Position numbers and translations under genes: made by a program | Assembly: GCA_026985075.1 (NCBI GenBank) | Contig: JALSQX010000067.1 | Location: 1 to 64,000 of the forward strand | DNA length: 64,000 nucleotides | DNA from: Blastocatellia bacterium | GTDB taxonomy: Bacteria; Acidobacteriota; Blastocatellia; HR10; J050 | Direction of reading: 5' to 3' | In this document: piece after piece, positions 1 through 64,000 of the stretch | Layout: the number at the start of each line of letters is the position of its first letter | Numbering within the stretch: position 1 is the stretch's first letter | Notes under the pieces: model-generated | Database searches by the model: none | The model's input: only the letters and a program-made list of their open reading frames with translations | Told to the model about the DNA's origin: nothing

Positions 1-663
1 CTGGAGCGCGTCGAAGAGCGATTGGAGCGGGCCGAAGAGCGACTGGAGCGCGTCGAAGAGCAGATTCGCGAGTTGGTGGAGGTCGCCCGACGCCACGAAG
101 AACGATTGGCCGGCGTCGAAGAGCGACTGGAGCGCGTCGAGGAGCAGATTCGCGAGTTGGTGGAGGTCGCCCGACGCCACGAAGAACGGCTGGAGCGGTT
201 GGAGCTCGTCAGCGAGCGGCTGGTAGATCGAGTTGGTCTGCTGTACGGGCGGGAGCTGCAACGGAGATATGAACAAAGACCGGGAGCTTACATGGGCCGC
301 TGGTTGTGGCCGGTCAACGCGGTGGCGCCGGAGAGTTTGCGGGAAGAGTTAGAAGCGCGATTGAGCGAGTCTGAAGTTGAAGAACTGATGCGCGTGGACG
401 TGTTGCTGCGGGGACAAATGCGCCGGCGACCGGATCAGCCGGAAGTTTGGATTGTTATGGAAGTTTCAGCCGTAATCGATCGAACTGATGTTGAACGGGC
501 GCGCCACCGCGCCGCATTATTACAGCGGGCCGGTTATCGAGCCATCGCCGCTGTCGCCGGAGAGCGCTTAACCGAAGGGGCCGAACGGCGAATTGGGGAG
601 GCACCCATCATCGTTCTACTCGATGGGCGCGTTCAAGGATGGGAGCGAGTGCCGGAAACTTAG
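1..663 (+). CDS. Coiled-coil protein with C-terminal nuclease-like domain (5' truncated by window)
   Basis: The reading frame is open from base 1, so the true start lies outside the window; a TTG at 22 is the first start-like codon inside. The first ~70 residues are a charged coiled coil built from two near-identical 28-residue units (LERVEEQIRELVEVARRHEE), seen in DNA as an 84-bp tandem repeat. The remainder (PEVWIVMEVSAVIDRTDVERARHRAALLQRAGYRAIAAVAG) resembles the coiled-coil plus PD-(D/E)XK-like proteins (DUF3782-type) found in many free-living bacteria: a conserved E in a beta strand, followed by an R-x-A-x-L-L-Q helix. Family placement is from pattern memory; function is unknown. It stands alone, 65 bases before gmd. 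Confidence 0.6.
   Translation: MERVEERLERAEERLERVEEQIRELVEVARRHEERLAGVEERLERVEEQIRELVEVARRHEERLERLELVSERLVDRVGLLYGRELQRRYEQRPGAYMGRWLWPVNAVAPESLREELEARLSESEVEELMRVDVLLRGQMRRRPDQPEVWIVMEVSAVIDRTDVERARHRAALLQRAGYRAIAAVAGERLTEGAERRIGEAPIIVLLDGRVQGWERVPET
22..210 (+). repeat. 84-bp in-frame tandem repeat coding for coiled coil
   Basis: The segment starting at 34 recurs at 118 (period 84 bases, 28 codons) with only a few changes. It keeps the reading frame and duplicates a heptad-rich helix. Such repeats can expand or contract without breaking the protein. Confidence 0.8.
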
Positions 664-728
664 CATAGGTGGTGGCGCATGAAGACGCATCGGCTCACGA
701 CAAACTTCGAACAGAGGAGCGAAACGGT

Positions 729-1820
729 ATGAAGCGGGCATTGATCACCGGCATCACCGGTCAGGATGGATCGTACCTGGCCGAACTCCTCCTCTCCAAA
801 GGCTATGAGGTGCATGGGCTCATTCGCCGGGCGAGCACGTTCAATACCGGTCGCATCGATCACATCTATCAAGATCCGCACGAACCGGGAGCGCGGCTCT
901 TCCTCCATTACGGCGATCTGGGGAGCACCGAATGGTTGACGCACCTCATCTACGAGCTGGAGCCCGATGAGGTTTACCATCTGGCGGCGCAGAGTCACGT
1001 CAAAGTGAGCTTCGAGATGCCCGAGTACACCGGCGACATCACCGGATTAGGGACTAGCCGCATTCTGGAGGCGCTGCGGCGCAGTGGGAGTCGCGCGCGC
1101 TTCTATCAGGCATCGAGTTCAGAGATGTTCGGTTCGGCGCCGCCGCCTCAGGATGAGACCACGCCGTTTCGCCCGCGTAGTCCCTATGCGGCGGCGAAAG
1201 TGTACGCGTACTGGATGACGCGGATTTACCGCGAAGGCTATGGATTGTTCGCCTGTAACGGGATCTTGTTCAATCATGAGGGGCCGCGGCGGGGCGAGAC
1301 GTTCGTCACCCGGAAGATCACCCGGGGGGTGGCGCTCATCCTCACCGACAAGCAGCCGAAACTCTACCTGGGGAATCTCGAGGCGCGACGCGATTGGGGA
1401 TACGCGCCCGAGTATGTGGAAGTGATGTGGCGCATTCTGCAGCAAGACGAGCCCGATGATTACGTGCTCGGCACCGGCGAGGCGCACACCGTCAAGGAGT
1501 TCGTGGAAGAAGCCTTCTCCTATGTGGGACTGGACTGGCGCGAGTACGTGGAGATCGATCGGCGATATTTTCGACCTCTGGAGGTGGATCATCTGGTGGC
1601 CAATCCGGCCAAGGCGCGCGAGAAATTGCATTGGGTGCCGAAAGTGGGATTCCGGGAATTGGTGCGCATCATGGTGGACGCCGATTTGGAGGCGATGGGA
1701 TTGACGGCGCCGGGTGAGGGCCGGCGCATTCTGGAAGAGAAATTCGGGCATTGGCATCATTGGCAGAACTCGGTGACCAGAGCCATCGAAGCCACAGATG
1801 GTCGCGCCACCGATGGGTGA
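729..1820 (+). CDS. gmd: GDP-mannose 4,6-dehydratase
   Basis: Converts GDP-D-mannose to GDP-4-keto-6-deoxy-D-mannose, the entry to GDP-fucose, GDP-rhamnose and related sugars for surface polysaccharide. The 363-residue protein opens with the Rossmann motif [14 protein letters not shown], has the SSSEMFG catalytic serine segment and the [12 protein letters not shown] Tyr-x3-Lys pair of extended SDRs. The length matches the family (~340-370). The ATG at 729 is chosen because AGAGGAGC lies just upstream and the protein then begins directly with the nucleotide-binding strand; an in-frame extension to 669 has no homology. No GDP-fucose synthase or reductase follows, so the end sugar is not determined here. 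Confidence 0.95.
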
Positions 1821-2769
1821 AGTGACTCCAATTCGGTCACCGAAGAGGGTTGAGGCGTTTTTTTCGAACCCATCGAGAAAATGTCGGGGCACCCCTGATT
1901 CCGCGATCGGTTCCATCGGTGAAGAGTTCATTGGAGGGGCCACATCAGCGGGCAACGTAACGATCCCCGGGGGCGAGCACCGGGGCTTGGATACGGATGA
2001 AATGACCCATATTGGACCGGAGACGGGAGACCGAGGCATCGGGCTTGGTTAGAACCGGCGACCGGAGACGGGGGATCGGGCTTGCCGGACGGGAGATCGA
2101 GGACGGGGGACCGGGCGTATCGGCCTCAGGTCGGTTCCAGCACACGGATGGACGCAAATCTTCAAGAAGCCCTGCGGCTGGTCGGCGGGGAGGGGTCGGG
2201 TTAACCGCTCGTCACGGGACGTTCGCCACTCTCTCGAGGAAACCCCGCGGCTCGTCGGCGGGGAGGCGTCAGGTGGCAGCTCATAGCGGGGAAGTAACGA
2301 TCCCCGGAGACCAGCTCCGGGGCTTTCAAACAATGGGGGGCAGCAGGGACTAGCTGATCAGATCAGCGGACCCCGGAGACCAGCTCCGGGGCTTGGCGTG
2401 AGGATGAACGCACTCAATGAGGAGGTCCCGACGCCGCCACTCTGGCCTCCAGCACCGGGGCTTGGCGTCAGAAGCCCTGCGGCTGGTCGGCGGGGAGGGG
2501 TCGGGTTAACCGCTCGTCACGGGACGTTCGCCACTCTCTCGGGGAAGCCCCGCGGCTCGTCAGCGGGGAGGACTCACATTGTCAGCTAGTGAGAGGGTCC
2601 CTCTCCCCTCACCTCGAGAAACCCCGTGGCTCGCCCGCAGGGAGGTTCACTTGTCGGCTTGTCGGGAGGCTCATCCCCCAATCGAAGAGCACCGCTCTCC
2701 CAATCACCGAGCGACCCCATTATGGCTCGACGCAGAGGAACTCGCCTATCAGACAGCGTCGCCGATCGA
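1821..2769. repeat. Gene-free region with palindromic repeat units (array 1)
   Basis: No credible gene. The stretch holds GC-rich hairpins of two families. Family A (CCCCGGAG-5 nt-CTCCGGGG followed by CTT) is at 2302-2322 and 2371-2391, with a diverged copy at 1965-1985. Together 2296-2397 form a two-hairpin unit that recurs in the arrays at 7.4 and 9.6 kb. Family B (CCCCGC-9 nt-GCGGGG) is at 2243-2263 and near 2548. A ~95-bp segment from 2166 recurs from 2471 with few changes. Bases 2015-2150 carry degenerate GGAGACGGGGGATCGGGCTT-like copies that match, in reverse, the repeat at 7.9 kb. Open frames here are repeat artefacts. Confidence 0.8.
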
Positions 2770-3330
2770 TCACGGCTCATACACGAAATCGTGATCGGCC
2801 TGGTCGAGCAGGGGGAGTTGAGCATCTTTGGGAGAAAGAATGGGGTCATCGATCGGCCAGTGAATGCCGATCTGAGGATCATTCCAGCGTATCCCACGGT
2901 CCAGCTCGGGAGCATATTCCTCGGTCACCTTATAGAACACGTCGGCCGATTCGCTCAACACGCAGTAACCGTGAGCGAACCCCGGCGGAATGTACAGCAT
3001 CCGCCCATTCTCCGAAGAGAGAACGACGCTCACCGGCCGACCATAGGTGGGCGATCCTCGCCGAATATCGACGGCCACGTCGAAGATCTCGCCGCTCAGC
3101 ACCATGATCAATTTGCCCTGCGCCCGCGGCCGCTTCTGATAATGCAATCCGCGAAGCACGCCACGCAAAGAGTGGGCACAATTATCCTGGACGAAGGTCA
3201 CCGAAATTCCCTGAGCGGCGAACGCCGAGCGTTTGTACGCCTCCATGAAATATCCGCGACGATCATGGAATCGCTGCGGTTCGATGAGGATGAGATCGGG
3301 AATCTCCAGTCGCTGAAATCGAAAGGCCAT
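2770..3330 (-). CDS. rfbC: dTDP-4-dehydrorhamnose 3,5-epimerase
   Basis: RmlC-type cupin that epimerises dTDP-4-keto-6-deoxyglucose at C3 and C5 on the way to dTDP-L-rhamnose. Diagnostic segments: RGVLRGLHYQ with the catalytic histidine, IFDVAVDIRRGSPTYG, and MLYIPPGFAHGYCVL. The 186-residue length is typical. The ATG at 3330 is preferred over the in-frame TTG at 3336 because GAGAG sits at a suitable distance and the protein then starts MAFRF. It is 24 bases downstream of the ABC-2 permease gene, so probably one operon. The other rhamnose genes (rmlA, B, D) are not in the window. Confidence 0.93.
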   Translation of the reverse strand: MAFRFQRLEIPDLILIEPQRFHDRRGYFMEAYKRSAFAAQGISVTFVQDNCAHSLRGVLRGLHYQKRPRAQGKLIMVLSGEIFDVAVDIRRGSPTYGRPVSVVLSSENGRMLYIPPGFAHGYCVLSESADVFYKVTEEYAPELDRGIRWNDPQIGIHWPIDDPILSPKDAQLPLLDQADHDFVYEP

Positions 3331-3354
3331 GATCAACTCTCGGTGAGAAAGGGA

Positions 3355-4239
3355 TCACACCACGTCGGCGAACGTCTTCTCCATCCGCCGGAAATAGAAC
3401 GCTCCTCCGACGAGCAGCAACAGCGCCATCAGCGAGGAGACGATGATCATCGGCCCGGGAGCCGTCTCGGTGCCCAGGAGCGCCCACCGGAATCCCTCCA
3501 CCACGCCGACCATGGGATTGATCCCATACACCGTGCGCCACGGCTCGGGCAATAAGCTGCTCGGATAGGCGATAGGCGTGGCGAACAACCAGAACTGGGT
3601 GAGAAACGGCACCGTATAGCGCACATCGCGAAACTGGACGTTCAACGCCGAGAGCCAGAGCCCAACGCCCAACGACGTCACCAAGGCCAACAGGAGCAGC
3701 AACGGCAACCAGATCACCTTCCAGGTGGGCATAATGCCGAAATAGAGCATCATCCCCAGCAAGACGATGAACGCCAGACAGAAATCGACCACGCCCGATA
3801 AGACGCTGGAGATGGGCACCACCAGTCGGGGGAAATAGACCTTCTTGATGAGGTTGGAACTGCCCACCAGACTGTTGGACGACTGACTCAATCCGTGAGC
3901 GAAGAAATTCCAGGGGACCAACGCCGCGTAGCTGAAGATGGGATAAGGGACGCCATCGGATGGAATCTTAGCCAGTTTGCCGAAGAACAGACTGAACACC
4001 ACCATGGTGAAAAACGGCTGAATGATGGCCCAAGCGGCGCCGAGCACCGTCTGTTTATAGCGCACTTTCACATCCCGCCAGGTGAGAAAATAGAGCAGCT
4101 CGCGATATTCCCACAGCTCGCGCAACTTGAGTGAGACCCACCCTCGAGAGGGTTCAATGATGATGGTGGGCACTGTAGCCTCGGCCTCTGCCGAGGGCGC
4201 GGTTTCCGATCGGCGATCGAGCGTCTTGGCCGTTTCCAT
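3355..4239 (-). CDS. ABC-2 type polysaccharide export permease (Wzm-like)
   Basis: Inner-membrane permease of the O-antigen/capsule ABC exporter class: an N-terminal amphipathic region (ELWEYRELLYFLTWRDVKVRYKQT), six membrane segments, and the family-typical FSLFFGKLAKIPSDGVPYPIFSYAALVPWNFF and NPMVGVVEGFRWALLG segments. The ATG at 4239 is chosen because GGAGGAG lies 8-9 bases upstream; a longer in-frame start at 4362 falls within repeats. The 294-residue length fits. The partner ATPase (Wzt), normally adjacent, is absent from this window. That is odd and suggests a split locus or gene loss. Confidence 0.9.
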   Translation of the reverse strand: METAKTLDRRSETAPSAEAEATVPTIIIEPSRGWVSLKLRELWEYRELLYFLTWRDVKVRYKQTVLGAAWAIIQPFFTMVVFSLFFGKLAKIPSDGVPYPIFSYAALVPWNFFAHGLSQSSNSLVGSSNLIKKVYFPRLVVPISSVLSGVVDFCLAFIVLLGMMLYFGIMPTWKVIWLPLLLLLALVTSLGVGLWLSALNVQFRDVRYTVPFLTQFWLFATPIAYPSSLLPEPWRTVYGINPMVGVVEGFRWALLGTETAPGPMIIVSSLMALLLLVGGAFYFRRMEKTFADVV

Positions 4240-4604
4240 GCGTTTTCTCCTCCGAAAATGGACGACGGGCGACCGATGACGGACGACCGACGTTCTCTTT
4301 TCATTCCCTCCGCGTGGCTGGCAAGGCCATGAGGGATTCCCTCGAGAGTAAGGGTGGCGCAAGCTGCCCGCTTGCGCTACGCGTTTTCATCCCTTCGATG
4401 TGGCCCCCGTGCACCATGAGTGGCTCCTTCGAAAATCACCGCAGAGGCGAGAGAGAACGCGAAGATCCTCCAACAGGCTCTTTTCCTCCTCTCGATGTGG
4501 CTCGGGTGCGCCATGAACGACTCCCTCGAGAACGTAGTGCGAGCGGTCAGCTCGCCCGTCTTCTTCATCCTCTGCCCTGCGGCCCATGTGGTCATGGCTG
4601 ACTC
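4240..4604 (-). repeat. Four degenerate tandem copies of a translation-start-like segment
   Basis: Four related ~50-base segments begin near 4301, 4387, 4484 and 4565 (spacings 86, 97, 81). Read on the minus strand, each has a GGAG-type ribosome site, an ATG, and then a short frame such as MAHPSHIERRKR, MVHGGHIEGMKTR or MTTWAAGQRMKKT. The linker includes a hairpin (GGCGCAAGC/GCTTGCGC around 4357-4377). A 72-codon frame, 4377-4595, could be translated (ATG after GGAG, a hydrophobic stretch ACWRIFAFSLASAVIF) but has no recognisable homologue. No conventional gene is supported. Confidence 0.55.
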
Positions 4605-5930
4605 CTATGAACCTCCTCGGCCGCCATTCGCCAGCGGGCCGGCCTCCAGCGGTCGCAGGCGAAAGGAATCGAACCAGACGCGCCCCTCGATATAATCATA
4701 AAGCTCGCCGACCGGCCGGCGCACGATTTGCAGTCGCACCAGGCGCGTCTCCGGGGGCGTCTGGAAGACGATCACTTCTGGCGTCCACCGGCGCTGAGGG
4801 CCGAGCGGCCGAGACTGCACGGTGAATCGTCGGGGCGCTTCCAGGTCGCTGAGGATGACCGAGAGACCGGTCACTTCGGGGAGATCGCTCCCCTTGTAGA
4901 AGAATTCCAGGCGATACCACCGGGAGGGTTCAACCCAGAGGATGTGACTCACTCCTTCGAACCGGACCCATTCGTGCCGGGTGAATTCCAGCAGCAGCGA
5001 ACGCCTCCCCCGGTGGTGCTCCAGAACGTCCAGTCGCGCGCGAACCGCCGCCGAACTGCGAATCGTCCAACCGAATCCATTGGCCGAGGGCTCCAACTCG
5101 AAGTCGCCATTCCAGAACGCCAGATCGTCGGCAGAGACATCCCCTTGCTCTTCCCGCACCAGTTCCCGCCAGAGGCGATGCGCCAACGCCCAATCGCCTT
5201 CTCTTTGAAGTGCGGCGATCAATGCCCGTCCCGTCGTCGCTTTGGCCGTCGAACCGGGCGTCATCCGGTGCCACACGTCGGTGGCCGCCAGGTACTGTTT
5301 GCGCCCCATCAAACAGCGACAGAGTCGATCGCGCGCTTCGTCCGACTGGATCTCCTGACCGAAGCGAACCAGAGCCGTCGCATCGCCGCCGGTCGTCTCC
5401 CAGATGAACTGACAGATACTGCCCATGGCGCCGGGAAAAATCTCCGCCACCTGACGAAACTCCTGGAAGGCGCGCTCGGCGAATCCCCGTCGGAGGAGAA
5501 AATTGGCGTACATCCAGTGAGGATAAAAGTGATGCGGCGCTAATGCGATACTCGTCCGGTAGGCGCGCTCGGCGCGGTCCAGGTCGCCTTGTTGCTCATA
5601 GGCGCGCGCCAGCGTCCACCAGGCTCGGGCCTGGAAGGGCTCCAGTTGCACGGCGCGTTCCAGATGACGCCGCGCCGCCACCGGATCATAGAGAAACGGA
5701 TCGTAGAGCCGGTAGAGACCCAGTCGAATATGCGTCGCCGCGCGATGCGGGTTCAATTTCAATACGGCGCGAAGCCGCTCAATGTCATTGACGGCATAGG
5801 CCAGGTGGGTGATGCGCACCCGGCGGACGATCTGGTGAAAGCCACCAATGAGGAGAAGGCCCATCAGCACCAGGAGTGCGCCGCGCTTCCAGGGAGCCTC
5901 CAGATTGATGACCACCTCTCCGTCTCTCAT
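4605..5930 (-). CDS. Membrane-anchored TPR protein with C-terminal beta-sandwich-like domain
   Basis: The 441-residue protein has a single N-terminal membrane segment (residues ~18-33, GALLVLMGLLLIGGFH). Several tetratricopeptide-like helical pairs follow (ARRHLERAVQLEPFQARAWWTLARAYEQQGDLDRAERAYRTSIALAPHH). The last ~170 residues look like an all-beta, carbohydrate-binding-like fold (NGDFELEPSANGFGWTIR and WYRLEFFYKGSDL are typical of galactose-binding sandwiches). It overlaps the Wza-like gene by 4 bases (ATGA), so the two are translationally coupled. A role in assembling or exporting surface polysaccharide is inferred from context. The exact family is not recognised. Confidence 0.75.
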   Translation of the reverse strand: MRDGEVVINLEAPWKRGALLVLMGLLLIGGFHQIVRRVRITHLAYAVNDIERLRAVLKLNPHRAATHIRLGLYRLYDPFLYDPVAARRHLERAVQLEPFQARAWWTLARAYEQQGDLDRAERAYRTSIALAPHHFYPHWMYANFLLRRGFAERAFQEFRQVAEIFPGAMGSICQFIWETTGGDATALVRFGQEIQSDEARDRLCRCLMGRKQYLAATDVWHRMTPGSTAKATTGRALIAALQREGDWALAHRLWRELVREEQGDVSADDLAFWNGDFELEPSANGFGWTIRSSAAVRARLDVLEHHRGRRSLLLEFTRHEWVRFEGVSHILWVEPSRWYRLEFFYKGSDLPEVTGLSVILSDLEAPRRFTVQSRPLGPQRRWTPEVIVFQTPPETRLVRLQIVRRPVGELYDYIEGRVWFDSFRLRPLEAGPLANGGRGGS

Positions 5931-6931
5931 CGTCGTATGCGGATGATGAACAGCGGGAGCAAAGCCGCCTGAACGGCGAAGGCGTTGAGGACGGCCAGAC
6001 CGACATTCTTCATCGTCGAGGAAGGAACGAAGACGACATCGTTGGGTTGCAGCTTGATATCCTTACTGGGATCTTTTTGAATCTTGCCCAGGTCTACGGT
6101 GAGCTCGGTGAGTTCGGTTTTGCCCGGTTCCTGTCGCACGATGGTCACTTTGCTCTTCTTGGCTTGCGGCTTGGTGCCCCCGGCCAAAGTGATCGCCTGG
6201 GTGAGCGTGAGTTCGCCGCGAAGCTCGAAGGCATCGGGTTTATTGACGCTCCCGCCGACGAACACTTTATCGACTTCGGCGACAGTGACGACGTCGCCGG
6301 GATAGATGCGCTTGTTCAACTCCACATGTCCTTGCATCATCTGGCGGAGGTCAACGATCTCCATCACCGAACTCAGTTTGACCTCCTCTTCCGGCGTCTG
6401 ATCGGTCGACCAGACGCTGGCGCGGAGGATGTAGGCCACGTTGCCCGCGCGCTCGCTCAATCCGCCAGCCGCAGCGATGAGATTGAGGAGCCGCGTCTCG
6501 GCTTTCACTGGGACGGCTTTGGGGCTTTGCACGGCACCCAGGATGTAGGCGACTTCCTGGCGGCCTTCCTTCACCTGAACGGAGACGCGCGGATGACGCA
6601 GCAGCGTCTGAAGCTTCTCCTCCAGCAGATCGGCGAGTTCCCATTCAGTATACCCGGCCGCTTTGATGGGCTCATCCATGAACAGTAATCGAATATACCC
6701 GGTGGCCGAGACGCGCACATCGCCGCTCAGGTCCGGCTGTTGAAAGACGCGGATGGAGAGCACATCTCCCGGCCCGATGATATATTCGCCCGGTGGAGCG
6801 ATCTCCGATCGGCTCGTCTCCTGCTGATCCGTGCCCTGTTGCGCCGCCCACGCGGGAACGGTCACCGTGGCCTGAAATCCGAAGAGGGACAATAATGCCA
6901 GACTGAGCCATCGCTGCTTGTTTCGGTTCAT
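5927..6931 (-). CDS. Wza-type polysaccharide export protein (Poly_export + SLBB)
   Basis: Periplasmic/outer-membrane exporter of the OPX family. A signal peptide (residues 1-30, ending VPAWA) is followed by the Poly_export signature GEYIIGPGDVLSIRVFQQPDLS with VSATGYIRLLF, then two SLBB-like modules (VAYILGAVQSPKAVPV...LLNLIAAAGGL and VFVGGSVNKPDAFEL...LTQAITLAGG). The C-terminus is hydrophobic (LAVLNAFAVQAALLPLFII). No lipobox cysteine is visible at the cleavage site. The ATG at 6931 is chosen over a GTG three bases upstream because AGGAGG is then 6 bases away. It is the first gene of a minus-strand operon with the TPR protein and likely the Wzm-like permease. Confidence 0.92.
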   Translation of the reverse strand: MNRNKQRWLSLALLSLFGFQATVTVPAWAAQQGTDQQETSRSEIAPPGEYIIGPGDVLSIRVFQQPDLSGDVRVSATGYIRLLFMDEPIKAAGYTEWELADLLEEKLQTLLRHPRVSVQVKEGRQEVAYILGAVQSPKAVPVKAETRLLNLIAAAGGLSERAGNVAYILRASVWSTDQTPEEEVKLSSVMEIVDLRQMMQGHVELNKRIYPGDVVTVAEVDKVFVGGSVNKPDAFELRGELTLTQAITLAGGTKPQAKKSKVTIVRQEPGKTELTELTVDLGKIQKDPSKDIKLQPNDVVFVPSSTMKNVGLAVLNAFAVQAALLPLFIIRIRR

Positions 6932-7403
6932 CACCTACCTCCTGGTCATCGGCTTATCAGGGTGCTAAAGATAAATCAAGCAATCGAGCAAAGCAACCGT
7001 CAGGCGTTGAGAAATGGCCCACAGATGGGCACGGCAAAAAGCGGGATCGACATAGCTGGGAACCGACCGGAGACCGAAGACTGGAGACCGGGTCTCCCGC
7101 CCGGCAAGGTCGAGAGCCATGTCATTCCATCCGTGTCTAGGCCCCGGACACTAGCTGGCAAGTGACGCCTCCCCGCAGACGAGCTGCGGGGCTTCTCGGG
7201 GAGGAGAGATGAGCCGCCTCACTAGCCGACAAGTGACCCCTCCCCGCCGACGAGCTGCGGGGCTTCTAAGGGGAGGAGTAAGCCGCCTCACTAGCCGACA
7301 AGTGACCCCTCCCCGCAGACGAGCTGCGGGGCTTCTCGGGATGGGGGCGGGTCTCGCCTGACGAGCTGTCACCTGAGGTCTCCCCACCAACGAGCTGCGG
7401 GGC

Positions 7404-7772
7404 TTCCCAAGCCCCGGAGCTGGCCTCCGGGGTCCCTGACTTGCCCGCTAGTCCATGCGCCATTCACTCCACTCCCGAAAGCCCCGGAGCTGGCCTCCGG
7501 GGATCGTTACATGACCGCTACTCAAGCCCTCACCTGACGCCTCCCCACCGACGAGCTGCGGGGTTTCCTTGGGAGAGTGGCGAACGTCCCGTGACTAGCG
7601 GCTAACGCGAGTCCTCCCCGCCGACGAGCCGCGGGGGTTCCCAAGCCCCGGAGCTGGCCTCCGGGGTCCCTGACTTGCCCGCTAGTCCATGCGCCATTCA
7701 CTCCACTCCCGAAAGCCCCGGAGCTGGCCTCCGGGGATCGTTACATGACCGCTACTCAAGCCCTCACCTGAC
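7404..7772. repeat. 135-bp perfect direct repeat (offset 234)
   Basis: Bases 7404-7538 and 7638-7772 read identically. Each copy contains two family-A hairpins separated by a spacer with GACTTGCCCGCTAGT. This is the reverse complement of the unit seen in array 3. Confidence 0.9.
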
Positions 7773-7888
7773 CCCTCCCCGCCGACGAGCTGCGGGGCTT
7801 CTAAGGGGAGGAGTAAGCCGCCTCACTAGCCGACAAGTGACCCCTCCCCGCCGACGAGCTGCGGGGCTTCTCCAAGATCGGTGTCCAT

Positions 7889-8008
7889 CCGTGTGCTGGG
7901 AACCGACCGAAGCCCGGTCCCCCGTCTCCAGTCCCCGGTCCGGCCAACCCGTGTGCTGGGAACCGACCGAAGCCCGGTCCCCCGTCTCCGGCCCCCGGTT
8001 CGAATTCA
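7889..8008. repeat. 60-bp tandem duplication
   Basis: Two head-to-tail 60-bp units start at 7889 and 7949. They are identical over GTGTGCTGGGAACCGACCGA and the following CCCGGTCCCCCGTCTCC, then diverge slightly. Related degenerate copies lie near 7040-7110 and, inverted, near 2060-2155. Confidence 0.85.
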
Positions 8009-8103
8009 CACAGCCAACAGCGAGATCACCACCGATTCTTCCTTGATCTGTGAAAATCCCGCCGTTTCGGCGCCAATCTGTGGACTATTACCGTTCCCGC
8101 TGT

Positions 8104-9249
8104 TCAGCCAACGGGGACTGACTGAGTGATGAACGAATGAATCTCGGAGTGCGAATTCCCATACGAAGCTGAGGCTGAGGAGGACTTCGCTTCTCTGATC
8201 TTGGTGAAACTCAAATCGGGGTTGAGCGCATCGGCGTCCACCAGGATTTCGTCGCCTCCATGGAGCTGGCCGGTGGCGATTAAATTGGCCAGCGGGAAGA
8301 CGACGAATCGCTCGATAGCCCGCTTGATGTGGCGAGCACCATAGCGAAGATCTTTTCCCTCCTCCAGGAGGAATCGCTTGGCGCTCGGCGTGTATCTCAA
8401 GCGAATTGGTCGCCCGAAGCGCTGCAGGAGCCGTTCCTCGATGCGATTGAGTTCCAGATCGAGAATGGCTTTGAGGTCATCCTCGCGCAGCGGGCGGAAG
8501 ACGACCACCTTATCAATCCGATTCATGAATTCGGGGGTGAACTTCCGGCGCGCTGCCGCCAGCGCGGTGCGATAAATCTTCTCATCGGTTCGCTCGCCAG
8601 CATCGACCGGCCCGTCGGCGGGAGAGAAACCGATGCGCGCCGACACCAGCGAGTCGATCTCCTTAGCTCCCAGGTTGGAGGTCATGCAGATGATGCAACG
8701 CGAAAAGTCCACTTTGCGATTATCGCCGAGGGTCAAGGTCGCCTTATCCAGAATGCCCAGCAGGAGCATCCACAGGCTGTCGGAGGCCTTCTCGATCTCG
8801 TCGAACAGGACCAGCGTGAGCTGATTCTCCGGCGTCTGAAAGCGATCGAGTTGCTCTTGGGTGAGCGCTGGTTCGGTCTCTCGATGACCGAGGTATCCCG
8901 GTGGCGATCCGATGAGCTTGGCGATTTCGTGACTGTGCTGAAATTCGGCGCAGTCCACTTTGATCATGGCGAATGGATCACCAAACAGCACTTCGGCGGC
9001 CGCTTCCACCACTCGCGTCTTCCCCGTCCCGGTGGGACCGAGAAACAAGAGCGTCCCGATAGGCCGATGGGGTGGCGTCATACCCGCCAGATAGAGCTGG
9101 TAGAGGCCGACCATCGCTTTGACGGCGCGCTGTTGACCGACGATGCGCGCCGAGAGTTGCTCTTCGAACATCTGCGCGCGCGGATTCATCAGATGGGGAT
9201 TGAGCCGCTTCCAGGTGGCGGCCGGTTGCTCTCCGGTTGAACTGATCAT
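8104..9249 (-). CDS. Single-module ClpB/ClpA-type AAA+ ATPase
   Basis: The 381-residue protein matches the second AAA+ module (D2 plus D2-small) of Clp unfoldases, without the N domain, first AAA+ module or M-domain. Walker A is GPTGTGKT, Walker B LVLFDEIEKA, sensor 1 CMTSNLG, then an arginine-finger region (FTPEFMNRIDKVVVF) and sensor 2 in LRYGARHIKRAIER. It probably assembles into hexamers for ATP-driven remodelling. No Ile-Gly-Phe-type ClpP loop is obvious. The ATG at 9249 has GGAGG 8-9 bases upstream; an upstream in-frame extension to 9300 lacks homology. A sigma-54-like promoter lies 70-90 bases upstream. No partner gene is adjacent. Confidence 0.88.
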   Translation of the reverse strand: MISSTGEQPAATWKRLNPHLMNPRAQMFEEQLSARIVGQQRAVKAMVGLYQLYLAGMTPPHRPIGTLLFLGPTGTGKTRVVEAAAEVLFGDPFAMIKVDCAEFQHSHEIAKLIGSPPGYLGHRETEPALTQEQLDRFQTPENQLTLVLFDEIEKASDSLWMLLLGILDKATLTLGDNRKVDFSRCIICMTSNLGAKEIDSLVSARIGFSPADGPVDAGERTDEKIYRTALAAARRKFTPEFMNRIDKVVVFRPLREDDLKAILDLELNRIEERLLQRFGRPIRLRYTPSAKRFLLEEGKDLRYGARHIKRAIERFVVFPLANLIATGQLHGGDEILVDADALNPDLSFTKIREAKSSSASASYGNSHSEIHSFITQSVPVG

Positions 9250-9320
9250 CTCACTGTCCCTCCATTTCTCGTTCGATCTCTCATTCCCTTCACCTCGCAT
9301 TCACTGGTCCACCGCAACAC

Positions 9321-9340
9321 GGTGCAATGCTTGTTCCAAA
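9321..9340 (-). promoter_or_regulatory. Sigma-54-like -24/-12 promoter
   Basis: On the minus strand TTTGGAACAAGCATTGCACC matches TGGCAC-N5-TTGC with one mismatch in the -24 box. The GG (9336-9337) and GC (9324-9325) are separated by exactly 10 bases, the spacing sigma-54 requires. The predicted start is near 9312, about 60 bases before the AAA+ gene. Confidence 0.5.
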
Positions 9341-9438
9341 CGCGAACCAAAAGTGAGACGAACCCGGTATTTGGACTCAATCTCATGTAATCACAACCTT
9401 TGCGTTCGCAGAGAGAGGGCTGGAAGAGCGCCTGATCG

Positions 9439-9484
9439 TTTCAAAGAGGTTTCAGGCCTGAAACAACTCATTTCAGGCTTGAAA
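9439..9484. promoter_or_regulatory. Paired palindromes, likely enhancer/operator
   Basis: A perfect 16-base palindrome GTTTCAGGCCTGAAAC (9449-9464) is followed by an imperfect copy TTTCAGGCTTGAAA (9471-9484) with centres 21 bases apart, two helical turns. A third half-site TTTCA starts at 9439. They lie about 125-160 bases upstream of the predicted -24/-12 start, where sigma-54 activators usually bind. Confidence 0.55.
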
Positions 9485-9549
9485 GTAGAGTTTCGCTGGA
9501 TGGAGGCGAATCCCCTCTCAGGTCGCGCATGGTAGCGTGTGTTCTGCCG

Positions 9550-10300
9550 TCCGAAATCCTAGCGAAAAAGTAACCATCCCCGGAGCCGAGCTCCGGGGCT
9601 TTCGGAAGTGGGGGGAATGGCGCGTGAACTAGCGGGCAAGTCACCGACCCCGGAGACCAGCTCCGGGGCTTGGGGAAGCCTCACAGCTTGCCGGGGGGAG
9701 CCGCCACTTGGCTAGGGAGGCGGCTTACCCCTCCCCTTGGACCTCCCCATAGCTTGCCTGGGGGGGAGATCTCAAGTGACAGCTCACCGAGCGGTAACGT
9801 AACCATCCCCGGAGTCGAGCCCCGGGGCTTTTGGAAGTGGGGTGAATGGCGCGTGAACTAGCGGGCAAGTCACCGACCCCGGAGACCAGCTCCGCGGCCT
9901 GGAGAAACCCCGCTGCTTGACAGCGGGGAGCCGTCACTTGGCAGCTAGTGGGACGAGCTATCCTCCCCCCTCTCCGGGAAGCCCCACAGCTTGCCTGTGG
10001 GGAGATCTCAAGTGACAGCTCACCGAGCGGTAACGTAACCATCCCCGGAGTCGAGCTCCGGGGCTTTCATAGGGAAGGTGCCGCGCCGGTCAACTAGCTG
10101 ACCAAGTCACCGACCCCGGAGACCAGCTCCGCGGCCTGGAGAAACCCCGCTGCTTGACAGCGGGGAGCCGTCACTTGGCAGCTAGTGGGACGAGCTATCC
10201 TCCCCCCTCTCCGGGAAGCCCCACAGCTTGCCTGTGGGGAGCCGTCACTTGGCAGCTAGGGAGGAAGTCACCGACCCCGGAGACCAGCTCCGGGGCTTGA
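9550..10300. repeat. Palindromic repeats (array 3)
   Basis: Family A hairpins (CCCCGGAG-5 nt-CTCCGGGG-CTT) are at 9578-9598, 9648-9668, 9807-9827, 9877-9897 (variant CTCCGCGG), 10043-10063, 10114-10134 and 10275-10295. Hairpins of the CCCCAC/GTGGGG and CCCCGC/GCGGGG type lie between them. The two-hairpin unit starting GTAACCATC at 9570 recurs at 9799 (offset 229) and again near 10036. No gene is present between 9250 and 10349. Confidence 0.85.
9866..10241. repeat. 139-bp perfect direct repeat (offset 237)
   Basis: Bases 9866-10004 and 10103-10241 read identically. Each covers a family-A hairpin, a CCCCGC-type hairpin, the CACTTGGCAGCTAGT spacer and a CCCCAC/GTGGGG hairpin. Perfect identity in non-coding DNA implies recent duplication or gene conversion. 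Confidence 0.9.
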
Positions 10301-10349
10301 TGGTCATTTCCTCTTCCTCGCCATTTCCCACGATCCACTCACCTCCGGC

Positions 10350-11141
10350 TCACTTTGCCCACCATCGATCACCGCGTCGACGGAGGTCCTCGAGCGTGGC
10401 CTGGAGCTCCCTTTGCCGCCCGGCAATCTCCAGAGGAGAGCCCTCAGCCGGCACGCAGATGGGCCGACCGAGCAGGAGGACGGCCCGGGTGAACGGACGC
10501 GGAATCTGGAACCCATCCCAACTGTTGACTTCCCAGTAGTGCTCGGCGGAGATGTGAAATGGCAGGATGGCCGCTCCCGTCCGCATGGCCAATCGAACGG
10601 CGCCCGGTTTGGCGACGTAGCGCGGTCCACGCGGGCCATCGATGGTGAACGCCACGTCCACCCCGAAATCGAGGCAGGCGACCATTTGCCGGAAGGCTCG
10701 AGTGGCCGCCCGACCGGACGAACCGCGCGCCGCCCCATATCCGAATCGTTGAATGAAGCGGGCGATATACTCCCCATCGAAACTGGGACTGGTCATGACG
10801 ACGATGCCCCGCTGCCGCCAGAACCACGTCGCCAGGAAAACCCGATTATGCCAGAAGGCGTAGATGATGCGCTGCCCCGATCGCCGAAGCGCTTCATAAT
10901 GATGCCAATCGACGATCGTCCATCGGACGGTCCGACCGATGAGCGCGATCAATCCGTAGAAGAGGAGGCCTGCCCCTTTGATGAGCCAGCGATCGCGCGC
11001 CGGATAGATCGACAGATCGGCCAGCTCGTAGACCTGGCGGAAGAGTTCGACGCGGTCGATCGCCATGCCCCGGGCAGAGCGCTGCGATGGCGACCCGTCG
11101 CGCCCCCCGCCGAGAGCCATCGATGGTGGCTGACCGGCCAT
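10350..11141 (-). CDS. DUF374 lysophospholipid acyltransferase-family protein
   Basis: The protein resembles the DUF374 branch of the lysophospholipid acyltransferase superfamily, linked to lipid A or membrane-lipid acylation. Seen: RIIYAFWHNRVFLATWFWRQRG (the H-x4-D-like region), VVMTSPSFDGEYIARFIQRFGYGAARGSS, and AFTIDGPRGPRYVAKPGAVRLA, the DGPRGPRY block typical of this family. A hydrophobic N-terminal segment (GAGLLFYGLIALIG) suggests membrane attachment. The start is uncertain: ATG 11141 (GAGGAG 14 bases upstream, in the end of etfA) or ATG 11066 (MAIDRVELF, no clear ribosome site). It is the last gene of the etf transcription unit, 8 bases after etfA. Confidence 0.85.
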   Translation of the reverse strand: MAGQPPSMALGGGRDGSPSQRSARGMAIDRVELFRQVYELADLSIYPARDRWLIKGAGLLFYGLIALIGRTVRWTIVDWHHYEALRRSGQRIIYAFWHNRVFLATWFWRQRGIVVMTSPSFDGEYIARFIQRFGYGAARGSSGRAATRAFRQMVACLDFGVDVAFTIDGPRGPRYVAKPGAVRLAMRTGAAILPFHISAEHYWEVNSWDGFQIPRPFTRAVLLLGRPICVPAEGSPLEIAGRQRELQATLEDLRRRGDRWWAK

Positions 11142-11149
11142 CGGACGGT

Positions 11150-12145
11150 TCAGTGCTCCTCTTTCACCTCGCGGAGTTTTTTGATCAGCGCCGGGACCAC
11201 TTCGAACAGATCTCCCACGATGCCGTAATCGGCGATATCGAAGATGGGCGCTTCGGGATCTTTATTGATGGCCACGATGGTTTTCGATCCCTTCATGCCG
11301 ACGATATGCTGAATGGCGCCGGAGATCCCCAGGGCGATATACAACTTGGGCGCCACGGTCTGGCCGGAACTACCGATCTGCCGATCCATGGGCAACCACT
11401 CGTTATCGCAGATGGGCCGCGAGGCGGCCAGCTCGGCGCCCAGCACTTCGGCCAACTCCTGGGCCAGGGGAATATTATCGGCGCTCTTGATGCCGCGACC
11501 GATAGCCACAATGATCTCGGCCTGGGTGAGATCGACCGCCTGCTTGGCTTCGCGAAAGCGCTCCATGGGATGGGTGCGAATCGCTGAGGGGTCGAGGGAG
11601 ACCTCCACCGGCGTGATCGTCGGCCCCGGAGTGCTCGTCTCCACTTCGTCGCCCCGAAAGGCGCCGGCCTGGAAGCTGACAAAATAGGGGGGATCGCCTT
11701 GAACGCGCACGTCGGCGTTCATTTTCCCTTGAAAGATCTGACGAATGAAGACGGGATGGCCATCCTCCAATCGATAGCCGATGCAATCGCTGATGAACCC
11801 GCGTCCCAGCGCCGCCGCCAATTTGGGCGCGAAGTCGCGCACCTGATAGGTATGACTCATGATGACCATCTGCGGCTGGCGCGCCTCGATCAGTGGCCGG
11901 AGGGCCAGCGTCGTGCCCTCGGGCGTGTAGGTGGCCAGCAACTCGTGTTCGAGCAGGAGCAGCTCATCGCAACGCTTATCGGAGAACGCCGCGGTGAGCG
12001 CCGAGAGGTCCTTGCCGAGCACGGCCACCCAGAGCGGTCCGCCGAGGGCATCGGTCAATAATTGACCGGCGCGAAGGGCTTCCCAGGTGGTGGGATTGAG
12101 TCGACCTTCGATATGTTCAGCAATGACCAGAATTCCTCGTCCCAT
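11150..12145 (-). CDS. etfA: Electron transfer flavoprotein, alpha subunit
   Basis: The 331-residue subunit carries the FAD site of the ETF dimer that shuttles electrons from acyl-CoA dehydrogenases to the quinone pool. N-terminal part: GRGILVIAEHIEGRLNPTTWEALRAG. The C-terminal FAD domain shows RPICDNEWLPMDRQIGSSGQ, the ALGISGAIQHIVGMKGS loop and VAINKDPEAPIFDIADYGIVGDLFEVVP, all standard. It follows etfB with a one-base gap, so they are coupled. Context inside a fatty-acid gene run suggests fatty-acid oxidation or a redox link. Confidence 0.96.
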   Translation of the reverse strand: MGRGILVIAEHIEGRLNPTTWEALRAGQLLTDALGGPLWVAVLGKDLSALTAAFSDKRCDELLLLEHELLATYTPEGTTLALRPLIEARQPQMVIMSHTYQVRDFAPKLAAALGRGFISDCIGYRLEDGHPVFIRQIFQGKMNADVRVQGDPPYFVSFQAGAFRGDEVETSTPGPTITPVEVSLDPSAIRTHPMERFREAKQAVDLTQAEIIVAIGRGIKSADNIPLAQELAEVLGAELAASRPICDNEWLPMDRQIGSSGQTVAPKLYIALGISGAIQHIVGMKGSKTIVAINKDPEAPIFDIADYGIVGDLFEVVPALIKKLREVKEEH

Positions 12146-12146
12146 A

Positions 12147-12923
12147 TCAAATCACCTTGGCTTCGTGTTTGAGTTTTTCGACCAATTGCGCGGCCACCTC
12201 CTCGGGGCTTCCCTCCAGGAGTTGCGTCTCCTTGGTCTTCTGGGGAATGTAGACCTTCTCGACCTGCTGGAGATTCAGGAGCGCCTCACCGAGATGGAGA
12301 TCATCCCGGCCGAGCGTCCGGATGGGCTTCTTCTTGGCGCCCATGATGCCCTTCAAGGTCGCATAGCGCGGATGGTTGATGCCCGATTGAATGGTCAATA
12401 CGGCGGGCAACGGCAGTTCGATCCACTGAAACCATCCCGCCTCCAACTCGCGCTTGACTTTGACCTTGCCGTCCAGGATGTGGATCTCCATGACGATGGT
12501 GGTATGAGGAATGCCCAACAATTCGGCCAAGATGACGCCGGTCTGGGCGAACCCGAAATCGTCCGACTGAAGGCCGGTGAGGATCAAATCGTATGATTCC
12601 CCTTTGATAGCTTCGGCGATGACCCGCGCCGTATTATAGGCATCCAGCCGTTCGAAAGCCGGATCATTCAAATGAATGCCCCGATCGGCGCCTTTGGCGA
12701 ACGCCTCCCGGATGGCTTGTTGAACGCGAGCCGGCCCCACCGAGCAGATGATCACTTCCCCGCCGAATCGCTCTTTGAGTCGCAGTGCTTCTTCCAGTGC
12801 GTAGACGTCGGGCTCGTTGATTTCCCAGCTCAGGTCCTGCTCATCCACCCAGGTCCCATCGGCATTCACCCGGAGAATCGATTCGCGACTGGGGACTTGT
12901 TTGAGACAGACGATGATATTCAT
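12147..12923 (-). CDS. etfB: Electron transfer flavoprotein, beta subunit
   Basis: The 258-residue AMP/FAD-binding beta subunit. Seen: MNIIVCLKQVPSRESILRVN at the N-terminus, INEPDVYALEEALRLKE, the ALLTGLQSDDFGFAQTGVILAELLGIP-type block (here DLILTGLQSDD), and VLTIQSGINHPRYATLKGIMGAKKKPI. Length and order match the family. It begins 84 bases after fabF, across a strong inverted repeat, and is directly followed by etfA. Confidence 0.96.
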   Translation of the reverse strand: MNIIVCLKQVPSRESILRVNADGTWVDEQDLSWEINEPDVYALEEALRLKERFGGEVIICSVGPARVQQAIREAFAKGADRGIHLNDPAFERLDAYNTARVIAEAIKGESYDLILTGLQSDDFGFAQTGVILAELLGIPHTTIVMEIHILDGKVKVKRELEAGWFQWIELPLPAVLTIQSGINHPRYATLKGIMGAKKKPIRTLGRDDLHLGEALLNLQQVEKVYIPQKTKETQLLEGSPEEVAAQLVEKLKHEAKVI

Positions 12924-12955
12924 GATCTCCTCCGACTCAGAGACGATGAACGGTC

Positions 12956-13009
12956 GACGATGAGCCGCGCGTCGGGCGGTCCCGGCGAGCGGTCCGGTCG
13001 CTCATCGTC
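12956..13009. other. Inverted repeat between fabF and etfB
   Basis: GACGATGAGC (12956-12965) pairs perfectly with GCTCATCGTC (13000-13009), which begins at the fabF stop codon. The loop is 34 bases and GC-rich. No U-run follows on the minus strand, so it may be an attenuating or RNA-stabilising hairpin rather than an intrinsic terminator. Confidence 0.55.
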
Positions 13010-14255
13010 ACTCTTGGTATCGTTTGAATAGCAACGCCACATTGGTCCCTCCGAATCCGAACGAATTGGAGAGGGCGTATCGGACGGATGCCGGACGCGC
13101 CTCGTTGGGGACATAATCGAGATCGCAGTCGGGATCGGGCGTCTCGTAGTTGATGGTCGGTGGGATCACCTGTCGATCGATGACCAGCGCCGAGATGCCG
13201 CCCTCCAGTCCTCCCGCCGCGCCCAGCAGGTGACCGGTCATCGACTTGGTCGAACTGATGGCCAATCGATAAGCGTGCTCGCCGAACACCTGTTTGATGG
13301 CCTCAGTTTCGATCCGATCATTATACTTGGTCGAGGTGCCGTGGGCGTTGATGTAATCGACCTCGTCGGGCGCGATGTTGGCGTCGCGAAGGGCGTTGCG
13401 CATGGCGGCGACGGCCCCCTCGCCCCCTTCGGCCGGTTGGGTGATATGGAAGGCGTCGGCCGACATGCCGTAGCCGACGATCTCGGCGTAGATTTTAGCG
13501 CCGCGCGCCCGGGCGCGCTCCAGGTCCTCGAGGATGAGGATGCCCGCTCCCTCGCCGATGACGAAGCCGTCTCGATCCCGATCGAAAGGCCGCGAGGCGC
13601 GCGCCGGATCATCGTTGCGACGGGAGAGCGCCCGCATGGCGGCGAATCCACCCACGCCCATGGGCGTGACCGCCGCCTCGCTGCCGCCACAGATCATGAC
13701 GTCGGCATCGCCACGTTGAATCAGGCGGAAGGAATCGCCGATGGCGTGAGCGCCCGCCGAGCAGGCCGTGGCCGCCGCGCAATTGGGTCCCTTGGCGTTG
13801 AATCGGATGGAGACCTGGCCGGCGGCCAGATTGATGATGCTGGCGGGAATGAAGAACGGCGAGATGCGCCCCGGGCCGCCGCGCAAGAATTTCTCGTGCT
13901 CCCGCTCGATGACCGAGAAGCCGCCGATGCCCGAAGCGATGTACGTCCCCACCCGATGGGCCCAGTCCGGTTCGATGCTCAGACCAGCATCGGCGACAGC
14001 CTCCTCGGCCGCGGCCAAGGCGTAGTGGATGAAGGCATCCATTTTCTTGGCTTCTTTCCGTTCGACGAATTTGAGCGGATCGAAATTCTTGACCTCGGCG
14101 GCGAATCGCACGGGGAAATCGGAGGCATCGAAGCGGGTGATGTAATCGACGCCGCTCTGGCCCTCCAGGAGCCCTCGCCAGGTCTCCTCCCGCGTCAGCC
14201 CGAGGGCACTGACCAGTCCAATCCCGGTGATGACGACCCGTCGCTTCTCGTTCAA
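13008..14255 (-). CDS. fabF: 3-oxoacyl-ACP synthase II (KASII)
   Basis: Condensing enzyme of fatty-acid elongation. The 415-residue protein has [19 protein letters not shown] with the active-site cysteine, the two histidine blocks [11 protein letters not shown] and [13 protein letters not shown], and the C-terminal [10 protein letters not shown]. The start is a TTG at 14255 (then [18 protein letters not shown]), supported by GGGAGGAG 9 bases upstream. The longer open frame upstream is the acpP gene read out of frame. It follows acpP by 31 bases. Confidence 0.97.
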
Positions 14256-14286
14256 TGCAATGCTCTCCTCCCTGATCTGAGGCTGA

Positions 14287-14529
14287 TTATTTTTGATGTT
14301 GTTCGATATACTCGATGGCATCGCGGACGCTGAGAATCTTCTCGGCGTCCTCGTCGGGGATCTCGATGCCGAATTCCTCTTCGAATCGCATGACCAATTC
14401 CACCGTATCCAGCGAATCGGCTCCCAGGTCATCGACAAACCGCGCATTGGGCGTCACTTCGGCCTCATCGACGCCCAATTCTTCGACGATGATCTCTTTG
14501 ACCTTTTCCTCGATCGATTCCTTTGTCAT
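14287..14529 (-). CDS. acpP: Acyl carrier protein
   Basis: 80 residues, strongly acidic, with the phosphopantetheine attachment motif [20 protein letters not shown] (the serine of DSL). The length and the [12 protein letters not shown]-terminal helix are typical. It carries acyl chains for the Fab enzymes encoded around it. It lies between fabG and fabF as in most type II clusters. Confidence 0.98.
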
Positions 14530-14595
14530 TGTCTACCCTCCACGGAAAATTAGGTATGTCATTCTATTCGACGATTCCACAGCGAGCAAGCAGTT

Positions 14596-15339
14596 TCACA
14601 TGTAAATGCCCCCGTTGATGTTCAACACCTGACCGGTGATGTAGCCGGCCGCTTCCGAAGCGAGAAAGACGACGCCGGCGGCGACATCGCGTCCTTCTCC
14701 CACCCGTCCCAGGGGGATGGAGGCGATGAGCTCCTGCCGCCGCTTCTCGTCGAGCGCCTCGGTCATGGCCGTCTCGATGAATCCGGGCGCAATGGCGTTG
14801 ACGGTGATATTTCGCGAGGCGACTTCCCGGGCCAGCGCTTTGGTGAACCCGATGATGCCCGCCTTGGAGGCGGCATAGTTGGTCTGCCCGGCGTTGCCCA
14901 TCTGTCCGAGCACCGACGTGATGTTGATGATCCGACCATACCGCGCCCGGAGCATATGCGGCAGCACGGCCTGACAACAGAGATAGACGCTGGTCAGATT
15001 CGTCTCAATGACGGCGTTCCAATCCTCCCGCTTCATGCGCAGGAGTAATCCATCGCGCGTGATGCCGGCATTGTTGACCAGGACGTCAATCCGACCGTAC
15101 TGGCGCTTGGCCTCCGTCACTGCAGCGGTCACTTGTTCGGCGACGGTGACGTCGGCTTTCAGCGGCAAGGCTCGTCGCCCCAGTTGCTCGATCTCTTCGG
15201 CGACGACTCGCAACCGATCTTCGCTCCGAGCCAGAAGGACGAGGTCGGCGCCCGCCCGTGCCAGCGCCAGAGCCGTATCCCGGCCAATGCCTCGCGAAGC
15301 GCCGGTCACTATGGCCACCCGTTCCGTCAAATCGATCAT
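14596..15339 (-). CDS. fabG: 3-oxoacyl-ACP reductase
   Basis: SDR enzyme that reduces 3-ketoacyl-ACP with NADPH. The 247-residue protein shows VTGASRGIGRDTALALA, NNAGITRDGLLLRM, NITSVLGQMGNAGQTNYAASKAG (Ser-Tyr-x3-Lys) and VNAIAPGFIETAMTEAL. It starts 4 bases after the fabH stop, so it is in the operon. The gene that normally sits here between fabH and fabG (fabD) is missing. Confidence 0.96.
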   Translation of the reverse strand: MIDLTERVAIVTGASRGIGRDTALALARAGADLVLLARSEDRLRVVAEEIEQLGRRALPLKADVTVAEQVTAAVTEAKRQYGRIDVLVNNAGITRDGLLLRMKREDWNAVIETNLTSVYLCCQAVLPHMLRARYGRIINITSVLGQMGNAGQTNYAASKAGIIGFTKALAREVASRNITVNAIAPGFIETAMTEALDEKRRQELIASIPLGRVGEGRDVAAGVVFLASEAAGYITGQVLNINGGIYM

Positions 15340-15343
15340 AGAC

Positions 15344-16326
15344 TCACCACCTCATGATGACGGCGCCGTAGGTGACGCCGGCGCCGAAACTGGCCATCAT
15401 GATCGTATCGCCGGGGCGAACCCGCCCGGCGCGCACGCATTCGTCCAATCCGATGGGAATGGATGCCGACGACGTATTCCCGATGCGATCGATGTTGGAA
15501 TACACTCTCGCCGGGTCGATCCCCAATCGCGCCGTCACCGCCTCGGTGATGCGCTGATTGGCTTGATGGGGGAGGAACAGATCGATATCGTTGGGCGCCA
15601 TCTTCAGTTCATCGAGGGCCTCCCGGCTGATCTGCGTCAAATTGCGCACGGCCACCTTGAACAGCTCATTACCTCGCATCTTGATGTAATGGAGCCTCTT
15701 CTTGACCGTCTCTTCGGACGCCGGATAGCGCGTGCCGCCGCCCGGCGTATAGAGGTAGTCGGCCAGAGTGCCATCGCTGCGAATGCGCGCCGCCAGGATA
15801 CCCTTGGGTGCCTCGGTGGCCCGAATGACGGCTGCGCCCGCGCCATCGCCGAAGATGACGCAGGTGGATCGATCGGTGTAATCGACGTAGCGACTGAGAA
15901 GCTCGGCGCCGATCAACAGGACCGTCCGACAGCGCCCCGATTTGATGACGCCTTCGGCCACGGTGAGCCCGTAGAGGAAGCCAGAGCAGGCCGCGGCCAT
16001 ATCATAGGCAGCGGCGCGCTTGGCGCCGAGCGCTGATTGAATGAAACAGGCGGTGGCGGGCAACATCATATCCGGGCAGACGGTGGCGCAGATGATCATA
16101 TCCAACTCCGCCGGATCGACCCCGGCCATATCCAGCGCCCGACGGGCGGCGGCGGTGGCAAACAGCGACGTGTACTCGCCCGGGCCCGCGATGTGTCGCT
16201 GGCGAATGCCCGTCCGGGTCACGATCCATTCATCCGAGGTATCGACCATCTTCTCCAGTTGATCATTGGTGAGCACGTTCTCCGGCAGCGCGTGGCCGGT
16301 TCCGATGATGGCAGCGTTCAATGGAC

Positions 16327-16330
<4 letters not shown>
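15344..16330 (-). CDS. fabH: 3-oxoacyl-ACP synthase III (KASIII)
   Basis: Starts fatty-acid synthesis by condensing acyl-CoA with malonyl-ACP. The 328-residue protein has DMAAACSGFLYGL with the catalytic Cys, LPHQANQRI with the His, and RIGNTSSASIPI with the Asn. The N-terminus (AAIIGTGHALPENVLTND) and C-terminus (SFGAGVTYGAVIMRW) are as expected. It overlaps plsX by 4 bases (ATGA). Confidence 0.97.
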
Positions 16331-17364
<1,034 letters not shown>

Positions 17365-17370
17365 GGGACG

Positions 17371-17553
17371 CTATTCTTCTTCGATTTCGATCACCCGTCG
17401 GCCTTTGTAAAAACCGCATTTGGGGCAGACGCGATGCGGTGGAACCGGTTCGTGGCAATTGGGACACTCGGTGATCGTGGGCGCTCGCAGGGCATCATGC
17501 GCCCGACGTTTGCCACGACGCGATCGCGAATGTCGTCGTTTGGGATTGGCCAT
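17371..17553 (-). CDS. rpmF: Ribosomal protein L32
   Basis: 60 residues, basic N-terminus (MANPKRRHSRSRRGKRRAHDAL), then a four-cysteine zinc ribbon (CPNCHEPV...VCPKCGFYKGR). It lies between the DUF177 gene and plsX, the standard arrangement in many phyla, and is probably co-transcribed with both. Confidence 0.97.
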   Translation of the reverse strand: MANPKRRHSRSRRGKRRAHDALRAPTITECPNCHEPVPPHRVCPKCGFYKGRRVIEIEEE

Positions 17554-17571
17554 ATCGTTCCTTCCTCCACG

Positions 17572-18093
17572 TCACATCGATCTCTTCAAATCGCGGAGCG
17601 CGCTCCAATAGGGCGCCACCGTCTCTTCGGCGCAGGAGCAACTCTCTTTGTTCAAATCGATACCACACTGGGGACACAAGCCTCGGCAGCTCGGCGCACA
17701 CAACCAGCGAAACGGGAGCGCCAGGAAGATCTGCTCTCGCACCAGGCCATCGACGTCGATTTTTTCATCCCGATAGAAGCCATAGGCGAGATCTTTGGGC
17801 GTCAACGGCACATCCTCTTCCGGAGTCAGCGTCTCGATCGGCGCGTAAAACAGATCGAACTCCACGTCGATGGGCACGAGGAAATACGTGAGGCATCGAT
17901 CGCAGGGAACCTCCACGGCGGCTTCCAATCGCCCGCGAACGCGGACGTCCCGGCCGGTGGCCCAGCGCGCCACCAATCGAACCTTCGGCGCTGTCTTCAG
18001 GCGAAGGTCAGGATCCTGCAGATCGAACTGCTCGTCATAGCGATGCTCAACGCGCAGTTCCTCGTCCTCGAGCTGTGTCAGATCAATGTACAT
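17572..18093 (-). CDS. yceD: DUF177 / YceD family protein
   Basis: The 173-residue YceD homologue is thought to act in 23S rRNA accumulation or ribosome assembly and is nearly always beside rpmF. Seen: VPCDRCLTYFLVPIDVEFDLFY, EKIDVDGLVREQIFLALP, and the cysteine cluster CAPSCRGLCPQCGIDLN plus a further CSC. It is the first gene of the lipid operon. A consensus sigma-70 promoter ends about 15 bases before its ATG, so the leader would be only about 8 bases. Confidence 0.92.
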   Translation of the reverse strand: MYIDLTQLEDEELRVEHRYDEQFDLQDPDLRLKTAPKVRLVARWATGRDVRVRGRLEAAVEVPCDRCLTYFLVPIDVEFDLFYAPIETLTPEEDVPLTPKDLAYGFYRDEKIDVDGLVREQIFLALPFRWLCAPSCRGLCPQCGIDLNKESCSCAEETVAPYWSALRDLKRSM

Positions 18094-18107
18094 TACAAAT
18101 TCGCCTT

Positions 18108-18135
18108 ATTATAGCGAGCATCAGGATGTTGTCAA
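18108..18135 (-). promoter_or_regulatory. Consensus sigma-70 promoter for the yceD-rpmF-plsX-fab operon
   Basis: On the minus strand TTGACA (18135-18130) and TATAAT (18113-18108) are both perfect consensus with 16 bases between. The predicted start is near 18101, so the mRNA is almost leaderless relative to the ATG at 18093. Confidence 0.85.
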
Positions 18136-18523
18136 TCGAAACTCACCTGCAAAAAGTAACAGAACCGACGGCGAAATTCAAATCACAACGAGGCATGCCG
18201 GAGCCGGGCTCCGGGGACGGTGACCGCTCCGGGCTGGCCGGCGACCGCGATCTCTCCCAGCGGACGCGCCACGAGCTTCTTTGGTGGAGGGCCTCCCCAC
18301 TAGCCGACAATTGACCCCTCCCCGCCGTCCAGCAGCGGGGCTTCCCCGAAGCCCCCGAAGCTCGCCTCCAGGGTCCGTGACGCGATCAGCTCGTCACTCC
18401 AGTGCCCGTCCCTCTCTCGAATCGAGATTCGGCGCGCTTCCTGATCCATCCCAATCGGCGACCATCGCCCTCTCGCTTGACCCTTCTCAGATTCCCCTCT
18501 ATGATTAGCCATTCGGCGAATCG
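18136..18523. repeat. Palindromic repeats (array 4) upstream of pyrC
   Basis: No gene. Contains a degenerate family-A hairpin near 18187-18215 (CCGGAGCCGGGCTCCGGGG), a family-B-like unit at about 18299-18345 with the CTAGCCGACAATTGACCCCTCCCC flank pattern, and an inverted family-A remnant near 18355-18385. These are shorter and more decayed than the other arrays. Confidence 0.65.
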
Positions 18524-19834
18524 ATGATGAAACTGCTCATTCGACATGGGCTGGTTGTCGATCCCACTCAAGCGCTCGAAGAACCGCTGGACGTTCTCAT
18601 CGAAGATGGTCGGATCGCCGCTCTGGACGCCGACATCTCGACGTCCGACGTTCGAGTGATTGACGCCACGGGGTGCGTCGTCGCCCCCGGATTCATCGAT
18701 CTTCACACTCATCTTCGAGAACCGGGCGAGGAGTACAAGGAGACGATCAAAACCGGCGCCGAGGCCGCTGCCGCCGGAGGCTTCACCTCCATCGCCGCCA
18801 TGCCCAATACGCACCCAGTTAATGATAATGCGGCGGTCACCCGATTCATCATCGAACAAGCCGCCGAGGAGGCCCCGGTCAACGTCTTCCCCATCGGCGC
18901 CATCACCGCTCGATCGCAGGGCGAGACGCTCGCTGAGATCGGCGAGATGGTCCAGGCGGGAGCAGTGGCCATCAGCGATGACGGCCGTCCGGTGATGAAC
19001 GCGCAGGTCATGCGTCGGGCCATGGAATACGCCAAGCAATTGGACATCCCGGTCATCGATCACTGTCAGGATCTGAACCTCTCCGGCGATGGCGTCATGC
19101 ATGAAGGGTATTTCTCGACCCTGTTGGGCTTGAAAGGCATTCCTGCGGTGGCCGAGGAAGTTCAAGTGGCTCGGGATATCTTGCTGGCCGAATTGACCGG
19201 GGCGCGGGTTCATCTGGCTCACCTCAGTACGGCGGGCTCGGTGGAACTGGTGCGCCGGGCCAAGCGCAAAGGGATTCCCATCAGTTGCGAAGTCTGTCCG
19301 CATCACTTCACGCTCACTGATGAAGCGGTGATCGGCTACGATACGAACACCAAGATGTATCCTCCGCTCCGCAGCCAGCGAGACGTCGATAGTCTGCTCG
19401 ATGCCATCGCCGACGGCACGATCGACGCCATCGCCACCGATCATGCTCCCCACCATCTGGATGAGAAAATGCTCGATTATGATCAGGCGCCCTTCGGGAT
19501 CGTGGGATTGGAGACGGCGTTCGGTCTGGCGATGACCCGGCTGGTCGATACAGGACGGATCGGACTCAGTCGGTTGATCGAGTTGCTCTCGTCGGCGCCA
19601 GCGCGGATCCTCGGCCTGGATCGCGGCACCCTGCGCGTCGGGGCGGTGGCCGACGTCACCATCTTCGATCCCCAGCGGGAGTGGATCGTCGATGTCGAAC
19701 AGTTCAGATCGAAAAGCCGCAACTCGCCGTTCCACGGCTGGAAGTTGAAAGGGATCATCAAAGCCACGATCGTCGGCGGAGAGATCGTATTCGAGGCGTC
19801 GGACACCTCTTCGGAGACGGACTCGACGGAGTGA
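18524..19834 (+). CDS. pyrC: Dihydroorotase
   Basis: Cyclises carbamoyl-aspartate in de novo pyrimidine synthesis. The 436-residue type I enzyme has the amidohydrolase metal motif [20 protein letters not shown], the [10 protein letters not shown] block, further metal histidines ([18 protein letters not shown]) and the aspartate in [10 protein letters not shown]. ATGs at 18524 and 18527 are both possible. It is not beside pyrB or carA here. The gene ends 22 bases before the sigma gene, so read-through is possible. Confidence 0.95.
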
Positions 19835-19856
19835 AACTTTCCCCTGCAGGTCACGT

Positions 19857-20474
19857 ATGACGAAACGGACCGACGCTATGGATGTGAGCACGGCAATCGC
19901 GGCTGGTTATGGGAACGAGGAAGCGATGGCGCGGGCCGTCCAGAGCGACCCATTCGAACACATCGTTCATCGCTATCACCGACCGGTGACGGCGTTCATC
20001 TACCGTATGGTGGGCGATTACGAGACGGCGCTCGATCTGGCGCAGGAGGTGTTTTTGAAAGTCTACGCGGCGCTGGATCGGTACGATGAGCGGTTCAAGT
20101 TCAGCACCTGGCTGTTCAAGATCGCTTCCAACCACACCATCGACTACCTGCGCAAACAGACGCACCGCACCCACTCGCTGGATGCCGTCGAGGAGGATTC
20201 AGAGATTCACCTTCCCGAGCTGATCTCTCCGGAACCCTCGCCGGAGCGCCAATCGATCCTGCGCGAGCAGCGCGCGCTCATCGAGGCGGCGATCGCCGAA
20301 CTGCCCCTGCCTTACCGGCAGGTGATCGTGCTGCGGCACGTGGCGGAGCTCTCATATGAAGAAATCGCTCAGGTCACCGGACTCCCGTTGGGGACGGTGA
20401 AAAACCGCATCTTCCGGGCGCGCGAGGCGATCCGGAAGAAACTCATCCAGATGGGAATCGACGGAACGGAATGA
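19857..20474 (+). CDS. ECF-type RNA polymerase sigma factor
   Basis: The 205-residue sigma-70 family member has only regions 2 and 4. Region 2: DYETALDLAQEVFLKVYAAL with KFSTWLFKIASNHTIDYLRK. Region 4: LPLPYRQVIVLRHVAELSYEEIAQVTG followed by the recognition helix GTVKNRIFRAREAIRKKL. It resembles the RpoE/SigW group. Its stop overlaps the next gene by ATGA; that gene encodes a zinc-finger anti-sigma, so it is likely held inactive at the membrane until an envelope signal. An alternative ATG is at 19878. Confidence 0.93.
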   Translation: MTKRTDAMDVSTAIAAGYGNEEAMARAVQSDPFEHIVHRYHRPVTAFIYRMVGDYETALDLAQEVFLKVYAALDRYDERFKFSTWLFKIASNHTIDYLRKQTHRTHSLDAVEEDSEIHLPELISPEPSPERQSILREQRALIEAAIAELPLPYRQVIVLRHVAELSYEEIAQVTGLPLGTVKNRIFRAREAIRKKLIQMGIDGTE

Positions 20475-21013
20475 ACTGCGATCGGGAAAAACTCTATCTT
20501 TATCTGGAGGGGGCGCTGAACCCTTCGGAGCACGCCGAGGTGAGCGCTCATCTGCAAACCTGTGGCGCCTGTGCCGCCGAGCTGCAGAGCCAACGGGCGG
20601 TGATGGATGAACTGGACCGGCTCGCCGACGTGCCGTTGCCCGAATGGCTGCCGGAGCGCATCATCCAACGCGTGTCCGAGGACGTGACCATGGCGTGGCA
20701 GACCAAGGCCGAGCGACGCCGAGCCCTTCTGGTGGCCGTGGGATTGACCGCGATCACCTGTGCCCTGTTGAGTCTTCCCACGCTGGCCGGTTATCTGAGA
20801 ACGGCCTGGGTCGGTCTTCATCTGGCCGGACGCCTGATGTGGGATCTCATCGCGGTGAGCCTCAAGGCCGTGTCGCTGGTCACCATTGGCCTGCTCCACG
20901 ACGTGGCCGGCGAGACCGAACTCACCGTCCTTCTCGCCCTCCTCACGGGAGTGACGATCAGCCTCATCGTGGCTCATCGCACCTGGCCGTCGGCGTCTCT
21001 GGAGAGGAGATGA
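20471..21013 (+). CDS. Zinc-finger (zf-HC2) anti-sigma factor, membrane-bound
   Basis: 180 residues. The N-terminal anti-sigma domain has the H-x3-C-x2-C zinc motif (HAEVSAHLQTCGACAAEL). It is followed by hydrophobic segments at ~82-100 (ALLVAVGLTAITCALLSL), ~110-140 and ~150-170. Coupled by ATGA overlaps to both the sigma gene upstream and the bactofilin-like gene downstream, so the three form one operon. Confidence 0.88.
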   Translation: MNCDREKLYLYLEGALNPSEHAEVSAHLQTCGACAAELQSQRAVMDELDRLADVPLPEWLPERIIQRVSEDVTMAWQTKAERRRALLVAVGLTAITCALLSLPTLAGYLRTAWVGLHLAGRLMWDLIAVSLKAVSLVTIGLLHDVAGETELTVLLALLTGVTISLIVAHRTWPSASLERR

Positions 21014-21936
21014 GAGCGCGTCCGGGCATCACTCTGTCGTGTGCTCTTCTGCTGATCGGCTCATCGGCATTCGCCGCCCGATCGGTCGATGCCGATGTGG
21101 CCAGCGCGCCTCGCGTCATTCGCCCTCACGAGACGGTATCCGATGTCGTCGTTCGCGGTCGACGATTGGACGTCCTGGGACGGGTGGAAGGAAGCATTCT
21201 GGTCATGGGCGATGATGCCATCATCGAAGGCCGCGTTGATGGCGATGCCATCGTCCTCGGTGGGGATCTCATTCAGCGACGGCGAGGATCCATCGGCGGC
21301 GACGTCATCGTCATCGGAGGACAGTATCAACGGGCGGCAGAGGCTCCTCCATTGCATCCATCCTCCAAGATCATCGAGATCCGCGAATATGGCCAATCAT
21401 TACGAGAGTCCTTTCGGCATCCCTGGCGAGCCATCCTGGCGCCTCAGATCACTCCGGCGGCCCTCGGACAGCGCGCTCTCGGTCTGCTCCTCTATTTCCT
21501 CATCGCCCTGCTCCTCATTGCTCTGATGCCCTCGCCCATCAATCGAGCCATTCAGATGCTCAGACGGCACTCTCGACGCCTCGGCCTTTTCGGTCTGTTG
21601 GCGCTGTTGTTGCTGTTCATCGTCTTGCTGGTCATCGTACGATTCCTGCCCATGGCGTTGGCCGTACCGATGACGCTCTTTGTGTGGCTCATCTCGCTGG
21701 GCGCTTATCTGTTGGGGAGCCTGGCCGTCCATCTGGTGATCGGCCGCTGGATTCAGAGCAAGCTGGAGCGCTCCCCGAACCCGTCCACGATTATGGCCCT
21801 CCTTTACGGGATGGTGGTCATCGCCATTCTCACGGCGCTTCCCATCATCGGACCGGTGATGCTTCTCCTGCTCGTGACTTTGAGTCTGGGCGTAGCTCTC
21901 CGACTCCCCTTCCAGGCGCGAGAGCTTCGAGCGTAG
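21010..21936 (+). CDS. Bactofilin-like (polymer-forming) domain membrane protein
   Basis: 308 residues. A signal peptide (CALLLIGSSAFAA) is followed by a short beta-helix-like stretch of hydrophobic/glycine repeats (VLGRVEGSILVMGDDAIIEG, RVDGDAIVLGGDLI, SIGGDVIVIGG), the pattern of polymer-forming/bactofilin domains. Four to five membrane helices occupy residues ~155-300. The ATG at 21010 overlaps the anti-sigma stop (ATGA) and follows GAGAGGAG. It may be the regulon's envelope effector or sensor; this is inference from operon position. Confidence 0.75.
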   Translation: MRARPGITLSCALLLIGSSAFAARSVDADVASAPRVIRPHETVSDVVVRGRRLDVLGRVEGSILVMGDDAIIEGRVDGDAIVLGGDLIQRRRGSIGGDVIVIGGQYQRAAEAPPLHPSSKIIEIREYGQSLRESFRHPWRAILAPQITPAALGQRALGLLLYFLIALLLIALMPSPINRAIQMLRRHSRRLGLFGLLALLLLFIVLLVIVRFLPMALAVPMTLFVWLISLGAYLLGSLAVHLVIGRWIQSKLERSPNPSTIMALLYGMVVIAILTALPIIGPVMLLLLVTLSLGVALRLPFQARELRA

Positions 21937-22167
21937 CCGTCCCCACTGCCGGATACAGTCGTGCCGATGATGGAATCGTCCCGGCGATCCGAGAAGCGGT
22001 TGGACGAGGACAGCACATGAAGAGAGCAGGGGGGATTGACGATCAGGAGACAGGTTCCGCCGCCCGAACGGTGAGAAGAACAGGATGTCCTCTCTCGCTG
22101 CGAAACGCGCCGCGCCGCTCGTCTGAGCCGGGGCTCGGCGGGAAGGAGTTCGTGTGGCGTGACCTCG

Positions 22168-22198
22168 TTGGACGAAGACGCGATCGCTCATGTATAAT
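22168..22198 (+). promoter_or_regulatory. Promoter of rnpB
   Basis: A perfect -10 TATAAT (22193-22198) sits 9 bases before the predicted 5' end of RNase P RNA. The best -35 is TTGGAC (22168-22173) at a long 19-base spacing. Confidence 0.65.
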
Positions 22199-22206
22199 TG
22201 CAAGGT

Positions 22207-22695
<489 letters not shown>

Positions 22696-22758
22696 ATCCC
22701 CAATGCCTGTCCAGTGATCCCACTTCGGCCGCCAAGAGTGACGCGGCGCCCGCGGACC

Positions 22759-22968
22759 TCAGAGCTTCACGACATTCTCTGCTTGCAACCCCTTGGGTCC
22801 TTCGATGAGGTCGAATTCGACCAACTGACCCTGCCGGAGCGATTTGTACCCGTCCTCCTGAATGGCCGTGTAATGGACGAAAATGTCCGGTTGACCATCT
22901 CCCTGTTCGATGAACCCGTATCCTTTATTGTTATTGAACCACTTGACTCTGCCTCGCATTCTCGGCAT
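22759..22968 (-). CDS. Cold-shock domain protein
   Basis: 69 residues; nucleic-acid chaperone of the CspA family. RNP1 is [11 protein letters not shown]2 [17 protein letters not shown] and [19 protein letters not shown] complete the fold. The ATG at 22968 ([11 protein letters not shown]) is preferred because GGGAGG lies 9 bases upstream; the longer frame upstream is not conserved. The gene appears to have a ~490-base leader, a typical setting for cold-shock control. Confidence 0.92.
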
Positions 22969-23532
22969 ACGTCTCAACCTCCCTGGAAAAACTCGATGAC
23001 CGGACGACGGCCCTGGCGCGGCCAGAAATCGAGCGATGGCATGGGAGAGAGAACGCTCCATCATCAACGACGCCCGCGGCGAGGAGAGCGCTCCGCGAAA
23101 GTGACGGCCGCGCCGGGTGGAGAACCGATGGGAAGAGCGCGACGGGCGCCGCCACACCCGCCTTCGCCGACGGCCAGCGGGAACTCCTGGAAAGCGTCAG
23201 CCGGTGCTGATCATTGTCATCAAGGGGGAACCATCTCTCATGAAGGCGACACGGGGCGTCAGTCCATTGGCTCTCGAGGATCGTTTCCATCTCACCCGCT
23301 CCAGACCGACGGCCAAAGCCGACCATCGACAGAACTGTCTCGCCCGATGCCCAACCTGTTGCACCGCTTCGCCCTGCCGCTCGGTCATCACTGGCATTGA
23401 GTCTTCGTATCGCCAAGACTCAAACGACCCACATCAATGGAATTTGACTCGACATTGCGGGATACTATAGCAAGTTTGGAATGAAGTCAAGAAATTTTTC
23501 CACGTTCTCGAAGGGTTTGGCCGATGGAGTGG
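22969..23532 (-). promoter_or_regulatory. Long leader region of the cold-shock gene
   Basis: No gene is credible here. A promoter candidate on the minus strand has TTGACT (23490-23485) and TAGTAT (23467-23462) with 17 bases between, predicting a start near 23455. About 35 bases into the transcript lies a perfect 9-bp stem (TTGAGTCTT, 23397-23405, with AAGACTCAA, 23415-23423; 9-base loop). The rest looks unstructured by eye. Confidence 0.55.
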
Positions 23533-24369
23533 CTATATGAGACCCTCGACGAGGAGGGCGAGGAGAAGCAGACCGAGTCCCACTCGATACCACACGAAGA
23601 CGTACACCGTATGGGTGCGAAGATAGCGCAGGAGGAAGGCGATGGCCAGGTATCCACTCACCAACGCCACGCCAGTGGCCACCAACAACGGGACGCCCAG
23701 ATGGGGGCCCAGCGCGGGACGAATGCGGTACAGCTCGTAAAGGCCACTGCCGGCAACTGCCGGGATACTCAACAGGAACGAGAAGCGCGCCGCCGTCTCC
23801 CGGGTGAGACCCAGGAACAGGCCAGCGGTGATCGTCGTTCCCGACCGAGATGATCCGGGAATGAGGGCGGCCGCCTGAGCCAGTCCGATGATGACGGCAT
23901 CCATCCACGTGAGGTGAGGCAACGCTCGCCGGCGCGACGAGAGACGTTCGGCCAGAGCGAGAAGCAGGGCCAGGATGATCAATGCGCCGGCAATGATCCA
24001 GAGCGACCGCGCTTCCGACTCGATGAACTCTTCCAGGGCCACGCCGAACACCACAATGGGGACCGTTCCCACGATCACATACCAGGCCAACCGGGCATCC
24101 ACCGAGTCGAACGGTCGCCTCTGCCGAAGCGCGGTCACGAAGGCCACGGTCAACCGGAGGATGTCGTGACGGAAATACACGAGGATGGCGGCCATCGTCC
24201 CCAGTTGAATGATGGCCGAGGCCGCCGCACCGGGATCGTTCCACGAATGCCCGGAATCGATGAGTTTGATGACGGCCGGGACGATGCGCAGATGGGCCGT
24301 ACTGCTGATGGGCAGGAATTCGGTCAATCCCTGCACGAGGCCGAGGACGATGGCTTCCAGCAATGACAT
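23533..24369 (-). CDS. uppP: Undecaprenyl-diphosphatase (BacA type)
   Basis: Recycles the lipid carrier for peptidoglycan and O-antigen. The 278-residue polytopic protein has both signatures, GLVQGLTEFLPISSTAHL near the N-terminus and ALIPGSSRSGTTITAG in the middle, with about eight membrane helices. It starts 10 bases after the RNase J stop, so it is the last gene of the RNase unit, near the cell-wall elongation genes it supports. Confidence 0.96.
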   Translation of the reverse strand: MSLLEAIVLGLVQGLTEFLPISSTAHLRIVPAVIKLIDSGHSWNDPGAAASAIIQLGTMAAILVYFRHDILRLTVAFVTALRQRRPFDSVDARLAWYVIVGTVPIVVFGVALEEFIESEARSLWIIAGALIILALLLALAERLSSRRRALPHLTWMDAVIIGLAQAAALIPGSSRSGTTITAGLFLGLTRETAARFSFLLSIPAVAGSGLYELYRIRPALGPHLGVPLLVATGVALVSGYLAIAFLLRYLRTHTVYVFVWYRVGLGLLLLALLVEGLI

Positions 24370-24379
24370 CGGCGCGATC

Positions 24380-26080
24380 CTAGATCTCGATGATCACCGG
24401 AATGATCAGTGGATAGCGATCGGTGCGCCGCGCGATGAACCGCTTCAGCGCGACGCGAATCTTCTCTTTCATGACGGCCCAGTCGGTGCTCTCATCCTGA
24501 CTGGAGGCCGCCACCGTATCGATGACCACCTGGCGGGCCTCATCGAGCAGTTCGTCGGTGCCATTGTGGCTGACGAATCCTCGAGTGATGATCTCCGGCA
24601 CGCCCTCGAGCTCTCCGGTGACTTCATTGATGGTCACAATAGGCAGCAGGAAGCCATCGGCGGCCAGATGACGACGGTCGCGCACGACGACTTCTTCGAC
24701 CTCCTCGAAGCCCGCCTCATCGATGAGAATGCGGCCGACCGGGACGCGTTCGGCGCTCACCCGCGCCTCGTGGGGGCTCAATTCGATGATCTGACCGTTC
24801 TCGGCGACCAACACGCGGTGGGGATCCCATCCCAACGACAGAGCGAATTCCCGGTGGCGGCACAACCGACGATAATCGCCATGGATGGGTATGAGGTATC
24901 GAGGACGAACGGCGTCCAGCAGCATCTTGAGATCTTCCTGGGATGGGTGGCCCGAGACGTGAACCGGGCGCACCGATTCGTCGATGACGCGTCCACCGCG
25001 GCGATAGATGTGATCGATCAATCGGGCGATGGCCTTCTCATTGCCGGGAATGATGCGCGCCGAGAGCACCACGGTATCTCCCGGTTCGATGGTCACCTGC
25101 TTGTAGGACCCGGTGGCCATGCGCGCCAGCGCTGACATCGGTTCGCCCTGACATCCGGTGACCAGCATGACCACCTCTTCCTTGGGCATGCGACCGAGAG
25201 CGTTCACCGGCACGAGCAATCCCGGCGGCACGTCCAGGAACCCTTCATCGATCGCCGTCTCCACCATGCGCACCATGGTGCGGCCGAGCAGGACGACCCG
25301 ACACCCATAGTCGTGAGCCAGGTGGAGGATCAATTGAATCCGATGGATGGAGGAGGCGAAGCAACCGAAGATGAGACGCCCGGGCGCCGTCTCGAAGATC
25401 TCTTCGAACGCGGGAATCACGGCCCGCTCCGACGGCGTTCGTCCGGGGCGCTCCACATTGGTGGAATCGGCGAGCACAGCCAGCACGCCCTGATCGCCGA
25501 TGGCCCGCAGGCGATCGATATCCAGCGGCTGGCCGATGACCGGCGTCTCGTCGAGCTTGAAGTCGGTGGCATGAACCACCATGCCCACCGGCGTCTGAAT
25601 GGCCACCACCAGGCAATCGATAGTACTGTGCGTGGAGCGAACGAACTCGATATCGAATGGGGGGACCCGGATGCGGTCGCCCGGTTCGACCGGATGAAGC
25701 TCGGCCTCGCCGAGCAGTCCGTGTTCGGCCAGTTTATGGTCGAGCACGGCCAAGGTGAATCGCGTCCCGTAGACGGGAGCGTTCACCGATCTCAACAGGT
25801 AAGGGACGGCTCCGATGTGATCTTCGTGCGGATGGGTGAGGATGATGGCCTTCAACTGAGCGGCGTGCTGCTGAACGAAGGTGAAATCGGGGATGACCAC
25901 ATCGACGCCGGGAAGGCTCTCGTCGGGAAACATCATCCCGGCGTCGATGAGGATCATCTCCTCTCCCCATCGCCAGGCCATGGCATTGATCCCGAACTCG
26001 CCCAATCCGCCGAGGGGGATGATGTCCAGCTTGTCTGATCCCGCGCGGGGCGCTCTCCGTTCCTCCACGACGCTTCCCAT
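24380..26080 (-). CDS. rnj: Ribonuclease J
   Basis: Metallo-beta-lactamase/beta-CASP ribonuclease with 5'-3' exo- and endonuclease activity in mRNA decay and rRNA maturation. The 566-residue protein has LDIIPLGGLGEFGINAM, the zinc motif TLTHPHEDHIGA-like (ILTHPHEDHIGAVPYL), VHATDFKLDETPV, and the beta-CASP block VMLVTGCQGEPMSALARM with HVSGHPSQEDLKMLL and IPIHGDYRRL. The ATG at 26080 overlaps the RNase E/G stop as TGATG, so the two nucleases are translationally coupled. Confidence 0.95.
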   Translation of the reverse strand: MGSVVEERRAPRAGSDKLDIIPLGGLGEFGINAMAWRWGEEMILIDAGMMFPDESLPGVDVVIPDFTFVQQHAAQLKAIILTHPHEDHIGAVPYLLRSVNAPVYGTRFTLAVLDHKLAEHGLLGEAELHPVEPGDRIRVPPFDIEFVRSTHSTIDCLVVAIQTPVGMVVHATDFKLDETPVIGQPLDIDRLRAIGDQGVLAVLADSTNVERPGRTPSERAVIPAFEEIFETAPGRLIFGCFASSIHRIQLILHLAHDYGCRVVLLGRTMVRMVETAIDEGFLDVPPGLLVPVNALGRMPKEEVVMLVTGCQGEPMSALARMATGSYKQVTIEPGDTVVLSARIIPGNEKAIARLIDHIYRRGGRVIDESVRPVHVSGHPSQEDLKMLLDAVRPRYLIPIHGDYRRLCRHREFALSLGWDPHRVLVAENGQIIELSPHEARVSAERVPVGRILIDEAGFEEVEEVVVRDRRHLAADGFLLPIVTINEVTGELEGVPEIITRGFVSHNGTDELLDEARQVVIDTVAASSQDESTDWAVMKEKIRVALKRFIARRTDRYPLIIPVIIEI

Positions 26081-28470
26081 CACACGAGCGCAATGTCAAA
26101 ACGCTCCTGATGCAGGAGCGGATCAGTTTCGATGTTCACTTTCCCTTTCAAGTACGATTCCATCGCTTCCAGCACCTGAGGGTACTTCTCCCGTAACGCC
26201 CGCTCGACGACCGGATGCACGCGCAAGACCACTTCTTTCGCGCCTTCGGCCTGGCTGGCCAGACGGCGGACTTCGTCGAACATCTCGTAACACACCGTCT
26301 CAGGCGACTTGATCATCCCGCGGCCATGACAATAGGGGCAGGGTTCGCAAAGCGATCGTTCCAGGCTCTGGCGGACGCGCTTGCGGGTGATGGCCACGAG
26401 TCCGAAATCGTTGAATGAGAGGATCTTGGCCGGGGCGCGATCCTTCTTCAATTCCTCCTCCAGCACCTGCATGACCTTCTGGCGGTTCTTCCGCTCTTCC
26501 ATGTCGATGAAGTCCAGCACGATGATCCCGCCCAGATCCCGCAATCGAATCTGCCGAGCGATCTCCCGCGCCGCTTCGATGTTGGTGCGGGTGATGGTAT
26601 CCTCGAAGCTGTGCGTCTTGCCCACGAACTTCCCCGTATTGACATCGATGGCCACCAGGGCTTCCGTTTGATTGATGACGATGTATCCGCCGGATTTGAG
26701 CCACACGCGCGGTCGGATGCTCTTTTCGATCTCCGGTTGCACACCATACTGTTCGAAGATGGGCGTATCCCGCGTGTAGAGTTTCACTCGGGGGACGAGA
26801 TCCGGCTGAAAGTGATTCACGAAGTCCAGGATCCTGGTGTACTCCTCCTCGCTATCGACGCGGATGGCGGTGAATTCCTGGGACAACCGATCGCGCAAGA
26901 TGCGCTGCACGAGGTCCACTTCTCGATACAGGAGAGCGGGCGCCTTGACCTTCTCCGCGCGACGCAGGATATCGTTCCAGGTGCGCACCAGATACTTCAT
27001 ATCGGCGGACAATTCGGCTTCGGTGCGACCTTCGGCGGCGGTGCGCACGATGAAGCCCCCGGCGGCTTTGTGACGAGACCGGAGCTTGGCGGCCAGCCGC
27101 CGCAATCGCGTCCGCTCCGCCTGCGAGGGAATGCGCCGCGAGACGCCAACATGGGACACTGTCGGCATATAGACCAGGAAGCGGCCGGGCAGAACGATGT
27201 GCGTCGTCACCCGCGCGCCCTTATTGCCGATCGGCTCCTTGGCGATCTGAACGAGGAGTTCTTGACCTTCGTGCAACAACTCGGTGATGGTCGGTGAGGC
27301 CGTCGTCGCCGTCGATGATGATCCGCCGGCATCGCCTCCGGCGTTCTGGCGAGTCGATCGTCGGCGGCGCACTTTGCGGCGAGCGGCGAACTCGGCTCTC
27401 GGCCGACGGTGTCGCAGCGAGGCCTCGGCGTCGTCCAGTGGCGGATCAGTCTCCGCCTCCGAGCGCTCGGCAGGAGGGGCTGAAGGAGGCTCTCCGGCCG
27501 CGGGCCCAGAAGGAGCGGCCGTCGAGCGGTCCGCCTGTTGAGCGCGCCCCTCTTCCGGGTGAGACTCTCCTTCTCCGGCGGACGATGGTCCGGGGCCCGC
27601 CTCGGGGGCGGCCTCCTCGGCTCCCCAAGCGCCCGTTCTCTCCGGGGCCTCGGATTCTCTCTCCTCGGCGGCTTCGACAGCCGAGGGAGGAGAAGACATC
27701 GACGCCGAGGATTCGTCCTGTGGAGGTGGCGTCTCCTCGGTCACGGAGGCTTCCTCCGATGCCTCTTCCGGTTCATCGACGACCCGTTCTAATTGCTCGC
27801 CGGTGCCGAAACTGAGAGGAACCGATCCCACGGTGATGCCCTCTGCGGGGCGATGGTGTTCGCCCTCGCTCTCTTGGACCTCTTCGCGATGGACGGCGCC
27901 GATGAGCTTCTCCTCGATGATGGCATCCTTGAGGTCGACTTCCGCGTCGTCGCCCACCGATGAGGCTGGTGACGATTCCGGGATGAGGTCTTCGGTGATC
28001 GTCTCGATGAGTTCGGCCATCTGTTCATCGTACTCCCTCTCACCGGCCGGGAGAGGGCTCTCTCTCTCCTCGCCTTTGGGCTCCTCCTCGGCCTGAGCGA
28101 TCGCTTCCAGGAGTTCTTCGACCTCCTGTTGGCTGACTTCTTCTGGGGAGGGAGTCTTCTCTTCCACGGGAGCCTCCGCGGGAGCCGAGGCGACCCGTTT
28201 GGGCTCTCGTCGAGAAGGCTCATACTCGATCTCCTCGCTGTCCAGAACATCGGTCACGTAAAGGAACGCATCCCGGTCCAGGCCAATATCGATGAACGCC
28301 GATTGCATGCCCGGCAACACCTTGGTGACTCGTCCCTTGTAAATATTCCCCGCCATCACGTCGCTCTGGTCGCTGAGCCGTTCGATGTAATACTCGGTGA
28401 GTTGGCCATCATCGAGGATGGCGATCTTCCTCTCGAATCCGTTAAAACTGATGATCATCTCTTTTGCCAT
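26080..28470 (-). CDS. Ribonuclease E/G with a large insert in the S1 domain
   Basis: Endonuclease of the RNase E/G family (796 residues). The S1 domain starts at 38-79 (VMAGNIYKGRVTKVLPGMQS, AFIDIGLDRDAFLYVTDV). It is interrupted by ~310 residues of acidic, Pro/Ser/Glu-rich low-complexity sequence (about 80-392) and resumes at ITELLHEGQELLVQIAKEPIG. Catalytic aspartates are in ALVAIDVNTGKFVG (D609) and IIVLDFIDMEE (D653/D656). The Zn-link is CEPCPYCHGRG (708-718). There is no long C-terminal scaffold, so the core is RNase G-like. It lies downstream of rodA, as rng often follows rod-shape genes. Confidence 0.93.
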   Translation of the reverse strand: MAKEMIISFNGFERKIAILDDGQLTEYYIERLSDQSDVMAGNIYKGRVTKVLPGMQSAFIDIGLDRDAFLYVTDVLDSEEIEYEPSRREPKRVASAPAEAPVEEKTPSPEEVSQQEVEELLEAIAQAEEEPKGEERESPLPAGEREYDEQMAELIETITEDLIPESSPASSVGDDAEVDLKDAIIEEKLIGAVHREEVQESEGEHHRPAEGITVGSVPLSFGTGEQLERVVDEPEEASEEASVTEETPPPQDESSASMSSPPSAVEAAEERESEAPERTGAWGAEEAAPEAGPGPSSAGEGESHPEEGRAQQADRSTAAPSGPAAGEPPSAPPAERSEAETDPPLDDAEASLRHRRPRAEFAARRKVRRRRSTRQNAGGDAGGSSSTATTASPTITELLHEGQELLVQIAKEPIGNKGARVTTHIVLPGRFLVYMPTVSHVGVSRRIPSQAERTRLRRLAAKLRSRHKAAGGFIVRTAAEGRTEAELSADMKYLVRTWNDILRRAEKVKAPALLYREVDLVQRILRDRLSQEFTAIRVDSEEEYTRILDFVNHFQPDLVPRVKLYTRDTPIFEQYGVQPEIEKSIRPRVWLKSGGYIVINQTEALVAIDVNTGKFVGKTHSFEDTITRTNIEAAREIARQIRLRDLGGIIVLDFIDMEERKNRQKVMQVLEEELKKDRAPAKILSFNDFGLVAITRKRVRQSLERSLCEPCPYCHGRGMIKSPETVCYEMFDEVRRLASQAEGAKEVVLRVHPVVERALREKYPQVLEAMESYLKGKVNIETDPLLHQERFDIALV

Positions 28471-28572
28471 ATGTTACCCTCCTTCGGAGAACCTTCTCCG
28501 TGAGCGACCTGTTTGTGATTGTTGTCCTCGACGGTCATCGGTCGCCGTTCGGTTCTCATTCTCATTAACACG

Positions 28573-29703
28573 TCAATTGACATAGCGGTGAAATCGGACG
28601 CTGGCGATCAACCCGAGAGCCATGAACGTCGTCATCATGGACGATCCGCCATAACTCATGAGCGGGAGGGGAATCCCCATGATGGGGAGCAATCCCACGA
28701 CCATGCCGATATTGACGATGATGTGGAATCCTAACAGACACACCAATCCCGCGGTCAAAATCGTCCCGAGTTGATCCCGTGCTCGTCTGGCATGATCAAT
28801 GGCGCGCATGAGAATAAATAAGTATAACCCCAGGACGATCACCATACCAACGAACCCCGTCTCCTCGGCGACCACCGAGGCGATGAAATCGGTGTGCGGA
28901 TAGGGCAGGAATTTCAGCCGGCTCTGCGTACCTTGGGCGATGCCCTTGCCCCACAGGCCTCCGGAACCGACGGCGATGTTCGACTGCATCGTATGGTACC
29001 CGAATCCCCAGGGATCCACGCGCTCCGGATGGAGAATGGCTTCGATCCGTTGCAATTGATAGGGTTTCAAAAAATAGCGGCGTCCCTGCCACCCCGCCGC
29101 CATGACGAGCACCAGCAAGAGGCTCCCGGTGATCACCCATCGAGGACGAATCCCGGCCACGAACACGGCCCCGGCCAATGCCGGCAAATAGGTGATCGCC
29201 GTGCCTTGATCGGGCTCCAGGACGATCAGGATCATGGGAACCAGAATGAGGGCGGTCGCTCTGGTCAATTGCCCCATCGTCAGGTAAGGATCGATTCGGC
29301 CCCTCCTCTCCTCCTGCGCCTTGGTCAGATAGAGCGCCAGCGCCAGGACGCTGGCCAGTTTCGCGAACTCCGACGGTTGAATACTCACCCCACCGATGCG
29401 GAACCAGGCGCGAGCTCCGTTGACCTCGGTTCCGGCGATGAGGACGAGGATGAGCAACCCGATGGCCCCGGCATACCACATCCAGGCCATCTCGGCCAGT
29501 CGCCGATAGTCGATGAGCGCCAACCCGATCATGCCCACGAGGCCCAATCCGATCCAGGCCAGTTGGCGCATCCAGAAATCCTGGCCGGGCTGGGCACTAT
29601 GGATCTCCACGACGCCCAATCCGGCCAACCCCAGGGCGGCCAGCAACAACCACCAATCGAAGTCCACCCAGACCCGGGATCGTCTCTGGGCGCGTCTGTT
29701 CAT
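28573..29703 (-). CDS. rodA: Peptidoglycan glycosyltransferase RodA
   Basis: SEDS-family polymerase of the elongasome. The 376-residue protein with about ten membrane helices shows GARAWFRIGGVSIQPSEFAKL, LIVLEPDQGTAITYLPAL, GWGFGYHTMQSNIAVGSGGLWGKG-like (WGFGYHTMQSNIAVGSGGLW) and GIPLPLMSYGGSSMM, all diagnostic. It overlaps mrdA by ATGA; PBP2 is its obligate partner. Confidence 0.96.
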   Translation of the reverse strand: MNRRAQRRSRVWVDFDWWLLLAALGLAGLGVVEIHSAQPGQDFWMRQLAWIGLGLVGMIGLALIDYRRLAEMAWMWYAGAIGLLILVLIAGTEVNGARAWFRIGGVSIQPSEFAKLASVLALALYLTKAQEERRGRIDPYLTMGQLTRATALILVPMILIVLEPDQGTAITYLPALAGAVFVAGIRPRWVITGSLLLVLVMAAGWQGRRYFLKPYQLQRIEAILHPERVDPWGFGYHTMQSNIAVGSGGLWGKGIAQGTQSRLKFLPYPHTDFIASVVAEETGFVGMVIVLGLYLFILMRAIDHARRARDQLGTILTAGLVCLLGFHIIVNIGMVVGLLPIMGIPLPLMSYGGSSMMTTFMALGLIASVRFHRYVN

Positions 29704-31877
29704 GGGCGTTTCCTCATCGTCGAGCGAGGCTGGTTCGCGGCCGGATCGGCCGATTGACTCTCTGGCGGCGACGCGGTCGCGGCCTCGGGACCGGCAGCCG
29801 GTGACCGCGTCGACGACGGAGCCGGTTGAATCCGACGGCGCTCGGATCGCATCGCCCCGGGCGGCTCATCGGGGGCGCGCTCGATGAGCTCACCATGTTC
29901 GCCCTCACCGCGATCGGACGGCGGCCGCGTCTCCGTTGGCTCTGCCGGTCGATCCGACGTCGATGACGCCGTCTGCGAAACCGGCTCCCCGTCGCTCGAT
30001 GGCCCGGTGGAGGAAGGCGGCGTCTGTCGAGCGACCTCCACCTCTTCGGGGACGCCGTAGTGCTTATTGCGATAAGCCTCAAAAATGGCGCGAGCGATGG
30101 GCGCACTATACGTCCCTCCGAATCCCACATTCTCCACCAGCACGACCACGGCGATCTCAGGCCGCGATCGCGGAGCGAAGGCGACGAACCAGGCGTGGTC
30201 TTTGAGCTTCCCCCCGGCCTTGTGAGTGGCCACGACCTGAGCCGTTCCCGTCTTGCCGCTCACGTCGAATCCCACGACCCGCGCCCGCGTCCCCGTCCCC
30301 TGCTCGTTGACCACTCCCCATAGACTGTAGCGAATCATCTCGCAGGTGCGCTGGTGAAGCGGAACGACGACGACATCATCCCCCTGATAACTCAGGCGCT
30401 GCCCCGGGGGGCCAGCCTCCAGGAAGACGTGGGGCCGATGAAGGATCCCTCCCATCGCAATCCCAGCCACCGCCCGCAACAACTGCAGCGGCGTGACGGC
30501 GACCGAGCCCTGACCGATGGCGGCGATCACCGTATCGAAATCTCGCCAGATGGGATCCTTGGGATTCAATCGCGCCTTGACCTCGGGACCGGGAATGATC
30601 CCTCCGCGCTCGTTGGGGAGATCGATACCCGTCGGCTGTCCCATTCCCAATCGTTTCACCCACTCGTGCATTCGGCGAATGCCCAGTTTCAATCCCAACC
30701 GATAGAAATAGCCATCGCAGGAGACGACCAACGCGCGATGCAGATCGGGCATGCCATGCGCGCCCATACATCGGACGAAGCGCCGACCCACTTGCAATCC
30801 TCCACCGCACATCAGGCGCGAATCCTTCACCGAGATCACGCCTTCCTCGAGCGCCGCTGTGGCCACCAGGACTTTCCAGGTCGATCCGGTGGGGTAGAGA
30901 CCCTGAATGGCGCGATTGTAGAGCGGGTGATCGGGATCGGTCACCAGACGACGAAACTCGGCCTTCCCCTCGGGCGTGTTGATGCGCGCGGCGAACAGGT
31001 TGGGATCGAATGCCGGATGACTGACCATGGCCAGGATTTCGCCAGTTCGCGGATCCATGGCCACCACCACCCCTCGTCGACGGCCCAATTGCTGTTCGGC
31101 GACCCGCTGCAGATCCAGATCGATGGTCAACCGGATGGATCGGCCGGGTATGGGGTCGATCTGCTCGATCTGGCTGATCTCTCGACCGGCACTATCGACG
31201 ACGACGCGCCGAATGCCATCGCGCCCGCGGAGCAGCCGATCGTACACTTTTTCCACTCCCGCCTTCCCGATGATATCGCCGGGTCGATAGCCTTCATACT
31301 CGGGCCGGGCCAATTCCCGCTGGGAGATCTCGCCCACATACCCGAGCACGTGAGCCAACAGCCGCCCGTAGGGATACCGCCGCTGCGGTTGCTCGATCAC
31401 GTCCAGTTCCGGATACTCCAGTTGATGAGCGCGCACCCAGGCCACGTCAGCCGGGTCGGCATTGGCCTCGATGACCATGGGATAGTAGAGCGGTTGCCGG
31501 CGGGCCACCTCCAGTCGGGCCCGGACGAAGTCCCGGTCCAGCGTGACGCCCTGGGCGATGAGTTCGTCGACGAGGTCCAGGACGCTCTTGCCCCGGGCTT
31601 TGACTTCCTCGCGATTGACGATGATGCTCAACGTCGGTCGATTATCGACCAGGACGCGCCCCTCCCGATCGAGGATGAGGCCGCGAGGGGCCGCAATGGG
31701 GATGGTCTTCAATCGATTGCTCTCGGCCGCCCTGACGTATTCTTCGTGATGAATCACCTGCAACGACCACAGCCGAAATCCCAGGATGGCGAAGGCGGCG
31801 ACCAGCAGATATTGAATCATGGCCAACCGCGATTGACCATCAAAGCGCTGTCCTCTGCCTCGCTCTATACTTCTCAT
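29700..31877 (-). CDS. mrdA: Penicillin-binding protein 2
   Basis: Class B transpeptidase of the elongasome (725 residues). A membrane anchor (MIQYLLVAAFAILGFRLWSL) precedes a PBP-dimer domain (APRGLILDREGRVLVDNRPT) and the transpeptidase with YPTGSTWKVL (Ser-x-x-Lys), SCDGYF (SxN position reads Ser-Cys-Asp) and VSGKTGTAQV (KTG). The C-terminal ~110 residues are a Pro/Ser/Glu-rich tail not seen in most homologues. The ATG at 31877 overlaps the mreD stop (ATGA); the longer open frame reads back through mreD out of frame. Confidence 0.95.
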   Translation of the reverse strand: MRSIERGRGQRFDGQSRLAMIQYLLVAAFAILGFRLWSLQVIHHEEYVRAAESNRLKTIPIAAPRGLILDREGRVLVDNRPTLSIIVNREEVKARGKSVLDLVDELIAQGVTLDRDFVRARLEVARRQPLYYPMVIEANADPADVAWVRAHQLEYPELDVIEQPQRRYPYGRLLAHVLGYVGEISQRELARPEYEGYRPGDIIGKAGVEKVYDRLLRGRDGIRRVVVDSAGREISQIEQIDPIPGRSIRLTIDLDLQRVAEQQLGRRRGVVVAMDPRTGEILAMVSHPAFDPNLFAARINTPEGKAEFRRLVTDPDHPLYNRAIQGLYPTGSTWKVLVATAALEEGVISVKDSRLMCGGGLQVGRRFVRCMGAHGMPDLHRALVVSCDGYFYRLGLKLGIRRMHEWVKRLGMGQPTGIDLPNERGGIIPGPEVKARLNPKDPIWRDFDTVIAAIGQGSVAVTPLQLLRAVAGIAMGGILHRPHVFLEAGPPGQRLSYQGDDVVVVPLHQRTCEMIRYSLWGVVNEQGTGTRARVVGFDVSGKTGTAQVVATHKAGGKLKDHAWFVAFAPRSRPEIAVVVLVENVGFGGTYSAPIARAIFEAYRNKHYGVPEEVEVARQTPPSSTGPSSDGEPVSQTASSTSDRPAEPTETRPPSDRGEGEHGELIERAPDEPPGAMRSERRRIQPAPSSTRSPAAGPEAATASPPESQSADPAANQPRSTMRKRP

Positions 31878-32491
31878 AGTCTCGGACGTCTCCGCCGATA
31901 CCGGCGCGCCCACAGCCGAGTGGGCCGCGATGGTCGCTCTTGCATGAACAGATCCAACACATGGAACCCCACGGCCGCCCCGATCACATTGGCCGTCAGG
32001 TACCATCCCAGATAGTGCATGAGCTGTTGGCCGACCGGCTGGACGAGCAACCGAACGCCGAACAGGGCGTGCAAGCCGATGAACAGGAAACCGTTGACCA
32101 GGGCCGCCGCCCCCATCACCAGGAGCCGAGGGATCATGTGATCCAGGGCGAGATGTTCGCTCAGCAGGCTGGCGCCGTAGCCGATCACCGTCTTGGTGAA
32201 GCTCTGAGTCCCCAGCAGTCCTCCGGAAAAGCTATCCTGGACCAACCCCGAACCCGCCGCCACCCAAATCGTGCGCTTCGGGTTCCTCCCGAAACTGGTG
32301 TATACGGTCATGATTAACACGAGATCGAGATAGTTCAGATCGAAGTGCTCGAAGCGAAGATAGCGCGCAATGAGTAATTGCAGCAGCAAGGCTGCTCCCA
32401 CTGAAACGGCGATCTTCGTCGAATTCACTCCGTCTGACGCACGGGGCCCGAGTGCTGCGGGCGAAGCGAAGAGGAGAGTGGGTCGGGTCAC
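31874..32491 (-). CDS. mreD: Rod shape-determining protein MreD
   Basis: Polytopic membrane component of the elongasome, 205 residues with about five helices (VSVGAALLLQLLIARY; LDLVLIMTVYTSFGRNPKRTIWVAAGSGLVQDSFSGG; MGAAALVNGFLFIGLHALFG). Identification rests mainly on its position between mreC and mrdA plus the DxxxG-rich second loop. The start is a GTG at 32491 with a weak ribosome site; a second GTG at 32428 (NSTKIAVSVGA) is an alternative. Confidence 0.88.
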   Translation of the reverse strand: MTRPTLLFASPAALGPRASDGVNSTKIAVSVGAALLLQLLIARYLRFEHFDLNYLDLVLIMTVYTSFGRNPKRTIWVAAGSGLVQDSFSGGLLGTQSFTKTVIGYGASLLSEHLALDHMIPRLLVMGAAALVNGFLFIGLHALFGVRLLVQPVGQQLMHYLGWYLTANVIGAAVGFHVLDLFMQERPSRPTRLWARRYRRRRPRL

Positions 32492-32581
32492 TCACTCAAG
32501 ACGCCGGGTCTTGAAATCTCGGTCATCGGTCTGGCACTCGGCCCCATCCTTTCTTCATTACTTTTCCACCTTCGCTTTCGC

Positions 32582-33451
32582 CTATTGACCGGAGGCCACC
32601 GAGGTATCCCAGTTCACCGAGGCGGGCCGATTCAATAACACAATCACCTCCTCCAACTTCCCCAACTGGGCCAGCGGCTCGACGGTGATCTCTTGTGAGA
32701 CGAGTGCTGACCGTTTGCTCACCGACAGGACGCGGCCAATGGGAATGCCGCGCGGGTAGATGCCATCCTGCCCGGTGGTATACACGATCTCGCCTTCGGT
32801 GACCTCCACGTTACCGGGAACATAACGCATGGCGCATAACGCTTCGCTGCGACCTTCCAGCACGCCGACGGCCCGCGAGTCCTCGGTTACGCCAATGACG
32901 GCCCCGGCGCCACTCCGCTCATCGGTGATCAATTGGACCTGGGCGCTGAACGGGCCCAGGGCGACGACGCGCCCCACCAGCCCGTCGGGCGTGATCACCG
33001 CGGCGTTGAGTCGAATGCCGTCCCGTCGCCCCCGGTCGATGACGATGGTCTGAAACCACGCCGCTACATCGCGGCCAATCACTCGCGCCACGACGCTCTC
33101 GCTGGCCAGCGTTCGCTGAAATCGCCCGTAGCTGACCAACCGCTCGGCCATCTTGGCCGCCTCTCGATACTGATGGAGCTCCCAGCGTAACCGAGCGACC
33201 TCTTCCCGCAGAGCGTCATTCTCCTGGCTCACCCGATGGAGGTCGACAACCTGATGCCAGAGGTCACTCGCGCCCGAGAACACGCGGGTCATCGTGGACA
33301 AGAAGGGGGCGAACACGGTGACCGCCCACACGCGCAACAGCGATTGCTGAGTATCCGGATGCCGCGCTTGCAACGACATGAGGACCAACTGACTGCCGAG
33401 CAATCCCACCACGAGGAAAGATATCCGACGCTGTTTGCCCATTGGCCTCAT
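32582..33451 (-). CDS. mreC: Rod shape-determining protein MreC
   Basis: Bitopic periplasmic scaffold linking MreB to PBP2. The 289-residue protein has one N-terminal membrane helix (FLVVGLLGSQLVLMSLQ), a coiled coil (SQENDALREEVARLRWELHQYREAAKMAERL), and the MreC beta domain (ARVIGRDVAAWFQTIVIDRGRRDGI, GLVGRVVALGPFSAQVQLITDERS, ITVEPLAQLGKLEEVIVLL). An alternative ATG is at 33442. It starts 13 bases after the mreB stop. Confidence 0.95.
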   Translation of the reverse strand: MRPMGKQRRISFLVVGLLGSQLVLMSLQARHPDTQQSLLRVWAVTVFAPFLSTMTRVFSGASDLWHQVVDLHRVSQENDALREEVARLRWELHQYREAAKMAERLVSYGRFQRTLASESVVARVIGRDVAAWFQTIVIDRGRRDGIRLNAAVITPDGLVGRVVALGPFSAQVQLITDERSGAGAVIGVTEDSRAVGVLEGRSEALCAMRYVPGNVEVTEGEIVYTTGQDGIYPRGIPIGRVLSVSKRSALVSQEITVEPLAQLGKLEEVIVLLNRPASVNWDTSVASGQ

Positions 33452-33464
33452 GACGGCGTCTGAC

Positions 33465-34502
33465 TCAATATTCCAGACGTTCCAGGTTCGTGCACACCCG
33501 CTTCAACAGATCAATATCATCGAGCATCTTCCCGGTGCCCAGGACGACCGAGGAGAGAGGATCTTCGGCCATGATGACGGGGACGCTGGTCTCCAATTGG
33601 AGCCGTTTATCCAGATTCCTCAACAGCGCCCCTCCGCCGGTGAGCACGATACCGTGATCGATGATATCGGCGGCCAGTTCCGGCGGCGTGCGCTCCAGGG
33701 CCACTCGCACAGCATTGACCACGGTGGTCACCGTCTCGGCCAACGCTTCCCGAATCTCCTCGTCGGTGATGGTGATCGTCTTGGGAACGCCCTCGATGAG
33801 GCTTCGCCCGCGCACTTCCATGGACAACGGCTCTTCCAGCGGATAGGCCGAGCCCAATTCGATTTTGATCTGCTCGGCGGTTCGCTCTCCGATGAGGAGA
33901 TTGTACTTTCGCTTGATATATTGAATAATGGCCTCGTCCATCTCATTGCCCGCGACGCGGACCGAGCGCGAGTAGACGATCCCGGAGAGAGAGATGACGG
34001 CGATATCGGTCGTCCCCCCACCGATATCCACGATCATATTGCCGGTCGGCTCGGTGATCGGCAATCCCGAACCGATGGCCGCCGCCATGCACTCCTCCAC
34101 CAGGTAGACGTCGCTGGCCCGAGCGCGATAAGCGGCATCGATGACCGCTCGCCGCTCCACCTGCGTGATCTCTCCGGGGATGCCGATGACCACTCGCGGG
34201 TTGACCCACGATCGTCCATTATGGGCCTTGCGGATGAAACTCTGGAGCATGATCTCGGTGAGCTCGAAATTGGCGATCACGCCATCGCGCATGGGACGAA
34301 TGGCCACGATATTGGAATGGGTCCGCCCCAGCATCTCCTTGGCTTCCTTGCCCACCGCTTCGACCTTATGGGTGACCTTGTTGACGACGACGATGGACGG
34401 CTCGCTGACCACAATGCCTCGCCCCTTGGCATAAACCAGCGTATTGGCCGTCCCCAAATCGATGGCTAGGTCGTTTGAGAAAATCCGAAAGATCGAAGGC
34501 AA
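33465..34502 (-). CDS. mreB: Rod shape-determining actin-like protein MreB
   Basis: Cytoskeletal ATPase that directs lateral wall synthesis. The 345-residue protein has [20 protein letters not shown] (phosphate 1), [17 protein letters not shown] (phosphate 2), and [16 protein letters not shown] (adenosine). The start is a TTG at 34502 ([10 protein letters not shown]) preceded by AAGGAG at 7 bases; no ATG fits. It is the first gene of mreB-mreC-mreD-mrdA-rodA. A weak promoter candidate (TTGAAT-N17-TACATT) lies about 80 bases upstream on the minus strand. Confidence 0.97.
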
Positions 34503-35097
34503 CGTACTTCTCCTTCCCCAATTGTTATTGAACCATCATTCTTCTTTGGCCTCACTGGTGACAGACAAAATGTATCATAACCAGGGAGGTGATTCAACCG
34601 TTTTTTCATTCCGCGTTCGGCTTCCCTCTCCCACCCCGTTAGGACATAGGACGACGATATGTCCAGAGGTCATGAGGGCTCCATCATTGTCGGCGAGAGG
34701 TCACCCGATATGACCGTTCACCCCCCCGGTCGTGACCGAGGGCGCGCGGCCGAAGGTGGGTCAACCAGAAATGGGGAGAGTCAAAGGCAAAGCGCAACAG
34801 CAATCCGGGGCACCCTGAATCGGGCGCTATATTCCCTGACCTGCGCCATGAAGATCGGGAACGCGCCTGACGGTTCCCCTTGGGCTGCGGACGAGCGGTG
34901 GGGTTTCTCCGGAGGGCCCCGGGAACGAGCTCCCAACCGATCGGTTCCCCGCCGACCGAGCCGCCGCGCCTCCTCAGAAACCTCCCCACAAGCTGACACC
35001 CTTCACCCGGTGCCCTGTCGGTCTCATTTGCGCTCGCCGTCGATCCGATCTAAAATGTAGCTTTGATGTCACCGACATTGACGGGAGTGAAACAAAC
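34503..35097. other. Divergent regulatory region between mreB and the ppiD-like gene
   Basis: About 595 bases with no supported gene. The left end holds the mreB leader; the right end holds a plus-strand promoter. The middle (34.85-35.0 kb) has GC-rich, partly palindromic sequence that faintly recalls the family A/B hairpins but is too decayed to assign. Confidence 0.5.
35028..35056 (+). promoter_or_regulatory. Promoter for the ppiD-like gene
   Basis: TTGCGC (35028-35033) and TAAAAT (35051-35056) are separated by 17 bases; the predicted start is about 35 bases before the ATG at 35098. Confidence 0.55.
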
Positions 35098-37092
35098 ATG
35101 CTTCGATTCTTGAGCAAGCAGCAACGAGCGCGGAACATCCTGCTGGTGTTTCTTTCCTTCCTGTTGGCGCTCACCCTGTTCGTCTTCCTCGGCCTGCCCG
35201 CCGGACGATGGTTCTCCCAGGCCATCGATTCTACCGGCGTCCTCGATCCCGATACGCCGGTGGCCGAAGTCGATGGCGAAGAGATTCCACTCGGCGAACT
35301 TCAACGAGCGCTCGATCGATTCACTCAATCCTCCCCGGGCGCGCAGAGTTTTTCGTTCATCAAATCGTTCAGCGACGAAATGCTCGATCAGCTCATCGAA
35401 CGGCGCATCAAAGAGAGAGAGGCCCGACGGCTGAAGATCACGGTCACCGATGAGGAGGTCGCGCAACAGATCGCCCGCCTCTATCCCGGATTTCTCGACG
35501 AGAAAGGGCGGTTCGTCAGTTTCGATCGCTATCGAGCGGCTCTGGAACGAAGCGGCCTCAAGGTGACCGAATTCGAGAATGACATCCGCGCCTCGCTGCT
35601 GGACGAGAAACTTCGCAGTTACATCACGGCCGGGGTCACGGTGACGCCACAGGAGATCGAACGCGCTTATGTCCGCCAGAACACGAGCGTCGATGTGGTG
35701 TACCTCATCCTCGATCCCCGCGATCTGGAGGATGAGGTCGATGTCTCCGAAGAAGAAGCCCGCCACTATTTCAACGAGCACCGAGACGAATTCGAGATCA
35801 CCGAGACGGAGCGGAAAGTCGATTATCTCTTCATCCCCTATGAACCGCTCCAGAAGACGGTCAAGGTGACCGACGACGAGATCAAACGGGAATACGAGCG
35901 CACCAAGAACCAATACACCGTCGGCGCCTGGGCGAGCCAGATCGTGTTCCCCTTCAATGAGACGAACGAAGCAGCGGTTCGGCAGAAAGCCGATGCCATC
36001 GTCAAACGCGCCCGCGGCGGCGAAAACAAACCTCCCGAAGACTTCGCCGCACTGGGCGGCAAGCGCATCGGCTACGTGAAGAAAGATCCCAAGGATACGT
36101 CTTATCGGCAGCGCATCTTCTTCCTCCGCGACGATCAAAAGAATGTGACCGATCCCATTCGCGAGGATGATGCCTTCTACGTGCTGAAGGTCCATCGATG
36201 GAAGCGGAAGTCGCTGGCCACCGTTCGCCGGGAACTGGTCCGCCGCCTTCGCGAGCGGAAAGCGCGAACTGAAGCCAACCGACTGGCCCAAGAGATCAAG
36301 AAGCGCCTGGATGAGACCAAAGATCTCCAGAAGGTCGCCGAGGAGTTTCGCCAGCAACTGGGGAATCCCCCACTGGATCAGCTCGTTCGGCACACGGGCT
36401 TCTTCGCGCCCTCGGATCGATTGCCCGAGTTCGGGACGTACTCGGCCTCGTTCACCAGTGCCTGTGCCAACTTGAACGAGATCGGGGAGGTGGGAAACCG
36501 CATCTTCTTGAAGGATGGTCTGGCCATTCCTCAACTGAGGGCCAAACGCGAGCCGCACAAGCCCGAGTTCGACGAGGTCAAAGACCGGGTCATCGCCCGC
36601 CTGCGAAGCGAGAAAGCCGAACGGTTGGCCCGCCAGCGCGCCCAACAGGTCATCGACCGGGCTCACACAGTCTCCGCTCTGCGCCGGTTGGCGCGCGCCC
36701 GCCGGTGGGACCTCAAAACGCAAAAGGACTTCAAGCGAGGGAGCATCCTCAGCGACCTCCAGCACTCGGAACAACTGGAGGGCTTCGCCTTCCGCCTCGC
36801 CCCCAACCACGTGGCTCCCCAACCGCTCAAGGTGGGCGATACGTTCGTGGTCCTCGGCGTGACCGGACGTCAGGAAGCCGATCTCACCAAGCTGGCCGAA
36901 CAAGAGGATGACCTCCGGCAGCAGCTTCTCAATCAGCGACGGGCCCAGTTCTATCAGGCTTACCTGGAGAGGATCAAAGATCGCCTGGCTTCCGAGGGAC
37001 GCATCATCATTTACAAAGATGTCTTCGACACGTTCACGGCCACCGGAGGAGCGGACATCCGCAAACTCCTCAACGTCACTCCCGCGCCATAA
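35098..37092 (+). CDS. PpiD/SurA-like periplasmic chaperone (SurA_N domain)
   Basis: The 664-residue protein is anchored by an N-terminal helix (residues 13-32, ILLVFLSFLLALTLFVFLGL). A SurA_N-type chaperone domain follows (VAEVDGEEIPLGELQRALDR, LIERRIKEREARRLKITVTDEEV, VSFDRYRAALERSGLKVTEFENDIR). The central parvulin-like region (~270-385) is weakly conserved and may lack isomerase activity. A charged C-terminus ends KDVFDTFTATGG. It likely helps envelope proteins fold. GGGAG precedes the ATG. lpxB follows after 16 bases. Confidence 0.88.
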   Translation: MLRFLSKQQRARNILLVFLSFLLALTLFVFLGLPAGRWFSQAIDSTGVLDPDTPVAEVDGEEIPLGELQRALDRFTQSSPGAQSFSFIKSFSDEMLDQLIERRIKEREARRLKITVTDEEVAQQIARLYPGFLDEKGRFVSFDRYRAALERSGLKVTEFENDIRASLLDEKLRSYITAGVTVTPQEIERAYVRQNTSVDVVYLILDPRDLEDEVDVSEEEARHYFNEHRDEFEITETERKVDYLFIPYEPLQKTVKVTDDEIKREYERTKNQYTVGAWASQIVFPFNETNEAAVRQKADAIVKRARGGENKPPEDFAALGGKRIGYVKKDPKDTSYRQRIFFLRDDQKNVTDPIREDDAFYVLKVHRWKRKSLATVRRELVRRLRERKARTEANRLAQEIKKRLDETKDLQKVAEEFRQQLGNPPLDQLVRHTGFFAPSDRLPEFGTYSASFTSACANLNEIGEVGNRIFLKDGLAIPQLRAKREPHKPEFDEVKDRVIARLRSEKAERLARQRAQQVIDRAHTVSALRRLARARRWDLKTQKDFKRGSILSDLQHSEQLEGFAFRLAPNHVAPQPLKVGDTFVVLGVTGRQEADLTKLAEQEDDLRQQLLNQRRAQFYQAYLERIKDRLASEGRIIIYKDVFDTFTATGGADIRKLLNVTPAP

Positions 37093-37108
37093 GCGCCGGA
37101 TCCGCCTC

Positions 37109-38314
37109 ATGATGCTCGCCGGAGAAGCCTCGGGCGAACGTCATGGTGCCGAACTCATCGCGGCTCTGCGAGAAGAGCACCCCCACCTCGCCTTCGAGGT
37201 CTTCGGATCGGGAGGGGCGGCCATGCGCCGGGCGGGAGCAGACATTCTGGTCGATGTCCGCGAATTGGGCATCTTCGGCATGGTGGAAACGGCCACGGCG
37301 TTGGGGAAGATCTATCGGACCTATCGTCACCTGCGCCAGGCGGCCATCGACCGACGGCCCGACGCCGTCATCATGATCGATTGGCCGGAATTCAATCTGC
37401 GACTGGCTCGACCGCTCAAGCGCGCCGGTCTTCGGATCATCTACTACATCAGTCCCCAGGTCTGGGCTTGGCGCCGGTATCGCGTGCGCCTCATTCGACG
37501 GACCGTCGATCGTATGATCGTCATTTTACCTTTCGAGGTCGATTTTTATCGCCGGTTTGGTCTGACGGTGGACTTCGTCGGGCACCCCCTGCTGGATGTT
37601 GTGCGGGCGACCAAAGATCGACGCGCGTTCTGCCGCGACCATGGTCTGGATGCCGCCCGCCCGATCATCAGTCTCCTGCCGGGAAGTCGTCGGAGCGAAC
37701 TGACGCACATCTTTCCGGCGATGGTCGAAGCGCTGCTGCGGCTGCCGCCATTGGACGCTCAATTCGTCGTCCCGCTGGCTCCCACCATTCCCCGGTCATG
37801 GGCCGAACGCCTCTCGGCGGAGGTGATGGAACGATGGAGGTCGACGCTGGCGGGTGGCAAGGGCGCGACAAGAGGGTCGCCCGTCGCCACGCTCACCTTC
37901 GTCGAGCAGGATACGCACAATGCCTTGGCCCACTCCATCCTGGCCGTGGTGACCAGTGGCACGGCCACGCTGGAAGCCGCCCTGCTGGAGACGCCTTTGA
38001 TCGTCGTCTATCGCAGCTCGATGCTCAACTGGTTTCTGGTGCGACCGCTCCTGCACGTCGATACGTTCGGCATGGTCAATCTCATCGCTGGCCGGAAGAT
38101 CGTGCCCGAACTCATTCAACATGATCTCACGCCGGAGCGCCTCGCTCACACCATGTTGGAGTTCGTCAACGACGAGCGGAGGCGGCAGGCCGTCAAGGAA
38201 GAGCTCCGACAGCTCAAACGGCGTCTGGGACCGGGACGGGCGGCCCATCGCGCGGCTCGTCTCATCGTAGAGACCATCGACCACCAGCTTGACAGTCCGA
38301 GGTCGGCGAGATAG
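37109..38314 (+). CDS. lpxB: Lipid-A-disaccharide synthase
   Basis: GT19 enzyme joining UDP-diacylglucosamine and lipid X, proof of an LPS outer membrane. The 401-residue protein has [70 protein letters not shown], and a [20 protein letters not shown] donor site. The ATG at 37109 fits the usual N-terminus although no strong ribosome site precedes it; the upstream frame overlaps the chaperone gene out of frame. The other lpx genes are not in the window. Confidence 0.95.
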
Positions 38315-38358
38315 GCTTAATAATTGAGCGTTGGGAAACGAAGGAGGCACAGACAGCA

Positions 38359-38577
38359 GTGAAAAAAGGCATTCATCCTGAATATCATCTGGTGACCGTC
38401 ACCTGCGCGTGTGGCGAGACCTTTCAAACGCGTTCGACCAAGAACAAGATTCACCTGGAGATTTGTTCATCCTGTCATCCCTTCTTCACCGGGAAACAGA
38501 AATATGTGGACAGCGCCGGGCGGGTCGAACGCTTCCAGAAGAAGTACGGCGACTTCCTGAACCAGAACAAATCCTGA
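38359..38577 (+). CDS. rpmE: Ribosomal protein L31 (zinc-binding form)
   Basis: 72 residues: [20 protein letters not shown], then [29 protein letters not shown]. The four cysteines (CAC and CSSC) mark the C+ zinc form. The start is GTG at 38359 with GGAGG about 10 bases upstream. Followed by prfA, a common pairing. Confidence 0.97.
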
Positions 38578-38645
38578 GGGCATTGGGCTGATCGTCGGTT
38601 TTGTTCTCCTCGACTGACCTCGTTCGCCCTGGATCGAGAGTCGCT

Positions 38646-39725
38646 ATGTTGGACAAGCTGAGCGAAATCGAAGAGACCTATGAACAACTCACTCGGCGCC
38701 TCAGCGATCCGGAGGTGATCGCCGATCAGGCCCGCTTTCGCCAACTCGCCAAACAACACCGCGAGTTGGAGCCCATCGTCCAGGAGTTTCGACGCTTCAC
38801 ATCGTTGCGGGAAGAGATTGGGGCTCTCCGCCAGTGGCTCGCCGAAGAGCGAGATCCGGAACTGAAGGAACTGGCCCGAGAAGAATTGCATGCTCTGGAG
38901 AAACGGATAAAAGAGTCAGAGCACGCGTTGAAACTCCTCCTGCTGCCCAAGGATCCCAATGATGAGAAGAACGTCATCCTGGAGGTGCGAGCGGGAACGG
39001 GAGGCGATGAGGCGACGTTGTTCGCCGCCGAGATCTTGCGCATGTACAGTCGCTATGCCGATCGACGGGGATGGCGCCTGCAGGTGCTCGATGTCTCCGA
39101 ATCGGGCATCGGCGGGATCAAAGAGGCCATCGCCCTCGTCGAGGGCCGGGGCGCTTATTCGCGCCTGAAATACGAGTCGGGCGTTCACCGCGTTCAGCGC
39201 GTTCCGGTCACCGAAGCGAGCGGGCGCATTCACACGTCGGCGGTGACGGTGGCCGTCCTTCCCGAAGCCGAGGACGTCGACGTCCACATCGATCCCAAGG
39301 AGATTCGCATCGATACATTCTGCTCGTCGGGGCCGGGCGGACAATCGGTCAACACCACGTATTCGGCAGTGCGGATCACGCACTTACCGACGGGATTGGT
39401 CGTCTCCTGTCAGGACGAAAAGTCGCAGATCAAGAATCGAGAGAAAGCCATGCGCGTCCTCCGCTCTCGGTTGCTCGATCTGGAGCGACAAAAGCAACAC
39501 GAGCAGATCGCGGCCCAACGCCGTCAGCAGGTCAAAAGCGGCGATCGCAGCGAAAAGATTCGCACCTATAATTTCAAAGAGAACCGCGTCACCGATCACC
39601 GTATCGGGTTGACCGTCCATCAACTGGAGCAGATCATGGACGGCGATCTGGATATCCTCATCGATCCCCTCATCGCCCACTTCCAGGCCGAGAAACTCAA
39701 AGAACAGACGGCGGTATCGACCTGA
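38646..39725 (+). CDS. prfA: Peptide chain release factor 1
   Basis: Terminates translation at UAA/UAG. The 359-residue protein has the GGQ loop in [20 protein letters not shown] and an N-terminal helical domain ([19 protein letters not shown]). Codon-recognition region: [15 protein letters not shown]. The ATG at 38646 gives the standard start. prmC, which methylates the GGQ glutamine, follows within 100 bases. Confidence 0.97.
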
Positions 39726-39821
39726 TGAGTCCCGGCGTGACTCTTCGGTCTCGATGGTCGGCCGAGCGCGGCGGAGGGAACCGGACGGTCCCCCTCCACA
39801 TTCATGGGAAGAGAGCCCGCG

Positions 39822-40706
39822 ATGAACGCGGTGGGTCCACTCACGATCAGCGAAGCCCTTCGGAGCGCCAGCCAGCGTCTGGCCCAGGCCGAGGTCGACG
39901 CTCCCCGAGCCACGGCGCAAATTCTGCTGGCCCATCTTTTGGGAAAGGATCGCACTTTTTTGATCACTCATGCTCGTGACGTCCTGGATCCGGCGGTATG
40001 GGACCGGTTCCAACAGTGGGTCGAGCAACGAGCCGCCGGCGTTCCCGTCCAGTACCTGACCGGGCACCAGGAGTTTTACGGACTCGACTTCCTGGTCACG
40101 CCCGATGTTTTGATTCCTCGACCGGAGACGGAACTCATCGTCGAAGAGGTGCTCAACCGACATCATCGTCCAGATCCTCTCATCATCGATGTCGGGACGG
40201 GTTCGGGATGCCTGGCGGTGACGCTGGCCGTCCATCTTCCCCAAGCCCGGATCATCGCTTTGGACATCTCGACCGCGGCGCTGAAAGTGGCGCGACAGAA
40301 TGCGCAGCGTCACGGCGTCGATCATCGCATCGGTTGGTTGGTGAGCGACCTGCTCGCCGCCCTCATCGACCGGACGGTCGGTGGAGGGGCCGATTTCATC
40401 GTCGCCAACCCGCCGTACGTCTCGACGGCCGAATTCCACCGCTTGCCCCGCGAGGTGCGCGATCACGAACCGCGCCTGGCGCTCCTGGCCGGACCGGATG
40501 GGTTGATCGTGCACCGCCGTCTGCTTCAGGAGAGTCAACGATGCCTGCGCCCCGGGGGATATCTCATCATGGAAATCGGCTATGGTCAGTGTCAGTCGCT
40601 CACCCGGATCATCGATCCGTCTCGATGGGAGGTCGAAAAAGTGGCCCGCGATCTGCAGGGGATCGAGCGCACATTCGTGTTGCGTTGGCGGGGGGGAAAT
40701 GGCTAA
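39822..40706 (+). CDS. prmC: Release factor glutamine methyltransferase
   Basis: SAM-dependent enzyme that methylates the GGQ glutamine of release factors. The 294-residue protein has an N-terminal helical domain (SEALRSASQRLAQAEVDAPRATAQILLAHLLGKDRTFLI), motif I IIDVGTGSGCLAVTLAVHLP, and the catalytic NPPY in FIVANPPYVSTAEF. RPETELIVEEVL is also typical. The ATG at 39822 is preferred to that at 39804 because AAGAGAG lies upstream. Confidence 0.94.
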   Translation: MNAVGPLTISEALRSASQRLAQAEVDAPRATAQILLAHLLGKDRTFLITHARDVLDPAVWDRFQQWVEQRAAGVPVQYLTGHQEFYGLDFLVTPDVLIPRPETELIVEEVLNRHHRPDPLIIDVGTGSGCLAVTLAVHLPQARIIALDISTAALKVARQNAQRHGVDHRIGWLVSDLLAALIDRTVGGGADFIVANPPYVSTAEFHRLPREVRDHEPRLALLAGPDGLIVHRRLLQESQRCLRPGGYLIMEIGYGQCQSLTRIIDPSRWEVEKVARDLQGIERTFVLRWRGGNG

Positions 40707-40776
40707 AGTTACCGCTTCACGACCTGAGCGGTGAGGTGATGGAGCGAATTCGACTTTGACGGAGAGAGCGGATCAC

Positions 40777-41124
40777 ATGGAAGAGCACTGCATATTTTGT
40801 CAAATCATCGCCGGGCAGCGACCCGGCGAGATCATTCATCAGGACGATCGGCTGATCGTCTTGAGAGACATCAATCCACAAGCGCCGACCCACGTTCTCA
40901 TCATCCCCAGGGAACACATGGAGTCGCTCAACGATGCCGCCCAGAGCGATGAGGCCCTGCTCGGATACATGCTCCGCACCGCGGCCAAGGTGGCGAATCA
41001 AGAGGGCTTGGCCGAGAACGGCTATCGGGTGGTCATCAACACTGGACCCCAGGCCGGTCAGAGCGTCTATCACCTCCATCTCCATGTGCTCGGTGGTCGT
41101 CCGATGCGATGGCCGCCAGGGTGA
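40777..41124 (+). CDS. HIT-family nucleotide hydrolase (HinT-like)
   Basis: 115 residues. CIFCQIIAGQRPGEIIHQDDRLIVLRDI is the HinT start, and YHLHLHVLGGRPM carries the His-x-His-x-His active site. Probably cleaves adenosine phosphoramidates. The ATG at 40777 follows GGAGAGAG; an upstream TTG at 40756 is possible. It lies 70 bases after prmC on the same strand. Confidence 0.93.
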   Translation: MEEHCIFCQIIAGQRPGEIIHQDDRLIVLRDINPQAPTHVLIIPREHMESLNDAAQSDEALLGYMLRTAAKVANQEGLAENGYRVVINTGPQAGQSVYHLHLHVLGGRPMRWPPG

Positions 41125-41304
41125 GGAATGGCCGGAGGAGTCGGGCTTCCACTCCATTCGCCTTTCGAAGAACGGCCACCAACGCCCGTGTCCTCCTCCT
41201 CGGCGCGGTCTCACCTGGATCTCCCATCAGATCTCCTCCGCGGCCCCTCCGAGGATGGAGCGTACGGTCCCCCGCCCCACTACGGCGAGCGACGTCGAGA
41301 GGAT

Positions 41305-42309
41305 TCACTCCCCGGATTCCTCGTGAGGTTCGACGTGGATGGTGACGTCACAGGGCCCGAACTCTTTGGCCAATTCCTCTTCGATCTGCTCGGTGATGCG
41401 GTGGGCGCGCGCGACGTCCCTGGTCGTCACCGATACGTTGAACTCGATGAACAGATGCTGTCCATCGCTCCGGGAGCGGATGCGATACACCTCCTTGACG
41501 CCGGGCACGCGCCTGACCAGCGCTCGAATGCGAGCCGGTTCCAACGAGGCGGCATCGACCAGAACGGGCACCGTGCGCTGGAAGATTTGCCACCCGGCGC
41601 GGGCGATGAACCCGGTGATGATCAAAGCGAGCACGGGATCGAGCCAGGGAAATCCCATTTTCATCCCCACTAATCCCACCAGGAGGACGCTGCTGATGAG
41701 AATGTCACTCCGCGTATGGAGGGCATCGGCCAACAGGTAGGAACTGCCCAACGCTCGGCCAGCCCGCCGTTCATACACGTAGACGAAGGTATTGACGGCG
41801 ATGGCCACCCCCAACCCACCTACAGTCAACCGAGAGACATGAACGACCAACTCGGAGAGATGCATCAGCCGACTGATGGCGCTCTTGGCCACTTCGAAGC
41901 AGGTGAGGACGAGTATCCCGCCAATGCTGAAAGCGGCCAGCGATTCGATCTTGCGGTGGCCGTATGGGTGACCGATGTCGGCTTCGGCCGTGGCCAACCG
42001 GATGATGAGAAGGCCCACGATGTTATTGATGGAATCCGTGGCCGAGTGCCCGGCATCGCTGAGGAGACTCAAGGCATTGGCCTTCCATCCGAGGATGAGT
42101 TTCCCCAACACGATGCTCAGGTTCAAGGCCAGCGTCACCAGTAAGACGCGGCGGACGCGGCGGTGATAATGAGTGACGGCCGGGCGATTCGCCATCGTCG
42201 GGGGGCTCGGGCTGATGACATCTTCTCCGGGGCGGGATGGCCTCCTCAAGGGTTCTTCCGCCTTCCCGATGCCGCTCGTCTGTTTGGGCTCAGAAGGGCT
42301 TGACGGCAT
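41305..42309 (-). CDS. Cation diffusion facilitator metal transporter
   Basis: Proton-coupled divalent-metal exporter (Zn/Fe/Co/Mn class). Six membrane helices with metal sites in SLLSDAGHSATDSINNIVG (helix 2) and ADALHTRSDILIS (helix 5), GHPYGHRKIESLAAF in the first cytosolic loop, and a C-terminal ferredoxin-like domain (VYRIRSRSDGQHLFIEFNVSV, CDVTIHVEPHEE). The start is uncertain: ATG 42309 overlaps the upstream gene by 20 bases; ATG 42195 (MANRPAV) gives the usual length. Confidence 0.92.
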   Translation of the reverse strand: MPSSPSEPKQTSGIGKAEEPLRRPSRPGEDVISPSPPTMANRPAVTHYHRRVRRVLLVTLALNLSIVLGKLILGWKANALSLLSDAGHSATDSINNIVGLLIIRLATAEADIGHPYGHRKIESLAAFSIGGILVLTCFEVAKSAISRLMHLSELVVHVSRLTVGGLGVAIAVNTFVYVYERRAGRALGSSYLLADALHTRSDILISSVLLVGLVGMKMGFPWLDPVLALIITGFIARAGWQIFQRTVPVLVDAASLEPARIRALVRRVPGVKEVYRIRSRSDGQHLFIEFNVSVTTRDVARAHRITEQIEEELAKEFGPCDVTIHVEPHEESGE

Positions 42310-44017
42310 ATTTCCCTACCCGGGTCATCTGTCGGGCGATGAATCGACCCAGGCGTTCGAAGGCCGACGGCACGGTCGTCTGTCCCGGCTGCACGCTCAC
42401 CGAAACGAGGATCTGATACTCCGGCTCACCGATATCGCGATCACCATAGCGCCAGGTCATCCACCGATGATAGAGCGCTTGAATGTGAGGACGTTGCTCC
42501 CCGGCCACCCGGCAGAGTTCGTTCATCAGCTCAGCAGGACGGAGACAGCGATACTGGCCGGCGCGGAAGGCGGCCCGAAGCGCGAGAGCGAATTTTTCAT
42601 CTCCCATCAATCGTCGAACGGCGTCAAAAAACAGGGCCCCCTTGGCGTGAACGATGGCGGCGTACTGAAACCCGTTGGCGAACCGCTCGACGGGTTGCAC
42701 GACCGGTTGATCTTCGCCGCCGAACATGCGATATACCCGATAGGCGGCTTTGAGCTGCGTATCCATCTCCCGCTGGGCCACCTCCGGGCCATAGGCGCGC
42801 TCGTAGTACATGAGAGCGGCGTACGTCGCCAAAGCATCATCCAGGAAATGGGCGCGTTCCGGGTCGAAGCCGACCAGCGTGCCCCACCACTGGCGGGCGA
42901 CTTCATAAGCGACGTTGAATTCCAGCGCGTCTTCGATGAGCGCCGCGCTCTCGCTGATGAAGCGGGGCAACGATTTCCCCGAACGATGAACGTCGACGTA
43001 ATAGGCACGAGCCAGGGCAATGAGACAGGCGCCATCGACGCTCATGCGCCCTCCGGGAAGGGGCGTTTCGATCAGCCGGAGCTGTGGATAGGGGTAGGGC
43101 CCAAACCAGGCTTGATAAATGGTGAGCGCCGTGACGGCATACTGGAGGACCCGGCGTCCGAGGCGCTCATCCTCCGGTCGAAAGATGGACTGCACCTCGA
43201 TCGGACCCACGCGCCGCGATGCGATCCGATAATGTCGTCCGGCGACGATCAGGAAATCGCGGAGCGCCCGCCCCTGGAATTGGAGGGTGTGATCGGCATC
43301 GGCCTCGGTGCGGTTCTGGAGCACCCCGGAGGCGAACACGGAGAAGTCTTTCGGCAGGCGCACTCGAACGCGGTAATCGGCGACCTCGGGAACCGAGATA
43401 TCCTCTACAGCCCGCGGCACCTGCGTTCGCCAGCGCCCCCCGTCCCGGCGCGCCAGAACGGGATAGAAGTCGCTCAACACCAGCGTCTCTCCCGAGAGCA
43501 CCGTCGGTGGATTCCAGTAATGGCGCCGCCGAGGACCGATGATTTGATTGATTTGCTCGGTAAAGTGCGTGACCAGCGTCGTCGCCGAGGGATCAAGCTC
43601 GGTCAATCTCCCGAAAAACGCGATATCGACCTGCAGACGCTCTCCCGGGTCGAGCGGCTCAGGAAGCGGAATGCGCACGCTGGTGAATCGATGGACTTTG
43701 AAGGGCACGGTCGTCCCGGCGATCTCCACTCGCTGGATGAAGAGCCTTGGAGGCCGTCCCGCACCCCAGACGGTGACGATATTGGGATAGAGAAGAAACC
43801 AGATCTCGCGGAGCGGTCGTCCTCCGTCATTCACATAGGTGACCGTCTCGCGGCCCCAGTACCGCTTTCCCTCGACATCCACATTGACGGTGATGTCATA
43901 GGCGGGCCGCGCTCGGCCGAACTGAGGAGCGGCGCTGGAGGTCGTTATCGCTCCCCCCATCCCCAGGGTCACGACCAACAGGATCGGGATTCTTCGCACC
44001 GCGGCCAGTCGGAACAT
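42290..44017 (-). CDS. M1-like peptidase homologue lacking catalytic residues
   Basis: 575 residues, exported (signal peptide RRIPILLVVTLGMGGAITTSSA). It has the M1 architecture: N-terminal beta domain (YDITVNVDVEGKRYWGRETVTYVN), then the catalytic-domain scaffold (WFGPYPYPQLRLIETP). The zinc motif HExxH is replaced by YEVAR (371-375), the exopeptidase motif GGMEN by PGGRMS, and the third ligand Glu in WLNEG by Asp in FLDDA. It is therefore predicted to be an inactive, binding or structural protein. The ATG at 44017 coincides with the predicted transcription start, so the mRNA may be leaderless. A longer frame to 44191 is unlikely. Confidence 0.82.
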   Translation of the reverse strand: MFRLAAVRRIPILLVVTLGMGGAITTSSAAPQFGRARPAYDITVNVDVEGKRYWGRETVTYVNDGGRPLREIWFLLYPNIVTVWGAGRPPRLFIQRVEIAGTTVPFKVHRFTSVRIPLPEPLDPGERLQVDIAFFGRLTELDPSATTLVTHFTEQINQIIGPRRRHYWNPPTVLSGETLVLSDFYPVLARRDGGRWRTQVPRAVEDISVPEVADYRVRVRLPKDFSVFASGVLQNRTEADADHTLQFQGRALRDFLIVAGRHYRIASRRVGPIEVQSIFRPEDERLGRRVLQYAVTALTIYQAWFGPYPYPQLRLIETPLPGGRMSVDGACLIALARAYYVDVHRSGKSLPRFISESAALIEDALEFNVAYEVARQWWGTLVGFDPERAHFLDDALATYAALMYYERAYGPEVAQREMDTQLKAAYRVYRMFGGEDQPVVQPVERFANGFQYAAIVHAKGALFFDAVRRLMGDEKFALALRAAFRAGQYRCLRPAELMNELCRVAGEQRPHIQALYHRWMTWRYGDRDIGEPEYQILVSVSVQPGQTTVPSAFERLGRFIARQMTRVGKYAVKPF

Positions 44018-44023
44018 AGCCAT

Positions 44024-44052
44024 AGTATAGGTCAGTTTCCGGCCAAGCTCAA
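44024..44052 (-). promoter_or_regulatory. Promoter of the M1-like gene (leaderless)
   Basis: Minus strand TTGAGC (44052-44047) and TATACT (44029-44024) with 17 bases between. Seven bases downstream of the -10 is position 44017, the A of the ATG. Confidence 0.7.
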
Positions 44053-44078
44053 CGGAGGACAGACGTCCCACAGTGTGA

Positions 44079-44084
44079 TATGAT
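44079..44084 (+). promoter_or_regulatory. Extended -10 of the M28 peptidase gene
   Basis: TATGAT preceded by TG one base upstream (TGATATGAT), the extended -10 pattern; no good -35. It faces away from the promoter at 44024-44052, forming a compact divergent promoter region. Confidence 0.45.
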
Positions 44085-44162
44085 ACCGAGGCATGACATT
44101 CGCGGCGCTGAGGAGAACGCGGCATCAAAGACGGCGAAATCCTCTTGAGGAGAACTGGACCG

Positions 44163-46262
44163 ATGATCAGATGGCCTCCCATTCGTCCCATTCACGGCAC
44201 AGGCCCGCTCATCGCCGGATTGGCGATGCTCGGACTGGCGATGTGCTGGGAAACGGTTCCGGCGAAGGCACAGGAGCAACTCCTCTGGCCGGAGCGCGTG
44301 TTAACGGTTCTTCTGAATCACGTCTCGGGCGAGCGCGCCTATGAGGACACGGCCACACTGGCGAGCTTGTCTCGCTATCCCGTCTCTCGAGGGTTCCATC
44401 GAGCGGCCACCATCGTCGCCGAACGAGCGCGCCGGGCGGGATTGAAAAACGTGCGCATTCTCGCCTTCCCCGCCGATCGACCATCCTGGGACGTCCTCTC
44501 GGCCGAACTCTGGCTGGTCGAGCCCGTGCGACGCAAGCTGGCCGATACCGATGAGATCGCCGTGTCGCTGGCCATGTTCAGTCACAACGCCGATGTGACT
44601 GCCGAGATCGTGGATGTCGGCGAGGGCATCTCCGATGCCGATTATGAAGGCAAGCCGGTGAAAGGGAAAATCGTCCTCGCCTCCGGTCCACCGGCCGTCG
44701 TCCAGCAGCAAGCCATCCTGGCGCGGGGAGCCAGTGGCATCATCTCGAATTTCTCGAACCAGTTCTTCGGCATCACCCCATCGGCGGACGCCGTCTCCTG
44801 GTCGCGGCTCTCGCCGGCGCACCTCACCGATGAAGATGCCGGATTCGCCTTCATGATCTCGCCGCGCGCCGGCCAGCAGTTGCGTCACCTGCTCCGACGA
44901 GAAGGCCGTCTGGTGGCTCGCGCTCACGTGGAGGTCGACATCCATGCGCCGGGACAACTGGAGATGGTCGTCGGCGAGATTCCAGGCGCGGAAGTGGACG
45001 GTCAGGATATCGTGTTCACGGCCCATCTGGATCACCAGAAGCCGGGCGCCAACGATAACGCTTCGGGAAGCGCCGTTCTCCTGGAAATCGCCCGAACGCT
45101 GAACGAGCTGATAGCCCGAGGACTGCTCTCGCCCCCGCGGCGCACAATGCGCTTCTGGTGGGTCACCGAGATTCGGGGAACTTACCAATACTTCTTTCAC
45201 CATCCGGAGGACGCCAAGCGCATCCTGGCCAACATCAACATCGATCAAGCGGGCGGAAACCGGCATGGGCGCAATGACTTCGTGGCCATATTGCAACCTC
45301 CCTGGATGGGCACGTTCGTCGATGATGTCATCGTTCATCTCGGTCGATGGGCCATGGCGCACCTGGCCGAAGTCTATCACGCGCCATCGCCTCAGTTCGT
45401 CGCGCCCACGGGAACGCGCCGTCCGTTCCACATGCGCTTCTGGCCTTATGCGGAATTGACCGATCATCTCGTGTTCGAGACGGCGGGGATCGACATCCCG
45501 TCGATCAGTCTGGCCGTGGCCTCGCTGGAATTCATCCACACCAGTGAAGATTCCATCGAGCATATCGATCCCACCCAGCTCAAACGGTCGGCGTTTCTGG
45601 GAGCGGCCTGTGGCTGGTTACTGGCCAATGTGAGACCGAGCGACGTACCACGCTGGTTGGCCGTCATTCGCCAGGGGGGCCAGGAGCGCGTCGGCCGCGC
45701 CGAGAGTCGCGCGCTGGCCCTGCTCGCCATGAGCGATGCACACACCATTCACCAGAATTACCGTCGAGCCTACTATTTGATCGAACAGGTCTATGAACGG
45801 GAATCGCGGATACTGGCGTCAGTGGCCCGATTTCACGAACCGGCCGATCAGGATGAGACGCGCGCCTTGCTGACCTATGAATCGAAGTTCGCCTGGAATC
45901 TCTTCGCCCAACAGGAGGCGTCGGTGCGCCTGTTGAGAGAACACTACGAAGCGCTCTGCCAGCGGTTAGGGATCGAACCGCAACCGCTGCAACCGAGCGC
46001 CGAAGAACAGCGACTGAGTCAGCGGATTCCTCGACGAACGATCCCATTGGGACCGGGTTTTCGGGAGTGGATGAGTTTCACCTCGCCACAGCTCGGAGAC
46101 GAACTCTCGCAACTGGTGAAGAGTCTCATCGACGGCCGCCGCGATCTGGCGGAGATTCACCGAGCGGTCTCCGCCTGGGGTCACCGGGTTCCGCTCTCGG
46201 CCCTGGAGCAATTCGTAGAGCAATTGGTGGCCCGAGGGTGGGTGCGGATCGAGAGCAAGTAG
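44163..46262 (+). CDS. Exported M28-family metallopeptidase with PA-type domain
   Basis: 699 residues. Signal peptide (PLIAGLAMLGLAMCWETVPAKA), a PA-like segment (GKIVLASGPPAVVQQQAILARGASGII), then the M28 core: zinc ligands in FTAHLDHQKPGANDNASGS (H288, D290, D298), E336 in WWVTEIRGT, D361 in NINIDQAGG and a late His in FIHTSEDSIEH. The usual EExG reads TEIRG, so one metal ligand may be replaced; some M28 relatives share this. The C-terminal ~200 residues are unassigned. The ATG at 44163 follows TTGAGGAG. It is divergent from the M1-like gene. Confidence 0.85.
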   Translation: MIRWPPIRPIHGTGPLIAGLAMLGLAMCWETVPAKAQEQLLWPERVLTVLLNHVSGERAYEDTATLASLSRYPVSRGFHRAATIVAERARRAGLKNVRILAFPADRPSWDVLSAELWLVEPVRRKLADTDEIAVSLAMFSHNADVTAEIVDVGEGISDADYEGKPVKGKIVLASGPPAVVQQQAILARGASGIISNFSNQFFGITPSADAVSWSRLSPAHLTDEDAGFAFMISPRAGQQLRHLLRREGRLVARAHVEVDIHAPGQLEMVVGEIPGAEVDGQDIVFTAHLDHQKPGANDNASGSAVLLEIARTLNELIARGLLSPPRRTMRFWWVTEIRGTYQYFFHHPEDAKRILANINIDQAGGNRHGRNDFVAILQPPWMGTFVDDVIVHLGRWAMAHLAEVYHAPSPQFVAPTGTRRPFHMRFWPYAELTDHLVFETAGIDIPSISLAVASLEFIHTSEDSIEHIDPTQLKRSAFLGAACGWLLANVRPSDVPRWLAVIRQGGQERVGRAESRALALLAMSDAHTIHQNYRRAYYLIEQVYERESRILASVARFHEPADQDETRALLTYESKFAWNLFAQQEASVRLLREHYEALCQRLGIEPQPLQPSAEEQRLSQRIPRRTIPLGPGFREWMSFTSPQLGDELSQLVKSLIDGRRDLAEIHRAVSAWGHRVPLSALEQFVEQLVARGWVRIESK

Positions 46263-46624
46263 CCCACCAGCGCCGATCCATCAGGTCAATTGACATCGCG
46301 GGTCATTTTCAGTTGATTTCATCTCGGCTCGACGCGGGCCACCTGCTCTCGAAGAAAAGACAGCCTTATGTCCCTCGAGCAGACGCTCACACCAGCCATC
46401 CGATCCGTCGCCGATCCGCTCTCTTCCATGGCCGCAGCTCTGCTCTGAAATGTCCGAAGATGAGGCTTGCAATCCCCGTGCCGGAGTCTCCGGCTGCTTC
46501 TGATCCCAGCCGGGGATTGAAAACACGAGAGTTATTGACCCCGGGGCGGTTGAATGAGCCGGGCATGTGAAAGGCTCGTTTCACCGTCGCAAGCGATATT
46601 TCAATCTGGAAGGGGAGTGGACCG
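46263..46624. other. Gene-free stretch with an isolated CRISPR-repeat-like hairpin
   Basis: No supported gene. At 46486-46524 a 39-base segment contains CCGGCTG and CAGCCGG (7-bp stem, 10-base loop) and ends GGGGATTGAAAAC, resembling a CRISPR repeat; CAATCCCCG at 46470-46478 pairs with its CGGGGATTG. It occurs once, so it is not an array. The segment ends at the ribosome site of the truncated Crp copy. Confidence 0.45.
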
Positions 46625-46897
46625 ATGAGATGGCCGCGGCGAGAGCCGCTTTTAGAGCAGTTTCTCTGGGATGTGCTGGTCAGCCACTCGCCGGGCGCAT
46701 CGGGCTCGCCTCCACGCCTCCAGTTGCCCATCCCGCAATGGGAACTCGCTCGCTACCTGGGCGTCACTCCCCAATATGTGACGCGATTGCTCGGCCAATT
46801 GGAAGACGAAGGACTCCTCCTTCGACGCAAAGGCTGGCTGATCATCGCCGATCCCCATCGACTCTGGCACCGATCCGACCCATTAGGCAATCGATGA
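46625..46897 (+). pseudogene. Truncated copy of the Crp/Fnr-like regulator (DNA-binding end only)
   Basis: 90 codons whose residues from LLEQFLWDVLV onward match the C-terminal winged helix of the Crp-like protein at 50812-51543 almost exactly (LQLPIPQWELARYLGVTPQY, VTRLLGQLEDEGLLLRRKGW). The cyclic-nucleotide-binding half is missing. An ATG at 46625 after GGGGAG could still allow a free-standing 90-residue DNA-binding protein, possibly a competitor of the full regulator. The DNA copies (46655-46898 and 51289-51531) differ at only a few positions, so the duplication is recent. Confidence 0.8.
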
Positions 46898-46898
46898 C
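46655..46898 (+). repeat. Left copy of ~244-bp direct repeat (partner at 51289-51531)
   Basis: Begins GAGCAGTTTCTCTGGGATGT in both copies (offset 4634) and extends past the stop region to CGATGACC. The pair brackets the low-GC peptide island, so recombination between the copies would delete it in one step. Confidence 0.85.
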
Positions 46899-47070
46899 CG
46901 CTACCCCTCTCCAGTTCCCTTGAGCGGCCAAGTACTGACGTGTTCGTTGACACTATCCATATCGCCAATGACCCACCCCATGCGGTCCTTGCTCACTGTC
47001 GGCATCGGCAGGAATCCTGACAAGCCTCAACGACGCCTATCATCCATTATAACGGGCTTAAACAAGTTGA

Positions 47071-47099
47071 ATGACAAAGTAAAAGATGTGTGATAGAAT
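47071..47099 (+). promoter_or_regulatory. Promoter for the first cysteine-peptide gene
   Basis: ATGACA (47071-47076) and TAGAAT (47094-47099) with 17 bases between, in a locally AT-rich stretch; predicted start near 47106, about 37 bases before the ATG. Confidence 0.5.
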
Positions 47100-47142
47100 G
47101 GCCCCACCGAAGCGGTTGAGCGTTGAACAGGAGGTGAACGTA

Positions 47143-47361
47143 ATGAGGAGGTCAACATTTTTCTTGATATCCCCTGAATGTATCCTGCTCTTCGTTTTGG
47201 TCATTGGGGTGCTGAGCCTGTTTGCAGGAACCACATGGGCAAATACTCCAACAATTCCACCGAAATGCGAATGCTGGTTGTGGAAATCGAATCAATATGG
47301 TGTAATTCGGAATAATGATTGCGTTGTTACCAATTGCTGGAAACCCCTAATCGCTGAGTGA
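47143..47361 (+). CDS. Exported four-cysteine mini-protein (copy 1)
   Basis: 72 residues: basic start, hydrophobic export signal (CILLFVLVIGVLSLFAGTTWA, cleavable after TTWA), then a mature part of ~35 residues with KCECWLWKSNQYGVIRNNDC and NCWKPL. It shares C-x-C-x(6,7)-YG-x(6,7)-C-x(4)-CWxPL with the genes at 47458 and 50211. The ATG at 47143 follows GGAGGT at 7 bases, a strong start. GC is much lower than in flanking genes (37-47% in sampled lines). No known family is recognised; it may be a disulfide-bonded secreted peptide or a modified peptide precursor. Confidence 0.75.
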   Translation: MRRSTFFLISPECILLFVLVIGVLSLFAGTTWANTPTIPPKCECWLWKSNQYGVIRNNDCVVTNCWKPLIAE

Positions 47362-47457
47362 AAAGACACCGGAGCAACAGCATATAGTCGAACCACTTGG
47401 TCATGCGGATATTCAAAGGGGGGACCGAAAATGCAATACAGGTAAAGCCTGACTTGT

Positions 47458-47685
47458 ATGAAGAGAAGACGATTCTCATTACCGGGATGGTTGCTCATCG
47501 TGATGGCGATTCTTCTTGTCTCGGGCTTGGCTGTTTATCGGCGGGTCATGGTCCACATACCGACAGGGGAAGAGACCCGGTGCAATTGCATGACCGAAGA
47601 AGGCAAGTACGGCATCAGGGATGAACAGGGTAATTGCATTGAACAGGACTGCTGGATTCCGTTGGACTGGGCTCCACAGAACTAG
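47458..47685 (+). CDS. Membrane/exported four-cysteine mini-protein (copy 2)
   Basis: 75 residues: MKRRRFSLPG, hydrophobic segment WLLIVMAILLVSGLAVY, then RCNCMTEEGKYGIRDEQGNC and DCWIPLDWAPQN. Cysteine spacing and the YG and CWxPL landmarks match copies 1 and 3, although the residues between differ, as expected for old paralogues with a conserved fold. The signal has no clear cleavage site, so it may stay membrane-tethered. The ribosome site is weak. It lies 96 bases after copy 1 and 18 before the helical-repeat gene. Confidence 0.72.
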   Translation: MKRRRFSLPGWLLIVMAILLVSGLAVYRRVMVHIPTGEETRCNCMTEEGKYGIRDEQGNCIEQDCWIPLDWAPQN

Positions 47686-47703
47686 ATTCCGGGAGACGAA
47701 TCA

Positions 47704-49554
47704 ATGAATGCGCTCATCGTTATTCGTCTCATCTTATTGCTAGTGCCTATGGTCACCATGCCCTCACCGGTATCTCAACAGGAAGAGGAGGCCTCGACTG
47801 TCTCCCCTCAACGGCAACTTGCTCTAGTCATGCTGACCAATCTTGCTGAGGAGGTTCGATCTATTGATGGGGTTGAGCAACGCGTGAGACTCCTTGCGAG
47901 TATTGCTGATCTCATCTGGCCCTATCAACCGGAGGCAGCGAGAGAATATATCCGAGAAGCATTTGAAGAGACAGTGAAGATGCCGGAGATGAGACGGGAT
48001 GAAACGGATGCGCCTCGAAGTCGATCATCATTTCAGCGCGAGCTGGTGAAAGTTGCAGCACGTCACGACGTCCAATTCGCCCATACACTCATCAACCGAT
48101 TCATCGACCGCCCAACGGAGTCCTCATTTCATCAATCGCCCTCTGACTCAGGTTCCCCACATCAGCCCTACTCTCCCTATTCCTTGGCCAGCGCCCTTGT
48201 AGATGTGAGTCCGCAACTCGCTGTAGAAGTGGCTGAACGAGGATTAACAACAGGGATTAACTGGCATACACTCTCCTTTCTGCGTCGTCTTCGACAAAAG
48301 GACGCTGAACAGGCCAGAGCCTTTTTTATCTCCGCAGTCGATGCGGTCTATCGCCGAAGAGGGCGAAACATTAATGAACTATTCATTCTCCATGCCTATC
48401 TGTTCGCTCCGAAAACGTTGATTGAAGTGACCACCAGTGGGCCACGAGTTATAGAGTTACCCGCATACTCATTGCTCCGGAGGGATACCTCTGTCGATCC
48501 GGATCTGGCCAGGTATTTCCTGCAAGCGAGCGCAGATATTCTACTGGCTGAGGATCGGTATGCTTCCCCTTCTCCCGAAGCTGAGATGCTTGGCGACTAT
48601 TATTTCATCACCCTCCTTTTGCCTCAATATCGCATGTATCTCCCCGAACTGATCGACCGTATAGGAGCAACGCGAAGCTTTCTGGAAGCAACCCTCAAAG
48701 CTCGCATGAACACGCGATTACATCGTCTCCCTCAAGAGACTTCACCCAACCAGAAAGACTCCCACCCCGGGACTGGGATGAGTTCGGTTGACGTGCTCGT
48801 CGATAAAGCTGAGCGAACAACGGACCCAGTAGCCCGTGATCGACAATATTTCCGTGCCATCGCGTTCGCAGTGAAAGGACACGAATATGATCGCGCTCGG
48901 GATCTCGTTTCCCGATTATCGGAGAATATACGGACATCCGCCCGTTCATTCGTGAATTTCATGATCGCCTCACAAGCCGTCTCTGACCATGAGTATCACC
49001 TTGCTCTCCACTATGCGCGACACGACCAGGATCCCGCTCGCCGAGCCTATATCCTGATGTCTGTGGCCGCCTCGTTGCCGCCGACCCAACGAGGCTGGGC
49101 ATTCGAGCTTCTGACCAAGGCCGAAATGCTCGCTCGAAAGGTGCGGTCAAAGAAGATTCAAACCTCGCTCCTGTTTGGTCTCGCGAGCATGTATGCCCGC
49201 CTCGATCCAGCCCAGGGGCTAGGGATGCTCAGCAAAGCGATTGAATCAGCCAATAAGACGGAAGAGTTCGATCCTGACAACTTGACAATTAATGCCTCGA
49301 TCATGATCGGCGGATTTGGATTCTTCTATCATGTCGATCATCGTTACTTCGGTTTCGCTCCGGTGTTTCGATCACTGAGCAAAAAACACTTTCACTCCAC
49401 AGTATTGTTGGCCCTACAGCTCAAGGATCGCGTCGCGCGGGCCAAGGCTTTAATCGCCATCCTTCATGAGGTGTTGGCGCCAGCATCGCCGCCAAGCGGG
49501 ATTCCATCACAGAGAACCGAGTCAAACTCCAGAAGGGCATCGGCAGATGGCTGA
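47704..49554 (+). CDS. Exported helical-repeat protein of unknown function
   Basis: 616 residues with an N-terminal signal (ALIVIRLILLLVPMVTMPSPVS). The rest is almost wholly alpha-helical with repeating A-x-x-L and LLxxIADL-type pairs (VRLLASIADLIWPYQPEAAR, ARRAYILMSVAASLPPTQRG, IQTSLLFGLASMYARLDPAQ), suggesting a TPR/HEAT-like solenoid. No catalytic motif was seen. Codon use and GC are lower than in flanking regions. It starts 18 bases after peptide 2 and overlaps the thioredoxin-like gene by 8 bases, so it belongs to the peptide operon; a binding or scaffold role is inferred. Confidence 0.7.
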   Translation: MNALIVIRLILLLVPMVTMPSPVSQQEEEASTVSPQRQLALVMLTNLAEEVRSIDGVEQRVRLLASIADLIWPYQPEAAREYIREAFEETVKMPEMRRDETDAPRSRSSFQRELVKVAARHDVQFAHTLINRFIDRPTESSFHQSPSDSGSPHQPYSPYSLASALVDVSPQLAVEVAERGLTTGINWHTLSFLRRLRQKDAEQARAFFISAVDAVYRRRGRNINELFILHAYLFAPKTLIEVTTSGPRVIELPAYSLLRRDTSVDPDLARYFLQASADILLAEDRYASPSPEAEMLGDYYFITLLLPQYRMYLPELIDRIGATRSFLEATLKARMNTRLHRLPQETSPNQKDSHPGTGMSSVDVLVDKAERTTDPVARDRQYFRAIAFAVKGHEYDRARDLVSRLSENIRTSARSFVNFMIASQAVSDHEYHLALHYARHDQDPARRAYILMSVAASLPPTQRGWAFELLTKAEMLARKVRSKKIQTSLLFGLASMYARLDPAQGLGMLSKAIESANKTEEFDPDNLTINASIMIGGFGFFYHVDHRYFGFAPVFRSLSKKHFHSTVLLALQLKDRVARAKALIAILHEVLAPASPPSGIPSQRTESNSRRASADG

Positions 49555-50182
49555 GCTACCCGAAAAGACCCGTGTGGAGGGGAAAACTCCATCGGCGAGG
49601 CGGTTCACGCATATAAATGGCGTGTTGCTCATCAGCACAGTCCTCGCTATCTCTTTTTGCGTCATCATTGGCTATCAAAATCGAATCTTAGTTCGTCGAC
49701 TATCCACGCTGCGCACGCATTTGGCCGGGTCTGTTAGAGCTTTGCCGGGTGACATCGTTCCTCCATTCACGGCATTGGATTTGCACGGAACGTTCCATTC
49801 TATCAGGTACTCGAACCATGCCCCTTATCGAATTATCTTCTTCTTCGCGCCAAACTGTGAAGTTTGTGAGCAACAAGCATCTTACTGGTGGCCACGAATT
49901 CATCAGGAAATTTGCTCGCGTCATATCGAACTCATCGCCGTCTCGCTCGGTGATGCGATCCGGACGAAAAAATTGATGAATCGAAATCACCTCGACTTCG
50001 ATGTCCTGATCATGCCTGACCGGCCAGTCCGCAGAGCATACAGAGTCACAGATATCCCCGTGATCTTAGTCGTGTCACCGAAAGGACGGATAGAATGGGC
50101 ATATTACGGATTATTGGATGAGCAAAGTTACTCAGAATTAACGCGGGTTGTATCAAGCCATGTGGTACCGGGGATTCGATAA
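49547..50182 (+). CDS. Membrane-anchored thioredoxin-like protein
   Basis: 211 residues: cytosolic start, one membrane helix (VLLISTVLAISFCVIIGY), then a TlpA/MauD-like thioredoxin fold. IIFFFAPNCEVCEQQASYWW holds the Cys-x-x-Cys (CEVC), and VRRAYRVTDIPVILVVSPKGRI provides the cis-proline loop. The fold faces the periplasm, so it could form, break or isomerise disulfides in the neighbouring cysteine peptides; this is inferred from the context. The ATG at 49547 lies inside the end of the previous gene. Peptide 3 follows 28 bases later. Confidence 0.82.
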   Translation: MAELPEKTRVEGKTPSARRFTHINGVLLISTVLAISFCVIIGYQNRILVRRLSTLRTHLAGSVRALPGDIVPPFTALDLHGTFHSIRYSNHAPYRIIFFFAPNCEVCEQQASYWWPRIHQEICSRHIELIAVSLGDAIRTKKLMNRNHLDFDVLIMPDRPVRRAYRVTDIPVILVVSPKGRIEWAYYGLLDEQSYSELTRVVSSHVVPGIR

Positions 50183-50210
50183 GCCACTTAACTATGGGAG
50201 GAATTAGATC

Positions 50211-50435
50211 ATGAAGCATTTGCGCTGGATTCTATCAGTGACTGTGCTACTTAGTGTGCTTACTATCGGAATGGCGACGGTTTATCAAGCTCGAGTGCAG
50301 GCGGATAGTCCCGTAAAGAGCATACCAAAATGCGAATGTTGGTATCCCAATACAAACGAGTACGGGATTATCATTTGGCCCATTGGGTGTGACGTGAGAA
50401 ATTGCTGGATCCCCCTGCCCAGTACGCAAAATTGA
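50211..50435 (+). CDS. Exported four-cysteine mini-protein (copy 3)
   Basis: 74 residues: MKHLRWIL, hydrophobic signal (SVTVLLSVLTIGMATVYQARVQA), then KCECWYPNTNEYGIIIWPIG and CDVRNCWIPLPSTQN. KCECW and NCWxPL are nearly identical to copy 1, and CWIPL to copy 2. Strong ribosome site GGGAGGAATTAG before the ATG. It directly follows the thioredoxin-like gene, the strongest sign that redox protein and peptides work together. Confidence 0.77.
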   Translation: MKHLRWILSVTVLLSVLTIGMATVYQARVQADSPVKSIPKCECWYPNTNEYGIIIWPIGCDVRNCWIPLPSTQN

Positions 50436-50547
50436 ACTCATCAAGCTCCTGAGCGACGGCGATATAAATGGGACCACCTTGGAAGAATCTGTTGTGGCTG
50501 ATATCTTCACTTTACTTAAAGAAGAGGCTGGCTTGACAGTTCTTTAA
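50407..50547 (+). pseudogene. Possible 3' remnant of an unidentified gene
   Basis: One frame is open from 50407 to a TAA at 50547 and reads like real protein at its end: IELIKLLSDGDINGTTLEES then VVADIFTLLKEEAGLTVL. It overlaps the end of peptide 3 in another frame and has no good start codon. It looks like the surviving C-terminus of a gene broken when the island was assembled. Confidence 0.4.
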
Positions 50548-50562
50548 AGGGAGACGTAGACT
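50533..50562 (+). promoter_or_regulatory. Promoter for the Crp-like gene
   Basis: TTGACA (50533-50538) and TAGACT (50557-50562) with an 18-base spacer. It sits in the end of the gene remnant and predicts a start near 50569 and a ~240-base leader. Confidence 0.55.
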
Positions 50563-50811
50563 TCCGGTGAGGAAGAGAGCGGATGACTGAAGCGTGGTGC
50601 GCCACCCTCTGGCGATAGAAGCGCAGAGGGGAAGAGGTTCGTTCATGGGAGTGATGCCCTCCGAAACGGGTTGAGGGAGGCGGCCCGTCATGCTCTGGGA
50701 AGGAAAGCATGAGAAGGGCCATGTTTCGGCAGGAGGAGAACCATTGCTGCTCCGGAGACGTTTGGTCAGCATGAGCTTGCTGGCCACTCGATGCATGAGA
50801 AGGAGTAACCG
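50561..50811 (+). ncRNA. Hairpin-rich leader (candidate cis-regulatory RNA) before the Crp-like gene
   Basis: Several consecutive inverted repeats: CTTCC/GGAAG (50561-50575), GTGG/CCAC (50594-50605), CCCTCT-G-GCG with CGC-AGAGGG (50605-50630), and a three-tier nested stem CCGAAAC (50661-50667)/GTTTCGG (50723-50729) enclosing GGCCC (50682)/GGGCC (50716) enclosing TCATGCT (50688)/AGCATGA (50706). No open frame is convincing. It could be a riboswitch-like leader, a small RNA, or a piece of a group II intron (GTGCGCC at 50597 resembles an intron 5' end). Confidence 0.4.
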
Positions 50812-51543
50812 ATGAACACACCACCACTGACCCGAGCCGTGGGAGAAAGCACCTCGGGTCAACGTTCTATGCTATCTAGAGCGACGGCCGGGTGGGAGGA
50901 ACTCCAACATGCCGGCTCTACCCACGTTCGTCCAGCAAGAACGATTCTCTTCCACCAAGGCATGCCCGTGTGGAATGTCTACCTCATCGAGCGCGGTCTG
51001 GTTAAATTGGAGCGATCCGAAGAGGAAGGGCGACCGGTCATCGTGGGCTTGCGTCGGCCAGGATGGCTTCTGGGAGCGGCCGCCGTCTTGTTGGAACGTC
51101 CCCATGCCACCACCGCCACAACCCTCACCACCTGCCACTGTCATCTCATTCCCGCCGAGGCCTTCCGGCATCTGGTGGAGACCCGTCCACCTGTCTCCTG
51201 GCTGATTCACCATATCCACAGCCGCGAGATCTATGAGCACCTTGTGCGGGTGACTGAACTCGCCGGGATGACAGCTCGACGACGATTGGAGCAGTTTCTC
51301 TGGGATGTGCTGGTCAACCACTCGCCGGGCGCATCGGGCTCGCCTCCACGCCTCCAGTTGCCCATCCCACAATGGGAACTCGCTCGCTACCTGGGCGTCA
51401 CTCCCCAATATGTGACGCGATTGCTCGGCCAATTGGAAGACGAAGGACTCCTCCTTCGACGCAAAGGCTGGCTGATCATCGCTGATCCCCATCGACTCTG
51501 GCACCGATCCGACCCATGGGAAATCGATGACCTGTCGGAGTGA
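50812..51543 (+). CDS. Crp/Fnr-family transcription regulator
   Basis: 243 residues. The N-terminal cyclic-nucleotide-binding-like beta-roll (ILFHQGMPVWNVYLIERGLVKLERSEEEGRPVIVGLRRPG) is followed by a dimer helix and a winged helix (LQLPIPQWELARYLGVTPQYVTRLLGQLEDEGLLLRRKGWLII). No Fe-S cysteine cluster like Fnr is seen (one CHC only), and the phosphate-cassette residues of true CRP are not obvious, so the ligand is unknown. The ATG follows GAAGGAG. Its 3' end is duplicated at 46655. It is the probable regulator of the peptide island. Confidence 0.88.
   Translation: MNTPPLTRAVGESTSGQRSMLSRATAGWEELQHAGSTHVRPARTILFHQGMPVWNVYLIERGLVKLERSEEEGRPVIVGLRRPGWLLGAAAVLLERPHATTATTLTTCHCHLIPAEAFRHLVETRPPVSWLIHHIHSREIYEHLVRVTELAGMTARRRLEQFLWDVLVNHSPGASGSPPRLQLPIPQWELARYLGVTPQYVTRLLGQLEDEGLLLRRKGWLIIADPHRLWHRSDPWEIDDLSE
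51289..51531 (+). repeat. Right copy of ~244-bp direct repeat (partner at 46655-46898)
   Basis: Lies within the winged-helix coding end of the Crp-like gene. Differences from the left copy include AACCAC for AGCCAC, one C/A change and one C/T change, plus a one-base length change after CGATCCGACCCAT. Confidence 0.85.
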
Positions 51544-51708
51544 ATCGGTCAATTTCTGCTCCTTTTCGAGCGATGAATCAAAACGCCGATGCTATCCTAC
51601 CACACTCGACGCCTCCCGTTTCGCTCAACCGACCGAGCGGTGCGACCTCTAAACGTTGATCGAGCCGCCCCCTCATCAACTGCCGGGAACCCCCCATCGA
51701 CCTCGCGC

Positions 51709-52515
51709 TCAATCGGTCATCGCCAGATCTCGACGCCGAAACAACCACCAACCAACCAGCAGGGCCGCTATCGAATAATCGACCAGATGGAGAAATACCC
51801 ACCCGACGGGCAGCGCGTCGAGCGGCACCTCCAGGACGCTCTGGAAGAGGGCGTCTAAGCCATCGGTCGCCGGGAACGGATAGATCATCGTCCGCGTCAC
51901 GGCATCGGGGAGCGTCACTTTGACCAGAGAGAGGAGTTGGGCGAATTCCTTGACGAGGAACTTCCCGTTATAGATGACCAGCGTCAGCACGGCGGCCACA
52001 CCCATACTCAATCCTTGCGCCAACCCGAAGGCCAAGCTCAGCACGAGCACCGAGAGCGTCAGGCGCCCGACGAGCGTCAGGCTGTGACTCATACTCCACG
52101 ATTGCCCGGTCAACGAGACGAGCCCGCCATAGATGCCGCCCAATATCGCCCAGATCAACAGCAGGTATCCGAGACTCCCCAGATACTTCCCCGCCAGATA
52201 CTCCCACCGCGCAATCGGCTTGGCGAGGAGGCCGAAAATCGTCCCATCGCGAAGCTCCTGCCAGGTGACGGTCACACCGATGAGGAGAGCGACGAGACTG
52301 GCGAACCATCCCATCAGCATAGCGATGAAGAACAACACGCCGATGGCCGCCTGCTGGGCTTGCTGGGACTCTCCCGCTTCCTGCGCCACGCTGATGAAGA
52401 CGATCGAGGAACTCGTCAATCCGATGATGAGCAGAGCAATGATGCCGGTCACCATCAATAATCGACTGCGCCACAATCGACGGATGGCGCTTCCCGCCAC
52501 GACCAGGATCGTCAC
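51709..52515 (-). CDS. ABC-2 type transporter permease
   Basis: 268 residues with six membrane helices (LLMVTGIIALLIIGLTSSSIVFI, AAIGVLFFIAMLMGWFASLVALLIGVTVT, and others). The family-typical cytosolic loop is ELRDGTIFGLLAKPIARWEYLAGKYLG. Resembles NosY-type and other ABC-2 permeases that move peptides, lipids or metal-related factors. It overlaps the ATPase gene by ATGA. It converges on the Crp-like gene. Confidence 0.88.
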   Translation of the reverse strand: MTILVVAGSAIRRLWRSRLLMVTGIIALLIIGLTSSSIVFISVAQEAGESQQAQQAAIGVLFFIAMLMGWFASLVALLIGVTVTWQELRDGTIFGLLAKPIARWEYLAGKYLGSLGYLLLIWAILGGIYGGLVSLTGQSWSMSHSLTLVGRLTLSVLVLSLAFGLAQGLSMGVAAVLTLVIYNGKFLVKEFAQLLSLVKVTLPDAVTRTMIYPFPATDGLDALFQSVLEVPLDALPVGWVFLHLVDYSIAALLVGWWLFRRRDLAMTD

Positions 52516-53480
52516 GGCTTTCCTCCTTCCCGGCTGTCGAGGTCGGTCTGAGCCGAGGCGCCGACGAGTTCCAGAAACACCTCTTCCAGCGTCCGCGTTC
52601 GGGGAACGAATGCTTTGAGCCGACCACCATGAGCGCGAATGACATCTACGATGGCTTGGGCCAAGGACTCATCAACGGTGAACGTCTTCTGCTCTTCCCC
52701 ATCAGAACGAACCTGGACGCCCATCTCCTCCAGGCGAGAGATCGCCGCGCCACTGGAGTCGATGAATGCAATTTCATAACCGCTGTGCGCGCCAACGATG
52801 TCGGCCAGCGCGCCCTGTTTGATGATTCGTCCCCGATGGATGATGGCCACGCGATCGCCAATGAGTTCGACTTCCGAGAGAATGTGCGAGGATAAGAAGA
52901 TGGTGACGCCTCGCCGCTTCAAATCGAGGAGGATATTGCGCACTCGCCGCCGCCCCAAGGGATCGAAGCCCGAGGTGGGTTCATCGAGGATCAACAGTTC
53001 GGGTTCGTTCAGCAACGCTTGTGCCAATCCCAATCGCTGGCGCATGCCGCGCGAGTAGGTGCCGATCTTCTTATGGCGAGCCTCCCAGAGGCCGAATTGC
53101 CGGAGCAAGCGCTCGATGCGCTCCCGGCGCGTTGCTCTGGGAATGCGGAACAGTTGTCCGAAGACGTTCAATAGTTGAGGCGCGGTGAGGAACGAATAAT
53201 AGGCGTATTGTTCGGGAAGGTAACCGATGCGTTGGCGCACCCGATGATCCTCCGGGGGGAGGCCGAATAGACGAATAGAGCCGCGCGTCGGATACACGAA
53301 TCCCATGAGTAAATTGATGGTCGTCGTCTTCCCCGCCCCGTTGGGACCGAGGAAGGCGAAGATTTCCCCTCGACCGACGCAAAGGTCGACATCGACGACG
53401 GCCTCCACACGCCGCTTATGCCACCGACCGGAAACGAACGTCTTGCTCAACCGTTGTGTTTCGATCACCCAATCGCTCAT
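52512..53480 (-). CDS. ABC transporter ATP-binding protein
   Basis: 322 residues. Walker A GPNGAGKTT, Q-loop region YLPEQYAYYSFLTAPQ, signature YSRGMRQRLGLAQALLNEPE, Walker B LLILDEPTSGFDPLGRR, and switch SSHILSEVE. The C-terminal ~90 residues are the accessory domain usual for ABC-2 partners. Coupled to both neighbours by ATGA overlaps, giving a tlpA-ATPase-permease operon. The substrate is unknown. Confidence 0.95.
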   Translation of the reverse strand: MSDWVIETQRLSKTFVSGRWHKRRVEAVVDVDLCVGRGEIFAFLGPNGAGKTTTINLLMGFVYPTRGSIRLFGLPPEDHRVRQRIGYLPEQYAYYSFLTAPQLLNVFGQLFRIPRATRRERIERLLRQFGLWEARHKKIGTYSRGMRQRLGLAQALLNEPELLILDEPTSGFDPLGRRRVRNILLDLKRRGVTIFLSSHILSEVELIGDRVAIIHRGRIIKQGALADIVGAHSGYEIAFIDSSGAAISRLEEMGVQVRSDGEEQKTFTVDESLAQAIVDVIRAHGGRLKAFVPRTRTLEEVFLELVGASAQTDLDSREGGKP

Positions 53481-54046
53481 GATGATTGGCGCTTTCTGAG
53501 CTGACGAATGACCATATCCAGAGTGCGCCCCAGGCCGGGATGATAACCTTCCTGGAACTGGGCGATCTTTCCCTGTGGATCGATGACATACAAACTGGGC
53601 AGGGCGCGCACGCGATATTGTTTTCCCACACGACCCTGGCGATCGAGCAGGACAACGAACGGAAGCTCATGGCGCTCGACATACTGCTTGACCACCGTCG
53701 GCTCCTCTTCGACGTTCACGGCGAGTAGGGCGATGTCTTTCCATTGACCGGCCTTTTGCTTGGCGTTCATCCACCCTTTGAGTTCGACAAATTCCGCTCG
53801 ACACGGCGGACACCAAGTGGCCCAGAAGCTGAGGATGACGATGCGACCGCGAAAATCGTTCAGCCGCACCGGGCGACCTTGAATGTCAGGGAGTTGAAAA
53901 TCGGGAGCCGTGGTCTGCGTCTTCAATCCTCCACGTTCGCGCAACGAGGGGAGATCGAAGTGAACCTTGTATTGAAGCACAAGAGAGAGTCCAGCGAACA
54001 CGATGAGCGAGACCACCCTCAGACTCCTTCGAGAAAACACGGTCAT
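53477..54046 (-). CDS. TlpA-like thiol-disulfide protein
   Basis: 189 residues: N-terminal signal anchor (RVVSLIVFAGLSLVLQYKV), then a TlpA/ResA-like thioredoxin domain: APDFQLPDIQGRPVRLNDFRGRIVILSFWATWCPPCRAEF with the WCPPC active site, and YRVRALPSLYVIDPQGKI with the cis-proline. Likely reduces periplasmic disulfides, as in cytochrome c or metal-centre maturation. First gene of the ABC operon, and the second thioredoxin-like protein within 4 kb. Confidence 0.92.
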   Translation of the reverse strand: MTVFSRRSLRVVSLIVFAGLSLVLQYKVHFDLPSLRERGGLKTQTTAPDFQLPDIQGRPVRLNDFRGRIVILSFWATWCPPCRAEFVELKGWMNAKQKAGQWKDIALLAVNVEEEPTVVKQYVERHELPFVVLLDRQGRVGKQYRVRALPSLYVIDPQGKIAQFQEGYHPGLGRTLDMVIRQLRKRQSS

Positions 54047-54349
54047 TGGAGAACGGCGTCGATGCTGGATGCCGTCATGCCGATCATTTTATGTTCGGAC
54101 GGGAGACCGGTCAAGATAGATGACTCCCCCAGTATGCCCAGCGAACATGGGGAGTCCCCAAAGGACGCAATGAAAGCCCCTGGGACAACCCATGCACAGG
54201 GATTCACGCCTCGTGAAAAGGCAGAGTCGCCCCATGATGAGGTGCGTCGGGCTGATGTTTTCACTCATCTCCGGTGGATATTTTCCGGCGATCCGTGTAG
54301 ACTATGGGTGACTTCAGCAAAGCAGTCAGGTCAAATACAGTGGGAGGGT
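54047..54349. other. Divergent intergenic region between tlpA and the M1 peptidase gene
   Basis: About 300 bases without a gene. A perfect 8-bp inverted repeat GACTCCCC (54122-54129)/GGGGAGTC (54149-54156) with a 19-base loop may be an operator or hairpin. A weak plus-strand promoter (TGGATA-N17-TAGACT, about 54276-54304) could serve the M1 gene. Confidence 0.4.
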
Positions 54350-56566
54350 ATGATGATGGCCCGGAAGCTCCTCATCTCCATCGCGCTCGCCTGGCTCTGG
54401 ATGGGAAGCCCACTTCACATTTTTGGCGGGCAACGACCGACTCTGGCCCCACTTGAGCATCCCAAGATCATCACGCGCTATCGGATCGAGGTCACGCTCG
54501 ATCCCCATACCAAGCAGCTCAATGGGCGCGAGCGGCTCGTCTGGCTCAATGACTCTGACGATGTCGTCCGCGAGCTTCGATTTCATCTCTATCTCAACGC
54601 CTTCAAGAACATAGATACCACTTACATGTCAGAGGCCCGCCAGAATGGACGCGGATTCGGTCAGGGAATCAATGCCTTCGATTTCCAGCACTGGGGATAC
54701 ATCGACGTGGAGTCGATGCGCATCGCCGATGGAGAAGATCTGACCGATCGCATGGAATTCATTCAACCCGACGATGGGAATCCCTACGATCAAACGGTCA
54801 TGCGCGTGATGTTGCCCGAACCCGTCCCACCGCATGGCGAGATCGCGCTGGATATCGCTTTCACGGCCCAACTACCGCGGGTCTTCGCCCGCACGGGGTT
54901 TCACAAGGATTTCTTCCTCGTCGCCCAGTGGTTTCCCAAAATCGGCGTTTACGAAGAGGCTGGCGAGCGCGGGCGGGCTCAGAGCGGTTGGAACTGTCAC
55001 CAGTTTCACGCCAATAGCGAGTTTTACGCCGACTATGGCGTGTACGATGTGTTCATCACCGTGCCGTCGAACTACATCGTCGGGGCCACCGGCGGTTTGC
55101 CCCGCCAGAAACGAGACAACGATGACGGAACGACGACGTACGAGTTTTATCAAGAGGACGTGCACGATTTCGCCTGGACGGCCAGTCCGCGGTTCATCCG
55201 CGTCCAACGCGATTTCATCGCCCGGGACCAGGTGAGCGATGAAGACATCGCCGAGATGATGCGCCTCCTCGGGCTCCCTCGGGATCACATCGAACTCGGC
55301 GACGTCACGGTCATCCTGCTCATTCAGCCCGAGCACGAGGATCAAATCGACCGTTACTTCCGGGCCATATTCACAGCCATCAAGTACTTTGGTCTCTGGT
55401 ACGGCCGATACCCCTATCGGACGTTGACCGTCGTCGATCCTCCTCGTGGAGCGCGTGGCGCCGGTGGCATGGAATACCCGACCTTCATCACGGCGGGAAC
55501 GAACTGGTGGGCGCCGAAACGGATTCTCTCGCCGGAAGGCGTCACCATTCATGAATTCGGCCATCAATATTGGTACGGCCTGGTGGCCAACAATGAATTC
55601 GAAGAAGCCTGGTTGGATGAAGGGTTCAACTCCTATTCCACCGGTCGCATCCTGGAGAGAGTGTACGGACCCAATCACTATTACGAGCGGTTCTGGGGCA
55701 TTCCCGTTCCCGGGCGTCGTTGGCTGGAGATCCGATTGCCTCGCTTCCCGTTCTTCGGTTGGAAACCGGTTCCTCTGGGATCTTACCTCCAGTATATTCC
55801 CTTTCTCGATTGGCAACGTCGCTGGAGCCGCTACATCGCCAACGCCCAACTCGATCCCCTGCGCCGCGCCGCTTGGGAATACCTGAACGCCGATAGCTAT
55901 CGCACCAACTCCTATGACAAACCGACTCTACTGCTGCGAACGCTGGAGAATTATCTCGGCGAACCGCTCATGGCTCGCGTGATGCGAACCTATCATCAGC
56001 GGTACCGCTTCCGACATCCCACGACGCAAGACTTCATCGATACGGTGAACGATGTGACCGGCTTGGATCTGGATTGGTACTTCGACCAGGTGCTCTCGAC
56101 AGCCAACACGCTAGATTATGCCGTGACGGAGGTGAGCAGCGAGCCGGTGCCCGCTGAACAAGGTGTCTACGATCGAAACGGCCGGCGCGTCGTCCTCGAA
56201 CCGAAGGCTCAAACTGAAGGCGAGCGCCTCTACCGGTCGCGGATCACCGTCCGTCGCCTGGGGATGGTTACCTTCCCCGTACGGGTCGATATTCTCTTCG
56301 AGGATGGTGAGCGCATTCGAGAGCACTGGGATGGGCGCGATCGCTGGCGGACGTTCACTTATACCAAACCAACTCGCGTGGTCTCCGCCGAGCTATTCTC
56401 TGGAACGCTCAATCCCACGGCACCGAACCATCCCATCCTCCTGGATATCGACTTCACCAATAACAGTCGCCGACGCGAACCGGATCACTTGCCGGCGCTC
56501 CGATGGGGTGCCAAGTTTCTGTTCTGGGTTCAAAATCTGCTTCACCAGTTGAGCATGTTCGGATAG
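54350..56566 (+). CDS. M1-family metallopeptidase (intact active site)
   Basis: 738 residues with a signal peptide (LLISIALAWLWMGSPLHIFG). M1 core: exopeptidase motif GGMEY (372-376), zinc motif HEFGHQYW (401-408) and the third ligand E424 in EEAWLDEGFNSYS, at the canonical 18-residue spacing. The C-terminal region (~620-738) is beta-rich with no assigned family. Three consecutive ATGs (54350, 54353, 54356) follow GGGAGG; the third has the best spacing. Likely a periplasmic or surface aminopeptidase, and the active counterpart of the dead homologue at 42290-44017. Confidence 0.9.
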   Translation: MMMARKLLISIALAWLWMGSPLHIFGGQRPTLAPLEHPKIITRYRIEVTLDPHTKQLNGRERLVWLNDSDDVVRELRFHLYLNAFKNIDTTYMSEARQNGRGFGQGINAFDFQHWGYIDVESMRIADGEDLTDRMEFIQPDDGNPYDQTVMRVMLPEPVPPHGEIALDIAFTAQLPRVFARTGFHKDFFLVAQWFPKIGVYEEAGERGRAQSGWNCHQFHANSEFYADYGVYDVFITVPSNYIVGATGGLPRQKRDNDDGTTTYEFYQEDVHDFAWTASPRFIRVQRDFIARDQVSDEDIAEMMRLLGLPRDHIELGDVTVILLIQPEHEDQIDRYFRAIFTAIKYFGLWYGRYPYRTLTVVDPPRGARGAGGMEYPTFITAGTNWWAPKRILSPEGVTIHEFGHQYWYGLVANNEFEEAWLDEGFNSYSTGRILERVYGPNHYYERFWGIPVPGRRWLEIRLPRFPFFGWKPVPLGSYLQYIPFLDWQRRWSRYIANAQLDPLRRAAWEYLNADSYRTNSYDKPTLLLRTLENYLGEPLMARVMRTYHQRYRFRHPTTQDFIDTVNDVTGLDLDWYFDQVLSTANTLDYAVTEVSSEPVPAEQGVYDRNGRRVVLEPKAQTEGERLYRSRITVRRLGMVTFPVRVDILFEDGERIREHWDGRDRWRTFTYTKPTRVVSAELFSGTLNPTAPNHPILLDIDFTNNSRRREPDHLPALRWGAKFLFWVQNLLHQLSMFG

Positions 56567-56599
56567 AGACGAAAACCGACAGGTTGAGGAGAAAAACCG

Positions 56600-57565
56600 A
56601 TGATTGCGGAGAATCAAACTGATGTCCATCGTCCGTGGCCATTTCAAGCCATCGTCTCCAGCGAGGAAGAAGTCGCCGAGGCGAAGCCGGGAGCGCCTCG
56701 TCCTCCCTGGGCGCTGGTGAAAGCCGGATTCACCGGAGCCAATGCCCAACTCCGGCTGGCCTTCCTTCTCTGGGGAATCAACCTCGTTTTCGCCTTGGTG
56801 GTGGCGATTCCCTTCTTCCATCTGCTGGATGAATCGCTGAGCCGCTCGCTCATTGGCCAGCGCTCTCTGCGCGTTCCCGATGCCAACTGGCTCATCGGGC
56901 TCCTTCACTCGCAGCAGAGTTTCCTGGATAGCTTGAGCGTCACTGTGATGTGGGTCGCTCTCTCCTATATGGTCGTCAATGCGCTCCTCTCGGCGGGCGT
57001 GTTGGAGATTCTCGCCGGAGGATCGCGGTTCTCCTTTCGTCGCTTTTTCGAAGGCGTCGTTCGTCACGGCGGCCCCTTCCTCCGGCTGTTCATTCTCTCC
57101 CTGATCATCTATTTTCTCATCTTTCTCCTGCTCCACGATCTTCTGGAGAAAGCGCTCGACGGTCTGAGCCGCGGCTGGTATTCCCAAGCGGGCGCCCTCG
57201 GCCTCTATTGGGCGAAGAACGTTCTGCTCGCCGTCATTCTTCTCGGGACGGTGATGATCTTTGACTACGCCAAAATCAGAGTGGTCCTGGAAAGCTCTCC
57301 GCGGGCGGTGGGCGAAGCGGTGAGGGCGTTTCGCTTTGTGAGGCATCATCTGCGTCCAACGCTCCTGGTGTTCTACGGTCTGGGACTCGCCGGTGTGATA
57401 CTCACGCTCCTCTATCTTGGTTTGGATGCCCTGCTGGTGCCGACCTCGCTGGGCCTCGTCATCCTCGGCTTTCTCGTCCAGCAACTCTACATGTTCTCCC
57501 GAATGTGGTTGCGCGTCGCCTTCTTTGTCGCCGAGATGGAACTCTATCGGGAGCGGACGCACTGA
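56600..57565 (+). CDS. Polytopic membrane protein of unknown family
   Basis: 321 residues; N-terminal ~40 polar, then about six hydrophobic segments (LAFLLWGINLVFALVVAIPFF, LSYMVVNALLSAGVLEILAGG, LRLFILSLIIYFLIFLLL, NVLLAVILLGTVMIFDYAKI, LLVFYGLGLAGVILTLLYLG, LVILGFLVQQLYMFSRMWLR). The segment DYAKIRVVLESSPRAVGEAVRAFRFVRHH resembles the loop of DUF4013/YIPF-like membrane proteins, but I do not assign a family. It lies 33 bases after the M1 gene, so may be co-transcribed. Confidence 0.7.
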   Translation: MIAENQTDVHRPWPFQAIVSSEEEVAEAKPGAPRPPWALVKAGFTGANAQLRLAFLLWGINLVFALVVAIPFFHLLDESLSRSLIGQRSLRVPDANWLIGLLHSQQSFLDSLSVTVMWVALSYMVVNALLSAGVLEILAGGSRFSFRRFFEGVVRHGGPFLRLFILSLIIYFLIFLLLHDLLEKALDGLSRGWYSQAGALGLYWAKNVLLAVILLGTVMIFDYAKIRVVLESSPRAVGEAVRAFRFVRHHLRPTLLVFYGLGLAGVILTLLYLGLDALLVPTSLGLVILGFLVQQLYMFSRMWLRVAFFVAEMELYRERTH

Positions 57566-57669
57566 GGGAACGCGCGATGGACGATCTCCGTATTTTCATT
57601 CCGATGGGGAAATATGATAAAACTATTCTCCTCGAGACGGAGGGCGATTGAGCGCCAGGGAGGGTAGAC

Positions 57670-58206
57670 ATGTATTGCCCGACATGCGGTACAACTGCAT
57701 CAGCCGAACAAAAATTCTGTCGCGCCTGCGGAACGAATCTCCAGATCGTCTCTCAAGCGCTCAGCGGTCAGCTCACCACATCCGTCCCGAATGATCTGAT
57801 GAGCGTCGTCCAGGAACTGCGCAGTCGGCGGCGAAAGATGTTTCGTTGGGGATTCATCACGTTCTGGGGAGGGATCATCGTCGCCGCTCTCCTCGGTGTC
57901 ATAGGTGGCGCTCTGGAGAGCATCAACCCACCGGTCGGCGAGGCCATCGCCGCGCTATCCGGCCTGGGAGGGATCATCCTGCTCATCGGCATCGGGATGA
58001 TGATCTATTCGGCTTTTCTCCCCAAGGTCTCTGGGCCTACCTCGTCGGCGCAGTCCCCGGCGCTCTCTTCATCGGCATCGCCCACCGGCACCCCGATGCC
58101 GCCATCGCCGGAGCCCGTGCCCAGCGTCACCGAACATACGACGGTGAAGCTGGAATCGCCGCAACCTGAGACGGCGCCCCGACCTTCCAAAGCGAAGGAG
58201 CTATGA
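57670..58206 (+). CDS. Zinc-ribbon membrane protein (copy 1)
   Basis: 178 residues. N-terminal zinc ribbon YCPTCGTTASAEQKFCRACGTN (two CxxC pairs), two close hydrophobic helices (FRWGFITFWGGIIVAALLGVIGGAL and IAALSGLGGIILLIGIGMMIYSAFL), and a Pro/Ser-rich C-terminal tail. A common architecture of unknown function in several phyla. Its stop overlaps the next gene (ATGA), which encodes a paralogue. Confidence 0.75.
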   Translation: MYCPTCGTTASAEQKFCRACGTNLQIVSQALSGQLTTSVPNDLMSVVQELRSRRRKMFRWGFITFWGGIIVAALLGVIGGALESINPPVGEAIAALSGLGGIILLIGIGMMIYSAFLPKVSGPTSSAQSPALSSSASPTGTPMPPSPEPVPSVTEHTTVKLESPQPETAPRPSKAKEL

Positions 58207-58739
58207 CACACCCCAGCCCTCGATTCTGTCCTCAGTGCGGTGCGGGCATCGCTGTTGGACAAAACTTTTGCCGGTCGTGTGGAGTGCCGCTGCGAGTCCC
58301 GACCGAAGAGGAGATCGGTCTTCCCTCCATGGCGCCAACCACTTCTGGTCGGCTTCATCTGCTCGTCGAGGTCATTGGAGAAGCGTTTCGCAGTGGACTC
58401 CGATACCTCTGGCCATCAACCGGGGATGGACGCTCCTCCGAGCATCGGCTCCAGCAATGCTGGCGCTGGGGGCTCATCGCGTTCTGGACCGGTCTCGCCG
58501 CCCAACTCGGAGAGGTGATGGGATTCATCCTGATGTTCGTCGGTGTGGCGCTGATGGCCTATGCGCGCGGGTTCTTCGGAAGCAGCGAACGAAGCGATGT
58601 GATTCCCCAGACGGGATTCTCCCGATTCGATGATCCACCGAAGGGAACTGCCCACTCCCCTCCCGATCTCTCGGCAGCGCCTCCTCGGCCGAGAGAGAAT
58701 CCGCCCACTCGCTTTTCTGATCAGGATCGCCTCAAATGA
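58203..58739 (+). CDS. Zinc-ribbon membrane protein (copy 2)
   Basis: 178 residues, the same length and plan as its upstream neighbour: FCPQCGAGIAVGQNFCRSCGVP ribbon, hydrophobic stretch (CWRWGLIAFWTGLAAQLGEVMGFILMFVGVALMAYA), Pro-rich tail. RWGxIxFWTG and RWGFITFWGG align, so the genes arose by tandem duplication. Translationally coupled; the products may form a heteromer. Confidence 0.73.
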   Translation: MTHPSPRFCPQCGAGIAVGQNFCRSCGVPLRVPTEEEIGLPSMAPTTSGRLHLLVEVIGEAFRSGLRYLWPSTGDGRSSEHRLQQCWRWGLIAFWTGLAAQLGEVMGFILMFVGVALMAYARGFFGSSERSDVIPQTGFSRFDDPPKGTAHSPPDLSAAPPRPRENPPTRFSDQDRLK

Positions 58740-58762
58740 CGAGGGCGCATGCCGAACGCGCC

Positions 58763-59146
58763 TCAGCGCTGAATATCGTATTCGTCGAGGATGGCTTCGG
58801 TGGCTTCAGCGGCGACGGGGCGTTGGCGCAAGAGATTGATGCGCAGGACCATCCAGCGAATCTCGCGCAACACGGCCCGGCGCGCCGCCGGATCTTGAGT
58901 GCGGACGTACTCGCGTTTGAGATCGGCAAGCTCTCGCCGCAGAGAGACTTCCAAGGGTGGGATATCGGCGTTCTTCAAGATCTTTCGCGCCAATCGCTCG
59001 GCGGGTCCACCGAGCTCATCATCGTCAAGCCGCAGAGGGCGTCCCTTACCGGGGAGATGATCAAACTCCCCGCGTTCCATCGCCTCGGCAATCTTGCGTT
59101 CAGCGATCAACTGAAAAACATCGATCGACGGTGCGTTGAGAATCAC
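58763..59146 (-). CDS. DUF1992 (DnaJ-homologue subfamily C member 28-like) protein
   Basis: 127 residues matching DUF1992: AERKIAEAMERGEFDHLPGKGRPLRLDDD and RLARKILKNADIPPLEVSLRREL are hallmark segments. No J domain is present. The start is GTG at 59146 with GGAAGG about 9 bases upstream. It lies 75 bases after rpsU on the same strand, convergent with the zinc-ribbon pair. Function is not established. Confidence 0.85.
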   Translation of the reverse strand: MILNAPSIDVFQLIAERKIAEAMERGEFDHLPGKGRPLRLDDDELGGPAERLARKILKNADIPPLEVSLRRELADLKREYVRTQDPAARRAVLREIRWMVLRINLLRQRPVAAEATEAILDEYDIQR

Positions 59147-59221
59147 GACTTCGCCTTCCCCACTGATGATGAACGCCTGGAGATGGATCGAACGGCATGG
59201 TTTCGAAGACGATGATGCGCC

Positions 59222-59419
59222 TCACTCCTGCTCTCGGCGCTGCCGTCGTCGATCGCGCTTTCTGGCCAAAGCTGATTTCAATCGTCTCTTCTCTCCCGGC
59301 TTGAGATAGAAGGCATGCTTCTTGATATCCTTGATGATGTCTTCTTGCTGGACCTTGCGCTTGAATCGACGGAGCGCCGCTTCGATGGTTTCACCTTCGT
59401 TGACAACAACAACGGCCAC
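59222..59419 (-). CDS. rpsU: Ribosomal protein S21
   Basis: 65 residues: MAVVVVNEGETIEAALRRFKRKVQQEDIIKDIKKHAFYLKPGEKRR then an Arg/Lys-rich tail, the classic S21 pattern. The start is a GTG; AGGAGG is 13 bases upstream, a little far. Confidence 0.96.
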   Translation of the reverse strand: MAVVVVNEGETIEAALRRFKRKVQQEDIIKDIKKHAFYLKPGEKRRLKSALARKRDRRRQRREQE

Positions 59420-59470
59420 AGGCTTTTTTCATCCTCCTCTGTTAAGGTCGTCTCAAAATCGAAATGATAG

Positions 59471-59499
59471 TTGTTACACCATAACGCGTTCGCTGTCAA
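59471..59499 (-). promoter_or_regulatory. Promoter of rpsU
   Basis: Minus strand TTGACA (59499-59494) with TAACAA (59476-59471) at 17 bases; predicted start near 59464. Confidence 0.5.
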
Positions 59500-59675
59500 G
59501 AAGCGGGCGGACTGCGCCGAAGGAACGCTGATCGCTCCGAAAGGACATGAGACGAGAGGGGCACTCGCTCCCGGACGCCGGGCCCTCATGACGCGCGAGC
59601 CCCGAAAAGGCGAGACATCCATGGACGTGAACGGGACTCCACCAGCGATGCGATGGTCGCGCTGGCGAGTCGAAC

Positions 59676-60779
59676 TCAGCGTTCCATCATCACCTCGCGA
59701 TACACCGACTCGATGCGCTCGATGATCCGGGATCGGTCGAATCGCTGGCGCACTTCGGCGCGAGCGGCCCGACCGAGGCGCTCTCTCAGGGGAGCTTCAT
59801 CGAGCAATCGCTCGATGGCTTCGGCGAGAGGTTGAATTTCCCGTGGCGGCACGAGCCAGCCCGTCACTCCGTGAGTGATGATCTCGGCCGGTCCTCCCAC
59901 CCGGGAGGCGATGACCGGGAGACCGGCGGCCATGGCCTGGATGAGCACGATGGAGAATGCCTCCTGCCAAGAGGGAACAACCAACACCGTCAATGCCGAC
60001 CAGACCCAGGAGAGATCTTCGATATGATCGACGAATGTGACGCGATGAGCGATGTCCAGGCGTTGGACCAGTTGATGACAGCGACGAGTGAATCGTCGGC
60101 CCTTCTGTTCTCGTCCGACCACCAGGAAGGCGACATCCTCTCTGGATGCCGAGACCCGAGCCGCCGCCCGGAGGAATTCCTCCTGCCCCTTGGTCGGCGT
60201 CATCTGTCCCACCATGCCAACGACGAGCGGCGCGCTGAGCCCGAGCCGTCGACGAGCCTGATCTGAAGGAGGCGCCTGACGATATGCGTCGCAATTCACC
60301 CAGTTGGGAATGGTCACGATCTGTTCGGCGGGAACGGGCAATGACGCGAGGAGCCCGCGACGCACCGACTCAGAGACGGCGATCACTCTCCCCACCCGAC
60401 GGAAGAGCGCCCGGTTGAGCCGGTTCACCCTCACCGGCAGATAATGATGACGGGTGAGTACGACGCGCCCTCGTCCGGCCCACTTCTCGGCGAGCAGACA
60501 GAGAGGATAATCTCGAGCCACGTGCCCGTGAATGATGTCGATCCGTTGTTGCTGAATGACGCGGCTCAGCGCGCGCGCTGACGGGAGATCGATGGCATTA
60601 CGGAGGGGGAGTTCATGAACGGTGATCGGAGCGGAACCGAGCCGATCCGGCAATGGACTATTGGGACGAACAACCAGGTGGACGTGATGTCCACGCTCGA
60701 GCAGGGCCTGGCAGAGATCCAGCAGGTGAATTTCTCCGCCACCGATGGCCATGGCCGATGAAACGTGAAGAATTCTCAT
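59676..60779 (-). CDS. Family 4 glycosyltransferase
   Basis: 367 residues, GT-B fold: MRILHVSSAMAIGGGEIHLLDLCQAL at the N-terminus, DIIHGHVARDYPLCLLAEKW, GMVGQMTPTKGQEEFLRAAARV, and the donor-site E-x7-E in PSWQEAFSIVLIQAMAAGLPVIASRVGGPAEII. Probably transfers a sugar to a lipid or polysaccharide; substrate unknown. The ATG at 60779 follows GAGAGGAACGAA. Confidence 0.9.
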   Translation of the reverse strand: MRILHVSSAMAIGGGEIHLLDLCQALLERGHHVHLVVRPNSPLPDRLGSAPITVHELPLRNAIDLPSARALSRVIQQQRIDIIHGHVARDYPLCLLAEKWAGRGRVVLTRHHYLPVRVNRLNRALFRRVGRVIAVSESVRRGLLASLPVPAEQIVTIPNWVNCDAYRQAPPSDQARRRLGLSAPLVVGMVGQMTPTKGQEEFLRAAARVSASREDVAFLVVGREQKGRRFTRRCHQLVQRLDIAHRVTFVDHIEDLSWVWSALTVLVVPSWQEAFSIVLIQAMAAGLPVIASRVGGPAEIITHGVTGWLVPPREIQPLAEAIERLLDEAPLRERLGRAARAEVRQRFDRSRIIERIESVYREVMMER

Positions 60780-60903
60780 TTCGTTCCTCTCCCCATTGCC
60801 AGCGGATGGCGAGAATGCTAGCTTCAGCAATGAGCGCTCTCACACTCGGTCGCGATCAGCGATTGAGCGAGGGTGCCGATCATCGAAATCATCGCTCGAC
60901 ATC

Positions 60904-62013
60904 ATGCCGATGCACACACTGGCCCAGCTCCCCGGTTGGTTCACCTCACTCGTCATCGCGCTCACGGGTCTGGCCGTCGGGAGCTTCATCAACGTAATCA
61001 TCTATCGCGTTCCCCGGCAAATGTCAATAGTGACCCCTGGGTCTCGCTGTCCATTTTGCCATACGCCGCTTTCGATCCGAGACCTGATTCCCGTGATCAG
61101 CTTCCTTCTGCTGAGAGGGCGATGCCGCTCCTGCCGACATCGGATCCCCTTCCGGTATCCGGTGGTGGAATGCCTCGTCGGATTCCTCTTCTGGATCGTC
61201 TGGCAGAAGGATGGTCTGAGCTGGTCTCTCCCACAGGATTGGGCATTCGTCTCGGCCATGGTGGCGCTGGGAGCGATTGATCTGGAGCATCGTCTCTTGC
61301 CCGATGTCATCACCTATCCTGGATTCGTCCTGGCCGTTGGCCTCCCCGTCTTACTGGAGAGGCGCGCGCCCTTCCATTGGCCTGGTCTGGAGTCCGGGTG
61401 GGTTGTCGATTTGACCTGGGGGTTCATCGCTCTCTCGGGCGTCGTCATCATCGCCGTAGAGTGGCTCGATTATCTCTTCATTGGCCGTCATCTGGAAGCG
61501 CAGCAAGCGAGCGAACACCCATTGGACGCTCCCATGACTGCTGAAGGAGAGAGCGGGCACCGCGCTGTTCTTCTCCTTCGCCCTCGATTGACGCTGAGCA
61601 CGATCGCTCTGGGAATCGCGCTGGCCGGCCTTCTGTGGGTGAAGAAGGCGGCCGGAGTCGATGAAGCGGGAATCAGGCAGGCGGAGGCTGTGGTGGATGC
61701 CTTCCTCGGAGCGGCCTTCGGTGGCGGGTTACTCTGGGTCCTCCGATTCGCCTACTTTCGCCTGAAGCACATCGAAGCGGCAGGATTCGGAGACATCAAA
61801 ATGATGATGATGGTCGGTGCGTATCTGGGGTGGTCGCAAACTCTTGTGACGCTCATCATCGCTTCGGCATTTGCCTCGGTCATTGGACTCATCCTCATCC
61901 TTCGGCATCGAGATCGGCACATCAAGATTCCTTATGGCATTTTCCTGGCTGCGGCGGCCATTCTGACGCTGATCATCGATGCCCCTGGCGTCGCCCGGTC
62001 GAGTGGGTTGTGA
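60904..62013 (+). CDS. pilD: Type IV prepilin peptidase / methyltransferase
   Basis: Membrane aspartic peptidase that cleaves and N-methylates prepilins. The 369-residue protein has VGSFINVIIYRVPRQM, the CxxC pairs CPFC (49-52) and CRSC (74-77), FRYPVVECLVG, and catalytic aspartates D126 in GAIDLEHRLLPD and D297 in GFGDIKMMMM. It is ~100 residues longer than usual because of an extra loop and helices between the two aspartates (residues ~155-275). Start at ATG 60904 or 60910; no clear ribosome site. No pilin genes are in the window. Confidence 0.92.
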   Translation: MPMHTLAQLPGWFTSLVIALTGLAVGSFINVIIYRVPRQMSIVTPGSRCPFCHTPLSIRDLIPVISFLLLRGRCRSCRHRIPFRYPVVECLVGFLFWIVWQKDGLSWSLPQDWAFVSAMVALGAIDLEHRLLPDVITYPGFVLAVGLPVLLERRAPFHWPGLESGWVVDLTWGFIALSGVVIIAVEWLDYLFIGRHLEAQQASEHPLDAPMTAEGESGHRAVLLLRPRLTLSTIALGIALAGLLWVKKAAGVDEAGIRQAEAVVDAFLGAAFGGGLLWVLRFAYFRLKHIEAAGFGDIKMMMMVGAYLGWSQTLVTLIIASAFASVIGLILILRHRDRHIKIPYGIFLAAAAILTLIIDAPGVARSSGL

Positions 62014-62060
62014 GTTGAGAGGTATGCTCCTCCACGCATTGTGAGAATGGCCAACACACC

Positions 62061-62089
62061 TTGACAATAGAAGGGATGACGGATAGAGT
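62061..62089 (+). promoter_or_regulatory. Promoter of rpsA
   Basis: TTGACA (62061-62066), a 17-base spacer, and TAGAGT (62084-62089); predicted start near 62096, with a leader of ~87 bases before the ATG at 62183. Confidence 0.7.
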
Positions 62090-62182
62090 TGGACCTTTGT
62101 AGTGGTGACTGAACCAGGCACAACTTGGGCAAAGAGGCGTCGACCAAGCACGCCGGAAAATCAACGATGAGGTGTTAACTAG

Positions 62183-64000
62183 ATGTCTGTAGACAATGTG
62201 AAATATAATCCGGGACCAGAACTTCACCAATGTGGTTCCGTCCCGGCCCAGAATGATGATTTCACCGGAAATAATCCGGGGATCCATTCAGAATCTTCAA
62301 CTCGTTTGGAATCCTCCCCGGGGGCCGAGGCGCCCAGCGATGTCGAACGGCGAGAGAAAGACGAGCACATCCGAGGAGAGCCGTCGACGACGGCCCCGGA
62401 AACCGTGGCTCCTATCGAGCCGGAAGCGACCTCGGGCCCATCGCCAGCTCCGCCGGCGACCGAGACCTTCGATGAGTCGCTGCTCGACGCCATGGAGGAG
62501 AAGGCGGCTACTATTCGTGTCGGGGAAATGATCCGAGGAAAGCTCATCGCTCTCACTGAAGAATGGGCCCTCGTCGATATCGGTTACAAAACGGAAGGGA
62601 CTTTCCCCCGGGACGAACTCCAAGCCAGTCCGGAAGAGGTCACTATCGGTTCGGAGATTTATGTGACCATCAAAGAGATCGAAGGGCCGAACGGATACGT
62701 TGGTCTGTCTTATAAAGATGCTCTTCAAAAGCAAGCCTGGCAACGGGTGCAAGCCGCATATGCCGAAGGCACGCCGGTGAAGGGGCGCATCAGCGAGCGG
62801 GTGAAAGGTGGCTTCAAGGTGAACCTCGGTGGCATCGAAGCCTTCTTGCCCGCCAGTCAATTGAACCTGTTCCAGGTGAGAAATCTGGACGCCTGGGTCG
62901 GCAAAGAGATCGAAGCCAAAGTACTGAAGCTCAATCGGCGACAGTTCAACATTGTCATCTCCCGCCGCGCGCTGCTCGAAGAGGAACAAGCCAGACGGCG
63001 GGCCGAGGCGCTGGCTCAGTTGGACGAAGCCTATATCGTGCAAGGGCGCATCAAGAGCCTGACCGATTATGGAGCATTTGTCGATCTCGGAGGGATCGAT
63101 GGCCTGCTCCATATCACCGATATGTCCTGGAAGCACATTCAACACCCCAAGGAGATGTTCAAGGTCGGGGACATCATCCAGGTCAAGATTCTCAAACTGG
63201 ACCGCGACAAAGGGCGCATCAACCTCGGCTACAAGCAACTCTTCCCCGATCCCTGGGATACGATCCCCGAACGCTATCCAGTAGGCTCTCGGGTGAAAGG
63301 GAAAGTCACCCGGGTGGTCAACTATGGTGCGTTCGTCGAACTGGAAGAGGGCATACAGGGTCTCATTCACGTGTCAGAAATGAGCTGGGATAAGCGGCTC
63401 AAGCACCCCTCCAAGTACGTGAAAGCCGGCGACGAGGTTCTTGTCGAGGTCGTCGCCGTTGATCCGGCCGAACGCCGTCTGAGCTTGAGTCTGCGGCGGC
63501 TGGAACCAGATCCCTGGACGCTATTTGCCGAAACGCACTCACCGGGCACCAAGGTCAAGGGCATTGTTCGCGGCCTGACCGATTTCGGAGCGTTTGTGGA
63601 GATCGAAAAAGGGATCGAAGGCTTGGTCCACGTCTCCGATCTCTCCCGACGACGGATTAAACATCCTTCGGAGATCGTCAAGAAAGGCCAAGAAGTCGAA
63701 GCCATCATACAGAATATCGATCTGGCCAATCGGAAACTCAGTCTATCGATGAAGGAACTGGAGCCCGATCCCTGGGAGACCTTCTTCAATACCCATCAGT
63801 TGGGCGATGTGGTGAAGGGCAAGATCGCCCGATTCGCCAGTTTCGGCGCGTTCGTCGATTTGGGAGATGGTGTCGAAGGATTGTGCCACATCTCCGAACT
63901 CTCTGATGAACGCGTGGAGAAACCGGAAGACGTCGTCGAGATCGGTCAAGAGCTGGAGTTTCGCATTCTCAGATTGGATCGCGCTCAGCGGCGCATCGGG
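62183..64000 (+). CDS. rpsA: S1 RNA-binding domain protein, ribosomal protein S1 (3' end beyond window)
   Basis: The frame runs without a stop to the window edge (606 codons). The N-terminal ~95 residues are acidic and low-complexity, unlike E. coli S1. Six S1 domains follow, each with a GxxVxGxV/I...GAFVDLG core: VGEMIRGKLIALTEEWALVDIG; GTPVKGRISERVKGGFKVNLG; VQGRIKSLTDYGAFVDLGGI; GSRVKGKVTRVVNYGAFVEL; GTKVKGIVRGLTDFGAFVEI; GDVVKGKIARFASFGAFVDL (cut). The repeated EPDPW linker between domains 4-6 is typical. The ATG at 62183 follows TGAGGTG. Unwinds and delivers mRNA to the 30S subunit. Confidence 0.93.
   Translation, partial: MSVDNVKYNPGPELHQCGSVPAQNDDFTGNNPGIHSESSTRLESSPGAEAPSDVERREKDEHIRGEPSTTAPETVAPIEPEATSGPSPAPPATETFDESLLDAMEEKAATIRVGEMIRGKLIALTEEWALVDIGYKTEGTFPRDELQASPEEVTIGSEIYVTIKEIEGPNGYVGLSYKDALQKQAWQRVQAAYAEGTPVKGRISERVKGGFKVNLGGIEAFLPASQLNLFQVRNLDAWVGKEIEAKVLKLNRRQFNIVISRRALLEEEQARRRAEALAQLDEAYIVQGRIKSLTDYGAFVDLGGIDGLLHITDMSWKHIQHPKEMFKVGDIIQVKILKLDRDKGRINLGYKQLFPDPWDTIPERYPVGSRVKGKVTRVVNYGAFVELEEGIQGLIHVSEMSWDKRLKHPSKYVKAGDEVLVEVVAVDPAERRLSLSLRRLEPDPWTLFAETHSPGTKVKGIVRGLTDFGAFVEIEKGIEGLVHVSDLSRRRIKHPSEIVKKGQEVEAIIQNIDLANRKLSLSMKELEPDPWETFFNTHQLGDVVKGKIARFASFGAFVDLGDGVEGLCHISELSDERVEKPEDVVEIGQELEFRILRLDRAQRRIG

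What the first reader, a model, noticed from the sequence alone, without database searches (positions are those of the whole stretch)
47143..51543. Candidate new system: three exported four-cysteine mini-proteins with their own thioredoxin, helical-repeat protein and Crp regulator
Three genes (47143, 47458, 50211) encode 72-75 residue proteins that share little except an export signal and C-x-C-x(6,7)-YG-x(6,7)-C-x(4)-CWxPL. They surround, in one short-spaced plus-strand run, a 616-residue exported helical protein and a membrane-anchored CEVC thioredoxin-like protein, with a Crp/Fnr-like gene after. Genes overlap or lie 18-96 bases apart, and local GC is clearly lower than in the flanks. Paralogous cysteine peptides beside a periplasmic redox protein suggest disulfide maturation of a secreted peptide (signal, toxin, or small redox/metal carrier). 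I know of no described family with this cysteine pattern.
Basis: partly seen in the sequence, partly recalled or inferred. Interest (0 to 1): 0.82.

Follow-up and report, generated by a model that had tools for sequence, protein, structure and literature searches.

The report
Redoxin-paired exported cysteine mini-proteins
The window holds one example of what looks like a widespread bacterial gene cassette, in which a membrane-anchored thioredoxin-like enzyme sits beside very small exported proteins of changing sequence but with almost always an even number of cysteines, as if each enzyme folds its own disulfide-laced mini-protein.

Summary
In detail: three exported 72-75 residue proteins (C-x-C, YG, C-x4-CWxPL), a 616-residue helical protein and a membrane-anchored CEVC redoxin form one plus-strand run. 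None of the mini-proteins matches Pfam or NCBIfam. All five genomes outside the window's own with sequence homologues of the mini-proteins carry the same redoxin clade beside them (support 100/98); three of the five also have the helical gene.

Redoxin relatives picked by redoxin score alone, across the phylum (Acidobacteriota, inferred), have an exported mini-protein with at least 4 cysteines within 1.5 kb in 16 of 24 loci, against 1 of 50 other redoxin loci. The nearest is on the same strand in 32 of 33. Cysteine patterns differ widely, but the mature count is even in 38 of 39. Redoxin type and peptide type are correlated (Mantel p = 0.0005).

Best explanation: a dedicated thiol-disulfide enzyme for hypervariable disulfide mini-proteins, whose own role is unknown. 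The window cassette is present/absent between congeners. The Crp gene is only loosely linked. Closest precedents: MauD/MauE-MauA, and Streptomyces mauE/mauD candidate RiPP clusters (PMC7794033).

The parts
46652..46899 (+). truncated 3' copy of the crp gene (left direct repeat); the same truncated copy marks the empty site in a congener
   Evidence: 97% identity over 248 bp to 51285-51532; single copy in G021 contig C345
47071..47099 (+). promoter-like site upstream of peptide 1
   Evidence: consensus scan only, 10 of 12 with TG extension; not evidence of function
47143..47361 (+). peptide 1: exported 72-aa mini-protein, CECW..YG..C-x4-CWKPL, cleavable-type signal (TWA|N)
   Evidence: ribosome-binding site upstream
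47458..47685 (+). peptide 2: 75-aa, CNC..YG..C..CWIPL, N-terminal hydrophobic segment without clear cleavage site (probably anchored)
47704..49554 (+). 616-aa exported alpha-helical solenoid-like protein (HEL), no cysteine
   Evidence: homologues in class
49547..50182 (+). membrane-anchored ResA/MauD-like redoxin, CEVC (RED); start overlaps the end of HEL
50211..50435 (+). peptide 3: exported 74-aa mini-protein, CECW..YG..C..CWIPL, cleavable-type signal (VQA|D)
50812..51543 (+). Crp/Fnr-like regulator; its 3' end is the right direct repeat; loosely linked
   Evidence: cNMP_binding and HTH_Crp_2; crp upstream of the same cassette in L054

Best explanation
The cluster is one instance of a phylum-wide cassette: exported, disulfide-rich mini-protein(s) plus a dedicated membrane-anchored thiol-disulfide oxidoreductase (RED, ResA/MauD-like thioredoxin fold), often with a periplasmic helical solenoid protein (HEL). 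Proposed mechanism: the mini-proteins leave the cytoplasm by their N-terminal signal; RED, facing the periplasm, forms, reduces or reshuffles their cysteine bonds so that the right pairs form; HEL, made in the same operon and free of cysteine, holds or delivers the peptide as a scaffold, receptor or chaperone. Peptides 1 and 3 would then be cut free and peptide 2 stay anchored. Shown here: the genes, their linkage, even cysteine counts, peptide/RED co-variation, and cassette presence/absence. Inferred: that RED acts on the peptides, the direction of the thiol exchange, HEL's role, and the final use of the mini-proteins (competition or signalling most likely, because the cores are hypervariable).
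For: Peptide homologues with good scores occur only beside RED of one clade. Redoxin loci chosen by RED score alone have an exported mini-protein with at least 4 Cys within 1.5 kb in 16/24 (phylum) and 13/27 (class), against 0/30 AhpC-TSA loci and 1/20 TlpA-like loci of the same genomes (Fisher 1.6e-9 for 16/24 vs 1/50). Of 42 RED ORFs, 33 have one within 3.5 kb, 32 on the same strand, 25 within 300 bp. Mature cysteine count even in 38/39, as expected if all are paired. Peptide similarity follows RED similarity (Mantel r 0.26, p 0.0005). HEL next to RED in 13/51, controls 0/50. Leader motif S-x-x-Q-L in 12/39 otherwise unlike peptides, 0.43 expected. In L117 a MauE (PF07291, 2.5e-23) follows RED.
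Against: RED's nearest solved relatives (ResA, StoA) are known as reductases, so it may reduce or isomerise rather than oxidise, or serve another substrate. About a fifth of RED loci have no detected mini-protein (L110, L111, L113, L212 have other partners; L215, L222 none). HEL is absent from most loci and has paralogues elsewhere in the genome without peptides. No biochemical data. The 39 peptides are not independent, so the parity p value is optimistic; the HEL profile was partly built from RED loci.
Confidence: 0.62

Rival explanations
1. The mini-proteins are small redox or electron carriers (or redox sensors) that exchange electrons with the anchored redoxin; their disulfides are working parts, not structural staples.
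For: Always beside a CxxC redoxin; C-x-C and C-x4-C pairs could be redox-active; the window family has only two possible disulfides.
Against: Across RED loci cores are hypervariable with up to 10 cysteines and no common CxxC core, which is unlike a carrier that must dock to conserved partners.
Confidence: 0.15
2. The mini-proteins are metal-binding (for example copper or zinc) peptides kept reduced by a ResA/TlpA-like reductase.
For: RED profile is closest to the reductases ResA and StoA; a C-x-C motif can bind metals.
Against: Even cysteine counts in 38/39, no histidine in the mature parts of the three window peptides, and no obvious metal transporter or metal regulator at the loci read.
Confidence: 0.1
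3. Antagonistic peptides (bacteriocin or defensin-like) with RED as maturase and HEL, beta-propeller or ADOP permease as immunity or export parts. This is a narrower form of the best explanation, not exclusive of it.
For: Conserved leader with hypervariable core, presence/absence at genus level, ADOP permease next to RED in several loci, several peptides per locus, one weak Pfam defensin-like hit.
Against: No bacteriocin family match; no dedicated protease/ABC exporter seen; ADOP genes are abundant in this phylum (own knowledge), so adjacency may be background.
Confidence: 0.35
4. Chance neighbourhood: small cysteine ORFs are common and the redoxin is a housekeeping TlpA.
For: HEL paralogues and many TlpA genes occur without peptides in the same genome.
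Against: 1 such ORF in 171 kb of control loci against 16/24 RED loci; homologous operons in several families.
Confidence: 0.02

Closest known systems
MauD/MauE with MauA (methylamine dehydrogenase maturation)
   Same: A membrane-anchored thioredoxin-like protein beside a gene for a small exported multi-disulfide protein; 13 of 19 REDs match the MauD profile weakly and one locus has a MauE.
   Different: REDs score far below the MauD equivalog cut-off (19 vs 188 bits for the window's); no methylamine dehydrogenase genes recognised at the loci read; MauE usually absent; peptides are 60-120 aa of many types.
Streptomyces candidate RiPP families with mauE/mauD and precursors of at least 8 cysteines (decRiPPter, PMC7794033)
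   Same: Same gene logic proposed from genomes: Mau-type redox protein beside a cysteine-rich precursor.
   Different: Other phylum; three families defined by mauE, only one with mauD; no helical partner mentioned in the passages read; not characterised. Sequence relation not tested.
ResA / StoA / TlpA extracytoplasmic thiol-disulfide oxidoreductases
   Same: Same fold and topology; best PDB relatives of the RED profile are ResA (E 7e-22) and StoA.
   Different: REDs form their own branch apart from 19 TlpA-like proteins of the same genomes (99/97); ResA and StoA serve cytochrome c and spore-cortex proteins (own knowledge).
Bacteroidota clusters of small exported cysteine proteins with TlpA and 6-bladed beta-propellers (NVEALA-type; own knowledge)
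   Same: L218 and L225 carry a beta-propeller beside peptide and RED (6-bladed, PF17170, for L218).
   Different: No NVEALA family hit; most loci have HEL or nothing instead; the literature search for NVEALA returned no paper.

Membership tests
MauD (TIGR02661) | scores above the curated equivalog cut-off | tested here: not met
   P0005 19.2 bits against 188.6
MauD (TIGR02661) | encoded with MauA/MauB methylamine dehydrogenase and MauE | tested here: not met
   window neighbours are peptides, HEL, crp; MauE (PF07291) seen in L117 only
ResA/TlpA-like thioredoxin-fold oxidoreductases | AhpC-TSA/thioredoxin domain, N-terminal membrane anchor, CxxC, cis-proline | tested here: met
   PF00578 40.8 bits over cut-off 26; both CxxC cysteines and the proline at 175 invariant in 19 REDs
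ResA/TlpA-like thioredoxin-fold oxidoreductases | thiol-disulfide exchange activity | not testable with these tools
   needs biochemistry
RiPP precursor (MauD/E type, decRiPPter) | small Cys-rich precursor in an operon with a mau-type redox gene | tested here: met
RiPP precursor (MauD/E type, decRiPPter) | covalent modification of the core | not testable with these tools
   needs mass spectrometry
Known Cys-rich domain (Pfam/NCBIfam) | profile match of the window mini-proteins | tested here: not met
   no match above cut-off for P0001-P0003
Bacteriocin or defensin | family profile match | tested here: inconclusive
   1 of 39 RED-linked peptides hits AtDEF-like at 7e-4; none in the window's three
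TPR/HEAT-type solenoid (HEL) | profile match to a repeat family | tested here: not met
   no Pfam repeat hit; predicted nearly all-helical, mean pLDDT 60, only weak Foldseek hits to solenoids

The most novel reading that the evidence does not exclude
A new, phylum-wide class of hypervariable, fully disulfide-paired secreted mini-proteins, each inherited with its own membrane-anchored redoxin foldase and, in some branches, a helical-solenoid or beta-propeller partner: a bacterial analogue of the eukaryotic pattern of conserved leader, variable knotted core and dedicated disulfide enzyme.
Probability: 0.5. Interest if true: 0.87.

Novelty: new variant of a known kind. Interest (0 to 1): 0.76.

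Why it matters
If true, a poorly cultivated soil phylum carries many unannotated secreted disulfide mini-proteins that can be found from a single marker, the redoxin clade. That gives a source of natural knotted scaffolds, a set of dedicated foldases, and a direct test of whether one oxidoreductase can be specialised for one peptide fold. It also offers a function for several families of unknown role at these loci (HEL, possibly ADOP permeases).

Tried and rejected
Scans of genome contigs with HEL and RED single sequences found no relatives, a limit of that method, since genome search found many. HEL paralogues in the same genome as markers of further cassettes: none has a mini-protein. Weak peptide hits in G151 and G057: the first lies antisense inside a radical-SAM-like gene, the second has no redoxin and no signal; both taken as chance. 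The phylum hit in G408 (E 0.005) has no RED nearby. Crp-type palindromes near the operon: none. Plasmid relatives: no plasmid hit for RED. Fold search with the mini-protein model gave nothing. Literature searches for NVEALA and for Cys-rich peptides with TlpA or knottins with thioredoxin gave nothing relevant.

Full report
1. What is there. Peptides 1, 2 and 3 share C-x-C, YG, C, CW and PL in the mature part and little else. The helical gene follows peptide 2 by 18 bases; the redoxin start (ATG 49547) overlaps the helical stop; peptide 3 follows the redoxin by 28 bases. The Crp gene begins 376 bases later and has the GC of the flanks, so it is a neighbour rather than a member of the tight run. 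No Pfam or NCBIfam family matches the peptides; the helical protein has no significant match; the redoxin is AhpC-TSA / ResA-like; Crp is an ordinary Crp/Fnr.

2. Are the homologues linked? A three-row profile of the mature peptides found good homologues in only a few of 162 genomes of the class: G016, G017 and G019 (one genus of the same order), G157 and G150. In every one a redoxin related to the window's follows. In G016, G017 and G019 the helical gene sits between them, as in the window. In G019 the peptide gene is frameshifted and a Crp gene (43% identical) lies upstream of the peptide. G157 has three peptides and G150 two, without the helical gene. A redoxin search then added G161 (variant peptide IKCNC..., HEL, RED) and G112 (variant peptide CRECDC..., RED, HEL). 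In a maximum-likelihood tree these eight redoxins form one clade (100/98). Two weaker peptide hits are chance (and the list of rejected leads).

3. The pattern is wider. I wrote a simple caller for short ORFs with a basic start, a hydrophobic core and at least 4 cysteines after it. In 530 kb of loci almost all calls lie beside a redoxin of this kind, and the peptides there have many unrelated cysteine patterns. Redoxin loci from the phylum-wide search, chosen by redoxin score alone and not used to build the profile, have such an ORF within 1.5 kb in 16 of 24; the class search gives 13 of 27 (that set includes the seven loci from which the first profile was built). Controls in the same genomes: 0 of 30 AhpC-TSA loci and 1 of 20 TlpA-like loci. 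Fisher p for 16/24 against 1/50 is 1.6e-9. In longer stretches, 33 of 42 redoxin ORFs have one within 3.5 kb; the nearest is on the same strand in 32 of 33 and within 300 bp in 25. The redoxins are separated from 19 TlpA-like proteins of the same genomes by a branch with 99/97 support.

4. Features that point to mechanism. The number of cysteines after the hydrophobic core is even in 38 of 39 peptides (4, 6, 8 or 10). That is what full disulfide pairing predicts and what metal ligands or chance do not. Twelve of 39 leaders carry S-x-x-Q-L although the cores differ (0.43 expected by shuffling). Peptide similarity follows redoxin similarity (Mantel p 0.0005), though swaps occur: L208 and L210 have close redoxins and unlike peptides. 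The helical family is next to the redoxin in 13 of 51 loci and 0 of 50 controls; elsewhere a beta-propeller takes that place (L218, L225), and an ADOP permease is adjacent in L055, L056, L207, L211, L214 and L224. One locus has MauE right after the redoxin (L117).

5. Cassette mobility. The 3' 248 bp of crp occurs twice, at 46652-46899 and 51285-51532, 97% identical. The congener G021 has one truncated copy, with the window's left flank before it and the window's right flank after it (46609-46883 and 51289-59512 map to L233 94-369 and 141-8347, 87% identical). The congener's contig starts there, so its left flank is matched for only some 45 bases beyond the repeat. The 4.6-kb unit of cassette plus full crp is therefore present or absent between direct repeats; gain in one or loss in the other cannot be told apart here. 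Its low GC (0.44-0.53 per gene) favours gain.

6. Structures. The three-sequence AlphaFold model of peptide 1 is a signal helix and a small three-strand sheet (mean pLDDT 77-89 over blocks 41-70), with no PDB match. The helical protein alone gives a low-to-moderate model, nearly all helix (mean pLDDT 60), with only weak hits to solenoids. The redoxin profile finds ResA and StoA in the PDB.

7. Reading. The most economical account is a dedicated thiol-disulfide enzyme for exported disulfide mini-proteins, with a helical partner that may bind them. Direction of thiol exchange, substrate contact and end use are inferred. MauD/MauE-MauA is the working precedent, and the Streptomyces mauE/mauD clusters with precursors of at least 8 cysteines (PMC7794033) are the nearest published idea; I found no report in the held library of the cassette in this phylum.

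Noticed in passing
window 46652-46899 and 51285-51532; L233 94-394: Direct repeat of the crp 3' end flanks the cassette; the congener has a single truncated copy (empty or excised site).
   Followed up: yes
L055 8877-10838, L056 361-2850, L207 2472-4913, L211 2555-4936, L214 2570-5011, L224 3289-5610: ADOP-family duplicated permeases (TIGR03434) lie next to the peptide-redoxin pair; could be background because such genes are many in this phylum, or a functional partner.
   Followed up: partly
L110, L111, L113, L212: A redoxin sub-branch is paired not with a mini-protein but with a conserved pair of about 190-residue exported proteins (WLCSGSTAYHYSPRS... and AQWKDVYRTxGGLVAGADLIVIA...).
   Followed up: no
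L210 2374-2595: Mini-protein CICPQIYAPVECDKGKVYPNQC resembles a Kazal-type protease inhibitor by eye; no Pfam hit.
   Followed up: partly
L054 9380-9760 (minus strand): The 4-cysteine peptide gene next to HEL and RED is frameshifted (recent loss or sequencing error).
   Followed up: partly
L052 4101-4391, L053 4011-4541, L054 5854-6702: Further cysteine-rich exported proteins of other types near the same cassettes (L054's has a C-terminal tail CGACLGC...CFLLCCGGGIAGC, like halocin-C8-type tails by eye); no family hit.
   Followed up: partly
own genome, L008-L011: Four more HEL-family genes without redoxin or peptide; the HEL family is widespread in the class with unknown function.
   Followed up: partly
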